Of a stretch of 64,000 nucleotides of DNA, positions 1 to 64,000 are shown piece after piece. The stretch covers positions 124,001 to 188,000 of the forward strand of contig NZ_LFLU01000005.1 in assembly GCF_001189965.1 (NCBI RefSeq), given 5' to 3'. This DNA is from Herbaspirillum rhizosphaerae. Its GTDB lineage: Bacteria > Pseudomonadota > Gammaproteobacteria > Burkholderiales > Burkholderiaceae_D. Under the pieces are notes generated by a model that saw nothing but the letters and a program-made list of their open reading frames with translations, was not told the DNA's origin and did no database searches. A program made the translations under genes and the position numbers. Position 1 is the first letter of the stretch; the number at the start of each line of letters is the position of its first letter.

Positions 1-410
1 ACTGCAAGCTCGATGCAGACTTCCTGAATCTGCAATTCACCCGTGTCGACCAGTCGATCGCGTACGGCGCGTTGTTCACCGCGCATCACCTGCGCGTGAA
101 GGCGATTGCGGCGCTGACCGAGTCCGGTTCCACTGCGCTGTGGATGAGCCGTCATAACATTGATGTACCGATTTTTGCCATTACCCCCAATGTCGCGACG
201 CGCCAGAAGGCCGCGCTGTTCCGCAATGTGCGCACGTTCGAACTGGCGCAGTCCACCGACACCGAAGTGGTGTTGAAGGGCGTGCAGGACTTACTGCTGG
301 CGCAAGGCGTTGTGCAAAAGGGTGATTTGATCGTCGTGACCTGGGGTGAGCCGATTGGACAAGTCGGCGGCACCAATGCCCTGAAGATTCTCAGGGTCGG
401 CGAGTACTGA
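1..410 (+). CDS. pyk: Pyruvate kinase, C-terminal part (5' end outside window)
   Basis: The frame is open from the first bases (codons from position 3) to the TGA at 408-410, so this is the last ~135 residues of a longer protein. It holds the typical C-terminal domain of pyruvate kinase: [13 protein letters not shown] followed by PIFAITPN, and the end segment [20 protein letters not shown], which most resembles PykA-type enzymes. The enzyme converts phosphoenolpyruvate and ADP to pyruvate and ATP in glycolysis; this domain usually carries the allosteric site. The aldolase gene follows 26 bp later on the same strand, so two glycolytic genes are probably co-transcribed. The active site lies upstream and cannot be seen. 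Confidence 0.93.
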
Positions 411-436
411 TTTTTTTATCGTTCTGGAGTTTTATC

Positions 437-1501
437 ATGCCTCTCGTATCCATGCGTCAATTGCTGGACCACGCCGCCGAAAACGGCTACGGTTTGCCAG
501 CCTTCAACGTCAACAATCTGGAGCAAGTCACTGCGATCATGCAGGCTGCCGACGAAGTTGGCGCGCCCGTCATCATGCAAGCCTCCGCAGGCGCGCGCAA
601 GTACGCCGGTGAAGCTTTCCTGCGTCACCTGATCGAAGCCGCGGTCGAAGCGTATCCGCATATCCCGGTCGTCATGCACCAGGACCACGGCCAGTCGCCG
701 GCAGTCTGCATGGCAGCGATCAAGTCCGGTTTCACGTCCGTGATGATGGACGGTTCGCTGATGGAAGACGGCAAGTCGGTCGCCAGCTACGAATACAACG
801 TCGAAGTGTCGCGCAAGGTGGTGGAGTTCTCGCACGCCATCGGCGTCACGGTGGAAGCCGAACTGGGTGTGCTCGGTTCGCTGGAAACCATGATGGGCGA
901 CAAGGAAGACGGCCACGGCGCCGACGGCAAGATGACGCGCGAACAGCTGTTGACCGACGTCGGCCAGGCTGCCGATTTCGTCAAGCAAACGCAATGCGAC
1001 GCGCTGGCGATCGCCATCGGTACCTCGCACGGCGCTTACAAGTTTTCGCGCAAGCCGACTGGCGACATCCTCGCCATCGACCGCATCAAGGAAATCCACG
1101 CGCGCATTCCGAACACGCATCTGGTGATGCACGGTTCATCCTCGGTTCCACAGGAACTGCTGGCTGAAATCCGCGAATTCGGCGGCGACATGAAGGAAAC
1201 CTACGGCGTGCCCGTCGAAGAGATCCAGGAAGGCATCAAGCACGGCGTGCGCAAGATCAACATCGACACCGACATCCGTCTGGCGATGACCGGCGCAATC
1301 CGTCGCTACCTGATGGAAAATCCAGGCAAGTTCGATCCGCGCGATTACCTCAAGCCTGCCCGCGAAGCGGCGAAGCTGGTGTGCAAGGCGCGCTACCTGT
1401 CGTTCGGCTGCGAAGGCCAGGCCGGCAAGATCAAGGCGATCCCGCTGGAAAAGATTGCAGAGAAATACAAGAAGGGCGAGCTCTCCCAAATCGTTCAGTA
1501 A
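437..1501 (+). CDS. fba: Class II fructose-bisphosphate aldolase
   Basis: A 354-aa zinc-dependent aldolase that interconverts fructose-1,6-bisphosphate with dihydroxyacetone phosphate and glyceraldehyde-3-phosphate in the cytoplasm. HQDHG at residues 81-85 supplies the catalytic Asp83 and zinc ligand His84; HGSSSVP and KINIDTDIR further on bind metal and phosphate in this family. Length and sequence fit the Calvin-cycle/CbbA-like subtype of class II enzymes, which proteobacteria also use for glycolysis and gluconeogenesis. GGAG at 426-429 lies 7 nt before the ATG, so the start is secure. It follows pyk and is closed by a strong hairpin terminator. Confidence 0.96.
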
Positions 1502-1525
1502 TACGATCGGCGAGCAAACCAAGCG

Positions 1526-1557
1526 ACCGGGACTGGCAACAGCAGTCCCGGTTTTTT
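1526..1557 (+). terminator. Rho-independent terminator after fba
   Basis: Perfect 10-bp arms ACCGGGACTG / CAGTCCCGGT with a 7-nt loop, followed by six T residues. It separates the pyk-fba unit from the purine genes. Confidence 0.9.
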
Positions 1558-1627
1558 GACTTTAAAGGTGGGCAGAAAAATGGTGCTTTCGCCATCCTGG
1601 CGTAACCCTTGATCCTCGACCCACAGA

Positions 1628-2539
1628 ATGACCGGAATCAACATGACCAGCCTCTACAAAACTTCCATCACTTCACTCCCTCTGCTGGGCAACGGCAAGG
1701 TGCGCGACAACTATGCAGTTGGCGACGACAAATTGCTGATCGTCACGACCGACCGCCTGTCCGCGTTCGACGTCATCATGAACGAGCCGATTCCGGGCAA
1801 GGGCAAAGTGTTGAACCAGATGTCGGATTTCTGGTTCGAGAAGCTGGGCGGCATCGTGCCGAATCATCTGACCGGCATCGCTCCGGAAACTGTGGTCGCC
1901 GCCAATGAAGTCGAGCAGGTGCGCGGCCGCGCCGTGGTTGCCAAGCGCCTCAAGCCGATTCTGGTGGAAGCGGTTGTACGCGGCTACATCATCGGTTCCG
2001 GCTGGAAGGACTATCAAGAGACCGGCTCCATCTGCGGCATCAAATTGCCGGAAGGTCTGCAACAAGCGGCCAAGTTGGCCGAGCCTATTTTCACACCAGC
2101 GGCCAAGGCCGACCTCGGCGAGCATGACGAAAACATCAGCTTCGCCGAGATGGAACAACGCATCGGCAGCGAACTGGCCAACAAGATGCGCGACATCAGC
2201 ATCAAGCTGTACAAGACCGCGGCCGACTACGCCGCCACACGCGGCATCATCATCGCCGACACCAAGTTCGAATTCGGCCTGGACGACAATGGCGTGCTGC
2301 ATCTGATGGACGAAGTGCTGACCGCCGACTCGTCGCGTTTCTGGCCGGCGGACAGCTACAAGGTCGGCATCTCGCCGCCGTCGTTCGACAAGCAGTTCGT
2401 GCGCGATTATCTGGAAACCGTGGACGGCTGGAAGAAGACGCCGCCGGCCCCGGCACTGCCTGCTGACGTGATCGAAAAGACCGGCGCCAAATACCGCGAA
2501 GCGCTGGAGCGCCTGACCGGCAATGTCCTGAAGGACTGA
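1628..2539 (+). CDS. purC: SAICAR synthetase (phosphoribosylaminoimidazole-succinocarboxamide synthase)
   Basis: A 303-aa enzyme that joins CAIR and aspartate with ATP in step 8 of de novo purine synthesis. Signatures are [13 protein letters not shown] near residue 119 and [14 protein letters not shown] near residue 227. It belongs to the longer (~300 aa) form rather than the ~237-aa E. coli form. Two in-frame ATGs (1628 and 1643) are possible, neither with a strong ribosome site; MTSLYKTS from 1643 is a plausible natural N-terminus. The stop codon overlaps the purE start by one base, so the two are translationally coupled. The purine cluster is purC-purE-purK. Confidence 0.95.
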
Positions 2540-3045
2540 TGATGAGCGAGAACAATGCACAAGCGCCGGTCGTCGGCGTGGTCATGGGATCGTCGTCCGA
2601 CTGGGACGTGATGCAACACGCCGTGGCCATCCTGAAAGAGTTCGGCATTCCGCATGAAGCGCAAGTCGTTTCGGCGCACCGCATGCCGGACCAGATGTTC
2701 GACTACGCCGAAAAGGCGCGTGCACGCGGCCTGCGCGCCATCATCGCCGGCGCCGGCGGCGCCGCGCATCTGCCGGGCATGATCGCGGCCAAGACCATCG
2801 TGCCGGTGCTGGGTGTGCCGGTGCCGTCCAAGTATCTGCGCGGTGAAGATTCGCTGCTGTCCATCGTGCAGATGCCGAAGGGCATTCCGGTTGCGACCTA
2901 CGCCATCGGCGAGGCCGGCGCCGCCAATGCCGCCTTGTCGGCTATCGCCATGCTGGCGACCACCGACGATGCCCTGGCTGCCAAGCTGGAAGCTTTCCGT
3001 GTTAAACAAACGCAAGTTGCGCTGGATATGAAGTTGCCGTTATGA
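2539..3045 (+). CDS. purE: 5-(carboxyamino)imidazole ribonucleotide mutase
   Basis: A 168-aa class I PurE, which moves the carboxylate of N5-CAIR to C4 to make CAIR. The glycine-rich start [13 protein letters not shown], the SAHRMP motif and [12 protein letters not shown] are the family's substrate-binding loops. The start overlaps the purC stop (TGATG); a second ATG follows at 2542. The end overlaps purK by 4 bp (ATGA). PurE and PurK work in sequence, and their coupling here fits that. Confidence 0.96.
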
Positions 3046-4271
3046 GTCAGAAGCAGTCCTCGTTGAACCATGTTTCGATCCCCACCACGACGCCGGCCAC
3101 CTGGCTGGGCGTGATGGGCGGCGGCCAGCTCGGCCGCATGTTTGCCCACGCTGCGCAAGCGATGGGTTTCAAGGTCGCGGTGCTGGAACAGGAAGACGAT
3201 TGCCCGGCCGGGCAGGTCGCCGATCGCCTGATCCGCACGTCCTATACTGACCCCAAGGGGCTGGACGAGCTGGCGTCGTTGTGCGGCGCCGTGACGACCG
3301 AGTTCGAGAATGTCTCGGCTGAAAGCCTCGCGGCATTGGCGGCGAAGACCTATGTTGCACCGTCGGCTTCCGGCGTCTCGATCGCGCAGGACCGTATCGC
3401 TGAAAAGAGTTTCTTCGTCGACTGCAGTGCCGCTTCCGGCGTGCAGCCTGCGCCGCACAAGATCATTGCCACCGAAGCGGATATCGATGCAATACCGGCG
3501 GATTTGCTACCGGGCATACTGAAGACCGTGCGCATGGGTTACGACGGCAAAGGCCAGGTGCGCGTGCGCAGCATCGCCGACGTCAAGGCTGCGTTCGCCG
3601 AGATGAAGGGCGTGACCTGCCTGTTGGAAAAAATGCTGCCGCTGGCTTATGAGGTGTCGGTGCTGGTCGCGCGTGGTGCAGACGGCGATGCAGTGGTGTA
3701 TCCGATCGCCGAGAACGTCCATCGCGACGGCATCCTGTTCACCACCACCGTGCCGTCGGATCATGTCTCGGACGCCGTTGCAAAGAAGGCGCAGGACGCG
3801 GCGCTGGCGATCATCGCCAAGCTCGACTATGTCGGTGTGCTGTGCATAGAATTCTTCGTGCTGACCGATGGCGCGCTGGTCGTCAACGAGATGGCGCCGC
3901 GTCCGCACAATAGCGGTCACTACACCATCGACGCCTGCATCACCAGCCAGTTCGAACAACAGGCGCGTGCGATGGCGCGTTTGCCGCTGGGCGACGTGCG
4001 CCAGCATTCTCCTGCGGTCATGCTGAATATCCTCGGCGATGTCTGGTACGAGGGCGACAGCGACAGCGACAGCGACAGCGGCAACGACAATATGCGCGAA
4101 CCGGCATGGGACAAGATCCTGGCGCTGCCCGGCGCACATCTGCATTTGTACGGCAAGGCGCAGGCGCGTCGTGCGCGCAAGATGGGGCACATTACGTTTG
4201 TCGCACCAACCATGGCGCAGGCGCAGGCGCAGTTGGCGGCAGCATGCGCCATTCTAGGCATTGCTCAGTAA
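3042..4271 (+). CDS. purK: N5-carboxyaminoimidazole ribonucleotide synthase
   Basis: A 409-aa ATP-grasp enzyme that makes N5-CAIR from AIR, bicarbonate and ATP, the substrate of Pur[12 protein letters not shown] near residue 24, [12 protein letters not shown] near 165 and [15 protein letters not shown] near 286 are the ATP-grasp and substrate motifs. It overlaps purE by 4 bp. Odd feature: between the ATP-grasp core and the C-terminal domain there is a run of alternating Asp-Ser residues (about residues 339-347), encoded by four exact GACAGC hexamers, in what is normally a short loop. The gene stays in frame through it. Confidence 0.95.
4056..4079 (+). repeat. Four exact GACAGC hexamers inside purK
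   Basis: A simple-sequence repeat of six bases times four encoding (Asp-Ser)4. Changes in copy number would stay in frame and only lengthen or shorten a loop. Confidence 0.9.
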
Positions 4272-4286
4272 GCGGCAGAGGCGGCG

Positions 4287-5315
4287 ATGGCGACTGTGAA
4301 AATGGACATGGATGCGGTGAAACTGGCCGCACGCAAGCTCGAAGCGGGCAAGCTGGTGGCGTTTCCTACCGAGACCGTCTACGGTCTCGGCGGCGACGCC
4401 GAAAATGCCGCGGCGATTGCCGATATCTATGCCGCCAAAGGCCGGCCTGCCAATCATCCCGTCATCGTCCACGTTGCGCCGGAAGCCGATATTTCCTATT
4501 GGGCTGCCGAGGTGCCTGCCGAAGCGCAGGCATTGATTGCAGCTTTCTGGCCGGGCCCGTTGACGCTGATCCTCAAGCGCGCTGCCCATGTTCCTGCCGC
4601 AGCTTCAGGCGGGCAGGACTCCATCGGCGTGCGTTGCCCGTCGCATCCTGTCGCACAAGCTTTGCTGCGTGAATTCAAGGGCGGCAAAGGCGGTGTTGCA
4701 GGACCATCGGCCAACAAGTTCGGCCACGTCAGCCCGACGACTGCGGAGCATGTGCGGGATGAGTTCGGCAGCGACGCCGCTAGTCTTGTGGATTACGTGC
4801 TGGATGGCGGTGCCAGTGAAGTCGGCATCGAATCGACGATTGTCGATCTGTCGCGTGTGAGCACGCACGGTGCGGTGCTGTTGCGGCCGGGACAGATCAG
4901 CGTTGATCAGATTACCGCGGTGCTGGGCGTAGCGCCGGGTTTACCGGATGCCGCCGCGCCACGCGCATCAGGTACGCTCGATGCGCACTATGCGCCGCAC
5001 ACGCCGGTCGCGCAGGTCCCGGCAGAACAACTGGCCGAGACAATCAAGAAACTTACCGAACGCGATTACAAGGTTGCGGTGATCCATCGCACCGCAGAAC
5101 TCACGTTTTCTCATGCATCCTTTGCCATGTCTCAGGATGCGGATCGCTATGCGCACGACTTGTATGCTGCGCTGCGAGATATGGACCATCAGCATGCCGA
5201 CGTCATCCTGGTAGAGGCCACTCCGGCCACTCCGGCATGGCAAGGCATCAACGATCGCCTGCGTCGCGCCGCGTTTGACTCCACCGGAATCCTTTCCCGT
5301 TTGCTCCCGACCTGA
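4287..5315 (+). CDS. tsaC: L-threonylcarbamoyladenylate synthase (TsaC/Sua5 type)
   Basis: A 342-aa protein with an N-terminal YrdC domain (about residues 10-200; FPTETVYGLGGDA, KGRPANHP, GVRCPSHP) and a C-terminal Sua5 domain (about 205-340). It makes threonylcarbamoyl-AMP from threonine, bicarbonate and ATP, the donor for t6A at position 37 of ANN-decoding tRNAs. The two-domain length marks it as Sua5-like rather than the short E. coli TsaC. It starts 15 bp after purK and is probably the last gene of the purine operon. Confidence 0.93.
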   Translation: MATVKMDMDAVKLAARKLEAGKLVAFPTETVYGLGGDAENAAAIADIYAAKGRPANHPVIVHVAPEADISYWAAEVPAEAQALIAAFWPGPLTLILKRAAHVPAAASGGQDSIGVRCPSHPVAQALLREFKGGKGGVAGPSANKFGHVSPTTAEHVRDEFGSDAASLVDYVLDGGASEVGIESTIVDLSRVSTHGAVLLRPGQISVDQITAVLGVAPGLPDAAAPRASGTLDAHYAPHTPVAQVPAEQLAETIKKLTERDYKVAVIHRTAELTFSHASFAMSQDADRYAHDLYAALRDMDHQHADVILVEATPATPAWQGINDRLRRAAFDSTGILSRLLPT

Positions 5316-5594
5316 CGTGCTTTTTCAGGCGATATTGCTGCTGGTTCAATAGTTAAAACTATTTCCAGTTGCCAAAAAAATACACGTCTATACAAAGCCA
5401 ATTAAAGCTGGCATAGTATCGCAAAAGAATAGCACGCGCGTTCTTTTTGTCTTAAGAGTGTGAAGACGGAGTCGCATGATTTCGCCAGTGCATTCAACAA
5501 AAACAGGTGACGTCCAACGTTGCCAAAAATCTCCGGACTCAGAGTCGGAATAATTAATAAACGGGGCGCAGCCCTTTACATTTGGAGACGACAC

Positions 5595-6341
5595 ATGAAG
5601 CAACAATTTTCCCTTTTGCCTAAAATCGCTGCGCTGTCCATCGCTGCCGCATTTGCCGCACCTGCCATGGCGCAAACGGCCGGTAGCAACATCGTCAATC
5701 TGGGCTGGTTCCATCTGGCGCCGCAGGATTCGAGCGAAGGTATCCGTGGCGTGGGCGGTCTGGTCAATGGCTCAAATTCGCCGGATGCCCATTCGACCGT
5801 CAGCAATGCCGACACAGTCGGGGTGGCGTTTACACACTTCTTCACCGACAACATTGCTCTGACCGCCGATCTGGGACTTCCACCAAAATTCAAGCTGACA
5901 GGTACAGGCACACTGTCGCGCTTCGGTGAAATCGGTTCTGCGAAGCAATGGAGCCCGGCCATCGTCGCCAAGTACTTCTTCGGCGACGCGACTGATAAGT
6001 TCCGTCCATTTGTTGGCGCCGGCGTTACCTATGTCTGGTACTCGGATGTCAAGTTGAATCAAAGCTTCCAGCAATACGCAGGCGGCGGCGCTGTCAACCC
6101 GGCTCTGACTACTGGTAACGCCTCTGCCTCTTTGAGCTCGTCGCTTGCGCCAGTGGCGTCCCTCGGCGCGACATATAACGTGTCCGACAGATGGTCGATC
6201 GGTTTCTCGGTTTCGTATATCCCCTTGAAGACCGATGCAGATATCACCGGCCAAGGTACAGCAGCAGGCACACTGAAGTACAAGACTTCCCTGACCATCA
6301 ACCCAATCGTCAGCTTCTTGTCGGTCGGTTACAAGTTCTGA
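5595..6341 (+). CDS. ompW: OmpW-family outer membrane protein
   Basis: A 248-aa precursor. The signal peptide covers about residues 1-22 (cut after AMA). The mature protein is a small beta-barrel with the family hallmarks VGVAFTHFFTDNIALTADLGLPP, PFVGAGVTYVWYSD and the final aromatic strand PIVSFLSVGYKF. OmpW proteins form narrow hydrophobic channels in the outer membrane. The start is set by GGAGACGACAC just before ATG 5595; the open frame extends upstream to 5520 but that part is not signal-like. It stands alone with its own terminator. Confidence 0.92.
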   Translation: MKQQFSLLPKIAALSIAAAFAAPAMAQTAGSNIVNLGWFHLAPQDSSEGIRGVGGLVNGSNSPDAHSTVSNADTVGVAFTHFFTDNIALTADLGLPPKFKLTGTGTLSRFGEIGSAKQWSPAIVAKYFFGDATDKFRPFVGAGVTYVWYSDVKLNQSFQQYAGGGAVNPALTTGNASASLSSSLAPVASLGATYNVSDRWSIGFSVSYIPLKTDADITGQGTAAGTLKYKTSLTINPIVSFLSVGYKF

Positions 6342-6357
6342 TCGTTGTGCTCTGCAA

Positions 6358-6386
6358 TAAAAAAGCGCCCTTGCGGCGCTTTTTTA
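6358..6386 (+). terminator. Rho-independent terminator after ompW
   Basis: AAAAGCGCC / GGCGCTTTT with a 5-nt loop, flanked by A and T runs on both sides, so it can also serve the leftward flavin reductase gene. Confidence 0.9.
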
Positions 6387-6409
6387 TTTGTCATTCCAAA
6401 CTCGGCAGC

Positions 6410-6916
6410 TTACGGCTCAGTCTTGATAAAGCGGCCGTCATGGAACACCAGGGCAGCTTGCGGCGTCACCTCGCAGTGCTCAACCTCGCCGACAAAAATG
6501 ACATGATCGCCTTCCGGATAGCGGCTGCGATTATGGCATTCGAACCAGGCTGATACGCCTTTCAACACGGGCTGCCCCGTACGCGACAAGGTATATTCCA
6601 CGCCGTCAAACCGATCCGCGGATTTGCGCGCAAACTGTTCCGCCAGCGCTGCCTGATCTGCGCCAAGAATATTGATCACATAGTGTGAGTTGCCTGAAAA
6701 CACCGGCATGCTGCTGGCCTGTTCGGACAGGCTCCACAGCACCAGCGGCGGGCTTAGCGATACCGAATTGAATGAACTCGCGGTCAGGCCGAGCAGCGTC
6801 CCGTCAGCCAGCCGCGTCGTAATGACAGTAACGCCGGTAGCAAATTGGGATAATGCCTTGCGGAAATGCGCGGCATCGAATGCGCGCGATGTGGCGCGCG
6901 GGGAGCGTGAGTGCAT
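6410..6916 (-). CDS. Flavin reductase family protein
   Basis: A 168-aa FMN-binding split-barrel protein. HFRKALSQFATGVTVITTR at the N-terminus and GLTASSFNSVSLSPPLVLWS next to it are typical of short-chain flavin reductases that pass reduced FMN or FAD to a partner monooxygenase. No oxygenase gene lies beside it, so its partner is unknown. It is convergent with ompW and divergent from msrA. Family assignment is firm; the specific role is not. Confidence 0.85.
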   Translation of the reverse strand: MHSRSPRATSRAFDAAHFRKALSQFATGVTVITTRLADGTLLGLTASSFNSVSLSPPLVLWSLSEQASSMPVFSGNSHYVINILGADQAALAEQFARKSADRFDGVEYTLSRTGQPVLKGVSAWFECHNRSRYPEGDHVIFVGEVEHCEVTPQAALVFHDGRFIKTEP

Positions 6917-7210
6917 CTAAAGCCTGTGGAGTCGATTCTGGTTAATGCGACATTATGCCCAAAAAATACGATGCAGTAACCCGGCAGCGACGAAGGTCAA
7001 TATCCTGGCGCCATCTGGAAGCGGGCTGATCTTGCAGGCGTAGAGTTTTTGATCTGCAAAAAATCACAAAAATACTTACTTTTTAGTTAAGTTTTTTTGG
7101 CTTTTCAAGGCATGCAACATTAGGAAATTAATTCACAGCAATGGTATAAACATAACTATGCAATCAAACTTGCGATTGCAGATATCGGAATCAATGACGT
7201 GGGAGCGATC
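6917..7210. other. AT-rich divergent intergenic region (flavin reductase / msrA)
   Basis: About 290 bp without a credible gene. It is clearly richer in A and T than its flanks, with poly-T tracts around 7075-7105, and must hold both divergent promoters. A GCAATC / GATTGC inverted repeat (6-bp arms) lies near 7160-7180, close to the msrA start. I see no recognisable operator. Confidence 0.6.
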
Positions 7211-7750
7211 GTGAATACTTCATCGGAAACAGCAATTCTGGGCGGCGGGTGCTTTTGGTGCCTTGAGGCGGTGTATCAGCAGTTGAAAGGCGTGCAGCAC
7301 GTGGAATCCGGCTACACCGGTGGCCAGGTCAAGAATCCGACCTACGAGCAAGTCTGCAACGGCGACACTGGCCACGCGGAAGTCGTGAAACTGACGTTCG
7401 ATCCCGCTGCGATCAGTTTCAGGGAAATTCTGGAGGTGTTTTTCACCATCCACGATCCAACCACGCTGAACCGGCAAGGCAACGACGTCGGTACGCAATA
7501 TCGCTCGGTGATTTATTACGATTCGCCGACGCAGCGCGACACGGCCAAGCACATCATCGCCGAGATGGCGCTGGTGTGGGATGCGCCGATCGTGACGGAA
7601 CTCAGCCCTGTGGAAACCTACTATAAGGCCGAGGATTATCACCAGAACTACTTCCAGCAGCATCCCTTCCAGGGCTATTGCGCCTTTGTCGTGGCGCCAA
7701 AACTGGCCAAGTTCCGCGAAGTCTTTGCCAATAAAAGCAAAGACAACTAG
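7211..7750 (+). CDS. msrA: Peptide methionine sulfoxide reductase MsrA
   Basis: A 179-aa cytoplasmic enzyme that reduces methionine-S-sulfoxide in proteins. The active-site motif GGGCFWC lies at residues 11-17 with the catalytic Cys in GCFW; GYTGG and YRSVIYY follow as in the family. I start it at GTG 7211, because GGGAG at 7201-7205 sits 5 nt upstream; an in-frame GTG at 7199 lies inside that ribosome site. No resolving-Cys-rich tail is obvious. It is convergent with cfa, 12 bp apart. It forms a cytoplasmic counterpart to the periplasmic Met-repair locus near 48 kb. Confidence 0.94.
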   Translation: MNTSSETAILGGGCFWCLEAVYQQLKGVQHVESGYTGGQVKNPTYEQVCNGDTGHAEVVKLTFDPAAISFREILEVFFTIHDPTTLNRQGNDVGTQYRSVIYYDSPTQRDTAKHIIAEMALVWDAPIVTELSPVETYYKAEDYHQNYFQQHPFQGYCAFVVAPKLAKFREVFANKSKDN

Positions 7751-7762
7751 GGCCTTGGCAGG

Positions 7763-8974
7763 TCAAGCCTTTGCATCGTAGATGTAGCGGCGCGATTGCG
7801 GCAAGACGTCGGCGTGACGATTGGATTTGCCGCAGATGACCTGATACAGCGAAATCCAGTCCTGGTTGAAACCGTGCGAGCTGCCGGCGAGATACACGCG
7901 CCAGATACGATAGCGCTTCTCGTCGGTGATCTTGCGAATCTCATCCGCCTTGGCTTCAAAATTGTCAGCCCAGATGGCACAGGTCTTGGCGTAGTGCTTG
8001 CGCAGGTTTTCGACGTCGAAGGCTTCCAGTCCGCCTTGCTGCATGGCTTTCAGCACCAGGCTGATGTGCGGCAGTTCACCGGCGGGGAAAACGTATTTGT
8101 CGATGAATTCGCCGCCGCCATAGGGCGATTCGCCGTTTTCAATATCGGTCGTGGTGATGCCGTGATTCATCGCCAGTCCGTCGTCAGCGAGCAGTGCGTT
8201 GATGCGTGAGAAGTACATCGGCAGATTTTTCAGACCGACGTGTTCGAACATGCCGACGCTGGTGATGCGGTCGAAGGTGCCGGTGATGTCGCGGTAGTCC
8301 TGCAAGCGGATTTCGATACGGTCGCTCAGACCGGCTTTCTCGACGCGCTCCTTGGCTAGTGCGTACTGATTTTCCGACAGCGTGATGCCTACGCATTTGG
8401 CGCCGAATTTCTGCGCCGCACGCAGCACCAGTGCTCCCCAGCCGCAACCGATGTCGAGCAGCCTGTCGCCTGGGCGGACCTGGATCTTGGTGAGGATGTG
8501 ATCGATCTTCTTGATCTGGGCCGTGGCGAGGTCTTCGTCGCCGGTTTCAAAATAGGCACAGGAATAGACCATGTTCTCGTCGAGGAACAACTTGTAGAAG
8601 TCGTTGGAGACGTCGTAGTGATAGCGGATCGCCTCCGCATCTTTTTCCTTGCTGTGGCGGATGGAGCGGGCGATGCGCGCCAGCTTGCCTTCCGCCTTCA
8701 GGGTCTTGGCCGCCAGGGTGTTGGCGACGCTGATGATGCTGGCTACCGGACCGTCGACGTCAATCTTGCCTTCGACGTAGGCTTCGCCGAGATTGGACAG
8801 CGATGGCTGGAACAGGTAAGTCAGGGCCGATACATGAGGAACACGCAAGGTGACCTGTGGCGCACCGTCGCTGAAGTCGAACTGTCGGCCGTTCCACAGT
8901 TCGAGGCGCAACGGCAACGCCGTTGCGTGACGGATTTCCTCTACCCAAGCTGCGAGCTTCTTTTCCCAAAACAC
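7763..8974 (-). CDS. cfa: Cyclopropane-fatty-acyl-phospholipid synthase
   Basis: A 403-aa SAM-dependent methyltransferase that adds a methylene bridge across cis double bonds of membrane phospholipid acyl chains, usually in stationary phase or under acid stress. LLDIGCGWGALV near residue 171 is the SAM-binding motif; VGMFEHVGLKN and MNHGITT follow as in the family. The start is GTG at 8974 with GGAGG about 8 nt upstream. It stands 58 bp downstream of pdxH on the same strand. Confidence 0.94.
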   Translation of the reverse strand: MFWEKKLAAWVEEIRHATALPLRLELWNGRQFDFSDGAPQVTLRVPHVSALTYLFQPSLSNLGEAYVEGKIDVDGPVASIISVANTLAAKTLKAEGKLARIARSIRHSKEKDAEAIRYHYDVSNDFYKLFLDENMVYSCAYFETGDEDLATAQIKKIDHILTKIQVRPGDRLLDIGCGWGALVLRAAQKFGAKCVGITLSENQYALAKERVEKAGLSDRIEIRLQDYRDITGTFDRITSVGMFEHVGLKNLPMYFSRINALLADDGLAMNHGITTTDIENGESPYGGGEFIDKYVFPAGELPHISLVLKAMQQGGLEAFDVENLRKHYAKTCAIWADNFEAKADEIRKITDEKRYRIWRVYLAGSSHGFNQDWISLYQVICGKSNRHADVLPQSRRYIYDAKA

Positions 8975-9032
8975 GATGTTTCCCTCCGTGCAAGTGATGT
9001 GATGCTGTACGCAGCCCTGACATGCGTCCTGG

Positions 9033-9668
9033 TCAGGGTTGCAGGCGTTGCCGGGTCCAGGCGCCGTCTGCAGCGCGTGTATAGATCACGCGATCATGCA
9101 GGCGCGAGCGCCGGCCTTGCCAAAATTCCATTTTCTCCGGCACTACGCGGTAGCCGCCCCAGTGTTCAGGGCGCACAGGCTGCGTGCCATATTTCGTTTC
9201 TGCAGTGGCGAACTGCGTTTCCAGCGTCTCGCGCTTGTCGACCGGCTGACTTTGCTCGGAGGCGATGGCGCCAATCTGGCTGAGCAAGGGGCGGCTCGAA
9301 AAATAGGCATCGCTTTCGCCGGCAGAGACTTGCTCGATCTTTCCTTCGATGCGAACCTGGCGTTCAAGTTCTACCCAATGGAAAAGCAGTGCGACATAAG
9401 GATGCTGGGCGATTTCGCGCCCTTTGCGACTGTGATAGTTGGTGAACCAGGTGAACCCGGCAGCATCGACTTGCTTGAGCAGGACGATGCGCGAAGAGGG
9501 CTTGCCGTCGGCGCCGACGGTGGCGATACTCATCGCATTGGGTTCGGGAATCTCCGCTTTGAGGGCTTCGTCAAACCATGTTGAAAATTGAACAATAGGA
9601 TCGGCGGCGACATCAAGTTCAGACAAACTGGCGCGGCTGTAATCCTTGCGAAGATCTGCTATCGACAT
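9033..9668 (-). CDS. pdxH: Pyridoxine/pyridoxamine 5'-phosphate oxidase
   Basis: A 211-aa FMN enzyme making pyridoxal 5'-phosphate, the last step of vitamin B6 synthesis and salvage. [27 protein letters not shown] contains the FMN/phosphate-binding residues, and the C-terminal [10 protein letters not shown] is the conserved PNPOx tail. Length matches the 218-aa E. coli protein. AAGGAT lies about 9 nt upstream of the ATG. A second B6 gene, pdxA, lies at 31.8 kb. Confidence 0.95.
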
Positions 9669-9825
9669 GTTGCATTTATCCTTAATCGGGACAGCGCTAG
9701 ATTAGCGCGTTTTTAAAAAGCTTGCAGGGAGTGGCTCGAAGCGTCGGCTCCAAGATCAGGCTGGGAGCCGCTTTCAAACGCGAGCCATTATGCGCGAGAA
9801 CATCGGGCATGAACATGATGCAGAA

Positions 9826-9861
9826 CAAAAAAGGCCGATGCACATGACATGCATCGGCCTT
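9826..9861 (-). terminator. Terminator of the cybB-yceI-yceI unit
   Basis: Perfect 12-bp arms AAGGCCGATGCA / TGCATCGGCCTT with a 7-nt loop; on the minus strand the stem is followed by a run of T residues. Confidence 0.9.
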
Positions 9862-9877
9862 GCGGAAGCGAAGAAAA

Positions 9878-10453
9878 TCAGTTGTTCTTGATGGCTTCAA
9901 CCTGAATCGCCAGCTTTACTTCCGGCGAGAAGCGCGGCACGCCGAAGCTCACGCCGAAGTCGGCACGGTTGAATGTGGCCGACGCATCGGCGCCGCAGAC
10001 TTCGCGCTTGAGCATCGGATTCTGAACGCAAGCAAATTTGTTGATTTGCAACTGCACCGGCTTGGTAACGCCATGCAATGTCAGTTCGCCTTCGATGGCG
10101 ACCGGCTTGTCGCCGTCAAACTTGATCGAGGTGCCTTTGTAAGTCGCGGTCGGGAATTTTTGCGCGTCCAGGACTTCGGCGGATTTGACGTGATCGTTCA
10201 GTTTGGCATGACCGAAGTCGATCGACGATGCATCGATGGTGATATCGACGGTGCCGGTCTTGGCGGCACGATCCAGCGTAATCGTGCCGCTGGTCTTGGT
10301 GAACTTGCCGCGCCAGACGGAGAGGCCCATGTGATCGGCTTCAAAGCTTGGGTAGGTGTGGCTCGGGTCGATGGTGTAGCTGTCGGCAGCCAGGGCGGAG
10401 GTCGAAGCAGCGCCGGCGGCGAGCAGGGAAATCAGGGCGAATTTCAATTTCAT
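9878..10453 (-). CDS. yceI: YceI-family periplasmic protein (distal copy)
   Basis: A 191-aa protein with a signal peptide (cut after ALA at about residue 22) and a single YceI lipocalin-like barrel: [20 protein letters not shown] at the start of the mature part, then [11 protein letters not shown] and the closing segment [17 protein letters not shown]. YceI proteins bind isoprenoid chains such as ubiquinone precursors. It follows a paralogous yceI and a cytochrome b561 gene on the same strand, a combination suggesting quinone-linked redox chemistry at the inner membrane. The exact ligand is unknown. Confidence 0.9.
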
Positions 10454-10510
10454 GGGACAGTCCTTTGTAATGATCTGTTAAGCGTTGAAACGGTACGGTT
10501 TTATTGTGGA

Positions 10511-11092
10511 TTACGGTGCTGTTACGACGTGAAACTTGATGGTGACTTCATCGGCGACCATGCTGGTGTCTTTCCATTCACCTTCGCCGATATTGAAGGT
10601 CAGGCGCTTGATGGGGACGGCGCCGTCAAAAACCTGATTGCTGCCTTCTTTCTTGACCATCAGCGGAAACTGTACGTCGGCAGTTTTGCCCTTGATGGTG
10701 AGCTTGCCTGCGACGTCATACTTTGTACCTGCCGGCGCGCCGGCGGAAGGCTTGATCGAGCTGGAGACGAAGCTGGCTTTGGGGAATTGTGCGGCGTTGA
10801 ACCATTCCTTCTTCAGCACTTCCTTGTTGTACTCGGCATCGCCCAGGTCGAAGCTGGAGATGTCGATGTCCACGCTGGCCTTGGCGGCGTCGGGTTTGGC
10901 GCTGTCGAAATCGATCTGCGCGGTGAATTTCTTGAATTTGGCGTCAACGGGCACATTCAGTTGCTTGAAGACGGCACTGACGGTGCTTTTGCCGGCATCA
11001 ACCTTGAGCGGTGCGGCCAGCGCAGACGAAGCCAGGCTGAAGGCGGCAATGCCGCCGATGAGAGCGCTGGTCAATGTAGAACGCAGAATCAT
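10511..11092 (-). CDS. YceI-family periplasmic protein (proximal copy)
   Basis: A 193-aa precursor with an Ala-rich signal peptide (cut after about residue 26, SALA). The YceI barrel is divergent from the neighbour: LKVDAGKSTVSAVFKQLNVP replaces the usual H-rich opening, yet FTAQIDFDSAKPDAAKASVD and the end segment VADEVTIKFHVV fit the family. The two copies are so different that this is an old duplication, probably with another ligand. It lies 22 bp after cybB and 57 bp before the other yceI, clearly one operon. Confidence 0.85.
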   Translation of the reverse strand: MILRSTLTSALIGGIAAFSLASSALAAPLKVDAGKSTVSAVFKQLNVPVDAKFKKFTAQIDFDSAKPDAAKASVDIDISSFDLGDAEYNKEVLKKEWFNAAQFPKASFVSSSIKPSAGAPAGTKYDVAGKLTIKGKTADVQFPLMVKKEGSNQVFDGAVPIKRLTFNIGEGEWKDTSMVADEVTIKFHVVTAP

Positions 11093-11114
11093 GAAGTTTC
11101 CTTGGAAGAGATAG

Positions 11115-11639
11115 TCAGGGCAGGATACGTTTAAGCACGCCGTCGCGATCGATGAATTGATGCTTCAGCGCAGCCAATACATGCAGGCAGAAAGCGGCTA
11201 GCAAGGTCATGTTCAGCCAGTAGTGCACCAGCTTGAGCAAAGGTTTGAGTTCCGGATTCGGATCGATGAAAACCGGCAGCGGGTACAGGCCCAGATAGAC
11301 TACGGGGACTCCTGCTGCGAGGCTATAGAAATAGCCCGAAATAGGAATCGCAAAAATCAGGATATAAAGCAGGCCGTGCAGTGCATGTGCCGCGCTTTGC
11401 TGCCAGCGCGGCATTTGCGCCGGATAGGCCGGCGCGGCGTGCGTCAGCCGCCAGAGCAGGCGCAGGCATGCCAGGGCCAGCACGGTGACGCCCAGCCATT
11501 TATGCCAGGAAAAATATTTCAGCTTGGTCGGCGTCAGACCGGGGATATTGACCATCGTCAGCCCGAGCGAAAAGGCGGCGATGATCAGCAAGGCGATCAG
11601 CCAGTGCAACAAAATTGCAGGTTTGGTGTAGCGTTCCAT
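11115..11639 (-). CDS. cybB: Cytochrome b561 family protein
   Basis: A 174-aa inner-membrane di-heme cytochrome with four membrane spans. Candidate heme ligands are His12 (LLHW), His46 (SWHKWLG), His139 (LVHYW) and His153 (CLHVL), placed as in CybB. The family moves electrons between quinone and other carriers; in some bacteria it oxidises superoxide to feed ubiquinone. I start it at ATG 11639 because MERYTKPAILLHW matches the family; an in-frame ATG at 11678 would add 13 non-conserved residues. First gene of cybB-yceI-yceI. Confidence 0.9.
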   Translation of the reverse strand: MERYTKPAILLHWLIALLIIAAFSLGLTMVNIPGLTPTKLKYFSWHKWLGVTVLALACLRLLWRLTHAAPAYPAQMPRWQQSAAHALHGLLYILIFAIPISGYFYSLAAGVPVVYLGLYPLPVFIDPNPELKPLLKLVHYWLNMTLLAAFCLHVLAALKHQFIDRDGVLKRILP

Positions 11640-11694
11640 GGCGGTTGCTGGTGGAAAGTGGAAAGTTGGGGATGGCAAGCGAGCGCTTACTTGC

Positions 11695-11784
11695 TTAGTT
11701 GAGGAACAAGCGGCGTCGGTTGTTCACGACCGTCATTGCGACGTCGGCAGCCTGAGCAAAATCGATATGCAGCACAGCAACCAT
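11695..11784 (-). CDS. Possible 29-aa small protein or leader upstream of cybB
   Basis: A short frame (MVAVLHIDFAQAADVAM then VVNNRRRLFLN) with an excellent ribosome site, AAAGGA six bases before its ATG. The frame is open further upstream (ATG 11880), but without such a site. It ends 55 bp before cybB. The sequence has no signal or membrane segment and no motif I recognise. It could be a real small protein, a regulatory leader, or chance. Confidence 0.3.
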   Translation of the reverse strand: MVAVLHIDFAQAADVAMTVVNNRRRLFLN

Positions 11785-11990
11785 GCTTGTTCCTTTGTGA
11801 TCGTTTGAAGCGACGTTTAAATGAGGCGGCTCGCATTTTTGATGCAATGCCGCAGCATAAAGGCTTTTCAGGATTCGCAATAGATCAGTAAAACTGATTT
11901 CACTGATCCATTTACGTTAACAATCGATCTGTTGCCGCGCAATTTGAGGGGAGCAGGCGGGTTTGGGTTCCGTCGTTTCCCCTCGCACGC

Positions 11991-14181
<2,191 letters not shown>

Positions 14182-14213
14182 TATATCGGCGAGCCTGGCG
14201 ACGGGCCTCAAAT

Positions 14214-14245
14214 AAAAAAGCGCGACCTGGGTCGCGCTTTTTTTT
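14214..14245. terminator. Bidirectional terminator between the GST gene and bfr
   Basis: GCGCGAC / GTCGCGC with a 4-nt loop, preceded by six A and followed by eight T residues, so it works in both directions for two convergent genes. Confidence 0.9.
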
Positions 14246-14282
14246 ATTCCGCCGGCGCTGCATGAGCGCCCGACAAGAGCAA

Positions 14283-14756
14283 TTACTCTGCAATGATCTG
14301 CGTCTGCAGGTAGTTCTGGATGCCGATCTTTTCGATGATGTCGAGCTGGGTTTCCAACCAGTCGATATGCTCTTCGGTATCGTCCAGAATCATCTGGAAC
14401 AGTTCGCGGGAGACATAGTCGCCGTGGGTTTCGCAGGTGGCGATGCCTTCCTTGACGGTCTTGTGCGCTGCTTTTTCCAGTTTCAGGTCGCATTGCAGCA
14501 TCTCGGCAGTGTTTTCGCCGATCATCAGCTTGTGCAGCGCTTGCAGGTTAGGCAGGCCGTCGAGCATCAGGATGCGGTCGATCAGCTTGTCGGCATGCTT
14601 CATCTCGCCGATGGATTCTGCGTACTCTTTCTTGGCAATTTTTTCAAAGCCCCAGTGCTTGTACATGCGGGCGTGCAGAAAATATTGATTGATCGCTGTC
14701 AATTCGTTAGTCAACTGAGCATTGAGCAGCTTGATGACCGCTGGATCGCCTTTCAT
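14283..14756 (-). CDS. bfr: Bacterioferritin
   Basis: A 157-aa subunit of the 24-mer heme-containing iron-storage shell. Ferroxidase ligands Glu18, Glu51 and His54 are present, and Met52, the heme ligand shared between two subunits, is intact, so this is a true bacterioferritin rather than a plain ferritin. GAGG lies 5 nt before ATG 14756; the frame is open up to 14873, but that part is not protein-like. It follows the tonB-exbB-exbD unit on the same strand with a terminator between. A Fur-box-like sequence lies 126 bp upstream of the start. Confidence 0.96.
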
Positions 14757-14881
14757 AGGAACCTCTGAGATATAGTGGGAGAAGACAGGCTGGGGGGAGC
14801 AGAGGGGAGCTGCGCAATCGTCCGGCCGCGTGAACGGACGGATCATAGCGCAGCCGATTCCAGACTTCACCATAAATTAGC

Positions 14882-14899
14882 GCGAATCATTCTTACTTT
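14882..14899 (-). promoter_or_regulatory. Fur-box-like sequence upstream of bfr
   Basis: GCGAATCATTCTTACTTT matches the sequence upstream of hemP at 14 of 18 positions in the same orientation, and resembles betaproteobacterial Fur sites. Binding is inferred, not shown. Confidence 0.5.
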
Positions 14900-14977
14900 A
14901 TTTCTATCGGGCAGCGCCGGGCATGTTGCCCTGGCTGGGATAGCCTGTTGCAGAGCGGGTTTGGACGGGCCTGCGCC

Positions 14978-15018
14978 CAAAACAGCAAAGCCTCCATTCC
15001 GTGAAGAATGAAGGCTTT
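14978..15018 (-). terminator. Terminator after exbD
   Basis: Arms AAAGCCTCCATTC and GAATGAAGGCTTT (one mismatch) around a 6-nt loop; on the minus strand the stem is followed by GCTGTTTT. It closes the tonB operon before bfr. Confidence 0.75.
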
Positions 15019-15061
15019 GTGTCGTAGCGAGCGTGACTGCCTCGCCAACTTCAGAGATGAA

Positions 15062-15478
15062 TTACTTTGCTTGCGGATCGGTGACGAAGCCAATCTTGGA
15101 GAGGCCGCCCGATTGCGCAGCCGCCATCACTTGCGCCACTTTTTCGTATTGCGTCGTGCGTTCGGCGCGCAGATGTAGTTCCGGCTGAGGCTGCTTCTTG
15201 GCCGCTTCGGCAATGCGCAGGCTCAACTGGTTGCTGTCGATCTGCTCGTCATTCCAGAATACCTTGCCGTTCGCATCAATCGACAGATTGATATTTTGCG
15301 GCTTGGTTTCGTCCGGCTGATTGGTCGCGCGCGGCAGGTCGATCTTGACGGCGTGATTCATGACCGGAATGGTGATGATGAAGATGATCAGCAGCACCAG
15401 CATCACGTCAACCAGCGGAGTGGTGTTGATCTCCGGGTTGAAGTCGTCGTCCGAATCGGACAGGGAACCCATCGCCAT
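15062..15478 (-). CDS. exbD: ExbD/TolR-type energy transducer subunit
   Basis: A 138-aa protein with a short cytoplasmic N-terminus, one membrane span (about residues 19-40, LVDVMLVLLIIFIITIPV) and a periplasmic domain. The Asp in LVDVML is the residue that carries protons in the ExbB-ExbD motor. It begins within the exbB stop codon (TAATG), so the two are translationally coupled. Together with ExbB and TonB it powers uptake through outer-membrane receptors for iron chelates and heme. Confidence 0.94.
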   Translation of the reverse strand: MAMGSLSDSDDDFNPEINTTPLVDVMLVLLIIFIITIPVMNHAVKIDLPRATNQPDETKPQNINLSIDANGKVFWNDEQIDSNQLSLRIAEAAKKQPQPELHLRAERTTQYEKVAQVMAAAQSGGLSKIGFVTDPQAK

Positions 15479-16212
15479 TACGCTCTCCCGACAGCCGTCA
15501 GTTTGGCGCTTTTGGTTGCGCCTGTTTCAGCGTCCTCGGTTGCCGAGCGTGCGCCGGTGACGAACAGAGCGTGCAGGTCGAAACCGAATTTGTTCAGCTT
15601 GGCGATGGTGGTCTTGTTGCCGCGAACCAGTGCGTTATAGCCGAAGGTCGCAGGAATCGCCACTGCCAGACCCAGCGCAGTCATGATCAGCGCTTCGCCC
15701 ACGGGGCCGGCGACCTTGTCGATGCTGGCCTGGCCGGAAGTGCCGATCGATACCAGCGCGTGATAGATGCCCCAGACGGTGCCGAACAGGCCGACGAACG
15801 GTGCAGTCGAACCGACTGACGCCATCACAGCCATGCCGGCTTGCAACTTGCCGGAGGCTTCATCAATCGCCTGGCGCAGGGACAGGGTGACCCAGTCGCT
15901 GACCGACAGCTGGTCATGCAGGTGGCCCTTGTGGGCAGTATGGTGGCTCATCGACGTCACGCCGGCTTTGGCGACTTCGGCGAATGGGTTATCGGTGCCC
16001 AGTGTCGCAACGCCTTCAGGCAGGCTGGTGGTGTCCCAGAATGCGTGACCGGCGGCATCGGCAGCGCGGCGGAAACGCAGCAGTTGCAGCGTTTTGGTGA
16101 TGATCACATACCAGGACGCGATCGACATGGCGAGCAGCAGGACTGCGACGCCTTTGGTGACGAAATCCCCTTGCGCCCACAGGCTTTCCAATCCGTACGG
16201 ACTAACTTCCAT
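15478..16212 (-). CDS. exbB: ExbB/MotA/TolQ-type proton channel protein
   Basis: A 244-aa inner-membrane protein, the same length as E. coli ExbB, with three spans (about residues 17-38, 135-158 and 170-195). VGSTAPFVGLFGTVWGIYHAL and GPVGEALIMTALGLAVAIPA are the conserved channel segments of the family. A good ribosome site (AAGGAAG) precedes the ATG. Its place between tonB and exbD, with bfd and hemP upstream, points to ExbB for iron uptake rather than TolQ. Confidence 0.94.
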   Translation of the reverse strand: MEVSPYGLESLWAQGDFVTKGVAVLLLAMSIASWYVIITKTLQLLRFRRAADAAGHAFWDTTSLPEGVATLGTDNPFAEVAKAGVTSMSHHTAHKGHLHDQLSVSDWVTLSLRQAIDEASGKLQAGMAVMASVGSTAPFVGLFGTVWGIYHALVSIGTSGQASIDKVAGPVGEALIMTALGLAVAIPATFGYNALVRGNKTTIAKLNKFGFDLHALFVTGARSATEDAETGATKSAKLTAVGRA

Positions 16213-16276
16213 GATGACTTCCTTCTATGACTATAGTGAATGAATTAACGAATTTTATTCCGCATGTCCGCTGCGA

Positions 16277-16984
16277 TCAGCGGTCCAGCTTGAATGTGAT
16301 TGCGCCGGTGGCCGACACGACGATGGCCTTGCCGTCTTCGATATATGGCTTGAAGACGGCGCGCATGACAGCGCGGCGGGCTTCATCATCCAGGCGGGAC
16401 GAACCCGATCCCTTGATGATATCGACTTTTTCAGCTTTGCCCGCGGTGTTGACCAATACGCGGAACTGCACGACGCCTTCTTCGCCCATGCGCTTGGACG
16501 CTGGCGGGTAGTTTGGACGCGGTGCTTCAATATATTCGATGCCGGAAGTAATTTGCTTTGGCGGCGGCGGACCTGGCGGCGACGCCGGTGCCGGTGCAGG
16601 GGCTGCTGCTGCCGGTGGCGATGGCTCAGCCGGTTGTGGCGGTGTCGGCGGGGCGGAGATCGCAGTCGGTGCCGGTGCTTGCGTGACCGGAATCGGTGGC
16701 GGCGGTGTAACGGATTTTTTCACGACCTGGACGACCTTCGGTGGCGCCGGCGGCGCTTTTGGCGGAGCCGGTTCCGGTGCGCGTTCAGGCGTGACGAAGG
16801 TGGCGATGACTTCTTTGGGAATCGCGTTGGCGACCTGATGAATCAGGCCGCTTTGCAGCGCATAGAAGAAGGCAAGGTGCAGCAGGATGATGAGGCCGAG
16901 CGGGCCGATTTTGCGGACCTGGCGCCAGACGGCGCCGACGGGATTGGACGAGCTGCTACTCATAGTAGGCGATAAGGCGTTCAT
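16277..16984 (-). CDS. tonB: Energy transducer TonB
   Basis: A 235-aa protein with one N-terminal membrane anchor (about residues 27-47), a long Pro/Ala-rich periplasmic spacer (about 70-150) and the C-terminal TonB domain, seen as YPPASKRMGEEGVVQFRVLV and SSRLDDEARRAVMRAVFKPY. It transmits ExbBD energy to TonB-dependent receptors. No receptor gene lies in the window. A second ATG seven codons in (16963) is possible. It starts 10 bp after the bfd stop. Confidence 0.93.
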   Translation of the reverse strand: MNALSPTMSSSSSNPVGAVWRQVRKIGPLGLIILLHLAFFYALQSGLIHQVANAIPKEVIATFVTPERAPEPAPPKAPPAPPKVVQVVKKSVTPPPPIPVTQAPAPTAISAPPTPPQPAEPSPPAAAAPAPAPASPPGPPPPKQITSGIEYIEAPRPNYPPASKRMGEEGVVQFRVLVNTAGKAEKVDIIKGSGSSRLDDEARRAVMRAVFKPYIEDGKAIVVSATGAITFKLDR

Positions 16985-16993
16985 AAATAATCT

Positions 16994-17221
16994 TCATGCA
17001 ATAGCGGTGTTCGCGTGGAACACCATGGCTTGCACTGAGTTGCGTGTTTGCTTGGAATTGCTCAGACATTCGCGCAGGACATGTTTGGCGCAGGTATGGC
17101 ATTTGCCGCAACAAGTGCCAACACCGAGCTCCTTGCGAAGCTCGGACATGGAGGTCATGCCTGCATTCACTGCCTGATGAATCTTGCCTTCGGAAATGTT
17201 GTTACAAACACATACGATCAT
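16994..17221 (-). CDS. bfd: Bacterioferritin-associated ferredoxin
   Basis: A 75-aa protein with a [2Fe-2S] BFD domain: MIVCVCNNISEGKIHQAV gives the first Cys pair (C4, C6) and VGTCCGKCHTCAKHVL the second. Bfd reduces the iron core of bacterioferritin to release Fe2+. At 75 residues it is slightly longer than E. coli Bfd (64), with an extra C-terminal tail. I start at ATG 17221; the open frame upstream lacks family residues. Its partner gene bfr lies 2.2 kb downstream in the same orientation. Confidence 0.93.
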   Translation of the reverse strand: MIVCVCNNISEGKIHQAVNAGMTSMSELRKELGVGTCCGKCHTCAKHVLRECLSNSKQTRNSVQAMVFHANTAIA

Positions 17222-17252
17222 TGTACGCCTTGCCGCCTGGGTATATAGGCTC

Positions 17253-17573
17253 TTAAATGGATCTCGCTCCTGAAACGATGCGAGCAAACAAGTTAAATTT
17301 CTCGGGTTGTGGCATGGTGCGTTCCACTACGGTTGCCCACTGTTCCGACAATTGCTGGCAAGTCGCCCGCAATACCGGAGCCAGATTCGGCAAATCCGCC
17401 AATGCTTTCAGGTGCCGTTCAATCACTGACGCCAATTTGACGCAGCTTTTGGTTTCCTGATTGCTGGCAGTGTAGTGAGACATCAAATGCAGCACTGCTG
17501 AAACCAGCAGCTCTGGCTGTGCCGGTGCGCTATTCGGTTCTACGAAAGCAGAATCCATTTTGTCGGTAACCAT
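17253..17573 (-). CDS. Uncharacterised 106-aa protein in the hemP-tonB operon
   Basis: I do not recognise this protein. It starts at ATG 17573 behind a strong AAGGAGAG site. It is soluble, mostly helical by composition, with two Cys (in KSCVKL and RATCQQL), a charged middle (IERHLKALADLP) and a C-terminal EKFNLFARIVSGARSI. No signal peptide or membrane span. It sits between hemP and bfd in the iron operon, 31 bp before bfd, so a role in iron or heme handling is likely by context only. Confidence 0.75.
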   Translation of the reverse strand: MVTDKMDSAFVEPNSAPAQPELLVSAVLHLMSHYTASNQETKSCVKLASVIERHLKALADLPNLAPVLRATCQQLSEQWATVVERTMPQPEKFNLFARIVSGARSI

Positions 17574-17703
17574 CAAACTCTCCTTAATCGGCAAGCTTGG
17601 CTGGCTAACGTATAACGCTGTGGCATCACCGTTGGCTGGCTGGTTTTGTACCATCGTTCAAAGCAACAAGTTTTGAGATGATTTTATTTTCTGCGTCGTC
17701 TCT

Positions 17704-17892
17704 TTATGCCGTCAAAATCAGCTTGTTCAGCTGTGTCAGGCGCAGCTTGTAAATACGGCCGCCATGGTCGATCTCCAGTTCGCGCATCTGCCGGAACAAA
17801 TCCTGGCTCTTGATGCGTGTGATGGGGGAGCCATTTGCTGCTGTGGCTGGCTTGTTACGACGTTCAGTTCCGTGCTCGATCAGTTGGCTCAT
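17704..17892 (-). CDS. hemP: Hemin uptake protein HemP
   Basis: A 62-aa HemP-family protein. The C-terminal half, from ITRIKSQDLF through GRIYKLRLTQLNKLILTA, is the family signature. In Burkholderiales the related HmuP is a small regulator needed for expression of the heme receptor; whether this copy does that is inference. ATG 17892 is preferred over the adjacent ATG 17895, because AGGAGG lies 5 nt before it and only 2 nt before the other. It heads the iron operon directly behind a Fur-box-like site. Confidence 0.9.
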   Translation of the reverse strand: MSQLIEHGTERRNKPATAANGSPITRIKSQDLFRQMRELEIDHGGRIYKLRLTQLNKLILTA

Positions 17893-17910
17893 CATAACCT
17901 CCTATTAAAT

Positions 17911-17928
17911 GCGAACAATTCTTATTTA
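17911..17928 (-). promoter_or_regulatory. Fur-box-like sequence upstream of hemP
   Basis: GCGAACAATTCTTATTTA, 19 bp upstream of the hemP start, inside an AT-rich region. It matches the sequence upstream of bfr at 14 of 18 positions. Repression of the operon by Fur under iron plenty is the natural inference. Confidence 0.6.
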
Positions 17929-18030
17929 GATTATTCGTCATTTAATCCAAGATTGCAAGCTCTTTTATGATTTGTTGCGACTTTCTTTCCTCTCGGAAAT
18001 GGCGGGAAACGGCTTTTGTTGCCAGAAAAG

Positions 18031-18071
18031 AAAAAACGCTCCGTTGCATAGGGCAGACGGAGCGTTTTTTT
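18031..18071 (-). terminator. Terminator after mnmA
   Basis: Perfect 14-bp arms AAAAAACGCTCCGT / ACGGAGCGTTTTTT with a 12-nt loop. Confidence 0.9.
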
Positions 18072-18088
18072 GCGCGATTTAGGCGGTT

Positions 18089-19183
18089 TTACACCGATTC
18101 GATAATCCCGCCGCCAAGACAGACGTCGCCCTGATACAACACCGCCGACTGGCCGGGCGTCACCGCCCATTGCGGATCGGCAAAGCGCAGGTCGAAACGC
18201 GCGCCGTCGTCGTTGAAGGAGCAGGGCACGTCAGCCTGGCGATAACGCGTCTTGGCGCTCAGCGCTGCCATGTCGGGCGCTTCGCCTGCGACCCAGCTGA
18301 TCTGGCTGGCGCCCAGTTGCGACGACAGCAGCCAGGGGTGGTCGTGGCCTTGCACGATATAGAGGGTATTGTTCTCGACGTCCTTGCGCGCTACGTACCA
18401 GGCGTCGCTGTTGCCGTCGGCGTTCTGGTGCGCCTTGATGCCGCCCAGGCCGATACCCTTGCGCTGCCCGAGCGTGTAGAAGCTCAGGCCGACGTGTTCG
18501 CCGACGATATCGCCTTCCGGCGTCTTCATCGGGCCGGGTTTGTACGACAGGTAGCGATTGAGGAACTCGCGGAAAGGCCGCTCGCCGATGAAGCAGATGC
18601 CGGTCGAATCCTTCTTTGTTGCATTCGGCAGCTTCAGCTGTTCGGCGATCTTGCGCACCTCGGTCTTGTGAATTTCGCCCAGAGGGAACAGCGTCTTCGA
18701 CAACTGCGCCTGATTCAGGCGATGCAGGAAGTAACTTTGGTCCTTGCTGGCGTCGACCGCCTTCATCAGTTCGAACTTGCCGGTCGGATTTTCGCGCACG
18801 CGCGCATAGTGGCCGGTGGCGATCAGATCCGCACCCAGCAGCATGGCGTGGTCGAGGAAGGCCTTGAACTTGATTTCGGCGTTGCACAGCACGTCCGGAT
18901 TGGGGGTGCGGCCGGCCTGGTACTCGCGCAGGAATTCGGCGAACACGCGATCCTTGTATTCGGCGGCAAAATTCACCGCCTCGATATCCACGCCCACCAC
19001 GTCGGCCACGCTGGCTGCGTCGATCCAGTCCTGGCGCGTGGAGCAGTATTCGGAATCGTCGTCGTCTTCCCAATTTTTCATGAACAGGCCGATAACCTCG
19101 TAGCCTTGCTCTTTCAACAGCCACGCGGACACCGACGAGTCGACGCCGCCTGACATGCCGATGACGACTTTCTTCTTAGCCAT
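18089..19183 (-). CDS. mnmA: tRNA-specific 2-thiouridylase MnmA
   Basis: A 364-aa enzyme (E. coli 368) that puts sulfur on C2 of wobble U34 in tRNAs for Lys, Glu and Gln. The PP-loop [15 protein letters not shown] is at residues 9-23; the two catalytic cysteines lie in [12 protein letters not shown] (near 101) and [12 protein letters not shown] (near 199). It overlaps the Nudix gene by 8 bp, so the two are translationally coupled. Confidence 0.96.
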
Positions 19184-19688
19184 TTGCTACTCCAGTTGCT
19201 TCCTTGACGGCGGCAGCGGTCACGCTGGCGTCGGTATACAGTAAAGACAGCGGCGCGCGCCGGCCGCTGAGGTAATCGTCGATGCAGCGCAAGACCAGCG
19301 GGCTGCGATGGCGCTCGCTGCATGCGGCGATTTCGTCGCGGGTCATCCAGAGTGTGCGTACGATGCCGGCGTCCAGCGGGCGGTCGTGTTTTTCGCCCAG
19401 TTTTCCGGCAAACGCAAAACGCAAGTAAGTGGTGTCGGCGCCGGCGCGCGAAGACGACACATTGCGCGACATATACATGCCGATCAACGCGGTCGGTTCG
19501 AAATCGTGTGCGGATTCTTCTAGCGCCTCACGCACAACGGCTTGCGTCAGCGCTTCGCCTTCATCGAGATGGCCGGCCGGCTGGTTCAGGCGCAGGCCGT
19601 CGCCGGCTTGCTCTTCAATCATCAAAAAACGGCCCTCGCGCTCGATGATCGCAGCGACAGTCACGGAGGGCTTCCATACTTCAGTCAT
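19176..19688 (-). CDS. NUDIX hydrolase
   Basis: A 170-aa NudJ-like phosphohydrolase. The Nudix box reads [20 protein letters not shown] (about residues 39-58) with the metal-binding glutamates intact. NudJ of E. coli acts on HMP-PP and nucleoside triphosphates and also lies beside mnmA, so the pairing is conserved. I choose ATG 19688 over 19691, because AAGGA is 6 rather than 3 nt away. The true substrate is not visible from sequence. Confidence 0.88.
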
Positions 19689-19797
19689 CATTATCCTTAA
19701 CCTGCAACAGCCGCCATTTTACCGTGGCTGGGCAAAGCCTTCAGGAGATGGGGCAAAGATGCGAGTTGGCATCGTGAAAGAGGGTGTTTGCGCAAAG

Positions 19798-19827
19798 TTG
19801 TTGATCTTTAAATTTTACGTGTAAGAT
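19798..19827 (+). promoter_or_regulatory. Candidate promoter of the transhydrogenase operon
   Basis: TTGTTG at 19798-19803 and TAAGAT at 19822-19827, 18 bp apart, in a short AT-rich stretch. The pntA ribosome site AGGAG is at 19850-19854. The match is moderate. Confidence 0.35.
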
Positions 19828-19860
19828 TCCGGTAAGAATTTACAACTATAGGAGCTCTGA

Positions 19861-20976
19861 ATGAGGCTAGGCATCCCCGTCGAAAGTCGGGAGGGAGAAA
19901 CACGCGTCGCGGCAACCCCGGAAACAGTCAAGAAACTGGTGGCCGCCAAACATGAGGTGCTGGTCGAATCAGGCGCCGGTATTCAATCCAGCATCACCGA
20001 TGAGGCCTATGTCGCCGCCGGTGCAACGATCGCGGCTACAAGCGACGTGTATGGCGCCGATGCACTCCTCAAGGTGCGTGCGCCGAGCGCGGACGAGCGT
20101 ACGCGCCTGAAGTCCGGCACGGTCGTGGTCGGCATGCTCAATCCTTTCGATGCGGACAACATCGCCGCCATGGCTGCTGCCGGGCTGACCGCCTTCGCAC
20201 TGGAAGCCGCGCCGCGCACCACCCGCGCGCAGTCGATGGACGTGCTGTCCTCGCAAGCCAACATCGCCGGCTACAAAGCCGTGCTGATGGCCGCCAACAC
20301 CTATCAGCGCTTCATGCCGATGCTGATGACTGCCGCCGGCACCGTCAAGGCCGCGCGCATGCTGATCATGGGTGCCGGCGTCGCCGGGTTGCAGGCGATT
20401 GCGACAGCGAAACGCCTGGGCGCGGTGATTGAAGCTTCCGATGTGCGTCCCGCGGTCAAGGAGCAGATCGAGTCGCTGGGCGCGAAATTCCTCGACGTGC
20501 CCTTCATCACCGATGAAGAAAAGGAAATCGCCCAGGGCGTCGGCGGTTACGCCCGTCCGATGCCGGCCGACTGGATGCGCCGTCAGGCCGAGGCCGTGCA
20601 TGAGCGCGCCAAGCAAGCCGACATCATCATCACCACCGCGCTGATCCCGGGCCGCAAGGCGCCGGTGCTGATCAGCGAAGAAACCGTCAAGGCCATGAAG
20701 CCGGGCTCCGTCATTCTCGACATGGCGGTCGACCAGGGCGGCAACTGTCCCTTGTCCGAGCCGGGCAAGACCGTGATCAAGCATGGCGTGCACATTATCG
20801 GCGAAGGCAATCTGGCGGCGCTGGTGGCGGCCGATGCGTCGGCGCTGTACTCGCGCAACGTGCTCGACTTCCTCAAGCTGATCGTCGACGGCGAAGGCAA
20901 GCTGGTCATCAACCGTGAAGACGACATCGTCGCGGCGACCCTGCTGTGCTCGGGCGGCGAAGTGCTGCGCAAATAA
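19861..20976 (+). CDS. pntAA: NAD(P) transhydrogenase subunit alpha, part 1 (NAD-binding)
   Basis: A 371-aa soluble domain I of proton-translocating transhydrogenase, which passes hydride between NADH and NADP+. It shares the alanine dehydrogenase fold: GIPVESREGETRVAATPETV at the N-terminus and the Rossmann motif LIMGAGVAGLQAIATAKRLG near residue 168. In E. coli this domain is fused to the membrane part in PntA; here the alpha subunit is split into two genes, as in Rhodospirillum and many other proteobacteria. AGGAG lies 6 nt before the ATG. Confidence 0.95.
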   Translation: MRLGIPVESREGETRVAATPETVKKLVAAKHEVLVESGAGIQSSITDEAYVAAGATIAATSDVYGADALLKVRAPSADERTRLKSGTVVVGMLNPFDADNIAAMAAAGLTAFALEAAPRTTRAQSMDVLSSQANIAGYKAVLMAANTYQRFMPMLMTAAGTVKAARMLIMGAGVAGLQAIATAKRLGAVIEASDVRPAVKEQIESLGAKFLDVPFITDEEKEIAQGVGGYARPMPADWMRRQAEAVHERAKQADIIITTALIPGRKAPVLISEETVKAMKPGSVILDMAVDQGGNCPLSEPGKTVIKHGVHIIGEGNLAALVAADASALYSRNVLDFLKLIVDGEGKLVINREDDIVAATLLCSGGEVLRK

Positions 20977-21014
20977 GAGAAGACGCCTCGGCGTCGGAAA
21001 AACGGAGAAAACAC

Positions 21015-21332
21015 ATGGAAGTCAGTCACACCATCATCAACCTGATCATCTTCGTGCTGGCGATTTACGTCGGCTACCACGTGGTCTGGACGGTTACACC
21101 GGCCTTGCACACACCGCTCATGGCGGTCACCAATGCCATCTCGGCCATCATCATCATCGGCGCCATGCTGGCGGCGGGCCTGACCGAAGGGCCGGTCGGC
21201 CGTATCGCCGGCACGCTGGCGGTCGCGCTGGCGGCGGTCAATGTCTTCGGCGGTTTCATGGTCACCCAGCGCATGCTGGAGATGTTCAAGAAAAAAGAAC
21301 CCAAGACCAAGACAGACAAGGCGGGGGCATAA
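21015..21332 (+). CDS. pntAB: NAD(P) transhydrogenase subunit alpha, part 2 (membrane)
   Basis: A 105-aa membrane protein with three spans (about residues 5-25, 40-60 and 65-85), the separate membrane segment of the alpha subunit, including GPVGRIAGTLAVALAAVNVF and GGFMVTQRMLEMF. It forms half of the proton channel together with PntB. GGAG lies 7 nt before ATG 21015. It is 38 bp after part 1 and 2 bp before pntB. Confidence 0.93.
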   Translation: MEVSHTIINLIIFVLAIYVGYHVVWTVTPALHTPLMAVTNAISAIIIIGAMLAAGLTEGPVGRIAGTLAVALAAVNVFGGFMVTQRMLEMFKKKEPKTKTDKAGA

Positions 21333-21334
21333 GC

Positions 21335-22771
21335 ATGAGCATGAATCTGGTAACCCTGTTGTACCTCGTCGCTTCGGTCTTTTTCATCCAGGCATTGAAA
21401 GGCTTGTCGCATCCCTCGACGGCACGTCGCGGCAATGCCTTCGGCATCGCCGGCATGACGATTGCCGTCGTCACCACATTGGCGCTGATCATCAAGCTCA
21501 AGGGCGACATGCCGACATCGGGCATCGGCCTCTGGCTGGTGGCGGGCGGTGTGGTGGTCGGCGGCGGCATTGGCGCCTATCTGGCCAAGAGCGTCGAGAT
21601 GACCAAGATGCCTGAACTGGTTGCGGCGATGCACTCGCTGATCGGTCTGGCGGCGGTCTGTATCGCAGTCGCCGCAGTCGCCGAGCCTTGGGCTTTCAAC
21701 ATCGCGGCACACGGCGAAGCGATCCCGCTGGGCAATCGCGTTGAATTGTTCATCGGCACCTTCGTCGGCGCCATCACCTTCTCCGGTTCGGTGATTGCCT
21801 TCGGCAAGTTGTCCGGCAAGTACAAGTTCCGCCTGTTCCAGGGCGCGCCGGTGAGCTTCTCCGGTCAGCATATGCTGAACCTGCTGCTGGCGGTGGCGAT
21901 GATCGGCTTCGGCGTGATTTTCGTGCTGACGCAGCACTGGCTGCCGTTCATCATCATGGCCGCGATCGCGTTCGTGCTGGGCGTGCTGATCATCATCCCG
22001 ATCGGCGGCGCCGACATGCCGGTGGTGGTGTCGATGCTCAACAGCTATTCCGGCTGGGCGGCGGCGGGTATCGGCTTTTCGCTGAACAACTCAATGCTGA
22101 TCATCGCCGGTTCGCTGGTGGGATCAAGCGGTGCGATCCTGTCATACATCATGTGCAAGGCGATGAACCGTTCGTTCTTCAACGTGATCCTCGGCGGCTT
22201 CGGCGGCGATCCTGCTGCTGCAGCGGCAGGCGGCGCGCAGGCGCAGCGCAACGTCAAGTCCGGTTCGGCCGACGATGCCGCCTTCCTGATGGGCAATGCG
22301 GAAACCGTGATCATCGTGCCGGGCTACGGCCTGGCGGTGGCGCGCGCTCAGCATGCACTGAAGGAGCTGACCGAGAAGCTGACCCACAAGGGCGTGATCG
22401 TGAAGTATGCGATCCATCCGGTGGCAGGGCGCATGCCGGGTCACATGAACGTGTTGCTGGCCGAAGCCGAAGTGCCTTACGACCAGGTCTTCGAAATGGA
22501 AGACATCAACAGCGAGTTCGGCCAGGCCGACGTGGTGCTGGTGCTGGGCGCCAACGACGTGGTCAATCCGGCGGCCAAGGATCCGAAGTCGCCGATCGCC
22601 GGCATGCCGATTCTGGAGGCGTACAAAGCCAAGACGGTCATCGTCAACAAACGTTCGATGGCGGCCGGTTATGCCGGTCTGGACAACGAACTGTTCTACA
22701 TGGACAAGACCATGATGGTGTTTGGCGACGCCAAGAAGGTGATTGAAGATATGGTCAAGGCAGTCGAGTAA
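21335..22771 (+). CDS. pntB: NAD(P) transhydrogenase subunit beta
   Basis: A 478-aa protein. The N-terminal two thirds (to about residue 290) hold eight or nine membrane spans of the proton channel; the C-terminal domain III (about 300-478) binds NADP(H), with VIIVPGYGLAVARAQHAL as its nucleotide motif and HPVAGRMPGHMNVLLAEA next. The operon makes NADPH at the expense of the proton gradient. The start ATG 21335 follows the part-2 stop almost directly. Confidence 0.95.
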   Translation: MSMNLVTLLYLVASVFFIQALKGLSHPSTARRGNAFGIAGMTIAVVTTLALIIKLKGDMPTSGIGLWLVAGGVVVGGGIGAYLAKSVEMTKMPELVAAMHSLIGLAAVCIAVAAVAEPWAFNIAAHGEAIPLGNRVELFIGTFVGAITFSGSVIAFGKLSGKYKFRLFQGAPVSFSGQHMLNLLLAVAMIGFGVIFVLTQHWLPFIIMAAIAFVLGVLIIIPIGGADMPVVVSMLNSYSGWAAAGIGFSLNNSMLIIAGSLVGSSGAILSYIMCKAMNRSFFNVILGGFGGDPAAAAAGGAQAQRNVKSGSADDAAFLMGNAETVIIVPGYGLAVARAQHALKELTEKLTHKGVIVKYAIHPVAGRMPGHMNVLLAEAEVPYDQVFEMEDINSEFGQADVVLVLGANDVVNPAAKDPKSPIAGMPILEAYKAKTVIVNKRSMAAGYAGLDNELFYMDKTMMVFGDAKKVIEDMVKAVE

Positions 22772-22793
22772 GCTGTCTGGACGTATCGGAAAT

Positions 22794-22831
22794 AAAAAAG
22801 CCGCCGGAGTCAACTCCGGCGGCTTTTTTTA
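22794..22831. terminator. Bidirectional terminator between pntB and upp
   Basis: AGCCGCCGGAGT / ACTCCGGCGGCT stem with A-run before and T-run after, serving both convergent genes. Confidence 0.92.
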
Positions 22832-22845
22832 TCGTGCAGAAGAAA

Positions 22846-23493
22846 TTACTTGGTGCCGAAAATCCGGTCGCCTGCATCGCCCAGGCCAGGCACGATGTAG
22901 GCATGGCTGTCCAGATGCGAATCCAGCGAAGCGACGTACAGCTTCACGTCCGGATGTGCATCCTGGAATACCTGAACGCCTTCCGGCGCCGCCACGAGTG
23001 CGACGAAGATGATGTTTTCCGCCGTCACGCCGCGCTTCTTCAGCACGTCGACGGCATACACGGCCGAGTTGCCGGTCGCCACCATCGGGTCGCACAGGAT
23101 CATGGTACGGTCTTGCAGGTCGGGCAGGCGCACCAGGTATTCCACCGGCTGGTGCTGGTCGTTGCGATACACGCCGATGTGGCCGACGCGTGCTGACGGG
23201 ATCAGCTCCAGCAAGCCGTCGCTCATGCCGATGCCGGCGCGCAGCACCGGCACCACGGCCAGCTTCTTGCCGGCGATCACAGGCGCGTCATAGGTGACCA
23301 GCGGCGTTTCGATGGACTCGGTGGTCAGCGGCAGGTCGCGCGTGATTTCGTAACCCATCAGCAAGGTGATCTCGCGCAGCAGGTCGCGGAAGGTGCGCGT
23401 CGAGGTGCGCTTGTCGCGCATGTGCGAGAGCTTATGCTGGATCAGCGGGTGATTCAGGATGAACAGATTGGGGAAGCGGGGATCTTGTTTCAT
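22846..23493 (-). CDS. upp: Uracil phosphoribosyltransferase
   Basis: A 215-aa enzyme (E. coli 208) that makes UMP from uracil and PRPP in pyrimidine salvage. [19 protein letters not shown] (near residue 130) is the PRPP-binding loop, and the C-terminal [16 protein letters not shown] binds uracil. It is monocistronic, convergent with pntB. Confidence 0.96.
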
Positions 23494-23597
23494 GGTTTTA
23501 TTCGTTCAGGGCAGGGCCGCGGGCCTGCGGCGATGCTGCATTGTCTCATGCCGGACGCCGCCTGCAAGGGTTTCCGGGGGAGCGTGACGTAGCGGAC

Positions 23598-24770
23598 TTA
23601 ACGCCAGCCGAACATCATCTGTTCCGCCAGCAGGCGTTTGGCGGGAGCGGCCACATCGATCAGGCCGAGCGACAAACCAAGCAGTGCTTGCGAAGGCGCA
23701 CCATCGGGGGCGCTGGCAAAAACGCGGGCCATCAGGTCGGTCAGCTTGATGGTGGCGCTGCGATCGCGGCGGCGTTGCGCGGCAAATTGCGCCAGCGCTG
23801 CGGTGCCGGAAGCGTTGCGCGTGAGGGCGCCGGCCAGCACCACGGCATCGCGCAAGCCGAGATTGAGTCCCTGGCCGGCGACCGGATGCAGGGTTTGCGC
23901 CGCGTTGCCGATGGCGACGGTCCGCGCCGAGGCGCCGGGTTCTGCGTTCAGGCCGAGCGGGTAGCTGTTGCGTGCGCTGCATGCCGTAAAGCGGCCTACG
24001 CGCGCGCCGAAGGCTTCGCCCAGCGCGTGCAGAAAAGATGATTCGTCCAGTGCCAGCAAACGTTTGGCTGTTTCAGGACGCACACACCACACCAGCGCGT
24101 AGCCGTCGTCCTGCGGCAGCAGCGCCAGGGGACCTTCGGCGGTAAAGCGTTCGAAGGCGCGATGCGCTATGCCGGCGGAGGTGGCGACATGGGCGACGAT
24201 CGCCACCTGTTCATAGTCGCGCTGCAGCGCCTTGGCAGTTTGTTCCGAAAATACGCCGCCTTCGGCCTGCACCACGATGCCGGCGCTGAGCGTGCGGCCG
24301 TCGGCGAGTTGCACCGAGGCTTGCGCACCTTGTTCTTCGATTGCGGCAACTTCTGCAGGACGCAGGATCGTCACCGCAGTCGATGCCAACGCCGCCGTCA
24401 AGGCTTTCACCAACGCACCATAGCGCACCACGTAACCAAGCGCGGGAAGACGGTAGTCGTCGCGGTCGATCAGCGTGCGGCCGAAGTGCCCGCGTCGCGA
24501 GACGTGGATCTGGTGAATGGAGGTAACCGCCGATGCCATCAACGGCCAGGCGCCGATGTCATGCAGGACTTGCTGGCTGCCATGCGAGAGGGCAATCGTG
24601 CGCGGATCTTGCGCCGCATGTTCAGCAGCCTTGGCGTCGATCAGGGCGATGCGCGCTGCAGGCATGCCGCGCTTGTGCAGCAAGGCCGTAGCGCTGAGGC
24701 CGACCGGCCCGGCGCCGCAGATGATGACGTCGTAGTCCGGAGGCGGCAGGGCGATGTCGGTGATGCTCAT
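23598..24770 (-). CDS. UbiH/UbiF-family FAD-dependent monooxygenase
   Basis: A 390-aa flavoprotein hydroxylase. The FAD-binding GXGXXG is IICGAGPVGLSATALLHKRG (residues 16-35), and the second FAD motif lies near residue 295 as AIGNAAQTLHPVAGQGLNLG, typical of ubiquinone-ring hydroxylases. A role in ubiquinone biosynthesis is likely; UbiH, UbiF, UbiI and UbiM cannot be told apart by eye. It follows pepP on the same strand, the same pairing as pepP-ubiH in enterobacteria, which favours UbiH. Confidence 0.85.
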   Translation of the reverse strand: MSITDIALPPPDYDVIICGAGPVGLSATALLHKRGMPAARIALIDAKAAEHAAQDPRTIALSHGSQQVLHDIGAWPLMASAVTSIHQIHVSRRGHFGRTLIDRDDYRLPALGYVVRYGALVKALTAALASTAVTILRPAEVAAIEEQGAQASVQLADGRTLSAGIVVQAEGGVFSEQTAKALQRDYEQVAIVAHVATSAGIAHRAFERFTAEGPLALLPQDDGYALVWCVRPETAKRLLALDESSFLHALGEAFGARVGRFTACSARNSYPLGLNAEPGASARTVAIGNAAQTLHPVAGQGLNLGLRDAVVLAGALTRNASGTAALAQFAAQRRRDRSATIKLTDLMARVFASAPDGAPSQALLGLSLGLIDVAAPAKRLLAEQMMFGWR

Positions 24771-24818
24771 GAGTTGTGGATCCTGGAAATCGGGATTCTG
24801 ACGCGACGCAAGAACGAC

Positions 24819-26165
<1,347 letters not shown>

Positions 26166-26193
26166 GTTGGTGCTTTCTTCCAGATCATCCGGA

Positions 26194-26904
26194 TTATCTG
26201 CCGCCGAGGGGCGTATTCAATTCTTCCAGCTGTTCGACGGTGCCGACATTGATCCATTCGCCGCGGTAAATCTCGCCACCGACCTGGCCGCGTGCGGCAT
26301 ATTCGCGCAGCAGCGGGCCGAGTTTCGCGTGTTCGCCCGGGGTAATGGCATCGAACATTTGCGGCCGGTAGACGCCGATATTGGCGAAGGTGAACAAGGG
26401 AGAACCTTCGTTGGCGATCGAAAAGCTGTTCAGCGCGAAATCGCCGGTCGGATGATGCGGCGGGTTTTTCACCAGATAGATCCAGGCGACATCGCGCTTG
26501 TCCAATGGTATCGGATTTCCCCACAGGTCGTTGTCCTCGAGCACGGTCTTCACCTGCTCGAAGTCGAAATGCGGGATGTAGATGTCGCCCGAGATGGCGA
26601 CGAATGCTTCTTCGCCCAGCAGATGGCGCGCCTTGGCGATGCCGCCGGCGGTTTCCAGCGCGCTGCCCTCGGCCGAATACTGAATCTGCGCCCCGAACTG
26701 CGAACCGTCGCCCAGCGTTTCTTCGAACAGATGGCCGAGGTGGGCGTGGTTGATGACGATCTCGGTGATGCCGGCGCGCACCAGGTTCAGGATCAGCCAG
26801 ACGATCAGCGGGCGGCCGCGCACCTTCAGCAAGGGTTTGGGGCAGGTGTCCGTCAGCGGGCGCATGCGCTCGCCGCGGCCGGCGGCAAAAATCATTGCTT
26901 TCAT
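26194..26904 (-). CDS. murU: N-acetylmuramate-1-phosphate uridylyltransferase
   Basis: A 236-aa nucleotidyltransferase with the sugar-nucleotide signature MIFAAGRGERMRPLTDTCPK at residues 4-23, then KPLLKVRGRPLI. MurU turns MurNAc-1-phosphate into UDP-MurNAc, letting the cell recycle peptidoglycan and bypass MurA (the fosfomycin target). The specific call rests on the neighbour amgK 13 bp upstream, the same pair as in Pseudomonas putida; alone it could be any sugar-1-phosphate nucleotidyltransferase. Confidence 0.88.
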   Translation of the reverse strand: MKAMIFAAGRGERMRPLTDTCPKPLLKVRGRPLIVWLILNLVRAGITEIVINHAHLGHLFEETLGDGSQFGAQIQYSAEGSALETAGGIAKARHLLGEEAFVAISGDIYIPHFDFEQVKTVLEDNDLWGNPIPLDKRDVAWIYLVKNPPHHPTGDFALNSFSIANEGSPLFTFANIGVYRPQMFDAITPGEHAKLGPLLREYAARGQVGGEIYRGEWINVGTVEQLEELNTPLGGR

Positions 26905-26917
26905 CGCCGATGCCGCC

Positions 26918-27952
26918 TCAGAAGGTGTAGCCGACTTGCGGCGCTTTGTCTTCCAGCTTTTCGATCAGCCTGACCAGCGGCGTCAGCGCGGTGTAGCGGC
27001 GCGCAGCTTTCAGCGTGTATTCCATCACCAGCGGCATGTCTTTCAGATAGGCATCCTTGCCGTCGCGATGGTAAAGACGTGCAAATATTCCCAGCACTTT
27101 CAGATGGCGCTGCAGGCCCATGAACTCGAAGTCGCGATAGAAAGTGTCGATGTCCGGCGCCACCGGCAGGCCGGCGCGCTTGGCGCGTTCCCAGTAGCGG
27201 ATGACCCAGTCCAGCACCATTTCTTCGTCCCATTGGATATAGGCGTCGCGCAGCAGCGAAACCAGATCGTAGGTGATCGGGCCGTAGACTGCGTCCTGGA
27301 AATCGATGATGCCCGGATTGCCGCTCGTCATCACCATCAGATTGCGTGAGTGGTAGTCGCGATGGACGTACACCTGCGCCTGCGCCAGATTGTTGGCGAG
27401 CAGGGTGTCGAAGACTTTGCTCAGCGTGTTTTTCTGGTCGTCGGTCAGCGTCACATTCAGATGTTTGGCGACGTACCAGTCGGGGAAAAGTTGCAGCTCG
27501 CGCAACAGCAGGGGGCGGTCGTACTCCGGCAGCATGTCCGGCTTGCTCTGGGTCTGCAGCAGCACCAGGGCGTCGATGGCGTCGATGTACAGCTTGTGGG
27601 CGGTGTCGTTGTTGAGCTGGTTCAGATAGGTGGTCGAGCCCAGGTCCGACAGCAGCAAAAAGCCGCGCTCCACATCTTGCGCCAGGACGGTCGGCACCGA
27701 GACGCCGGTTTTGCCGAAGACCTCGGCGACGTGGATGAACGGGCGGACGTCTTCTTGCGGCGGCGGCGCATCCATGACAATCAGTGTTTTCTTGTCAGGC
27801 GTATCCACGCGGAAATAGCGGCGAAAGCTGGCATCCGCAGAGGCGGGGCGCAGCGTCTCGACCAGCGTCGGGGTTGCAGTCAGGGTTGGCAGCCATGCTT
27901 GCAGCTGGGACAGACGCGAATCGGTGGGGGAATTATTTAAAGACATGAACAA
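26918..27952 (-). CDS. amgK: N-acetylmuramate/N-acetylglucosamine kinase AmgK
   Basis: A 344-aa kinase of the aminoglycoside phosphotransferase fold. VYVHRDYHSRNLMV (near residue 199) is the catalytic loop with Asp, and GIIDFQDAVYGPITYDLVSL holds the metal-binding Asp. AmgK phosphorylates MurNAc at C1, feeding MurU. It is the first gene of the leftward amgK-murU-pepP-ubiH run and diverges from lptD over 92 bp, an arrangement also known in pseudomonads. Confidence 0.9.
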   Translation of the reverse strand: MFMSLNNSPTDSRLSQLQAWLPTLTATPTLVETLRPASADASFRRYFRVDTPDKKTLIVMDAPPPQEDVRPFIHVAEVFGKTGVSVPTVLAQDVERGFLLLSDLGSTTYLNQLNNDTAHKLYIDAIDALVLLQTQSKPDMLPEYDRPLLLRELQLFPDWYVAKHLNVTLTDDQKNTLSKVFDTLLANNLAQAQVYVHRDYHSRNLMVMTSGNPGIIDFQDAVYGPITYDLVSLLRDAYIQWDEEMVLDWVIRYWERAKRAGLPVAPDIDTFYRDFEFMGLQRHLKVLGIFARLYHRDGKDAYLKDMPLVMEYTLKAARRYTALTPLVRLIEKLEDKAPQVGYTF

Positions 27953-28044
27953 TCAGAGGAATTCGTTTGATGATGTTGAGTTCCCATATAATAAGGGATT
28001 AAATCCAAAAAATCGCCTGCCATGGTGTTTGAACGCTTCTTTAC

Positions 28045-30348
28045 ATGATCCGCTTTTTTAAGTTTCCATTTGGCCGTTTTGCCGACTTGCGGATGTCGCG
28101 TTTCTTTACGTCCCTCGTTGTAGCTGCTTCAGCGACGACCGTTTTACCCATTTCTGCGCAGGCGCAGACCACCCAGAACACGCAGGATAAGCAAGATAAG
28201 CAAGACCGGCAGCCCAAAACTGCCGACGACAAGGATGCTCCGGTCAACATCAGCGCCGAGCAGATGACCGGCCGTCCGGACCGCCAGATCAATCTGGACC
28301 GCGACGTCGAGGTCGTGCGCGGCGAAACCACCATCAAGGCCGACAAAGCGGAATACCGGATCATCAAGGATGAAGTCGAAGCCACCGGTCACGTTTGGAT
28401 GAAACGTCTGCAGGACCGTTACACCGGCGACAAAGCGGTGATGAACATGGACTCGGGCAAGGGTTACGTCACCAATCCGACCTACCTGTTCGGCAAAAAC
28501 GGCGGTCGCGGCAAAGCGGACAAGATCGATTTTCTCTCCGACGACCAGGCATTGGTGACGGATGGCACCTACAGCACCTGTGAAGCGCTCGACCCGGATT
28601 GGTATGTCAAGGCATCCACGCTCGACCTCGACAGCGGCCGCGACGTCGGCACGATGCGCAGCGGCGTGGTGTATTTCAAGGGCGTGCCGATTCTTGGCGC
28701 GCCGCTGATGTCGTTCCCGTTGTCGGGCGAGCGCAAGTCTGGCGTGTTGCCGCCGACGTTTGGCGTCACCAGCAACGGTGGTGCGGAACTGACGGTTCCC
28801 TACTATTTCAACATTGCGCCAAATCGTGATTTGACGCTGTATCCGCGTTACATCGCGCGACGCGGATTGCTGCTGGGCGCGGATGCGCGCTATCTGGGGG
28901 AAACCTATTCCGGCGAAACCCGCGTGGAGGGGATCCAGGACCGCATCACCGGGACCGGACGCTACTCGCTTTCCACATTGCATACGCAGAAACTGGCGCC
29001 GAATCTGGTATTCGGCTGGAACGTCAACAAGGCTTCCGATAACGATTACCCAAGCGATTTTTCCCATTCGGTGACCGCGAGTACGCAGCGCTTGCTGACT
29101 CGGGACGTTGGTCTTAATTACACGGGCGAATATTGGAGTGCGGCTGGCCATGTGACGAAGTACCAGTTGCTGCAAGACGTCACGTCGCCGATTCAGAAAC
29201 CGTATGATCGCTTGCCGCAGTTGACGTTGACCGCAGGACGTCAGGATGTCGGCGGTTTCGATCTGAATTTCGCATCCGAATTTGCACGTTTTTCGAATAC
29301 GTTTACGGCCGGTACCTCCGCCGGTTCCGAGATGGTCGGCGGCGACCGCATGTATGCCACGCCATCGATTTCGTATCCGATCATTCGTCCGGGTTACTTC
29401 ATCACGCCAAAGGCGTCGCTGGACGCCACCACTTATCGCCTGAACAATGTCGCCGTCGGTGCGCCGACCAATCTGACGCGTGTCGTTCCGACCTACTCCC
29501 TCGATGCAGGGATGACCTTCGAGCGCGACACGAACATTCTCGGTCGCGACATGACCCAGACGCTGGAACCGCGTTTGTTCTACGTTCGCACGCCGTATCG
29601 CGATCAGAGCCAGTATCCGAATTTCGACTCCGGTTTGGCAGACTTCAACTTCGCGCAGATCTTCAGCGAAAACCGTTTTGTCGGTCATGACCGCATCAGC
29701 GACGCCAACCAGATTACCGGCGCATTGGTGTCGCGTTTCATCGAGGAAAACGGTCTGGAGCGTTTGCGTGTGGCAGTCGGTCAGCGCTTTTACTTTGCCG
29801 ACCCGAAGGTCGTGCTCGACGGCACGACGACGACGGTCAACGGCAGCAAGTCGGATCTGTTGTTGTCGCTGGGCGGACAGATTTCCAACAAGCTGTCGCT
29901 CGACAACACCGTCCAATACAGTGAAACCCTGCGCCAGATGGTGCGTTCGAATTTCGGCGCCCGCTGGCAGCCGGCGCCGAAGAAGGTGCTGAACCTGACC
30001 TACCGCCTGGATCGCACCAATTCCACCGGCTTGCTCAAGCAATTCGACGTCTCCGGTCAATGGCCGATCTCGCAACGCTGGTATGCTGTCAGCCGCATCA
30101 ACTATTCCATCCCTGATAAAACCGTTGCCGAAGGTTTGCTGGGCATGGAATACAAGGCGGATTGCTGGGTCTTCCGTCTGGTCGCACAGCGTATCCCGAC
30201 TTCGTCGACCAAGGCATCGACATCGTTCTTCATCCAGCTTGAGCTGAACGGATTCTCGAAGATCGGCTCCAATCCGCTGGATGCATTGAGCAGCAGCATC
30301 CCCGGCTACCAGCTGATTAACAAGCCCGACGACATTACACGTTATTAA
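28045..30348 (+). CDS. lptD: LPS-assembly protein LptD
   Basis: A 767-aa outer-membrane protein (E. coli 784). A signal peptide ends near residue 41 (SAQA); the start could also be ATG 28093, which gives a more standard signal length. The periplasmic OstA/LptA-like domain (about 65-190) is followed by the LptD beta-barrel (about 300-767). With LptE it places lipopolysaccharide on the cell surface. Two Cys are visible, in YSTCEALD and KADCWVFRL, matching disulfide positions in the N-domain and the C-terminal end; the usual four-Cys pattern is reduced. First gene of lptD-surA-pdxA-rsmA. Confidence 0.95.
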   Translation: MIRFFKFPFGRFADLRMSRFFTSLVVAASATTVLPISAQAQTTQNTQDKQDKQDRQPKTADDKDAPVNISAEQMTGRPDRQINLDRDVEVVRGETTIKADKAEYRIIKDEVEATGHVWMKRLQDRYTGDKAVMNMDSGKGYVTNPTYLFGKNGGRGKADKIDFLSDDQALVTDGTYSTCEALDPDWYVKASTLDLDSGRDVGTMRSGVVYFKGVPILGAPLMSFPLSGERKSGVLPPTFGVTSNGGAELTVPYYFNIAPNRDLTLYPRYIARRGLLLGADARYLGETYSGETRVEGIQDRITGTGRYSLSTLHTQKLAPNLVFGWNVNKASDNDYPSDFSHSVTASTQRLLTRDVGLNYTGEYWSAAGHVTKYQLLQDVTSPIQKPYDRLPQLTLTAGRQDVGGFDLNFASEFARFSNTFTAGTSAGSEMVGGDRMYATPSISYPIIRPGYFITPKASLDATTYRLNNVAVGAPTNLTRVVPTYSLDAGMTFERDTNILGRDMTQTLEPRLFYVRTPYRDQSQYPNFDSGLADFNFAQIFSENRFVGHDRISDANQITGALVSRFIEENGLERLRVAVGQRFYFADPKVVLDGTTTTVNGSKSDLLLSLGGQISNKLSLDNTVQYSETLRQMVRSNFGARWQPAPKKVLNLTYRLDRTNSTGLLKQFDVSGQWPISQRWYAVSRINYSIPDKTVAEGLLGMEYKADCWVFRLVAQRIPTSSTKASTSFFIQLELNGFSKIGSNPLDALSSSIPGYQLINKPDDITRY

Positions 30349-30363
30349 TAATCGACTTTCTTT

Positions 30364-31800
30364 ATGAACGCTTCCTTCTCCATGCGCAATCATCCTTCTG
30401 TACGTATCACGTCCGGCATCGTTTTGTTGTGCATGTCGCTCGGCATGGTCGGCAGCGCTCAGGCGCAATTTGCGACGTCAGCCACGCCTGCCGTTCCCAG
30501 CCTGACGCCGCCATCGGTCAATCCGGCGCCGGCGGCTCCGGCAGCAGCGCCGTCGAGGGCTCCGCGTCCCGTAGATTCGATTCTGGTGGTGGTCAACAAC
30601 GAAGTGATCACGCGCCAGGAGCTGACCGATCGCCTGCGTCAGGTTGAAAAGCGCCTGACCGCCCAGGGCATGGCATTGCCGCCGCGCAGTCAGCTTCAGA
30701 GTCAGTTGGTCGAACGCATGATCGTCGAGCGTGCGCAGACGCAAATGGCCAAGGAAAACGGCATTGTGGTCGACGACACCATGTTGGACCGCGCAGTGTC
30801 CCGCATCGCAGAGCAGAACAAACTGTCGATGGCGGATTTCCGCGTCCAGCTGGAAAAAGAAGGCATGGATTTCGCGGCATTCCGCGAAGACATCCGCCGC
30901 GAAATCATCATGCAGCGTTTGCGTGAACGCGAAGTCGACAACAAAGTGGTGGTGACCGAATCCGAGGTGGACAATTACCTGGCGTCGGAATCCAACACCG
31001 CAAGCGCGCGTGAAGACCTCAACCTGGCGCAAATCCTGATCCGCGTGCCGGAAAACGCTTCGCCGGAACAAGTTGCCGCCCGCCGCCAGCGCGCGGAAGA
31101 CGTATTGCGTCAACTCAAGACCGGCGCCGATTTCGCCAAGACGGCCGCGACCTATTCCGACAGCAGCGACGCCCTGAGCGGCGGCGATCTCGGCTGGCGC
31201 GCTCAAGACCGTTTGCCGCAGCTGTTTATCGATGCGGTCGCCAGCCTGAAGCCTGGCGAGATATCCGCCATCGTCAAGAGCGGTAACGGTTTCCACATCA
31301 TCAAGCTGGTTGACCGTCGCGCCACCGCGAGCGCCAAGGCCGATGCGCCGGCCGTCGAACAAACGCACGCGCGTCACATCCTGATCAAGGTCAATCAAGT
31401 GGTTTCGGCGGCGGAAGCGCGTCGCAAATTGCTGGAGTTGAAAGAGCGTCTGGATCACAAGGCTGCGACTTTTGAAGAATTGGCCAAGCTGTATTCCAAC
31501 GATCTGTCCGCCTCCAAGGGTGGTGACCTTGGCTGGATTTATCCGGGCGACACCGTGCCGGAATTCGAGCGCGCCATGAACGAATTGAAGCCGGGTGAAA
31601 TCAGCCAGCCGATCGAGTCGCCCTTCGGCTATCACCTGATCCAGGTGGTGGAGCGCAAGACCGACGACGCTTCGAAAGAGCGTGCGCGCGCTGCTGCGCG
31701 TCAGGCTCTTCGCGAGCGCAAGATCGACGAAGCGACCGAAGACTGGCTGCGCCAGTTGCGTGATCGCGCCTACGTTGAATTCCGCACCGACGACAACTGA
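30364..31800 (+). CDS. surA: Periplasmic chaperone/peptidyl-prolyl isomerase SurA
   Basis: A 478-aa precursor (E. coli 428). The signal peptide runs to about residue 34 (SAQA), then a Pro/Ala-rich linker of about 30 residues, the SurA N-domain (VDSILVVVNNEVITRQEL from about residue 70) and two parvulin PPIase domains (about 220-320 and 330-435; FHIIKLVDRR and YHLIQVVERK end each). SurA escorts outer-membrane proteins such as LptD through the periplasm. The extra linker explains the greater length. It begins 15 bp after lptD. Confidence 0.95.
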   Translation: MNASFSMRNHPSVRITSGIVLLCMSLGMVGSAQAQFATSATPAVPSLTPPSVNPAPAAPAAAPSRAPRPVDSILVVVNNEVITRQELTDRLRQVEKRLTAQGMALPPRSQLQSQLVERMIVERAQTQMAKENGIVVDDTMLDRAVSRIAEQNKLSMADFRVQLEKEGMDFAAFREDIRREIIMQRLREREVDNKVVVTESEVDNYLASESNTASAREDLNLAQILIRVPENASPEQVAARRQRAEDVLRQLKTGADFAKTAATYSDSSDALSGGDLGWRAQDRLPQLFIDAVASLKPGEISAIVKSGNGFHIIKLVDRRATASAKADAPAVEQTHARHILIKVNQVVSAAEARRKLLELKERLDHKAATFEELAKLYSNDLSASKGGDLGWIYPGDTVPEFERAMNELKPGEISQPIESPFGYHLIQVVERKTDDASKERARAAARQALRERKIDEATEDWLRQLRDRAYVEFRTDDN

Positions 31801-31806
31801 TCTCCG

Positions 31807-32865
31807 ATGTCAGATCTTCCCTCCGCAACGCGTTCAGAATCCCGCCAACGTCCAACGCTGGCGATCACCTGCGGAGAACCGGCCGGCATAGGGCCGGAGA
31901 TTTCCATCAAGGCTGCATGGGAGCTGCGTAGCGAGGTGCGCAGCGTGTTGCTGGGCGACGCCGCCTTTCTGGCGCAGACGGCGCAGGCGCTGGATGCCTC
32001 GATCGCCCTGTCGGCATTGTCCGTGCAGGCATTTCGCAACTCCGGCCTGCCCGATTTTCCGCAAGACCGCCTGATCGTCATCGATTGCCCCGTCAACGAA
32101 CCGATCGTGCCGGGCGTGCTCGATGCGCGTAATGGCCGCGCGGTGCTGCAGGCGCTGGATATGGCGGTCGAAGGGGCGTTGCAAAAGCATTTTGACGCCA
32201 TCGTCACCGCGCCGCTGCAAAAGAGCACGATCAACGACGCCGGCGTGCCGTTCACCGGCCATACCGAATACCTCGCCGAACGCACTGCAACGCCGCAAGT
32301 CGTTATGATGCTGGCCGGCGGCGATGCACCGCATCTGCGGGTCGCGCTGGCAACGACGCATCTGGCGCTCAAGGACGTGCCGGCAGCGATCACCTTCGAC
32401 AGTTTGAGCCGCACGCTCGACATCATCCATACCGATCTGCGCGACAAATTCGGCATTGCGCAGCCGCGTATCCTGGTCACCGGCCTGAATCCGCATGCCG
32501 GTGAAAACGGCTATCTCGGCCGTGAAGAAATCGACGTCATCATTCCTGCGCTGGATGCCGCCAAAGCGCGCGGCATGGATGTTGCCGGTCCTTATCCGGC
32601 CGACACCCTGTTCCAGCAAAAATATCTCGAGCATGCCGATTGCGTGCTCGCCATGTATCACGATCAGGGCCTGCCCGTGCTCAAATTCGCCAGCTTCGGC
32701 CAGGGCGTCAACATCACGCTCGGCCTGCCCATCATCCGCACCTCGGTCGACCACGGCACGGCGCTGGATCTGGCCGCCAAAGGCCTGGGCGAAGCCGATC
32801 ACGGCAGCATGATCGAAGCCATCAGGACCGCCGCGCTCATGGCGCGCGCCAAGAATTCCCTATGA
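31807..32865 (+). CDS. pdxA: 4-hydroxythreonine-4-phosphate dehydrogenase
   Basis: A 352-aa NAD-dependent dehydrogenase of pyridoxal phosphate synthesis. [13 protein letters not shown] (near residue 20), [12 protein letters not shown] and [20 protein letters not shown] are family motifs; metal-binding His residues are in GHTE and YHDQG. It has about 20 extra N-terminal residues relative to E. coli PdxA (329). Its end overlaps rsmA by 4 bp (ATGA), and it starts 6 bp after surA. Confidence 0.95.
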
Positions 32866-33647
32866 AACACATCGCCCGCAAACGCTTCGGCCAGAATTTC
32901 CTGACCGACCAGACCGTCCTGTACGACATCATCAGCGCCATCGCGCCGAAAAAGGACGACATCATGGTCGAGATCGGCCCCGGCCTGGCAGCCATGACCA
33001 GCCTGTTGCTGGAGTCGCTCGACCATATGCACGTGGTGGAACTCGACCGCGATCTGGTGGCGCGGCTGCAGAAGCAGTTCAGTGCGCAACGTCTGCAGGT
33101 GCATTCGGCGGATGCGCTGAAGTTCGACTTCACCTCGATTCCTGTGCCGGCAGGGCGCAAGCTGCGCGTGGTCGGCAATTTGCCGTACAACATCTCCAGC
33201 CCCTTGCTGTTTCATCTCGCCGAGCTGGCGCCGCACGTGCAGGATCAGCACTTCATGCTGCAAAAGGAAGTCGTCGAGCGCATGGTCGCCGAGCCGGGCG
33301 GCAAAGCCTTCGGACGGTTGTCCGTGATGCTGCAGTGGCGCTATCACATGGAGCTGATGTTCGTCGTTCCGCCGACGGCGTTTGATCCTCCGCCGCGCGT
33401 GGATTCAGCCATCGTTCGCATGATTCCGCTGGCGCAGCCGCTGGAATGCGATCAGGCTCTGCTGGAAGAAGTGGTGACCAAGGCGTTCTCGCAGCGCCGC
33501 AAGGTGATCCGCAATTGCGTGGCGGGATTGCTGGTCGAGGCCGATCTGCTGGAAGCGGGTATCGATCCGCAAGCCCGGCCTGAAGCGGTGCCGACGGAGC
33601 AATTCGTCGCGCTGGCCAATGTGCTGAAGAAAAAGCGCGCAGCCTGA
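32862..33647 (+). CDS. rsmA: 16S rRNA dimethyladenosine transferase RsmA (KsgA)
   Basis: A 261-aa SAM-dependent enzyme that dimethylates A1518 and A1519 near the 3' end of 16S rRNA, a late checkpoint of 30S assembly. [11 protein letters not shown] at the N-terminus, [15 protein letters not shown] as the SAM motif and [17 protein letters not shown] (NLPY catalytic motif, near residue 107) identify it. ATG 32862 overlaps the pdxA stop; the open frame upstream is a shadow of pdxA. Last gene of the cluster. Confidence 0.96.
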
Positions 33648-33679
33648 TTTGCTTCGGCTTGCCGGTGCTGAACGGAGCC

Positions 33680-34033
33680 TTACTTGCGCGCCGCCCTCAG
33701 CAACAACTCCATGAAGTCCACCGTCAGTTCCTGATCTTGCGTGGACAGCAAAATAAATCGCGACAGCGCATCTTCCAGTCTTGCCGCCGCAGCCTTGCCG
33801 ACATCGTTTGTCGACTTGACGGGCCGCAGGTTTTGTTCCGCGATGAGGTAGAGCGAGGACACCGGCACGCCGAGCGCCTTGGCGACGTTTTCCAGCATGT
33901 CGGGCGTCAGGCGCTGCTTGTCGCGCTCGACGCGGGATAAATTGGCTGCATCCGTGCCTGCGACCAAGGCAATCTCTTCCAGGCTCGCTTTTCGTTCTTT
34001 ACGTATCTTGCGTAGGACTTGGCCAATATTCAT
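33680..34033 (-). CDS. XRE-family helix-turn-helix regulator
   Basis: A 117-aa DNA-binding protein. The HTH domain covers residues 1-68: IGQVLRKIRKERKASLEEIA, then AANLSRVERDKQRLTPDMLE, typical of phage-repressor-like XRE proteins. The C-terminal 45 residues (FILLSTQDQELTVDFMELLL) look helical and may dimerise. Two TTGCNNNNNNNGCAA sites lie 22 and 67 bp upstream of its start codon, so autoregulation is likely. It is convergent with rsmA. Target genes other than itself are unknown; the gene-free region and chemoreceptor upstream are candidates. Confidence 0.85.
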   Translation of the reverse strand: MNIGQVLRKIRKERKASLEEIALVAGTDAANLSRVERDKQRLTPDMLENVAKALGVPVSSLYLIAEQNLRPVKSTNDVGKAAAARLEDALSRFILLSTQDQELTVDFMELLLRAARK

Positions 34034-34054
34034 TTACCAATTCTCCTGCCAACA

Positions 34055-34114
34055 TTGCGTAATGCGCAAAGTCCTTTGGACAAATTTTTTGTTAAAATAT
34101 TGCGTACAGAGCAA
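34055..34114. promoter_or_regulatory. Twin operator-like palindromes upstream of the XRE regulator
   Basis: TTGCGTAATGCGCAA at 34055-34069 and TTGCGTACAGAGCAA at 34100-34114 share the form TTGCGTAnnnnGCAA, with centres 45 bp apart and an AT-rich stretch between. Such paired sites fit cooperative binding by a dimeric XRE repressor over its own promoter. Confidence 0.5.
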
Positions 34115-34170
34115 ATTATTAGCTCTCAAGCAATGCAGGCAAGCAAATAAATTTATTGCTCCATGGCATG

Positions 34171-34280
34171 GGCGACCGGCGATTGTCGGAAGCTCGCCAC
34201 GATAGGTCTCTGATGCGTCAAGCTCCGCAATTGCGAAGAGAGGCGACTCGCATCAGCCGGGTTGCCGCTTGCAGGCAGCC
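34171..34280 (+). ncRNA. Candidate structured RNA or 5' leader (hairpin cluster)
   Basis: Several stems stack in 110 bp: GGCGA/TCGCC (34171-34198, with inner CCG/CGG); CTGATGCG/CGCATCAG (34210-34217 with 34249-34256), enclosing the palindrome CGCAATTGCG (34226-34235); and GGTTGCC/GGCAGCC (34259-34265 with 34274-34280, one G-U pair). I do not recognise a known riboswitch or sRNA family. Strand is assumed from the downstream gene; transcription is not shown. Confidence 0.25.
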
Positions 34281-34625
34281 AATCGAAAACCAGTCCACGC
34301 CATCCGGAAATGTCGAATGATCAGTAGGGTGATGCAATGTCCTGAACAATCTCATCCTGGTCCATGTGCATGGTCGGCGATATCAGGAATTTCCTGATGG
34401 CTCGGAGTAGTTGGGTTAGCTACCCTGCGACAAGAATTGCCGCGCATCAATGTAATGGAGCGCGGCATGACAGAAAGTGCTGATCATTCTGCTGATGTGG
34501 TTGAAGCTAGTCTTTTCGGCGCGTAGTATCGGCAATGCGCTGAGAATAAATACATAAAAACGCGCCAGCCGTCAGCCAATCCGTTTATCAGCACTTTGCA
34601 CTTCAACAGATAGAAGGGGAAATGT

Positions 34626-36338
34626 ATGCGCTTAACGAACTTGAAGATCGGGGCACGTCTTGGTGCCGGATTCGGATTTCTGGTAGTCCTGCTGGTCGCC
34701 ATGGCCTTGCTGGGCGTGGCTCGCCTGTCCGGCCTCAACGAGCAGATGGACGAAGTTATCAACGACAAATATCCCAAGACGGTGCTGGCCAACGACATCA
34801 TCAAAAACGTCAACGTCATCGCACGCTCATCGCGTAACGTATTGCTGATGACGGATGCCGACGACCTCGGCAAGGAAATGCAGACGATTCGCCAGGCCAG
34901 CGAGAACACCAAGGGAGCCTTGGAAAAACTCGATGCCCTCGTGACCGGCGACAAGGGGCGTGCACTCATCAAGACGATTCTGGATGCGCGTACGCAATAT
35001 AACGCGGGTCGCGATGAAGTATTGCGGCTGGTCGTCGCCGGCGCCAAAAACGAAGCCACCTTGCTGCTGTTGCAAACGGTGCGTCCTTTGCAATTGACGT
35101 ACATGACGTCGATCGAAGCCCTGATTGCGCATCAGAATGAATTGATGCAGACCGCTGCAAAAGAAGTCACGGAGGAATACCAGGAGGCGCGCGATCTGGT
35201 GATTGCCTTGAGCGTGATCGCCATTGTGTTTGCCGGACTGACCGCATGGCTGGTGACGCGCAGCATCACGTCGCCGTTGAGCCGTGCCGTCAAAGTGGCG
35301 GAGACCGTCGCCGCGGGTGATCTCACATCGCAATTCGACGCCAGCAGCAAGGATGAAACCGGACAGTTGCTGCGCGCACTGCGCTCCATGAACGACAACT
35401 TGCTCAACATCGTCAGCCAGGTGCGACACGGTACCGACACGATTGCAACGGCTTCTTCGCAGATCGCTACCGGCAATCTGGATCTGTCGAGTCGCACTGA
35501 GCAGCAAGCCAGTTCGCTGGAGGAGACGGCATCCTCGATGGAAGAGCTGACCTCCACCGTCAAGCAAAATGCCGAGAACGCGCGTCAGGCAAACCAGCTC
35601 GCCGTATCGGCTTCTGCGGTCGCGGTCGAAGGCGGCAGCGTGGTCGGCAAGGTGGTGCACACCATGGAGTCGATCAATGCGTCGTCGAAGAAGATCGTCG
35701 ATATCATCGCCGTGATCGACGGCATTGCATTTCAGACCAATATTCTTGCATTGAATGCAGCTGTCGAGGCGGCACGTGCGGGTGAACAAGGCCGAGGTTT
35801 TGCCGTCGTGGCGTCGGAAGTGCGCACCCTGGCGCAACGCAGCGCCGCCGCGGCGAAAGAAATCAAGTCGCTGATCGATGACTCGGTAGAGAAGGTGGAT
35901 TCGGGCAGCAAGCTCGTCGAGCAAGCCGGACAGACCATGAGCGAGGTGGTTGCCAGCGTGCGGCGCGTTACCGACATCGTCGGCGAAATTACCGAAGCCA
36001 GCCGCGAACAAAGCGAAGGCATCGAGCAAGTCAATCAGGCCGTCACGCAGATGGATCAGGTGACGCAGCAGAATGCCGCGCTGGTGGAGGAGGCCGCCGC
36101 CGCTGCGCAGTCGTTGCAGGATCAGGCCAGCAATCTGTCGCAGATCGTCGGCGTGTTCAAGATCGACAGCAATCGCCTGACGCATGAATCATCGACGCGT
36201 ACGCCGACGGCACCTCGTTCGCATGATGTCACGCCCAAGGCGCCGGTGCTGGCGCGCAAAGAGGACGCGCCGCGTCTGCCTGCAGCACGCGCCGCGACAA
36301 CAGCAACTACCAAAGAAGACGACTGGGAGCAGTTTTAA
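34626..36338 (+). CDS. Methyl-accepting chemotaxis protein (four-helix-bundle sensor)
   Basis: A 570-aa chemoreceptor: membrane span about residues 10-30, a periplasmic four-helix-bundle ligand domain (about 35-185), a second span (about 190-212), HAMP domain (about 213-265) and the cytoplasmic signalling rod (about 270-510). The hairpin tip that binds CheA/CheW reads [20 protein letters not shown] and is intact. The C-terminus DDWEQF fits the xWxxF tether to which CheR and CheB dock. A second receptor at 59-61 kb ends in the same motif. AAGGGG precedes ATG 34626. The ligand is unknown. Confidence 0.93.
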
Positions 36339-36389
36339 ACGGTAGAGTTGTACTGTCGGCTTGCCGGATCAACCAGTGAGATGGTCCGG

Positions 36390-38420
36390 TCAGGCTGACC
36401 CAGCCTCAGTCGCAGCCTCAGCCTGCGCCGGCGGAGCATAAAGCATCGCTTCCGCCGGCGGCAGCGCCGCCGCAAAATACCAGCCCTGCACGATATCGAT
36501 GCCGCAGGTGCCGACAAACTCCAGCTGTTCTTTTGTTTCCACGCCCTCGGCCACCAGCCGGTAGTCGAAGGCTTTCAGCAATCCGCACAGTTCACGGTAG
36601 AGCAGTTCACCGCGCGGCGTGGCGCTGTCGGCGACCAGGCTGCGATCCAGCTTGACGCTGTCGATGCCGAGCTTGTGCAGCAGCGCCAGATTGGAATAGC
36701 CGGTGCCGAAATCGTCGATCGCCAGCGTGACGCCGTTGTCGCGCAGCATGTTGACGTTGCGCACGAGATCCGAAAACTGTTCCGTGAACGAGCTCTCCAG
36801 CATCTCCAGATTCAGGTGGAACAGGCTGGTGTCGATGCGCGCCAGCAAGGCCTTCACTTTTACTTCCGACGACAGGAAGTCGGCCGTCAGATTGAGGCTG
36901 ATGCGCGGTTCGAAACCTTGCGTCTTCCATTGCTGCAGATCTTCCAGCGCCTGGTTGATGACCCAGTTGTTGAGCGCATCGGAGTAGCCGGCATTTTCCA
37001 GTTTTGGGATAAACCACGGTCCGACGATCTTGCCGTCCGGCATGCGCAGGCGCAGCAGCGCTTCAAAGCCGTAGAGGCGCATGGTGTGCATGTCGATCTG
37101 CGGCTGGTACCAGAGTTCCAGCTTGCCGGCGGCCAGCAGCTTGAACGCTTCCATGGCCTGCGCGTGCGAATGCATGACTTGTTGCTGGCGATGGAAGTAG
37201 CCTTCTTCGGTCACCTCCAGCTGTGCCTCCGGCAGTTCTTCGGTCGCAAATACTTTCTTCAGCTTTTGCCGGATGGAGTCGCCGCTCTCCAATGCCAGGA
37301 AAGGGTAGTACATGGCCGCGCCGATGATCAGCATCAGCAGCTGGAAACCGACAGTGAGCAGGCTGCCGCCGCCGGCATGCCAGGCATTGACGCCGAAGGG
37401 CAGGATCCAGTGCACGTTATCAACCAGCGGTATCAGGTCCAGCGCCGCAACCGCATACGCCAGCCAGAAGCCGACCAGCGGGAAGGCGATGAAGGGCGCC
37501 AGCAGGTAAGGATTGAAGACGATGGGATAGCCGAAGATCAGGATGTCGTTCAGGTTGAACAGTTGCAGCGGCAGCGAGATCTTGGCGACGACGTTCTGCC
37601 GCATGCTGCGGCGTCGCAGAAAGATCGCGAGCATCATCGACAGCGTGCCGCCGGCGCCGCCGAACAGCACGAAGGTGTTGAGCAGGCTGCCCAGCGTAAA
37701 CCGGTGGATGACGATCTGGTTCAGGTCGTTGCCATACATCAGGCTGGTGTACACATAGTTGCCGTGTATGCCGAGAAACCACAGCACATGCACCGCCACC
37801 ACGCGGATGCTGCCCTGAACCAGCACCGGCAAATGCGACAGGTAGTCGCCGGGGCTGTTGAACGATGCAATCAGGAACGCCGACAGCCAATGCCAGATGA
37901 CGGCATTGAGCAGCACCACGACCAGCGCCGGCAAGATGCTGTTGATGCTGGTCGCCAGCAGGTGGCTGACCTCCTTGCCGTCGATTTGCAGAAAGCGGCA
38001 GCGCCGTATCATCATCAGTAACAAGATCGATATCAGCGGCAGCAGAATGCTGTAGACGCTGGGCAAGACGGACGCCACCGTGCTGTCGCTGGCGGCAGCC
38101 ATGGGAACGATCACCACGGCGAAACTGACGCCGCTGATCAAGGCGCCGACCAGTGGATCGATGCGGCGATGACGCGCCAGTTTGTATCCCAGCAGCGTCG
38201 CCACCGCGAACGGCAACGCCCGTTTGACGGGAAACGAAATGAGCTGGATGAGACCGTAGATGCTGTGCTGGCTGCCGCTGTCCGGGATCAGCGTCGACGC
38301 CAGATCCAGCAGCGACATCAGCATGTAGATCGGCAGGATGGTGATGAATGTCTCGCGCATCACCAGCAAGGTGCCGGAAACTTCGCGCAACACACGGCTG
38401 TTTTTCATGGCGGCGAACAT
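36390..38420 (-). CDS. PTS EIIC-like membrane domain fused to an EAL phosphodiesterase domain
   Basis: A 676-aa fusion. Residues about 1-400 form a membrane domain of the cellobiose-type PTS EIIC family with about ten spans ([19 protein letters not shown] is a family-typical segment). After a linker, residues about 420-665 are an EAL domain with [20 protein letters not shown] and [13 protein letters not shown], so the c-di-GMP phosphodiesterase site looks complete. No EIIA or EIIB domain or gene is nearby, so sugar transport is unlikely; sugar sensing that controls c-di-GMP is the more natural reading. The start at ATG 38420 is chosen because the frame above it, open to 38663, is not protein-like. 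Confidence 0.88.
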
Positions 38421-38693
38421 TGTTTTTATCCCATCCCTTGGTCGATCGCGCTGTGGTGCGCGATTCGGCGTATCCCTGATGTACTGAATGTGGTTCTGGT
38501 TGCGGTCCCTGCATCCTCCGCTGCCGGAGAAAGCCAACCGGCAGCCTCCATAGTAGAGGAAAGAAGCGAGAAATGCTCGCTCGCAGCAGCGCCTCGCGTC
38601 CGATGTTGCCCGATGCAGTCCAAGACCCGGCAAGCCGCCCCGAACAGCGCTACAATCTTGCACTCCGATAAGTTCTCAGGCAAAAGGCTCACT

Positions 38694-39101
38694 ATGCGTA
38701 TTCTGCACACCATGCTGCGGGTTGGCGATCTGCAACGCTCCATCGATTTTTACACCAAGGTGCTAGGCATGAAGTTGCTGCGCACCAGCGACAATCCCGA
38801 ATACAAATACACCCTGGCCTTTCTCGGTTACGGCAGCAATCCGGAACACGCCGAGCTTGAGCTGACTTACAACCACGGTGTTGAAAAATATGAAATGGGT
38901 ACAGCCTACGGCCATATCGCAATCTCGGTGGACGACGCTTATAAGGCTTGCGATGCGGCGCGCAATTCCGGCGGCAATGTGACGCGCGAGGCTGGTCCCG
39001 TCAAGGGCGGCTCCACCGTGATCGCATTCGTGACGGATCCGGACGGCTACAAGATCGAGTTCATTGAGCGCAAGGACAGCGAGCCGGGCAAGGGTCTGTA
39101 A
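38694..39101 (+). CDS. gloA: Lactoylglutathione lyase (glyoxalase I)
   Basis: A 135-aa metalloenzyme (E. coli GloA also 135) converting the hemithioacetal of methylglyoxal and glutathione into S-lactoylglutathione. [20 protein letters not shown] holds the first metal His (His5); [10 protein letters not shown] the Glu; [10 protein letters not shown] the second His; YKIEFIERK the last Glu. All four ligands are present. AAAAGG is 7 nt before ATG 38694, which settles the start inside a longer open frame. Confidence 0.95.
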
Positions 39102-39156
39102 TCAGACTTCGCGATGCGTGCCGGTAACCGGCCGCAAGCGACAGCTCGCGACATAA

Positions 39157-39214
39157 AGAAAAAGGCCTGCTCGCACCGGCATCGTGACGCCGGAGATGCG
39201 GACAGGCCTTTTGG
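39157..39214. terminator. Bidirectional terminator between gloA and the YgjP-like gene
   Basis: AAAAGGCCTG (39160-39169) pairs with CAGGCCTTTT (39203-39212); an inner ACCGGC/GCCGG stem extends it. The A and T runs fit use from either side by the two convergent genes. Confidence 0.8.
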
Positions 39215-39226
39215 ACGAACAGAAGG

Positions 39227-40150
39227 TCAGAAAATCGGCAGGGTTTCCGGCGCGCTTTCGCGTAACGCCCGCTTTGCCGTTTCAAATTCAGGGAAGATCG
39301 ATTGCACCGTCGCCCAGAAGCGCGGGCTGTGATTCATTTCGCGCAGGTGCGACAGTTCGTGCGCGATCACGTAATCGATCAGCGGCAGGGCGAAATGCAT
39401 CAGCCGCCAGTTCAGGCGGATGCGCCCGTCAGCCGTACACGAACCCCATTGCGTGGTCGCCGACGACAGCGCGAAAGACTGATACGTCACACCGAGCTTT
39501 TCCGCATAGATCGGCAGGCGGGCGGCAAAGGTTTCCTTGGCGCGCGCTTGCAGCCAGCCTTGTACACGGTCTTTCAATTGTTGTTCGCCGGCGTCTGCGG
39601 GCAGGCCGACGGTCAATTCCAGGGTTTCTTCGTCATACGCGATGCCGGCCGCCTGATGGGCGCGGATGCGCAGCGTCACGTCCTGGCCGAGATACGGCAG
39701 CGTCGCGCCGTCGCGCCATTGCATCTGCGGTTGCAGGCGGCGCGCCGAGCGTTCGCGGCGTTCGTTGAGTTTGGTGAAGATCCAGCGCTGCTTTTCACGG
39801 ATGGCGTTTTCGATCTCGCCCAGCGTCACCCATTTCGGCGCCGTCACGCGCAAGCCTTCATCGCTGATCAGGAAACCGATCGAACGGCGCTTGGAGCGCA
39901 GCAAGGCATAGTCGATATGGTGTTCGCCCAGCTGGATGCGGCGCATGCCGTCGGCCGGACGGCCGATAGGAGGCGACATCGGCGGCAGCGGAGACTGATG
40001 CGTCAGCTCCGGTGCAGGGATGGATGGCTCGGGTTCGACAAACGGCGGTGGCGGGTTTTCCTGCTTCGTCTCAAGCGGCGTCGGGGTGAAGAAATCCAGT
40101 TGCAGCGTCAGCTGGTTAGGATCGGGCTGTGAATGACGAAGCAGTTTCAA
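39227..40150 (-). CDS. YgjP-like (SprT/DUF45-type) zinc metallopeptidase
   Basis: About 307 residues. The C-terminal domain (about 120-300) has the zinc site VIAHELSHLREMNHSPRFW, with HExxH plus a third His, and the QWGSCTADGRIRLNWRL segment of the YgjP/DUF45 family, whose substrates are unknown. The first ~60 residues are Pro-rich (NPPPPFVEPEPSIPAPE). No ATG exists in the right place: TTG 40150 (LKLLRHSQPD) lies 18 bp after the plsC stop and is my best start; an ATG at the MSPPIGRP segment would drop the Pro-rich part. Likely co-transcribed with plsC and gmhB. Confidence 0.82.
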   Translation of the reverse strand: MKLLRHSQPDPNQLTLQLDFFTPTPLETKQENPPPPFVEPEPSIPAPELTHQSPLPPMSPPIGRPADGMRRIQLGEHHIDYALLRSKRRSIGFLISDEGLRVTAPKWVTLGEIENAIREKQRWIFTKLNERRERSARRLQPQMQWRDGATLPYLGQDVTLRIRAHQAAGIAYDEETLELTVGLPADAGEQQLKDRVQGWLQARAKETFAARLPIYAEKLGVTYQSFALSSATTQWGSCTADGRIRLNWRLMHFALPLIDYVIAHELSHLREMNHSPRFWATVQSIFPEFETAKRALRESAPETLPIF

Positions 40151-40167
40151 TGTAGTGGGGCCGATGG

Positions 40168-40917
40168 TCAGTTCTTCTTGTCTACAGCGGCATAAACCGC
40201 CGGGGAAATCACGCGCATCTCCGATTCTATCCAATTTTCGACGCGTTGGCTTAATTGCGCGGGATCCAGGCCTTCCGGCGAGATCGGCTTGCCGATCGAC
40301 ACGGTGATGATTCCCGGCTTTTTGATGAAGGAGCCCTTGGGCCAGCATTCGCCGGCATTGACCGCCATCGGCACCACCGGGGTGTTGGTTTCCACCGCCA
40401 GGCGCGAACCGCCGTGCTTGTACTTGCCTGCCTGGCCCACGGGAATGCGCGTGCCTTCCGGGAACATGATCACCCACTGGCCATCGGCCAGGCGCTTGCG
40501 GCCTTGCACCACCACCTGGGCGAAGGCGTCGCGCCCCTTGCTGCGGTCGATCGGGATCATGCGCAGCAGCGCAATGCCCCAGCCGAAGAAGGGAATATAG
40601 GTCAGCTCTTTCTTGAACACGAACACCAGCGGACGCGGCATGCTGATCACGTAGAAAATCGTTTCCCATGCCGATTGATGCTTGGACAGCAGGATCACCG
40701 GCGCATCGGGAAGGTTCTCCATGCCCTTGATCTGGTAGCGGATGCCGCAGATCACGCGCGCCGCCCAGATCACGATGACGTTCCAGCGCGAGGTCAGGTA
40801 ATACCGTTTGGCGTAAGGAAACGGTGCAAACAGGATGCAGGCCATCGACCAGACGATGGTCACCACCGCCATGATCAGCGTGAACAGAACGGAACGCAAA
40901 AACAGGTTGATACGCAA
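40168..40917 (-). CDS. plsC: 1-acyl-sn-glycerol-3-phosphate acyltransferase
   Basis: A 249-aa inner-membrane enzyme (E. coli 245) that acylates lysophosphatidic acid to phosphatidic acid. An N-terminal span (about residues 8-30) is followed by the acyltransferase motifs: LSKHQSAWET (H-X4-D type, with E in place of D) near residue 76, and FPEGTRIP near 152. The HX4E variant is seen here directly; HX4D is the family norm, though HQSAWE is common in beta- and gammaproteobacterial PlsC-like proteins. It is downstream of gmhB with 59 bp between. Confidence 0.92.
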   Translation of the reverse strand: MRINLFLRSVLFTLIMAVVTIVWSMACILFAPFPYAKRYYLTSRWNVIVIWAARVICGIRYQIKGMENLPDAPVILLSKHQSAWETIFYVISMPRPLVFVFKKELTYIPFFGWGIALLRMIPIDRSKGRDAFAQVVVQGRKRLADGQWVIMFPEGTRIPVGQAGKYKHGGSRLAVETNTPVVPMAVNAGECWPKGSFIKKPGIITVSIGKPISPEGLDPAQLSQRVENWIESEMRVISPAVYAAVDKKN

Positions 40918-40976
40918 AATTCAATCTCCCTTGTACGATTCAACCGGGCTCGTCATCGACGAGGACCGGGCAGAAC

Positions 40977-41534
40977 CTAAACCGACACTTCTACCGGCGC
41001 TTTTAAGATGAAGTCGACCACGCTGGCGAGATCGGGATAGACCAGTGTTCCTGGCGGCAGGCCGCCTTTTTCGCGCGTCTTCTCACCCTTGCCGGTCAGG
41101 ACCAGATAGGGCGCGCAACCGGCCTTGAAACCGGCCTGCAGATCGCGCAGCGAGTCGCCGACGGTGATCACGCCGCCGCGCAGGCTGACGCCGAAACGCT
41201 TGGCGATTTCGTTGAACATGCCTTCCTTGGGTTTGCGGCAATCGCAATTGTCGTCGGCGGCATGCGGGCAGAAAAACACGGCGTCGATATCCGCGCCCAC
41301 TTGCTGCGCGGCGTTGTGCATCTTCTGGTGAATAGCATTGAGCGTCATCATGTCGAACAGGCCGCGGCCGACGCCGGACTGATTGGTCGCCACGACCACG
41401 CGATATCCCGCCTGATTGAGGCGGGCGATCGCTTCCAGCGACCCCTTGATCGGGATCCATTCTTGCGGCGACTTGATGAACGCATCCGAGTCGTGATTGA
41501 TCACGCCGTCGCGGTCCAGAATAATCAGCTTCAT
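40977..41534 (-). CDS. gmhB: D-glycero-D-manno-heptose 1,7-bisphosphate phosphatase
   Basis: A 185-aa HAD phosphatase (E. coli 191) acting in ADP-heptose synthesis for the LPS inner core. LDRDGVINHDSDAFIKSP gives the nucleophile Asp and the acid/base Asp; CPHAADDNCDCRKPKEGM holds the Cys/His residues of the structural zinc; VGDSLRDLQAG closes the active site. The neighbours (plsC, glyS/glyQ) are envelope and translation genes on the same strand. Confidence 0.95.
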   Translation of the reverse strand: MKLIILDRDGVINHDSDAFIKSPQEWIPIKGSLEAIARLNQAGYRVVVATNQSGVGRGLFDMMTLNAIHQKMHNAAQQVGADIDAVFFCPHAADDNCDCRKPKEGMFNEIAKRFGVSLRGGVITVGDSLRDLQAGFKAGCAPYLVLTGKGEKTREKGGLPPGTLVYPDLASVVDFILKAPVEVSV

Positions 41535-41572
41535 ATAGTTCTTTCCCTTATCCCTGAGAACCTTATGAACAT

Positions 41573-43684
41573 CTATGCAGCCAGCTTGGAAATATCCGCC
41601 ACCTGGTTGAGCATCTGATGCAGCTCGGCCAGCAATGCCTGGCGGTTGTTGCGCAGCTGTTCGTCTTCGGCGTTGACCATGACGTCGTTGAAGAAGGCAT
41701 CGACGTTCTGGCGCAATTGTGCCAGCGCTTTCAACGCGCCGCTGAAGTTGCCTTGCGCATACGCTGCATCGACTTGCGGCTTCAGCAGCAACATGGCCGA
41801 ATACAGGGCTTGCTCGGCGGCTTCGCGCAGCAGGCCGTTCTGGACCGTTCCGCTCACACCGCCTTCGATCTTCTTCAGGATATTGGTGATGCGCTTGTTG
41901 GCGGCTGCCAGCGCTTCGGCTTCCGGCAAGGCTGCGAAAGCCTGCACCGCGTCGAGACGCTCGGTGATGTTGTCCAGCACTTCCGGCTGTTGCGCGACCA
42001 CCGCTTCGATTTCGTTGGGCGAGTAATTGCGCTCGCGCAGCAGGCCGCGCAGACGATCGTAGAAGAAGGCGCTGACGTCGGCGCTCGGATCCTTGAAGTT
42101 GCTGTTGCCGGCGAACAGGGCCACGGCTTCTTTCAGCAAGACCGGGATCGCCAGCGACAGGCGTTTCTCAACCAGCATGCGCAGGATGCCCAGCGCATGG
42201 CGGCGCAGCGCAAACGGATCCTTGTCGCCGGTCGGCTGCAGGCCGATGCCCCAGATGCCGACCAGGGTTTCCAGCTTGTCGGCCAGTGCGACGGCGGTGC
42301 CGGTTGCAGAGGTCGGCAGTGCATCGCCGGCGAAGCGCGGCTGATAGTGTTCGGAGGCCGCCAGCGCGACTTCGTCCGGCTCGCCGTCGTGACGCGCGTA
42401 GTAGGTGCCCATGATGCCTTGCAGCTCGGGGAACTCGCCGACCATGTCGGTCAGCAGGTCGGCCTTGGCCAGCAGGGCGCCGCGTTCAGCCAGCGCCACG
42501 TCATTGCCCAGCAGTCCGGCAATCGCGCCGGCCAGCGCCTTGACGCGCTCGGTGCGTTGCAGCTGGTTGCCCAGTTTGTTGTGATACACCACGTTGCCCA
42601 GTTGCGGCACGCGGTCGGCCAGAGACTTCTTCTTGTCTTGTTCAAAGAAGAATTTCGCATCCGACAGGCGCGGGCGCACCACGCGCTCGTTGCCTTGAAT
42701 GATGTGCCGCGGATCGGGGGTTTCCAGATTGGAGACGATCAGGAAGCGTGAGCGCAGGCGACCGGCGGCGTCGGTCAGCGCAAAGTATTTCTGGTTGGTC
42801 TGCATGGTCAGGATCAGGCATTCCTGCGGCACCGCCAGGAATTGATCGTCGAATTTGCATTCGTAGACCACCGGCCATTCGACCAGCGCCGTCACTTCGT
42901 CCAGCAGCGATTCAGGCATCAGCACCTTGTCGTCGCCGGCCTTGCCGAGCAGGTCGAGGCGGATTTTTTCCTTGCGTTCGTTGAAGCCGGGAATGACCTT
43001 GCCTTTGCTGATCAGCGTTTCGACATACGATTCCGGCGAGTCGACCGCGATCGCGCCTTGCGACAGGAAACGATGGCCTTGCGTGATCTTGTCGGCATCC
43101 AGGCCGAGGATGTTCAGCGGCACGACGGCCGTGCCATGCAGTGCGATCAGGCGATGCGCAGGGCGCACGAAATGCACGGTGTCGCCCGCAGCGCGACCGT
43201 GCTGGCGCTGATAGCTCATGACCTTGGGGATCGGCAGCTTGGCGACCGATTCTTCCAGCGCAGTCTGCAAACCGGTCTGCAGCGCCGTACCCTTAGCGGT
43301 ATAGGTGTAGAAAAAGCTTTCGGCCTTGCCGTCTTGCGCGCGTTCCAGCTGATCCGGCGTGATGACGGTGACGCCGACCTGTGCCGCCAGTGCGGCCAGT
43401 TTCTTGACCAGCGGTGCGGACGGACGGCCTTCGGCATCGAGCGCGACGCTGACCGGCAGCACTTTTTCGCGGATCGACTTATCCAGCGAGGTAGCGCGCA
43501 CCTTGGTGATGGAAACCGCCAGGCGGCGTGGCGTAGCGTAAGCCGTGGCGACCGCGCCGTCTTCGAGGAAGTCGCGAGCTTTCAGTCCATTGAAAATGCC
43601 GTTGGCAAACGCATCGCCCAATTTGGCGAGTACTTTCGGCGGCAGTTCTTCGGTCAGGAGTTCTACTAAAAGTGTTTGAGTCAT
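41573..43684 (-). CDS. glyS: Glycyl-tRNA synthetase beta subunit
   Basis: A 703-aa subunit (E. coli 689) of the alpha2-beta2 glycyl-tRNA synthetase. [19 protein letters not shown] at the start and [20 protein letters not shown] near residue 275 are typical. The C-terminal part (about 590-690) carries the helical anticodon-binding DALR-like domain. I start at ATG 43684; the open frame to 43723 adds 13 poorly conserved residues. It follows glyQ by 78 bp. Confidence 0.95.
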
Positions 43685-43762
43685 TTTCTGTTTTCTTGCC
43701 AATTTCTTGCTTATCTGGCGCACCGGCTTGTCTCAGCTGCTGCGCGATCCGGTCAATACTGG

Positions 43763-44683
43763 TTAGGCGGCCTGGCGTGCAGTGTCCGCCGCGTCGGCCA
43801 TCGGGAAGCCGAGACGTTCGCGCGATTCGAAATACGCCTGCGCCACGGCGCGCGACAGATTGCGGATACGGCCGATATAGGCTGCGCGCTCGGTCACCGA
43901 GATCGCGCCGCGCGCATCCAGCAGGTTGAAGGTGTGCGCCGCCTTCAGGATCATTTCGTAGGCGGGCAGCGCCAGCGGCACTTCCAGCAGGCGCTTGGCT
44001 TCGGATTCGTAGTTGCCGAACAGCGAGAACAGGAAGTCGGTGTTCGAGTATTCGAAGTTGAAGGTCGACTGCTCGACTTCGTTCTGGTGGAACACATCGC
44101 CGTAGGTCAGGTGCTTCTTGACGCCGTTCTCGATCCATTCGGTCCAGACCAGGTCATAGACGTTTTCCACGCCTTGCAGGTACATCGCCAGACGCTCGAT
44201 GCCGTAGGTGATTTCCCCCAGCACCGGCTTGCAGTCGAGGCCGCCGACTTGCTGGAAGTAGGTGAACTGGGTCACTTCCATGCCGTTGAGCCAGACTTCC
44301 CAGCCCAGGCCCCAGGCGCCCAGGGTCGGGTTTTCCCAGTCGTCTTCGACGAAACGCACGTCGTTTTGCTTCAGATCCAGGCCGAGGGCTTCCAGCGAGC
44401 CGAGGTACAGATCGAGGATGTTCTCAGGCGCAGGCTTCAGCACGACCTGGTATTGGTAGTAGTGCTGCATGCGGTTCGGGTTTTCGCCGTAGCGGCCGTC
44501 CTTCGGGCGGCGCGACGGTTGCACGTAGGCAGCGCGCCAGGGCTCGGGGCCGATGGCGCGCAGGAAGGTCGCGGTATGCGACGTGCCGGCGCCGACTTCC
44601 ATGTCGTACGGCTGGAGCAATGCGCAACCTTGCGCATCCCAATATTCTTGCAGCTTGAGAATGATCTGTTGAAATGTGAGCAT
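43763..44683 (-). CDS. glyQ: Glycyl-tRNA synthetase alpha subunit
   Basis: A 306-aa catalytic subunit (E. coli 303). [20 protein letters not shown] at the N-terminus, [20 protein letters not shown] and [20 protein letters not shown] are the class II active-site motifs. First gene of the glyQ-glyS-gmhB-plsC-ygjP run; 129 bp separate it from lnt upstream. Confidence 0.96.
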
Positions 44684-44812
44684 CTTTTTTGTGGTTGCCG
44701 ATGACGGCAGGCAAGGAATTGCTAAAACCCTGAATTTTAGCGGTTTTTGGGGTGCTTATGCGCCCCGCATGGAGGAATGCGAAGGAATAAGCCGCGGAAA
44801 CTGCGCCGAAAC

Positions 44813-46408
44813 TCAGCGCTTGCGGCGCGACAGCAGCCAGGCCGCCGCCAGCGAGACGATCGCCAGCGCCAGCATCAGCTTGTTGCCGAACAGAATGTAG
44901 GGCGTCTGGCCCTGATAGCCTTGCACCGAAGCGCTCAGCATATTGCGTGTGTAAGGCTGTAATTCGGAGATGACCTGGCCGTTCGGTCCGATCACGGCGG
45001 TCGCGCCGGTATTGGTCGAGCGCAGCATCGGCCGGCCGGTTTCCAAGCTGCGCATCTGCGAGATCTGCAAGTGCTGGGGTAGCGCGATGGAGTTGCCGAA
45101 CCAGGCGATATTCGACAGATTCAGCAGGATGCTGGCCTGCGGCTGGCCGGCGTAGTAGGCGCCCCCGAGCTGGGCGGCGATTTCTTCGCCGAACAGATCT
45201 TCGTAGCAGATATTCGGCATCACCCATTGCTGCTTGACTGCAAACGGCATCTGCAGCGGCTTGCCGCGCGTCATGTCGCCCAGCGGGATGTTCATCATGT
45301 CGACGAACCAGCGGAAGCCGAACGGGATGAACTCGCCGAAAGGCACCAGGTGATGCTTGTCATAGCGATAAGGGCTTTTGGCGCTGGCCGGATCGGGCGA
45401 GAAACCGATCACGCTGTTGGCATACTGGTTGGGGCCGTCCGCCAGCGGAATGCCCAGCGCCAGATGGCTGCCGGAGGTCTGGATGAAGCGGATCAGGCGG
45501 GCCAGGTAATCCGGCGGCAACTGCTGCGGCAGCAGCGGCACGGCGGTTTCCGGCGTGGCGATCAGGTCGGCGGGGGCGCTGCGGATCATCTCGTCGTACA
45601 TGTTCAGCGTCGACAGCAGCGCTTCATTGGAGAACTTCAATTCCTGCGGGATATTTCCCTGCAACAGACGCGCGGTGATCGGCTGGCCGACGGGCGTTGT
45701 CCACTGCACCGTATGCAGCGCCGCACCGGCGCACGCCAGCAACACTGCCAGCACCGCTGGCAGGATGCGCCGGCCTGCGCGCAGGCTCAGCATCGCCAGG
45801 CAACCGGCGATCACGGCGGCAATCCAGGCCAGGCCGTAGACGCCGACGACCGGCGCAAAACCGGCCAGCGGGCCGACGTTATGCGCGTAGCCGGAAGTCA
45901 GCCAGGGAAATCCCGTGAACAACCAGCCGCGCACCCATTCCGACAGCGCCCACAAAGCCGGTAACACCAGCAGCGACAGCACGGCGGACGACAGTTGCCG
46001 GCGTTGCCTGAGCCAGCTCGCCAGTCCCGCCGTCAGTGCGGCGTAGATACCGACATAGGCCGCCAGCAAGCCGACCGCCAGCGCCGCCATCCATCCCGCC
46101 ATGCCGCCGTAGTCGTGCATGCTGATGTACAGCCAGTGCACGCCGCAGGCCGCCCAGCCGAAGCCGTAGAGCCAGCCGGTCAGCGCGTTGCGTCGGAACG
46201 AGGCGGTGCGGCTGACCTGGCGGAACAGCCATGCCAGCGTCAGGATCTGGATCGGCCAGATGTTGAAGGGCGCAAAGGCCAGCACATTGAGCACGCCGGC
46301 CAGCAAGGCGATGAGCGGCGTCCACCGTGCGAGCGCCGTGGCGCCGGCGACGTTGGCGCCATCCGATGCAGTGTTCGCGCCGGCAGGGGAGTGAGTCGGG
46401 AGGTTCAC
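44813..46408 (-). CDS. lnt: Apolipoprotein N-acyltransferase
   Basis: A 531-aa inner-membrane enzyme (E. coli 512) adding the third acyl chain to lipoproteins. About six N-terminal spans (residues 30-220) precede a periplasmic nitrilase-like domain (about 235-490): the catalytic Glu is in ATPETAVPLLP, the Lys in YDKHHLVPFGEFIPFG and the Cys in MPNICYEDLFGEE. A last span is at about 500-520. GTG 46408, 10 bp after the corC stop, gives a sensible start; the longer frame inside corC is a shadow. The corC-lnt pair is widely conserved. Confidence 0.94.
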   Translation of the reverse strand: MNLPTHSPAGANTASDGANVAGATALARWTPLIALLAGVLNVLAFAPFNIWPIQILTLAWLFRQVSRTASFRRNALTGWLYGFGWAACGVHWLYISMHDYGGMAGWMAALAVGLLAAYVGIYAALTAGLASWLRQRRQLSSAVLSLLVLPALWALSEWVRGWLFTGFPWLTSGYAHNVGPLAGFAPVVGVYGLAWIAAVIAGCLAMLSLRAGRRILPAVLAVLLACAGAALHTVQWTTPVGQPITARLLQGNIPQELKFSNEALLSTLNMYDEMIRSAPADLIATPETAVPLLPQQLPPDYLARLIRFIQTSGSHLALGIPLADGPNQYANSVIGFSPDPASAKSPYRYDKHHLVPFGEFIPFGFRWFVDMMNIPLGDMTRGKPLQMPFAVKQQWVMPNICYEDLFGEEIAAQLGGAYYAGQPQASILLNLSNIAWFGNSIALPQHLQISQMRSLETGRPMLRSTNTGATAVIGPNGQVISELQPYTRNMLSASVQGYQGQTPYILFGNKLMLALAIVSLAAAWLLSRRKR

Positions 46409-46418
46409 GCAGGGAAAC

Positions 46419-47306
46419 TTATTCTTCTTCCCCGGCTGCCGGGGTTTCCGGCAGTTTTTCCACCAGCAGCACATGGGCCTGGCGGGCGTCGGCGCGCAGC
46501 ACTTCGAAATGCATGCCGGCGATGTCGAACTCATCGCCCTTGCGCGGCACGCGGCCGAGATGGTTGGCGACCAGGCCGCCGATGGTGTCGGCGTCTTCGT
46601 CGGAGAATTCGGTTTCCAGCGTTTCGTTGAACTGGGTGATTTCGGTCAGGCCCTTGATGCGCCAGCGCGGGCCGTTGGCGCCGTCCTTGATGGCGAGGAT
46701 GTTGTCTTCTTCCTCGTCGAAATCGTATTCGTCTTCGATGTCGCCGACGATTTGTTCCAGCACGTCTTCAATCGTGATCAGGCCGGCAACGCCGCCGTAT
46801 TCGTCGACGACGATGGCCATGTGGTTGCGGTTGGCGCGGAAGTCGCGCAGCAGCACGTTGAGGCGTTTCGATTCGGGGATGAAGACGGCGGGGCGCAGCA
46901 TGTCGCGCACGTCGAAGGATTCTTCGGCGTAATAACGCAGCAGATCCTTGGCCAGCAAGACGCCGATCACCTTGTCGCGCTCTCCCTCGACCGCCGGGAA
47001 GCGGGAATGCGAAGTCGACAGCACTTCGGGCATCCAGGTTTCGATCGGTTTGGTGATGTCGATGGTGTCCATTTGCGAACGCGGCACCATGATGTCGCGC
47101 ACGGCCAGGTCGGATACCTGAAACACGCCTTCAATCATCGACAGCGCATCGGCGTCGATCAGATTGCGCTCGTGGGCGTCGTGCAGGACTTCGAGCAACT
47201 CTGCTCGGTTTTCAGGTTCAGGGGAGATGAGTGCAGTGAGACGTTCAAATAAAGAACGGTGGGGTTTAGCGTCAATGGATTTGACGCTACTAGGGTGATC
47301 TTGCAT
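46419..47306 (-). CDS. corC: CorC/HlyC-family protein with CBS domains
   Basis: A 295-aa soluble protein (E. coli CorC/YbeX 292). Two CBS domains (about residues 70-130 and 135-195; RDIMVPRSQMDTIDI opens the first) are followed by the CorC_HlyC domain (about 210-285, DTIGGLVANHLGRVPRKGDE). The family was linked to magnesium and cobalt efflux and more recently to ribosome and lipoprotein homeostasis, so the name is conventional. First gene of corC-lnt. Confidence 0.93.
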   Translation of the reverse strand: MQDHPSSVKSIDAKPHRSLFERLTALISPEPENRAELLEVLHDAHERNLIDADALSMIEGVFQVSDLAVRDIMVPRSQMDTIDITKPIETWMPEVLSTSHSRFPAVEGERDKVIGVLLAKDLLRYYAEESFDVRDMLRPAVFIPESKRLNVLLRDFRANRNHMAIVVDEYGGVAGLITIEDVLEQIVGDIEDEYDFDEEEDNILAIKDGANGPRWRIKGLTEITQFNETLETEFSDEDADTIGGLVANHLGRVPRKGDEFDIAGMHFEVLRADARQAHVLLVEKLPETPAAGEEE

Positions 47307-47453
47307 ATGGCGTGAGCCGTGGGTCCGACGTTGTTTCGATGAGCCATAGGATACAACAAATATATGACAAATCTACTAAAACCCCATTTCTCGCCTGGGG
47401 CGGGGAAGGAATGCAACATCCCAGGTGTCGTAAATTGCAACAGTTTCCCAACG

Positions 47454-47489
47454 GACATGTCCGCAGCATGCGCATGCCGCGGACATGTC
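47454..47489. repeat. 36-bp near-perfect palindrome
   Basis: Two 18-bp arms, GACATGTCCGCAGCATGC and GCATGCCGCGGACATGTC, meet without a spacer and differ at one pair. It lies 14 bp after the end of the MXKDX-repeat gene (leftward), so it probably works as that operon's terminator stem, although no clear T-run follows. Confidence 0.85.
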
Positions 47490-47503
47490 GAAAGAAACGA
47501 AGA

Positions 47504-47755
47504 TTATTTCTTCATTTCATCCTTGGCCATGCCGTCCTTCGCCATGCCGTCTTTGGCCATGGAGTCCTTGCTCATGGAATCTTTCTTCATGTGTTTCTTT
47601 TTCATGCCGTCTTTCTTCATGCTGTCCTTGGACATGGAATCCTTGGACATGGAATCCTTGGACATGTCGTCCTTGGCCATGGTGTCGGCAGCGTAGGCGC
47701 CCGAAACGGCAGCCATCATCAGACAGGCGAACAGCGTAGAGAGTGCTTTTTTCAT
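47504..47755 (-). CDS. Secreted Met-rich MXKDX pentapeptide-repeat protein (MrpX-like)
   Basis: An 83-aa precursor. The signal peptide (residues 1-22, cut after AYA) is followed by an almost pure tandem array of five-residue units of the form M-S/A/K-K-D-S/G, about eleven in all, encoded by 15-bp DNA repeats; about one residue in five of the mature protein is Met and most others are Lys or Asp. This is the known penta-MXKDX family. A related Met-rich periplasmic peptide in Azospira (MrpX) soaks up hypochlorite by Met oxidation and is re-reduced by a YedY-type enzyme. Here such an enzyme gene lies 74 bp upstream. AGGAGA precedes the ATG. Confidence 0.85.
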   Translation of the reverse strand: MKKALSTLFACLMMAAVSGAYAADTMAKDDMSKDSMSKDSMSKDSMKKDGMKKKHMKKDSMSKDSMAKDGMAKDGMAKDEMKK

Positions 47756-47829
47756 GTGAATCTCCTAGAAATTAAATTGGCAAAAAAGTGGCAAAAGCGC
47801 CATGAATCCGACAAAGACTTAGCAGCTTG

Positions 47830-48615
47830 CTAAGCACCGCCGAACCAGTTGTACCCCTGGTCTTCCCAGTAACCGCCGGGGTAAGTGTTGGTTACTTCGA
47901 TTGAAGCAATATGCTTCGGATTCTTGTAGCCCAGCTTGGTGGGCATGCGCAGCTTCATCGGGAAGCCGTACTTCGGCGGCAGGATCTCGCCGTCGTAGGT
48001 CAGCGTCAGTTGCGTTTGTGCGTGCAGTGCGGTCGGCATGTCGATGCTGGTGTAGTAGTCGTCGGCGCAGCGGAAGGCGATGTACTTCGCGCTCATGTCG
48101 GCGCCGATGTGCTTCAGGAAGCCGGCAAACGGCACGCCGCCCCAGCGGCCGATGGCGCTCCAGCCTTCCACGCAGATGTGGCGCGTGATCTGCTCCACCT
48201 GCGGCAAGCGGCGCAGCTCCGGCAGCGTCCACGACTTCTTGTTGCTGACCAGTCCCTTGATCTCCAGGCGGTAGTCGTCGCCGTCGACTTCGGTGATTTC
48301 GTCTTCGCCATAAAACGCATTGAACGGAAACGGCCGTGTGATCATCGACGCCGGGTAAGTCGGCGCCATCAGGTTGGGATCGAACAGCCAGCCCTGCACG
48401 CCGTCGTTCATGCGCGAGATTTTGGTGAGCATGCGATTGACCGATTCGTTGTCGGTGATTTCGCAGCCGGTCAGCAGCGACAAGCCGCCCAGCGTCAGCG
48501 CGCGCTTGCCGAACAGCCGGCGCGAGGGCATGGCCAGTTCCAGTTCGCGGCGCGCATCCTTGATGATGAGTTCGCTGTCCAGCGCGGACGGCAGACGATT
48601 GGGTTTTTTGATCAT
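47830..48615 (-). CDS. Molybdopterin-dependent oxidoreductase, MsrP/YedY-like
   Basis: A 261-aa sulfite-oxidase-fold enzyme. SRRLFGK at residues 31-37 is a twin-arginine export motif, followed by a hydrophobic stretch and a lipobox-like LLTGC (Cys51), so the product is probably exported folded and may be lipid-anchored. Cys148 in RHICVEGWSAIGRWGG is the expected molybdenum ligand, and YGFPMKLRMPTKLGYKNPKH is typical of the C-terminal region. MsrP reduces methionine sulfoxide in periplasmic proteins. It is shorter than E. coli MsrP (~334) and closer to the YedY1 type. The Met-rich neighbour is a likely substrate; the cytochrome b gene 16 bp upstream is the likely electron donor. Confidence 0.88.
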   Translation of the reverse strand: MIKKPNRLPSALDSELIIKDARRELELAMPSRRLFGKRALTLGGLSLLTGCEITDNESVNRMLTKISRMNDGVQGWLFDPNLMAPTYPASMITRPFPFNAFYGEDEITEVDGDDYRLEIKGLVSNKKSWTLPELRRLPQVEQITRHICVEGWSAIGRWGGVPFAGFLKHIGADMSAKYIAFRCADDYYTSIDMPTALHAQTQLTLTYDGEILPPKYGFPMKLRMPTKLGYKNPKHIASIEVTNTYPGGYWEDQGYNWFGGA

Positions 48616-48631
48616 GATGTCCTTCGCTTTC

Positions 48632-49261
48632 TCAACGGCCGCGCAGCATGGCGAGCAAGGTGCGCGGCACCAGCGCCACCATCACGATATGCACGACGAT
48701 GAACAGCACCAGAAAAGTCATCGCGAAAAAGTGCACGATGCGCGCATTGTCAAAACCGCCCATCAGGTCGCGCAGCAAGGGCAGTTGCACCGACTTCCAG
48801 ACCGCCAGGCCGGAGATCACGATCAGCACGAGATCGGCGATGACCGAGAGGTAAGCCAGCTTTTGCACAGCGTTGTAATGATCCAGCGATGCATGCTGCA
48901 GCTTGCCTTTCAGGGCTTGCACGAAGTCATGCAAAATTTCTTTCGGATGCAGCGGGAAGAATTTGCGCTGCGCGCGTCCGGTCAACAGATTGAGCAGAAG
49001 ATAAATGACGCCATTGATCGCCAGCAGCCACATCGCAGCAAAGTGCCATTGCAGTGCGCCGCCCAGCCAGCCGCCCAGCGTCCATTCTTTCGGAAAGACG
49101 AAGGGGAAAATCGGCGAGGCGTTATAGATGCGCCAGCCGCTGGCAATCATGATCACCACGGAGAGGGCATTGATCCAGTGCGTCACGCGCAGCCACAAAG
49201 GATGAACCGTGGCGTGCGGCGCTGCTGGTGTGGTCGGCAAGACCGATAGGGAAGCTTTCAC
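48632..49261 (-). CDS. Membrane cytochrome b (electron donor of the MsrP-like enzyme)
   Basis: A 209-aa protein with four membrane spans (about residues 28-48, 74-94, 130-152 and 178-202) of the Ni/Fe-hydrogenase-type b-cytochrome family. His residues in LRVTHWINALS, GALQWHFAAMW, RIVHFFAMTF and LFIVVHIVMVAL are likely heme ligands. It would pass electrons from the quinone pool to the exported molybdoenzyme downstream. It differs from MsrQ/YedZ of E. coli. GTG 49261 has AGGAG 6-7 nt upstream; the ATG at 49303 lacks one. First gene of the operon cytochrome b - MsrP-like - MXKDX. Confidence 0.87.
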   Translation of the reverse strand: MKASLSVLPTTPAAPHATVHPLWLRVTHWINALSVVIMIASGWRIYNASPIFPFVFPKEWTLGGWLGGALQWHFAAMWLLAINGVIYLLLNLLTGRAQRKFFPLHPKEILHDFVQALKGKLQHASLDHYNAVQKLAYLSVIADLVLIVISGLAVWKSVQLPLLRDLMGGFDNARIVHFFAMTFLVLFIVVHIVMVALVPRTLLAMLRGR

Positions 49262-49339
49262 AATCGTCTCCTGAGTACATCGTGCAATGCAAAACGTCTT
49301 CAATCCGATTCATGCGAGGCGTTTTGCGATTCTATGCCC

Positions 49340-49370
49340 CTTGGTCGCAGCGACCCGGCGATTTCTTACA
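49340..49370 (-). promoter_or_regulatory. ECF-sigma-like promoter for the cytochrome b operon
   Basis: On the minus strand TGTAAG (49365-49370), 17 bp, then CGAC (49344-49347) within CGACCAAG. The same pair occurs divergently upstream of the zinc-finger gene. The form (GTAA-type -35, CGAC -10, 16-17 bp) fits extracytoplasmic-function sigma factors. It lies about 80 bp before the start codon. Confidence 0.45.
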
Positions 49371-49448
49371 CAAGGTAAGAAAAAGAGTGAAAAGCGGAAC
49401 ACTATTTTGCAAACGCCGAAGAATTCGATTAAAAACCGGTCAGCAAAA

Positions 49449-49474
49449 TGTAAGAATTCAAGGAGCTCGCCGAC
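49449..49474 (+). promoter_or_regulatory. ECF-sigma-like promoter for the zinc-finger gene
   Basis: TGTAAG at 49449-49454, 16 bp, CGAC at 49471-49474 within CGACTAAG. It shares TGTAAGAA.TC and CGAC.AAG with the divergent site at 49340-49370, and lies about 68 bp before ATG 49543. Confidence 0.45.
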
Positions 49475-49542
49475 TAAGCGATATGGCACCGGAGAGTCGA
49501 GGCATGGCGCGTCATTTACAATGACGTCACAGGAGCAATCAT

Positions 49543-49716
49543 ATGAAATGCAAGGAAGCACACCGCGTCTTGTGCGAAGCGCAAGACAACAAACTGTCGT
49601 TTGCACGCCGGCTGGCATTGCGCTGGCATCTGGCCATTTGCGACCATTGCACGCGTTTCGGCCGGCAGTTGGGATTTTTGCGGACAGCGGTCAGACGCTA
49701 TCGCGATGGGGAATAA
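49543..49716 (+). CDS. 57-aa zinc-finger (zf-HC2/anti-sigma-like) small protein
   Basis: A short gene with a strong ribosome site (AGGAG, 7 nt before the ATG). The protein starts MKCKEAHRVLCEAQDNKLSF and contains WHLAICDHCTRF: His29, Cys33 and Cys36 form the H-x3-C-x2-C zinc motif of zinc-binding anti-sigma factors, with Cys3 and Cys11 as possible further ligands. It has no membrane span, so it would be a soluble, possibly redox-sensitive anti-sigma factor. No sigma factor gene is next to it. It diverges from the cytochrome b/MsrP-like/MXKDX operon and shares its promoter motif, so it probably belongs to that response. Confidence 0.78.
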   Translation: MKCKEAHRVLCEAQDNKLSFARRLALRWHLAICDHCTRFGRQLGFLRTAVRRYRDGE

Positions 49717-49802
49717 ACAGTAAGGACATGCGTTGCGGCAACATCATGCAAGATGGAAATTGCCGCAACGTGCAGAAGTAACTTCAATCGCCGGTGTCAA
49801 CC

Positions 49803-50261
49803 TCAGCCGCGATCGGCGTAAGGATTGTCGAAACCCAGGCCGGCCAGGATTTCCGTCTCTAAAGCTTCCATCTCGGTCGCTTCTTCCTCTTCTTCGTGGT
49901 CGTAACCCTGGGCGTGCAGCACGCCATGCACGATCAGGTGCGCGGCATGATCCAACAGCGGTTTCTTTTGCTCAGCAGCTTCCTTCTCCAGCACGTCGGT
50001 GCACAGAATGATGTCGGCCTGGGTGACTTCGCTGTCTTCATCTTCCGTGTAGGCAAACGTCAGCACGTTGGTGGCGTAGTTCTTGCCGCGATAGTCGCGG
50101 TTCAGGGTCTGGCCTTCTTCGGCATCGACAAAGCGGATCGTCAGTTCGGCGGGTGCGAACAGCGCGGCCTGAATCCAGCGCCGGATCTGCGTGCGCGGCA
50201 CGCTTTCCTTCAGACGCGGATCGGCGTACTGAACGGACAGGGTCAGTTTATTTTTTTGCAT
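49803..50261 (-). CDS. ybeY: Endoribonuclease YbeY (rRNA maturation)
   Basis: A 152-aa metal-dependent RNase (E. coli 155) involved in 16S rRNA 3'-end processing and ribosome quality control. [16 protein letters not shown] (near residue 112) is the HGxLHxxGYDH zinc site; [15 protein letters not shown] is the conserved upstream strand. It overlaps the phoH gene by 14 bp, the usual phoH-ybeY coupling. Confidence 0.96.
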
Positions 50262-51342
50262 GACGTGGCTTGGCCGACTGAGTCAGGCCCTGGCTGAGAC
50301 GTTTGACGGCATTGTTGGACGTGATGTGGGCGTTGCCGATGGACGCTGTGCCTGCGTGCGCCTCGTAGGCGTCGACGATGCGCGCCACCATGGGGTGACG
50401 CACCACATCGCTGCTGGTGAAGCGTGAGAACGCGATGCCGCGCACATCGTGCAATACATTGAGCGCATCGATCAGGCCGCTCTTCTGGCCGTGATGCAAA
50501 TCGATCTGCGTGACGTCGCCGGTGACCACCGCTTTGCTGCCGAAGCCAATGCGCGTGAGGAACATCTTCATCTGTTCCGGCGTGGTGTTCTGCGCTTCGT
50601 CGAGAATGATGAACGCATGATTCAGCGTGCGGCCGCGCATGTAGGCGAGCGGCGCGATTTCAATCGCCTGTTTTTCGAACAGCTTCTGCGTGCGGTCGAA
50701 ACCGAGCAGGTCGTACAGCGCGTCATACAGCGGGCGCAAATACGGATCCACCTTTTGCGCCAGATCGCCGGGCAGGAAGCCGAGGCGTTCGCCGGCTTCC
50801 ACCGCCGGGCGCGTCAGCACGATGCGCTGCACGGCGTCGCGTTCCAGCGCATCGACTGCGCAGGCGACCGCGAGATAGGTCTTGCCGGTGCCGGCCGGGC
50901 CGACGCCGAAGGTGATGTCGTGCTCCAGGATCGCATGCAGGTATTCGGCCTGATGCGGCGTGCGGCCGCGCAGGTCGTGCTTGCGCGTCTTCAGCACCGG
51001 GCTTTCGATTTCGGTTTTTTCAGTCTTGTCGATGGCTGCGTCGGCGCCGTCCAGCTCAGCGTCGATGGTCGCGGTGGCGCGTTGTTCCACCAGCGTCAGT
51101 TGGATATCCTCCACTGAAACCGGCTTGTCGGCCAGAGCATAGAACCGTTCGAGGATGGCCGCTGCGCGCTCGGCGTTGGTGCCGCTGGCGATGAATTTCT
51201 CGCCGCGGCGGAAAATCGTCACGTCGAGCGCGGACGAGATTTGCCTCAGGTTTTCATCCAAAGGACCGCACAGATTCGCCAGACGTTTATTGTCGAGCGG
51301 TTGCGGGATGAAGTAGTGAGGCTGGCTGGGTGATTTTTTCAA
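50248..51342 (-). CDS. ybeZ: PhoH family ATPase (YbeZ)
   Basis: A 364-aa protein with a P-loop NTPase domain: Walker [12 protein letters not shown] (near residue 157) and Walker [16 protein letters not shown] (near 244), as in RNA helicase-like PhoH proteins that work with YbeY. The only codon near the frame's start is TTG 51342 ([11 protein letters not shown]) without a clear ribosome site, so the N-terminus is uncertain. miaB ends 46 bp upstream; the order miaB-phoH-ybeY is conserved in proteobacteria, where corC-lnt often follows, as at 46.4 kb here after an insertion of the 47.5-49.7 kb locus. Confidence 0.92.
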
Positions 51343-51388
51343 TCTGGCTCGGTATCGGTAAGGGTAAGTAGAACTTGATTGGACTGCG

Positions 51389-52738
51389 TTACTGCTTGAC
51401 CACGATCTCGCCGCGCAGCGAGAACGAGAATGTTTGCAGAATCGAAACGTCGACCATCTGGCCGATCAGGCGCGCGCCGTTCGGGCCGCCGTCGAAATTG
51501 ACCACGCGGTTGTTTTCGGTACGGCCTTGCAGCTCGTTCGGATCTTTCTTCGACGGGCCTTCGACCAGGATGCGCTGCACCGAGCCGACCATGCTCTGGC
51601 TGATCTTGTTGGCGTTGTCCTGCACCACGGCTTGCAGATGCTGCAGGCGTTTCAGTTTGACTTCGTACGGCGTGTCGTCGGCCAGGTTGGCGGCCGGCGT
51701 GCCCGGGCGCGGGCTGAACACGAAGCTGAAGCTGGAATCGTAGCCGATGTCGGTGATCAGCTTCATCAGCGCATTGAAGTCTTCATCCGTCTCTCCCGGG
51801 AAGCCGACGATGAAGTCGCTCGAAATCGCAATGTTCGGACGCACTTCGCGCAGGCGGCGCAGCACCGACTTGTATTCCAGCGCCGTATAGCCGCGCTTCA
51901 TCGCCGCCAGGATACGGTCGGAACCATGTTGCGCCGGCAGGTACAGGTGATCCACCAGCTTCGGCACTTTGGCGTAGGTGTCGATCAGGCGCTGCGTGAA
52001 TTCCTTCGGATGGCTGGTGACGAAGCGGATGCGTTCGATGCCGGGGATGTCGGCGATGTATTCGATCAGCAGCGCAAAGTCGGCGATCTCGCCATCGGCC
52101 ATTTCGCCGCGGAAGGCGTTGACGTTCTGGCCCAGCAGCGTGACTTCCTTGACGCCTTGTGCGGCCAGTCCGGCCACTTCGGTCAGCACGTCTTCAAAGC
52201 GGCGCGAGACTTCTTCGCCGCGCGTGTAAGGCACCACGCAATAGCTGCAGTACTTGCTGCAACCTTCCATGATCGACACGTACGCCGTCGCGCCTTCGAC
52301 GCGGGCCGGCGGCATGTGGTCGAACTTTTCGATTTCCGGGAAGCTGATGTCGACCTGCGGGCGGCCGCTGAAGCGGCGTTCGCTGATCATCTGCGGCAGG
52401 CGGTGCAGGGTTTGCGGGCCGAACACCATGTCGACGTAAGGCGCGCGCTTGACGATGGCTTCGCCTTCCTGCGACGCCACGCAGCCGCCGACGCCGATCA
52501 GCAGGTCGGGATTGCTCTTCTTCAGCTCGCGCAGGCGGCCGAGGTCGGAAAACACTTTCTCCTGCGCCTTCTCGCGCACCGAGCAGGTGTTGAGCAGGAT
52601 GATGTCGGCATCTTCCGGCTTGTCGGTCTTGACCAGGCCGTCGGAGGCGTTGAGCACGTCGGCCATCTTGTCCGAGTCGTACTCGTTCATCTGGCAGCCG
52701 AAGGTTTTGATGAATACTTTTTTCTGCATAAATGTCAT
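51389..52738 (-). CDS. miaB: tRNA-2-methylthio-N6-dimethylallyladenosine synthase
   Basis: A 449-aa radical-SAM methylthiotransferase (E. coli 474). The N-terminal UPF0004 domain has [15 protein letters not shown] and GCVASQEG, whose Cys bind the auxiliary cluster; [15 protein letters not shown] (near residue 153) is the radical-SAM CxxxCxxC; a TRAM domain closes the protein (about 378-445). It acts on i6A37 made by MiaA, encoded at 56.0 kb. [11 protein letters not shown] from ATG 52729 is an equally good start. Confidence 0.95.
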
Positions 52739-53010
52739 TCAAGCATGAGGGCGCGGCAGGGAATCAGAGTCGGTGCCGGCAGGGGGAAGCAGAGGCGAGT
52801 CGCGTATTGTTGCCGCCCGGTGCGGATCGCATTCAGTTGCAAAAACAGCGAGACGGCTGTTTTGCGGCGCGGGCAAGGCGAGTGCGGATCGTAGTCCCAT
52901 GCACTTCCAAGGTTCGCGATTATAGCACCGGATGCCCTATGGGGCCGGGCAGGGAGCCATCTGCGGCGAGCTTCTGCAACACTCTGAAAAAATGCTATTT
53001 GTGCAACAAG

Positions 53011-53907
53011 TCAGGCTTGCGCTGAAAAGCACCCCTCCAGCCAGTCCAGCACGGCGCGCAGGCGCGGCAAGGACTTCAGGTCGCGGTGATAGACCACCCA
53101 GACTTCGCGCTGCAGCTGGGATGCCGCCTCCGCCAGTTCCAGATCGGGCGCCAGCAGGTAGTGCGGCAGCAAGGCCAGCCCCACGCCTGCGCGCGCCGCC
53201 ACGCATTGCGCCACCAGGCTGGTGCTGCGAAAGCGCACCGGATTGTTGCCCGCATGGTCGGCCAGCCACAGGGTTTCCGGGATTTCCGGCACGCCGTCGT
53301 CGTAGCCGATGAAAGCTGTCGAGGCCGGGTTGCGGCGCCAGTCATCCACGCGCGCCTTGCTGCCGCACAGGAAATAGCTGATCTTGCCGAGACGCCGGGC
53401 AATCAGGTCGCCGTCCTGCGGTCGGGCAAAGCGGATCGCCAGATCGGCATCGCGCCGCGCCAGGCTGACGGTGTGGTGACTCATGCTGAACTCGACGTCC
53501 AGGTTCGGCCATTGATCCAGCAGCGAAGGCAGGCGCGGCGCCAGAAACATCGTGGCAAGCGCATCGGTGCTCGCGATGCGTACCTTGCCCTCCATGCGAA
53601 TATCTTCGCCGGCTAGGCGGCGGGCCAGTTGCGCCGTCTGCGCCTGCATCGCGCGCGCGGCGCCCAGCACCGTTTCGCCCAGGCGGGTCAGTTCGGTATC
53701 GTCGCCGCGCCGGGTGAAGAGCGGTCCTTGCAAGGCGTGCTCCAGCATCTGCAGGCGCCTGCTCACGGTCGCATGCGTCACCCCCAGCATGCGCGCGGCG
53801 CCGGAGAAGCTGCCCGACTCGACAAAGGCGGCAAAGGTGCGCAAGCCTTCCCAGTCCGCAGGCAAGTCCTGCGGGGGAGTCTGTGACGGTGCTGTTAATT
53901 TATTCAC
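53011..53907 (-). CDS. LysR-family transcriptional regulator
   Basis: A 298-aa regulator. The winged HTH is at residues 20-80 (GLRTFAAFVESGSFSGAARM, then VSRRLQMLEHALQGPLFTRR), and the LysR substrate domain at about 105-295. It is read from GTG 53907 and diverges from the isochorismatase-like gene over 90 bp, the classic arrangement of a LysR protein with its target. That short AT-rich gap (53908-53997) must hold both promoters and the operator. The inducer is unknown. Confidence 0.9.
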   Translation of the reverse strand: MNKLTAPSQTPPQDLPADWEGLRTFAAFVESGSFSGAARMLGVTHATVSRRLQMLEHALQGPLFTRRGDDTELTRLGETVLGAARAMQAQTAQLARRLAGEDIRMEGKVRIASTDALATMFLAPRLPSLLDQWPNLDVEFSMSHHTVSLARRDADLAIRFARPQDGDLIARRLGKISYFLCGSKARVDDWRRNPASTAFIGYDDGVPEIPETLWLADHAGNNPVRFRSTSLVAQCVAARAGVGLALLPHYLLAPDLELAEAASQLQREVWVVYHRDLKSLPRLRAVLDWLEGCFSAQA

Positions 53908-53997
53908 GGCCGGCTACCTGTTTTTACGAATTGATGTACGTATTTTAACCATCTACGATGGAATCACTACATTCATCTTCACAACAAGGAGTCCGCC

Positions 53998-54603
53998 ATG
54001 TCCACACCCAAAACCCTGCTGCAAATCGCCGGCGCCGCGCCGCGCACCCCGCAATGGAGGGATGCCGCGCTGATCCTCATCGATCATCAGACCGAATACA
54101 CCGCCGGCGGCGTGCCGCTGGTTGGCATCGACGCTGCCGTTGGCGAGATCGCGCAACTGCTCAAACAGGCGCGCGCCGCCGGTGCACCGGTCTTCCACGT
54201 GGTCCATCACGCCAAGCCCGGCGCCGCGCTGTTCGATCCGCAGCGCGAATACGTCGGCATCATCGACGGCCTGCAGCCGCAAGCAGGCGAAGTCACCGTC
54301 GTCAAGGCGTTGCCGAATTCGTTCGCGAACACGACACTCGATGCTGAATTGAAGAAGGTTGGAAAGAAGGAGTTGATCATCGCCGGCTTCGCCACCCATA
54401 TGTGCATCAGCGCGACCACGCGCTCAGCGCTGGATCATGGTTATGTGTCGACGGTGGTGGCTGCGGCGTGCGCCACGCGCGATTTGCCGGATGCCTTGGG
54501 CAATGGCGTGGTGCCGGCGGCGGAGGTGCAGCGCGCGGCACTGGCGGCGCTGGCGGATCGGTTTGCGACGGTGGTGCGGGATGCAGCAGCCTTAGTTGGC
54601 TAA
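53998..54603 (+). CDS. Isochorismatase-family cysteine hydrolase
   Basis: A 201-aa hydrolase. The catalytic triad is visible: Asp in LILIDHQTEYT (near residue 27), Lys in VVKALPNSF (near 103) and Cys in GFATHMCISATTRSALD (near 138). The family includes nicotinamidases and isochorismatases; ATHMCISATTR with a preceding cis-peptide is common in YcaC-like and unassigned members. The neighbour LysR gene likely controls it. AAGGAG at 53985-53990 precedes the ATG. Substrate not inferable. Confidence 0.88.
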   Translation: MSTPKTLLQIAGAAPRTPQWRDAALILIDHQTEYTAGGVPLVGIDAAVGEIAQLLKQARAAGAPVFHVVHHAKPGAALFDPQREYVGIIDGLQPQAGEVTVVKALPNSFANTTLDAELKKVGKKELIIAGFATHMCISATTRSALDHGYVSTVVAAACATRDLPDALGNGVVPAAEVQRAALAALADRFATVVRDAAALVG

Positions 54604-54678
54604 TGTCCGCTTATAAGCACTGTAAGGTGGAAGGGAGGGGGACATGGCGTGCCTGCGATTCTTTCTCCCTTTATTGAT

Positions 54679-55428
54679 TCATGGTGTGCTTTCATTGGAG
54701 AGTGCGCGTTGACAATCGATGATGACGCTACGAGTCATTGCTCCGATATCGTTGGAGATGAAAAGCTGTTCATTCGCGTCGTGAAGAAAATCACGTTTCA
54801 TATGGCGAAGCATGCGAATTTCCAGGAAATCCATTGATACGGGGAACCAGTCGGTTTTTTTGACGCCGCCATAGTCGGTTTCCCATCCGGCATTTTTGGC
54901 GCCAGTCATAGTGCTCTTAAATGTATTTTCCCATATCGGATCCAGATCTTTTTCCAAGAAATACACGACCACCAAGCGATACACATTAAGTTGCACATAT
55001 GCATAGTATTTTTTATCGCTGCCTTGTATCGCTATTTCATAGAAGCAATGGGTATTTCCTTTGAGGTAAATCGTTCTTGTCTGAACCAATGTTTCATTGC
55101 TCAAGTACTTAATCTCATCGCCGAAACTGACCTGATTCATTGAAACCATTTGGAGCGCGCGTGGAATTTCCTTTATGAGAAAAACTTCGGTTTGCTCAAG
55201 CAATTCCTTAGTGCCGAACGCCTTCTCCTTCAATAGAAAATAAATCCAGATGCCAAGTCCGATATAGAGAAGTTTGGTGAAGTCGGCGAAGAACTTGGCA
55301 TTCTCTAAGTCTTTTTGTAAGAAAAACCAGACTGTCCCGGCAGTAAACAGCAATGAACTGACTGCTAAGAAAAGCGTTATGCCTTTGGAAAATCTCTTGG
55401 GAATGAATTTGAGTTGGTCAATTTTCAT
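54679..55428 (-). CDS. Orphan membrane protein of unknown function (AT-rich)
   Basis: I do not recognise this 249-aa protein. Two membrane spans lie near the N-terminus (about residues 17-36 and 47-66), joined by a short loop; the remaining 180 residues are probably cytoplasmic, with many aromatic and charged residues (YYAYVQLNVYRLVVVYFLEK, GWETDYGGVKKTDWF). Its base and codon use are far more AT-rich than every neighbour, and its start has no clear ribosome site. Together with its place near a tRNA 3' end this points to horizontal origin. Confidence 0.7.
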   Translation of the reverse strand: MKIDQLKFIPKRFSKGITLFLAVSSLLFTAGTVWFFLQKDLENAKFFADFTKLLYIGLGIWIYFLLKEKAFGTKELLEQTEVFLIKEIPRALQMVSMNQVSFGDEIKYLSNETLVQTRTIYLKGNTHCFYEIAIQGSDKKYYAYVQLNVYRLVVVYFLEKDLDPIWENTFKSTMTGAKNAGWETDYGGVKKTDWFPVSMDFLEIRMLRHMKRDFLHDANEQLFISNDIGAMTRSVIIDCQRALSNESTP

Positions 55429-55773
55429 ATTGTTATATTGAATTTATGGATTCAGTCATGGGTTTATAACATGGGAGCAGCTTTTTCTTGAGTGCTGTCT
55501 CGCAGCTAATACGTGACTGGCATTGTCAATAACGTAATATGCAATGCGTCTGGATTGCGGGAATGATGTGGTCACCGCAATGCTGCGGTTTGCCCAGGAA
55601 TTACGGAGTGAGCAAGCAATTCAAATTGGCATGTCTTTATACATCTCGCATTTGGAAATCGGCTTCACTGGGCTGACAAAAACGTAGTCTCCGTTTCATG
55701 ATTGGTGGGGTGAGGAGGATTGGTTGGTGTGTGCCGCTCTTTTTATGTATGGCAAATACTTGTTCCGTTGCGC
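55429..55773. other. AT-rich intergenic stretch with a possible gene remnant
   Basis: About 345 bp between the orphan membrane protein and the tRNA terminator. The only protein-like frame is a 47-aa ORF at 55544-55687 (+), from MRLDCGNDVVTAMLRF to the end HLEIGFTGLTKT, without a ribosome site; it may be a remnant or chance. I see no insertion-sequence ends or integrase. Confidence 0.5.
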
Positions 55774-55813
55774 AAAAACAAAAAAGCCGCTGACCCTTTC
55801 GGATCAACGGCTT
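55774..55813 (-). terminator. Terminator of the tRNA-Met gene
   Basis: AAGCCG (55784-55789) pairs with CGGCTT (55808-55813), with further TGA/TCA and CC/GG pairing inside; leftward transcripts end in a long U-run (A-run 55774-55785). Confidence 0.8.
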
Positions 55814-55823
55814 ACAGTGTCTT

Positions 55824-55900
55824 TGGTGGTGATAGGTGGATTTGAACCACCGACCCCAGCATTATGAGTGCTGTGCTCTAACCAACTGAGCTATATCACC
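55824..55900 (-). tRNA. tRNA-Met (anticodon CAT, elongator type)
   Basis: A full 77-nt cloverleaf on the minus strand: acceptor GGTGATA/TATCACC, D-arm AGCTCAGTTGGTTAGAGC, anticodon stem CAGCA/TGCTG with loop CTCATAA (anticodon CAT), T-arm GTGGTTCAAATCCAC, and an encoded CCA end. The D-arm and anticodon arm follow E. coli elongator tRNA-Met closely. A tRNA-Ile read as CAT with lysidine has the same loop and cannot be fully excluded, but the body favours Met. Confidence 0.92.
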
Positions 55901-55915
55901 AAAAGCAAGCCCGCA

Positions 55916-55944
55916 ATTATGCTAGCCGACGGAGCCCCTGTCAA
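55916..55944 (-). promoter_or_regulatory. Sigma-70 promoter of the tRNA-Met gene
   Basis: On the minus strand a consensus TTGACA (55939-55944), 17 bp, then CATAAT (55916-55921), 15 bp before the tRNA 5' end. AT tracts lie directly upstream, as in UP elements. Confidence 0.8.
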
Positions 55945-55946
55945 GA

Positions 55947-56010
55947 GAATTTAAACCGCTGGTTAATCGCTTTCGGGGGAATTTAAACCGTCGGTTAATT
56001 GCTTTCCGAG
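55947..56010. repeat. 32-bp imperfect tandem repeat upstream of the tRNA promoter
   Basis: Units 55947-55978 and 55979-56010 match at 27 of 32 positions. Each has GAATTTAAACCG, then GGTTAAT and GCTTTC. The unit length is about three helical turns, so the AATTTAAA tracts fall on the same face of the DNA upstream of the -35 element. Confidence 0.85.
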
Positions 56011-56037
56011 ACGCGTTCAGCAAGAAACGCGGCAAAT

Positions 56038-56982
56038 TCAGGTCTCCAACGCCTTCCGCACATGCTCCATCACCATCTGCGTGGCGTTGGCCGCATTGCA
56101 GTCGATGACTACGCGGCCCGGTGTGGAGCGCAGCCAGGTGATCTGGCGCTTGGCTAGTTGTCGGGTGGCAATGATGCCGCGTTCGCGCATTTCGGCGTAG
56201 TCGTACTGGCCGTCGAGGTATTCCCAGGCCTGGCGGTAGCCGACGCAACGCATCGCCGGCAGGCCGAGGTGCAGGTCGCCGCGCGCGCGCAGTTTGCGGA
56301 CTTCGTCCAGCAGGCCGTCATTTTCCAGCATGAGGTCGAAACGGCGCGCGATGCGTTCGTGCAGGACGGCGCGGTCGGACGGTTCCAGCGCCAGCGGTAG
56401 CAGCGTAAAGGGCAGGGCTTCGGTTTCTTTCTGCGCCAGCAGTGCCGACATCGGTTTGCCGGTCAGTTCGATGATCTCGAGCGCGCGCTGGATGCGCTGG
56501 CTGTCGTTGGGTTTGAGGCGGGCCGCGGTTTCCGGGTCGAGCGTGGCCAGGCGCGCATGTAGGGCGGGTACGCCGGCGCGCGCGGCTTCTTCGTCGAGGC
56601 GTTCGCGCACGGCGGGATCGGCTTCCGGCAAATCGTCGAGGCCGTCGCGCAGGGCTTTGAAATACAGCATGGTGCCGCCCACCAGCAGCGGCAATTTGCC
56701 GCGCGCGCGGATATCTTGCGCCAGGCGCAGGGCGTCGTTGCGGAACTGCATCGCAGAATAGGACTCGGTCGGATCGAGGATGTCGATCAGGTGGTGCGGC
56801 ACGCTGGCGAGTTCTTCGGCGTTCGGTTTGGCGGTGCCGATGTCCATCTCGCGATACACCAGCGCGGAGTCGACCGAGATGATTTCGCAGGGAATATGTT
56901 TCGCGATTTCCAGCGCCGCGGCCGTCTTGCCGGAAGCGGTCGGGCCCATGATGGCGACCGCCAATGGTGCAGCGACCGCCAT
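56038..56982 (-). CDS. miaA: tRNA dimethylallyltransferase
   Basis: A 314-aa enzyme (E. coli 316) that puts an isopentenyl group on A37 of tRNAs reading UNN codons. The P-loop [17 protein letters not shown] is at residues 11-27, [18 protein letters not shown] follows, and [16 protein letters not shown] is the family's core motif. It begins one base after the mutL stop. MiaB (51.4 kb) uses its product. Confidence 0.96.
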
Positions 56983-56983
56983 C

Positions 56984-58882
56984 TTATTGACCGCGCAGGA
57001 AGAGTTTGTCCATGTCGGACAAGGCCAACTGGCTCCAGGTCGGGCGGCCGTGGTTGCACTGGTCGGCGCGCTCGGTGGCTTCCATCTGGCGCAGCAGCGC
57101 GTTCATCTCAGGCACTGTGAGGTTGCGGTTAGCGCGTACGGCGGTGTGGCAGGCCAGCGTGCCGAGCAGCTCGTTGCGGCGTTCCAGCAGCACGCGCGAG
57201 CCGCCGAATTCGCGCACGTCGCGCAACACATCGCGCGCCAGCGTCTGAGCATCGGCGTTCTTGAGCAGCGCAGGCACGGCGCGCACCGCCAGCGTGGTCG
57301 GCGACATCGCGGCGATGTCGAAGCCGAGCGCGCTCAGGGTCTCCTGATGCTCTTCCGCGGTGCCGACTTCGACGGCGTCGGCGTAGAAGGTCACCGGGAT
57401 CAGCAGCGGCTGCACGAACATGCTGTTGTCGTCGAGCGCGTTTTTCAATTGTTCGTAGAGGATGCGTTCATGCGCGGCGTGCATGTCGACTACGACCAGG
57501 CCCTTGCTGTTTTGCGCCAGCACGTAGATGCCGTGCAACTGCGCCAGCGCGAAGCCGAGCGGGAAGTCGTCGGTCGGCAGGCTTTGCGTGTTGGCGGCGA
57601 CGGGCATGGTGAATGCGCCGGCCCTTGTTTCGCTACCTGAGGCGGAGGCCATGTCCAGATCGGTTTGCGTGCCGGGGCGGAACATCGCGCCGTAGTCGGC
57701 GGTGTTCTGCGCCACGCCGAAACCGCCGGCGGAGAAATTCGGACGCAGCTGGGCGCCGAATTCCGCCTGGTGCTGAGGCTGCTGATACGGTTGCTGGGTT
57801 TGGTCGCGCATCCACGGCAGCGGACCGTTGCCGGCGGCTTGCGGCGCCGGCGCATTGCCGAAGGAAGTCGCGGAGGTCGCGGCCAGCGCGCGGCTGACGG
57901 CATGAAAGACGAATTGATGCACGCTGCGGCTATCGCGGAAGCGCACTTCGATCTTGGATGGATGCACGTTGACGTCGACCAGCGCCGGATCCAGATCCAG
58001 CGCCAGCGCGTAAGACGGATAGCGGTCGCCGTGCAGCACGTCCTGATAGGCGGCGCGCACCGCATGCACCAGCAGCTTGTCGCGCACGAAACGGCCGTTG
58101 ACGTAAAAATACTGGCCGTCGGCGCGCGCCTTGGAGGCGGTCGGCAAGCCGATGAAACCGTGGATGCGCAAGGGGCCGGCGCTTTCGTCGACCGGCAGGC
58201 GCGCGTTGGCGAATTCGTCGCCGAGGATGTGCGCGCTGCGTTTGGCAAACTCGCCGATGTTCCAGTGGTCGACGGTCTTGCCGTTATGCGTCAGCGAAAA
58301 GGTGACGTCGGGACGCGCCAGCGCAATGCGGCGCACGACTTCGGCGCAGTGGCCGTATTCGGTTTGTTCGGACTTCAAAAACTTGCGGCGCGCCGGCGTA
58401 TTGAAATACAAATCCTGCACGTCGATGGTGGTGCCGGGCGCGCCGGAAGCCGGCACGACATTGCCTTCCTGCGAGCCGGTGATTTCCCATGCATGCGCGG
58501 CGTCGGCGGTGCGCGTGGTCAGCGTCAGTTGCGCGACCGAGGCGATCGACGCCAGGGCTTCGCCGCGGAAGCCGAGGGTGCCGACGTTTTCCAGATCGGT
58601 CAGGGAGGCGATCTTGGACGTGGCGTGGCGCGCCAGCGCCAGCGGCATCTGCTCGGGCGGAATGCCGCGGCCGTTGTCGGTGATGGCGATGCGCTTGACG
58701 CCGCCTTGCTCCAGACGCACGGTGATTTGCGTGGCGCCGGCATCGAGTGCGTTTTCGAGCAACTCCTTGACGACGGCGGAGGGACGTTCGATCACCTCGC
58801 CCGCAGCGATCTGCGAGATCAACTGGTCGGGCAGGGCCTGGATGGGACGAATGGGGCGGGTAGGGCGATCGGGTGCGTTCAT
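56984..58882 (-). CDS. mutL: DNA mismatch repair protein MutL (endonuclease type)
   Basis: A 632-aa mismatch-repair ATPase. The GHKL N-domain has [24 protein letters not shown] and [11 protein letters not shown] long variable linker (about residues 340-440, rich in Q, P and A) leads to the C-terminal dimerisation domain, where [12 protein letters not shown] matches the DxHAx2Ex4E endonuclease motif and CNHGRPT the second metal motif. So this MutL probably nicks DNA itself, unlike E. coli MutL, which relies on MutH. It is followed directly by miaA, as in enterobacteria. Confidence 0.95.
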
Positions 58883-58950
58883 CCTGCGATTATACCGCCA
58901 GCCGGGTCAGGAATTTCCTGTCGGGCCGGCGGCATGTACGCATGTACATC

Positions 58951-61101
58951 TCAGAACTGTTCCCAGTCGCTATCCTTGTCGGGCGATGACAAGGCCTTCT
59001 TTGCGGCAGGCAGTTTGGCGGCTGCAGTCGCTGCCGGCGCGGCCCGCTTGATGGCGGCGGCAGGCTTGGCGGTCATGGTGCGCAATGGAGCAGATGCAGC
59101 CGCAGCCGTGAACGACATGGCATGCGTCTCGTCCAGTTTGAAGGTGCTGACCGAAGCCGTCAGTTGGTGCGCCTGGTCTTGCAGCGACTGAGCGGCAGCG
59201 GCGGCCTCTTCCACCAGCGCGGCGTTTTGCTGCGTGGTTTGTTCCATCTGCGTGATGGCGTGGTTGACCTGCTCGATGCCGTCGCGCTGTTCCTGGCTGG
59301 CCGAGCTGATCTCGCCGACGATGTCGGTGACGCGGCGCACGCTGGCGACCACTTCGGTCATGGTGGCGCCGGCTTGTTCGACCAGCTTGCTGCCGGCTTC
59401 AACCTTGTCGACGGAATCGTCGATGAGGACTTTGATTTCCTTGGCGGCCGAGGCGCTGCGTTGCGCCAGGCTGCGTACTTCCGACGCGACCACGGCAAAG
59501 CCGCGGCCCTGTTCGCCGGCGCGGGCGGCTTCAACAGCGGCGTTCAGCGCCAGGATATTGGTCTGGAAGGCGATGCCGTCGATCACGCTGATGATGTCGA
59601 CGATCTTCTTCGACGACGCGTTGATCGAGCCCATGGTGTCGATCACCTGACCGACCACGGCGCCGCCCTGAATGGCGACTTCGGAGGCGGACTGCGCCAA
59701 TTGGTTGGCTTGCTGCGCGTTATCGGCGTTCTGCTTGACGGTGGAGGTCAGCTCTTCCATGGCCGAGGCGGTTTCTTCCAGCGAGCCGGCCTGCTGTTCG
59801 GTGCGCGAGGACAGGTCGAGATTGCCGCTGGCGATTTCCGTCGAGGCGGTGGTGATCTGCTCGGTGCCCTGGCGGACGTCGGCAACCACGTGCGCCAGGC
59901 CGTCGCTGATGCCGTTGACGGCGAGCATGAGCTGGCCGATTTCATCCTGCTGGTTGACGTGCAGGCGCGCGGTGAGGTCGCCGCCGGCCAGCTTGTCGGC
60001 GGCTTCGCGGGCGCGCGCCAGCGGACGGGTCACGACCTGCCTGATGACGATCACCAGAACGCCGCCCACCAGCAGCAGGAAGATGGCGCCGAACAGCATG
60101 AAGCGGTTGCGCATGGCGGCGATTTCGCGGGTCACTTCGGCGGTGTAGGTCTCGCCGGCGATAACCCAGTTCCAGCTCGGGAACTGGCTGAACGCAACGA
60201 TCTTGTCCTCGCCTGCGTGGCCGGCAGTGTCGGGGTTGTCCCACATGTAGCGCATGACGCCTTCCTTCTGCGTCAGCATGTCCTTGATGAATTCCTTGCC
60301 GTTGACGTCTTTCAGGCCCAGCAGGTTCTTGCCTTCGTCTTTCGGGCCGGCGATCAGCTTGCCGTAGTCATTGCCCGGCTTGGCGTTGATCACATAGAAG
60401 TAGCCGGTCTCGCCGATCTTGAGCGCCTTGATCTTGTTGGTCAGCGCGGTGATGTCGCCGGAGATGTCGACCCCCACGTACAGCACGCCGATCAGCTGGC
60501 CGGCGGCGTCCTTGATCGGTGTGTATTTGGTGATGTATTGCTTGCCGAACAGCGTGGCGATGCCGCTATAGGATTTGTCGGCCAGCAATGCCGCGTAGCC
60601 GGGATGCGTTCTGTCGAGCAGGGTGCCGACGGCGCGCTCGCCGTTTTCCTTTTTCACCGACGTCGACACACGCACGAAATCGTCGCCGGTCTTGGCGAAG
60701 ATGGTTGCGGTCACGCCGGTTTGCGCGGTGAAGCGGTCGGGGATGGAAAAGTCCAGGTTGAGATCGGTATTGCCGTTGCGTAGCACCGGCGTCGCCTTGT
60801 CGCCGATCTGGATGGTGCGGCCGGTGTCGAGCGAAAACTTTTCCGGGAAGGAATTGGTGAACATGTTGGAGAAACGTTCCACCTGGCTGTTCACCGAGCG
60901 GTCGAACATCTCGACCATGTTGACGACGCCGCGCGTCTCGCCGGCGATCTGGTTCATCGACCGGTGCTCCAGCATCGTCGAGGTGGCGTAGCTGATCAGC
61001 AGCATGGCCGCGATGAACAATGCTCCCACCAGCGCGAGGGTGAGAGAGGTGAGCTTGGTGCCGACGGCCCAGCTCCGGTAATGGAAGGCAGAAGTTTGCA
61101 T
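58951..61101 (-). CDS. Methyl-accepting chemotaxis protein (Cache-type sensor)
   Basis: A 716-aa chemoreceptor. Span 1 is at about residues 17-40; the large periplasmic part (about 45-350) holds a Cache_3-Cache_2 type double sensor (ITKYTPIKDAAGQLIGVLYV ends the first half, SQFPSWNWVIAGETY the second); span 2 is at about 358-378; HAMP at about 380-432; signalling rod at about 440-680 with the intact tip [20 protein letters not shown]. The C-terminus DSDWEQF carries the CheR/CheB docking motif. Cache sensors bind small metabolites such as organic and amino acids. ATG 61101 is chosen over 61185, which adds non-conserved residues. Confidence 0.93.
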   Translation of the reverse strand: MQTSAFHYRSWAVGTKLTSLTLALVGALFIAAMLLISYATSTMLEHRSMNQIAGETRGVVNMVEMFDRSVNSQVERFSNMFTNSFPEKFSLDTGRTIQIGDKATPVLRNGNTDLNLDFSIPDRFTAQTGVTATIFAKTGDDFVRVSTSVKKENGERAVGTLLDRTHPGYAALLADKSYSGIATLFGKQYITKYTPIKDAAGQLIGVLYVGVDISGDITALTNKIKALKIGETGYFYVINAKPGNDYGKLIAGPKDEGKNLLGLKDVNGKEFIKDMLTQKEGVMRYMWDNPDTAGHAGEDKIVAFSQFPSWNWVIAGETYTAEVTREIAAMRNRFMLFGAIFLLLVGGVLVIVIRQVVTRPLARAREAADKLAGGDLTARLHVNQQDEIGQLMLAVNGISDGLAHVVADVRQGTEQITTASTEIASGNLDLSSRTEQQAGSLEETASAMEELTSTVKQNADNAQQANQLAQSASEVAIQGGAVVGQVIDTMGSINASSKKIVDIISVIDGIAFQTNILALNAAVEAARAGEQGRGFAVVASEVRSLAQRSASAAKEIKVLIDDSVDKVEAGSKLVEQAGATMTEVVASVRRVTDIVGEISSASQEQRDGIEQVNHAITQMEQTTQQNAALVEEAAAAAQSLQDQAHQLTASVSTFKLDETHAMSFTAAAASAPLRTMTAKPAAAIKRAAPAATAAAKLPAAKKALSSPDKDSDWEQF

Positions 61102-61378
61102 AGTGTGGTGTTCTTTTTGTTGGGCGCGAAGGCGCCGGATACCGCGAGCAAACGTGTCTGAGACGTTGTTGCAAAGCAATTGCAAACGTTTGCGCGTGCG
61201 CGGCAGTGGTGTAAAGCTTGGGTTTGAAGGGGAGGAAGTATAGCCAAATTCCCCGTCAAACTGGTTTCATTGAGCGAAATATTTCACGTAACTGGTTGTT
61301 TATGAAACACTTTTTACGGTAAGACCTTTAAAAGCGATGCAACAATGTCACGAAAAATTGTTTCCTTGATAAAACTTT

Positions 61379-64000
61379 TCAAAGAAAGTTGTCGATTTTG
61401 AAATTTTTCAGCCAATGCTCAAAAATCTCGGACAGCATCGGCCGTGAAAACAGATAGCCCTGGGCGACGTCGCAGCCTTGCTGTTTCAGCAGTTGGTATT
61501 GCGCCTTGTCTTCCACGCCTTCGGCGACGACGGTCAGCTTGAGGCTTTCGCCGATGCGGATGACGGCATTGGTGAGCGCCAGCACGGTTTCGTCGCGGTT
61601 CATGTCGCGCACGAAGCTTTGATCCAGTTTCAGCTCGGAAACTGGCAGGTTGCGCAGATAGCCGAGGCTGGAATAGCCGGTGCCGAAATCGTCCATCGCC
61701 AGCTTGACGCCCTGGGCGTGGATCTCGTGGATGGTGCGGGTGGTGCTGGGGTTGGTGTCCATCATCACCGTTTCGGTGATTTCCAGCGTCAGGTCGCCGG
61801 GCGACAGTTCATAGCGCTGCAGCAGGCCGGAGATGAATTGCGGCAGGTCGAGATCGTGGAAGTTGGTCGACGACAGGTTGACCGAGATCGACGGCACCTT
61901 GATGCCGCGCCGGCGCCAGTCGTTCAGTTGCGAACAGGCTTCTTCCAGCGCCCACTTGCCCAGTTCGCCGATCAGCCCGCATTCTTCCGCAATCGGAATG
62001 AAGCGCGCCGGCGATACCTGGCCCAACTGATCGTGATGCCAGCGCGCCAGCGCTTCCACGCCGTGCAGCAGGCCGGTGCGGACATCCACCTGCGGCTGGT
62101 AGTGCAACTCGAAATCGCCGCCGCGCAAGGCGTCGCGCAAGGCGCCTTCCAGCGCCAGCCGTTCCTGCGCCTGGGTATTCATTTCATCGCTGAAGAAGCT
62201 GAAGCGGCCGCGATTCTTTTCCTTGGTCTGGTACATCGCCATGTCGGCGCGATGCAGCAGGATCTCGATGGTGTCGCCGTTGTCCGGGAACAGGGCGATG
62301 CCGATGCTGGCCAGCGGCGTCAGCGCCACGCCGGCGATATGGCAGGGCAGCGACAGATTGGTCTGGATGCGTTTGACGACATCGGTGACGCGGTGCAGAT
62401 CGCATTGCGCCAGCACGATGACGAATTCGTCGCCCGACAGGCGGCCGACGATATCCGACTTGCGCGCTTCGATCTGCAAGCGCGCGGCGACGGTGCGCAG
62501 CAGTTCATCGCCGGCCTGATGGCCGAGCGAATCGTTGATCTGCTTGAAGCGGTCCAGATCGATGAACAGCACCGCCAGCGGAATCCTGGTGCGGGCAGCA
62601 TTGGCGATGGCCTGGTTGGCCTTGACCATGAGCAGGCTGCGATTGGGCAGGCCGGTCAGCGAATCGTAGAACGCCAGCTGATGGATGCGCGAACGGGTTT
62701 CCTCGCGCTCCAGCGCCAGCGCGCACAGGTGCAGGCTGACGTCGACCAGGCGATGGTGGAAGGCATCGGCCTTGCGCTTGCCGTGATAGTAGAAGGCCAG
62801 GGTGCCGATGACGCGGCCGTCGGCCGACTTGATCGGCGTCGACCAGCACGACTGCAATCCCATCGGCAGCACCAGGTGCTTGTAGTCTTCCCACAGCGGG
62901 TCGTTGGCGATGTCGGTCACTTCCACCGGTTCGGCGCGGAAAGCGGCGGTGCCGCAGGAGCCGACCATCGGGCCGATCGGCACGCCTTCGATGGCCTGGT
63001 TGTAGGCTTCCGGCAAGCGCGGACCGGCCACCGGGTGCAACAGGCCCTGCTCATCGACGCGCAGCACCGAGGCGATGACGTCGGGTGCGATGTGTTCCAG
63101 CTCCAGGCACACCATGGTCAGCACTTCCTGCAGGCTGGCTTCGCGCACCATGGCGTTGAGCGCCTTGTACTGCAGCACCTCGTGCATCTTGGTGTTGGTG
63201 ATGTCGGTCAGGATGCAGACCGCGTTGAGCAGCTTGCCGTCGCCGTCGAGGATGGGATTGACCACGGTCGACACCCACAGCGGGTGGCCCTGCTTGTCGA
63301 CCATCATCTCTTCGCCGTGGAAGCTGTTGCCCTGCGCGATGACGTCGTAGCAGTCGTCGATCAGTTTCAGGATCGCAGTCTGTCCTTCGAACAACTCGCG
63401 CGGCCGCTTGCCGATAACTTCTTCGGCGGCGAAGCCGAGCATGCGGCTGAAACCGATATTGTGGAAGACGATGTGGTTGGCGTCGTTGGTGATGAAGACG
63501 GCGTTGTCGGTTTCATTGATGCCCAGCGACAGCAGGTGCTGGTATTCGCGGTCGCGCTGCTCGCGCACCATGCGGTAGGACACATCGGAGCCGATGCTGA
63601 TGATCTTGATCGGCAGGCCGTCGACGTCCAGCACCGGCGTGTAGGTCGCCTCCCACCAGATCGGACGGCCGTCGCGCGCGATCCGCTTGAAACGCCCCGA
63701 GAAGAAGCGCCCCTGATTGACGTCGCGCCAGAAGTTTTCATACTCCTGGCTGGCGACATATTCCGGATCGCATAACAGCCCGTGGTGTTTGCCGACAATC
63801 TCTTCGGGCAGATAGCCCATGGTCTTCAGATAGTTGCTGTTGGCGGCCACGATGACGCCGTCGGCGGAAAACTCGATCACGCCGAGCGAGCGGTTGAGGG
63901 CGCGCAAGACGCTGTGGTTTTCCTGCGAGTCGTCGACATGCGCGGTGATGTCGGCTGCGATGGAGACGACATGCTGGAGTTTGCCGTCGGCGTCGAAGAC
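61379..64000 (-). CDS. PAS-PAS-GAF-GGDEF-EAL c-di-GMP signalling protein (N-terminus outside window)
   Basis: The frame is open to the right edge, so at least 873 residues are seen and the start lies outside. Order from the edge: the end of a PAS/PAC domain (DGKLQHVVSIAADIT), two further PAS domains, a GAF domain (HIAPDVIASVLRVDEQGLLH, VGSCGTAAFRAEPVEVTDIA), a GGDEF domain in which the signature reads RLSGDEFVIV, and an EAL domain with [23 protein letters not shown] and VAEGVEDKAQ. The phosphodiesterase site looks complete. The cyclase motif is SGDEF instead of GGDEF, so cyclase activity is uncertain. It lies 277 bp upstream of the Cache chemoreceptor. Confidence 0.92.
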   Translation of the reverse strand, partial: VFDADGKLQHVVSIAADITAHVDDSQENHSVLRALNRSLGVIEFSADGVIVAANSNYLKTMGYLPEEIVGKHHGLLCDPEYVASQEYENFWRDVNQGRFFSGRFKRIARDGRPIWWEATYTPVLDVDGLPIKIISIGSDVSYRMVREQRDREYQHLLSLGINETDNAVFITNDANHIVFHNIGFSRMLGFAAEEVIGKRPRELFEGQTAILKLIDDCYDVIAQGNSFHGEEMMVDKQGHPLWVSTVVNPILDGDGKLLNAVCILTDITNTKMHEVLQYKALNAMVREASLQEVLTMVCLELEHIAPDVIASVLRVDEQGLLHPVAGPRLPEAYNQAIEGVPIGPMVGSCGTAAFRAEPVEVTDIANDPLWEDYKHLVLPMGLQSCWSTPIKSADGRVIGTLAFYYHGKRKADAFHHRLVDVSLHLCALALEREETRSRIHQLAFYDSLTGLPNRSLLMVKANQAIANAARTRIPLAVLFIDLDRFKQINDSLGHQAGDELLRTVAARLQIEARKSDIVGRLSGDEFVIVLAQCDLHRVTDVVKRIQTNLSLPCHIAGVALTPLASIGIALFPDNGDTIEILLHRADMAMYQTKEKNRGRFSFFSDEMNTQAQERLALEGALRDALRGGDFELHYQPQVDVRTGLLHGVEALARWHHDQLGQVSPARFIPIAEECGLIGELGKWALEEACSQLNDWRRRGIKVPSISVNLSSTNFHDLDLPQFISGLLQRYELSPGDLTLEITETVMMDTNPSTTRTIHEIHAQGVKLAMDDFGTGYSSLGYLRNLPVSELKLDQSFVRDMNRDETVLALTNAVIRIGESLKLTVVAEGVEDKAQYQLLKQQGCDVAQGYLFSRPMLSEIFEHWLKNFKIDNFL

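Follow-up and report, generated by a model that had tools for sequence, protein, structure and literature searches.

A probable methionine-cycling oxidant sink in Herbaspirillum and its possible control by a remotely encoded ECF sigma factor

Genes and features of the locus

The window analysed here, a stretch of 64,000 nucleotides from Herbaspirillum rhizosphaerae, carries at positions 47504-49716 a leftward operon (cytochrome b, molybdoenzyme, peptide) together with a divergent zinc-finger gene, and open reading frames and domain searches confirm all four genes where the first-pass annotation had placed them. The locus lies, as had also been read, between corC-lnt and ybeY-phoH-miaB, an insertion site that is identical in eight species of the genus, that of the window included, and is conserved in part of the genus. 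The features are as follows:

47454..47489, minus strand: strong hairpin 14 bases 3' of the peptide stop codon (RNA fold)
47504..47755, minus strand: MXKDX (MrpX-like) Met-rich repeat peptide, secreted, 83 aa (TIGR02953)
47830..48615, minus strand: YedY-like molybdoenzyme, predicted Tat lipoprotein, 261 aa (PF00174, Tat RR, lipobox)
48632..49261, minus strand: membrane cytochrome b, GTG start (PF01292)
49342..49370, minus strand: ECF-type promoter TGTAAGAA-N15-CGACCA facing the operon (pattern match, conserved in the genus)
49449..49476, plus strand: ECF-type promoter TGTAAGAA-N14-CGACTA facing the anti-sigma gene (pattern match, conserved in the genus)
49543..49716, plus strand: ZAS-type zinc-finger anti-sigma factor of the MseR/HrsE kind, 57 aa (PF13490, NF052368)

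The lipobox of the enzyme, the two promoters and the partners outside the window are additions to the first-pass annotation.

The peptide scores 69.1 bits against NCBIfam TIGR02953 (cut-off 41, E 2.4e-19), is the sole match to this family in the genome and was found in all eight species of the genus that have the locus. It had been described as a secreted protein made almost only of MXKDX repeats, and this holds: with the signal peptide removed, the mature form has 12 Met in 61 residues and all 11 Met-Met intervals are exactly 5, while the Lys and Asp codons of the gene differ synonymously from one repeat unit to the next. The hairpin downstream (-35.5 kcal/mol, z -6.7, 16-bp stem) lacks a U run and is perhaps the 3' end of the transcript.

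The molybdoenzyme matches PF00174 (E 1.4e-30), has the expected Mo-ligand Cys (Cys148, within RHICVEGWS) and shows a median dN/dS of 0.109 across the eight species. Behind its Tat RR motif lies a lipobox, LTGC, and a Tat lipoprotein is predicted in 34 of 34 rows of the family; this predicted nature of the whole family sets it apart from MsrP, and lipidation would constrain how the enzyme meets its cytochrome and substrates. With E. coli-type MsrP/MsrQ it shares the sulfite-oxidase fold (best solved folds MsrP/YedY, 1xdy and 1xdq), the Cys ligand and a membrane haem partner, but it fails the MsrP model NF003767 (76.5 bits against an equivalog cut-off of 207), and its cytochrome belongs to PF01292 rather than being MsrQ. 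Judged by its sequence, the enzyme is not an E. coli-type MsrP (group 1A). A protein of 261 aa with a PF01292 partner agrees with what is described for group 1B (YedY-like) within the sulfite oxidase family, whose Mo subunit is smaller (30 kDa) and is paired with a different cytochrome (PMC7759655).

The cytochrome (PF01292, 90 bits, E 1.6e-25) was given its start by eye, a GTG at 49261 with AGGAG ahead. His28, His73, His177 and His191 are invariant in 24 rows, the structural model has a pLDDT of 91.9 and its best folds are the gamma subunit of FDH-N (1kqf_C) and the cytochrome b of hydrogenase-1; the MsrQ model NF003831 is not among the families listed for it at E up to 1. We infer that this protein passes electrons from quinol to the enzyme. 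The view that the cytochrome differs from the set described in Azospira is not established and probably wrong, the Azospira protein being known here by description: a cytochrome of the same family adjoins the enzyme in all 35 loci (window included) found in 300 Burkholderiales genomes, also in loci with SigF/NrsF as published for Azospira.

Relatives of the module

The module is of a known kind, represented by MrpX/YedY1-YedZ1, BcrXQP and C3566-C3568. In Azospira suillum, as described, MrpX and YedY1-YedZ1 detoxify hypochlorite under SigF/NrsF (PMC4623255, PMC5748585, PMC8315932), and Met-rich peptide, YedY-type enzyme and YedZ form one unit as they do here. Brucella BcrXQP, which is reported to be induced by HOCl and to contribute to HOCl resistance, likewise combines an MXKDX peptide with an Msr-type pair under an ECF sigma and anti-sigma factor (BcrS/AbcS), but the sigma factor is of the ECF16 type, the adjacent anti-sigma factor is a six-helix membrane protein and the promoter elements are given as TGTAAC and GCGAAA (PMC8315932). 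C3566-C3568 of uropathogenic E. coli has the same order of cytochrome b, Mo enzyme and Met-rich peptide, differs by description in being under two-component control (OrhK/OrhR) and is reported to guard against peroxide-type oxidants rather than those of chlorine (PMC8550376). A set carried on plasmids of E. coli and Klebsiella also has this gene order, with an enzyme 62% identical to that of the window and a small protein that, at 38.8 bits, falls just below the MXKDX cut-off of 41. Domain content and gene order, together with the periplasmic-type MsrA/MsrB and the SigF/NrsF that neighbour relatives, give good support to the kinship with the Azospira system proposed in the first-pass annotation, Azospira itself being known here by description; no locus named Azospira is among the best 80 kept. 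A search of viral contigs with a single enzyme query returned no relative.

Comparison across Burkholderiales bears out the recurrence of the order cytochrome-enzyme-peptide. Of the 35 loci that the order search gave (window included), 18 have a same-strand peptide no more than 1.5 kb away, as do 68 of 80 named loci, a set that had been retained for its similarity. These counts were made by regular expression and depend on its threshold, peptides past contig ends are unscored, L045, L128 and L130 are scored as having no peptide within 1.5 kb though theirs lies further upstream, and the partial enzyme matches G052 and G081 were left out of the enzyme loci. Above the family cut-off, the peptide occurs in 24 of 300 genomes, in 19 of them beside the enzyme/cytochrome pair; among the remaining five, MsrA and/or MsrB lie alongside in three and SigF/NrsF in three (Pfam on representatives).

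These distributions bear on the question of what the enzyme reduces. Because a same-strand peptide within 1.5 kb is missing from 17 of the 35 pairs (L045, with its more distant peptide, among them), the enzyme must have other substrates there, and a paralogue without peptide exists in the same genome (L036). Such findings, and a fold closest to MsrP, for which a repair function on periplasmic proteins is described (PMC7759655), would suit general envelope repair, with many oxidised periplasmic proteins as substrates and the MXKDX peptide as a minor bystander or decoy that is not specifically recycled. We regard this as unlikely, since the genome already has a separate classical MsrP-MsrQ-MsrA set (L055; MsrP 485 bits, MsrQ 185 bits) and the peptide-bearing enzymes cluster on a quick tree, needing 14 changes where shuffles average 33.5. 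That tree, with 52 of 133 forks open and long branches, was used solely for clustering; the near-duplicates L084, L112 and L128 were removed from it, and the E. coli plasmid row was labelled manually, ahead of the check on its small protein. The company of MsrA and/or MsrB at three of the five peptide genes that lie away from the enzyme also speaks against a bystander, and suggests that the peptide serves as a Met-sulfoxide substrate.

Anti-sigma gene, remote sigma gene and shared promoters

The divergent gene encodes a PF13490 zinc finger that scores 63 bits against the NCBIfam antisigmaE model NF052368 (cut-off 50), and its Cys3 and His29-X3-Cys33-X2-Cys36 agree with the MseR/HrsE ZAS pattern (HX3CX2C plus an N-terminal Cys). 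A decayed relic is ruled out by a median dN/dS of 0.074 and by its presence in the eight species with the locus. Anti-sigma genes usually adjoin their sigma gene. Here no sigma gene lies beside the anti-sigma gene, and the likely cognate ECF sigma factor is encoded outside the window, on another contig (G000:C1:102442-103008; TIGR02943, 216 bits, cut-off 162). The earlier statement that the regulator differs from the described set is thus upheld: SigF/NrsF, which relatives do have, is found beside the locus in none of the eight species. The count of relatives' upstream stretches covered those longer than 700 bases, with L084, L112, L128, L055 and the window set aside.

This ECF sigma gene occurs in exactly the eight of 34 species of the genus that have the locus; because these may be one clade, eight of eight against none of 26 does not amount to eight independent events. 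No ZAS match lies within about 1.5 kb of the sigma gene in any of the eight genomes, and the nearest relative outside the genus (L037, same insertion site) has neither zinc finger nor promoter match.

The promoter pattern in the genus, TGTAAGAA-N14/15-CGAC[C/T]A, has two matches in the window against none in 100 shuffles. Across the eight locus-bearing genomes, 19 matches of the TGTAAGAA type were found, 15 between anti-sigma gene and operon and four before a chlorite dismutase gene, and none in eight control genomes of the genus. Chlorite dismutase is preceded by the shared promoter in four of the eight locus-bearing species and is absent in the other four. Before the sigma gene there is no match to either the strict or a loosened pattern in any of the eight genomes. 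Five TGTAAGGA-N13 matches (one in G000, two in G404 and one each in G411 and G416) were rejected as sites, being neither at the locus nor at chlorite dismutase; in the two that were opened (L294, L298), no gene start follows closely.

The chlorite dismutase P0007 is, by sequence, of the short type, being related over its full length to solved short chlorite dismutases (9gtj, E 1.7e-61; 3qpi, 1.8e-58; 5k8z, 2.6e-54). In the order, the enzyme was found in 14 of 399 genomes, 13 above the cut-off, and in none of six genomes of the family of G134 (taken as Rhodocyclaceae from its nearest match, an Azonexus locus); around the two long chlorite dismutases (L199, L200), the 17-20 kb taken contain neither an MXKDX peptide nor a molybdoenzyme of the present family.

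These promoters might instead belong to another ECF sigma factor, with the C1 sigma factor unrelated to the 57-aa zinc finger and their co-occurrence reflecting clade history, as the location of the two genes on different contigs, the sigma gene's missing promoter match and five weaker homologues of the query sigma factor in the genome would allow. This is slightly less probable still than general envelope repair: a homologous sigma-ZAS pair lies adjacent, next to the same operon and with the same promoter pattern, in two other families, the co-occurrence of sigma gene and locus is exact across 34 genomes, and the motif is close to the published meningococcal sigma-E/MseR consensus GTMAGBWTT-N12-13-CGTCTAAH, agreeing in -35 core and spacing (PMC2893595).

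Haemophilus RpoE2/HrsE and Neisseria sigma-E/MseR resemble the proposed pair, as described, in having a small cytoplasmic ZAS anti-sigma factor and a Met-sulfoxide reductase as a main target (PMC7907618, PMC2893595). RpoE2/HrsE is reported to control HOCl-inducible msrAB, with no added HOCl sensitivity of the rpoE2 mutant in vitro (PMC7907618), and meningococcal msrA/msrB transcription to be unchanged by peroxide, diamide and singlet oxygen (PMC2893595). In those systems, by description, sigma and anti-sigma genes are adjacent and the target is a thiol-type MsrAB, whereas here they lie apart and the putative targets are a Mo enzyme operon and chlorite dismutase. The control of the module in the genus of the window is new.

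Proposed mechanism and meaning

The locus probably encodes an oxidant sink that works by methionine cycling in the periplasm and answers to reactive chlorine through a remote ECF sigma factor and a ZAS anti-sigma factor. Quinol would supply electrons to the PF01292 cytochrome b, and this in turn to the membrane-tethered molybdoenzyme, which would reduce methionine sulfoxide; the secreted MXKDX peptide, a dense and expendable Met array, would soak up hypochlorite-type oxidants and, as the preferred substrate, be recharged by the enzyme. Met-rich motifs also bind Cu(I). This general property, and a Caulobacter sigma-F described as answering to heavy metals (PMC3511200), would fit a peptide that binds copper(I) or another soft metal in the periplasm, its Met ligands kept reduced by the enzyme, but such a role is very improbable given the promoter shared with chlorite dismutase and no copper gene among the recurrent neighbours named (MsrA, MsrB, DUF1223, SigF/NrsF, the ZAS sigma pair).

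The operon of the oxidant sink would be driven by the sigma factor encoded on C1, which the ZAS anti-sigma factor encoded beside the operon would bind and restrain. Once freed by oxidation of the zinc centre, the sigma factor would transcribe the operon and the gene of its own inhibitor, and also, in four of the eight locus-bearing species, that of chlorite dismutase. We lean modestly towards reading this trans-split pair as a negative-feedback switch that transcribes its inhibitor (per the motif, not itself) and unites two chlorine defences, periplasmic Met sink and chlorite dismutase, in one regulon. The occurrence of three kinds of control on the same effector module (SigF/NrsF, ZAS sigma, two-component) suggests that the signal they share is reactive chlorine or something closely related.

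A conserved orphan anti-sigma factor whose likely partner is encoded elsewhere makes a small regulon available for testing both cause and target. If the shared promoters do tie a Met-rich sink and a Mo-dependent reductase to chlorite dismutase, then chlorite and hypochlorite would be encountered often enough, also by bacteria that do not respire perchlorate, for a dedicated response to be maintained.

Components of the operon

The first-pass annotation had described a leftward operon encoding a cytochrome b, a molybdoenzyme and a repeat peptide, with a divergent zinc-finger gene, and these four genes are indeed found in the window (G000:C45:124001-188000), each matching a known family:

47504-47755, leftward: secreted Met-rich peptide, 83 aa (NCBIfam TIGR02953)
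47830-48615, leftward: molybdoenzyme (domain match PF00174)
48632-49261, leftward: cytochrome b (domain match PF01292)
49543-49716, divergent from the operon: zinc finger gene, 57 aa (NF052368)

Its placement of the locus between corC-lnt and ybeY-phoH-miaB was also right, and the same layout at the same site (miaB-phoH-ybeY / zinc finger, cytochrome, enzyme, peptide / corC-lnt) is common to 8 of the 34 species of the genus.

The peptide scores 69.1 bits against TIGR02953 (curated cut-off 41) and is the sole match in the genome in a family search with E up to 1. All 11 Met-Met intervals of its mature form are exactly 5 residues, and the units differ synonymously among their Lys and Asp codons, a pattern that would be expected if the repeat is kept as protein and does not consist of fresh DNA copies. 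A 16-bp hairpin (47454-47489, z -6.7, without a U run) lies 14 bases 3' of its stop codon.

The invariant columns of the cytochrome include four His (28, 73, 177 and 191; 24 rows), and its model (pLDDT 91.9) resembles FDH-N gamma and hydrogenase-1 cytochrome b with probability 1.0, at Foldseek E of only 2e-3 and 6e-3.

The enzyme shares with E. coli MsrP the Mo-ligand Cys (Cys148, aligned with that of MsrP and invariant in 36 rows) and the closest fold but fails the MsrP cut-off, its 76.5 bits against the 207 required ruling out an E. coli-type MsrP. The best fold matches of its AlphaFold model (pLDDT 80.4; 79-98 by blocks over residues 81-250) are MsrP/YedY (1xdy, 1xdq), followed by sulfite dehydrogenases, with TM-scores of only about 0.5. 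A lipobox follows the Tat region in all 34 aligned family members (RRxF in 31), which predicts a Tat lipoprotein. In 7 of these 34 rows Asp comes directly after the lipobox Cys, and all 7 lack a same-strand peptide gene at 1.5 kb or less. The enzyme/cytochrome pair is consistent with the "YedY-like, group 1B" class as it appears in excerpts of a sulfite-oxidase-family review (PMC7759655).

Three Mo-type systems of this kind are present in the genome: that of the window, a peptide-less enzyme/cytochrome paralogue on contig C55 (G000:C55:153249-153959; L036, L245), and a classical set (L055, G000:C23:289479-301946) comprising MsrP (485 bits), MsrQ (185, cut-off 130) and MsrA (167, cut-off 108), which adjoins a two-component pair named from sequence only. 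Relatives of the C55 paralogue (L038, L040, L046, L069, L256-L260) were observed, and in several genomes such paralogues adjoin a conserved secreted-looking protein, C6, with no Pfam match over its cut-off. Five further inspected loci of the genus, from 4 genomes, have a C6 gene and lack the peptide.

Distribution of the module and its regulators

Some enzyme relative occurs at E 1e-10 in 178 of 300 Burkholderiales genomes, and full-length members of the window family (57% identity or more) at 35 places, the window included. Surroundings were taken for these 35 and for five of seven second-tier places (36-40% identity), the remaining two later, cytochromes being sought with profiles built from relatives of the window cytochrome. 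A same-family cytochrome adjoins the enzyme in all 35 full-length loci, 18 of which have a peptide gene on the same strand no more than 1.5 kb away; no peptide was found near the five second-tier enzymes, nor at the other two. Among named loci from Achromobacter, Pseudomonas, Paraburkholderia, Cupriavidus, Massilia, Herminiimonas, Serratia, Buttiauxella and others, which are the best 80 matches of a scan and so biased to close relatives, the cytochrome is adjacent in 79 (the exception, L115, starts at a contig end) and 68 have a same-strand peptide gene at 1.5 kb or less.

The peptide exceeds its family cut-off in 24 of the 300 genomes, in 19 of them beside a window-type enzyme (for G052 the enzyme is a partial match). 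The other five, in which the peptide is not beside this enzyme, are listed below; MsrA, MsrB, NrsF, DUF1223 and the DsbD/thioredoxin fusion were named by Pfam on representatives.

Surroundings of the peptide at loci L201-L205
L201: MsrB and SigF/NrsF
L202: SigF/NrsF
L203: DUF1223-MsrB-MsrA
L204 (G024:C6): MsrA, DsbD/thioredoxin fusion, MsrB, SigF/NrsF
L205: none of MsrA, MsrB, DUF1223, DsbD/thioredoxin fusion or SigF/NrsF

A role as common substrate best accounts for the presence of the peptide beside two unrelated kinds of Met-sulfoxide reductase. L204, where the Mo enzyme is absent, resembles a thiol-fed form of the same idea.

Regulators differ among loci of this module. Promoter patterns were compared upstream of the operon, on either strand, in stretches longer than 700 bases, leaving out near-duplicates (L084, L112, L128), L055 and the window. 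GTAAC[CG]-N14-18-CG[AT]A[ACT] occurs in 25 of 29 loci with the SigF/NrsF sigma/anti-sigma pair, in 0 of 3 that have a zinc-finger anti-sigma (ZAS) gene and in 0 of 75 that have neither, as against 1/29, 3/3 and 4/75 for the window-type TGTAAG[AG][AG]-N12-17-CGAC[CT]A. A partial scan of upstream genes in six "neither" loci gave response regulators in L078 (Achromobacter) and L104 (Paralcaligenes), kinases in these two and in L091 (Serratia), other genes in L099 and L083, and no match in L133. Rahnella and E. coli plasmids also bear a two-component pair. In E. coli O25:H4 plasmid p18044_2 (L306) the cytochrome, enzyme and a Met-rich small protein accompany such a pair; at near identity this set occupies 74 plasmid and 0 chromosomal places, distributed over 73 of the 5426 E. 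coli genomes, and relatives are present on Klebsiella plasmids.

A remote sigma gene, predicted shared promoters and chlorite dismutase

The window zinc finger scores 63 bits against the anti-sigma model NF052368 (cut-off 50) and carries Cys3 and His29-X3-Cys33-X2-Cys36; excerpts of PMC2893595 report the ZAS Cys residues and Cys4 of meningococcal MseR as essential. No sigma gene lies beside it. In L042 and L059, from two other families, an ECF sigma gene and then a ZAS gene adjoin the same kind of operon, and the homologue of this sigma in the window's own genome (46% identity; 216 bits against TIGR02943, cut-off 162) is on contig C1, where no anti-sigma gene adjoins it. At E 1e-30 the C1 sigma is found in exactly the 8 of 34 species bearing the locus, for which the chance is 1/C(34,8) = 5.5e-8, but the eight species may be one clade; in none of the eight genomes does a ZAS match occur less than about 1.5 kb away from this sigma gene. 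Three other species of the 34 have a SigF/NrsF version of the locus. Purifying selection on the ZAS and C1 sigma genes is strong (median dN/dS of 0.074 and 0.088, respectively). A sigma homologue in G400 (L268) has one TGA inside the match, which may be a natural end or a broken gene.

Two outward-facing TGTAAGAA-N14/15-CGAC[CT]A elements lie between the zinc finger and cytochrome genes, the only 2 matches in the window (0 in 100 shuffles). The pattern was searched in 16 whole genomes, eight with the locus and eight picked by us from the 26 without, giving 24 matches in the former versus 10 for a backward control and 0 versus 9 in the latter. Nineteen of the 24 combine TGTAAGAA with a spacer of 14 or 15 bases: 15 are between the ZAS gene and the operon, and 4 precede a chlorite dismutase gene. 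The remaining five, TGTAAGGA-N13, are at other places. On the ZAS side of G413 there is no exact match, but TGTAAGAA-N14-CGACAA is present. Upstream of the sigma gene neither the strict nor a loosened pattern matches in any of the eight genomes. Compared with the meningococcal sigma-E/MseR consensus as given in excerpts of PMC2893595 (GTMAGBWTT-N12-13-CGTCTAAH), the GTAAG core and, counted alike, the spacing are the same, whereas the sixth -35 base differs and the -10 is off by one (CGACTAA) or two (CGACCAA) bases. In a Comamonadaceae MAG (L107, positions 4729 and 8869 of a contig of only 9 kb) promoter matches accompany a ZAS gene with no sigma between gene and match; DUF1223 follows the ZAS gene, the second match faces MsrA, and the arrangement is perhaps an independent split.

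The dismutase gene of the window's genome is as follows:

G000:C9:97582-98136, minus: predicted chlorite dismutase (P0007), with full-length kinship to solved short chlorite dismutases (9gtj, 3qpi, 5k8z; E 2e-61 to 3e-54)

Chlorite dismutase occurs at E 1e-10 in 7 of the 34 species. All four that also have the sigma carry a promoter match before the dismutase gene (stop codons flagged in two of these genes are the natural gene end), and the pattern search of two of the three without it (G399 and G405; the third is G429) gave no match anywhere in either genome. According to excerpts of a survey (PMC9751292), chlorite dismutase genes routinely accompany Met-sulfoxide reductase systems.

Proposed mechanism

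We propose that the operon encodes a membrane-tethered Met-sulfoxide reductase fed by quinol, together with a secreted sink rich in Met, and that oxidation of the ZAS anti-sigma would release it; the substrate, electron path, sigma/anti-sigma contact and signal are all putative. Negative feedback would bound the response, since the promoter precedes the gene of the inhibitor but is missing in front of that of the sigma. Support in print, as excerpted, comes from Azospira MrpX/YedY1, linked with hypochlorite (PMC5748585, PMC4623255), Brucella BcrXQP (PMC8315932), E. coli C3566-C3568 (PMC8550376), Haemophilus RpoE2/HrsE and msrAB (PMC7907618), the Neisseria sigma-E regulon, which includes msrA/msrB (PMC2893595, PMC3240639), and the above survey of chlorite dismutase genes (PMC9751292). 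A search limited to open-licence papers gave none that brings together chlorite dismutase, an ECF sigma and Met-sulfoxide. The effector module of cytochrome, enzyme and peptide is already known; what appears to be new here is a putative trans-split ZAS sigma/anti-sigma pair, with chlorite dismutase in the same predicted promoter set.
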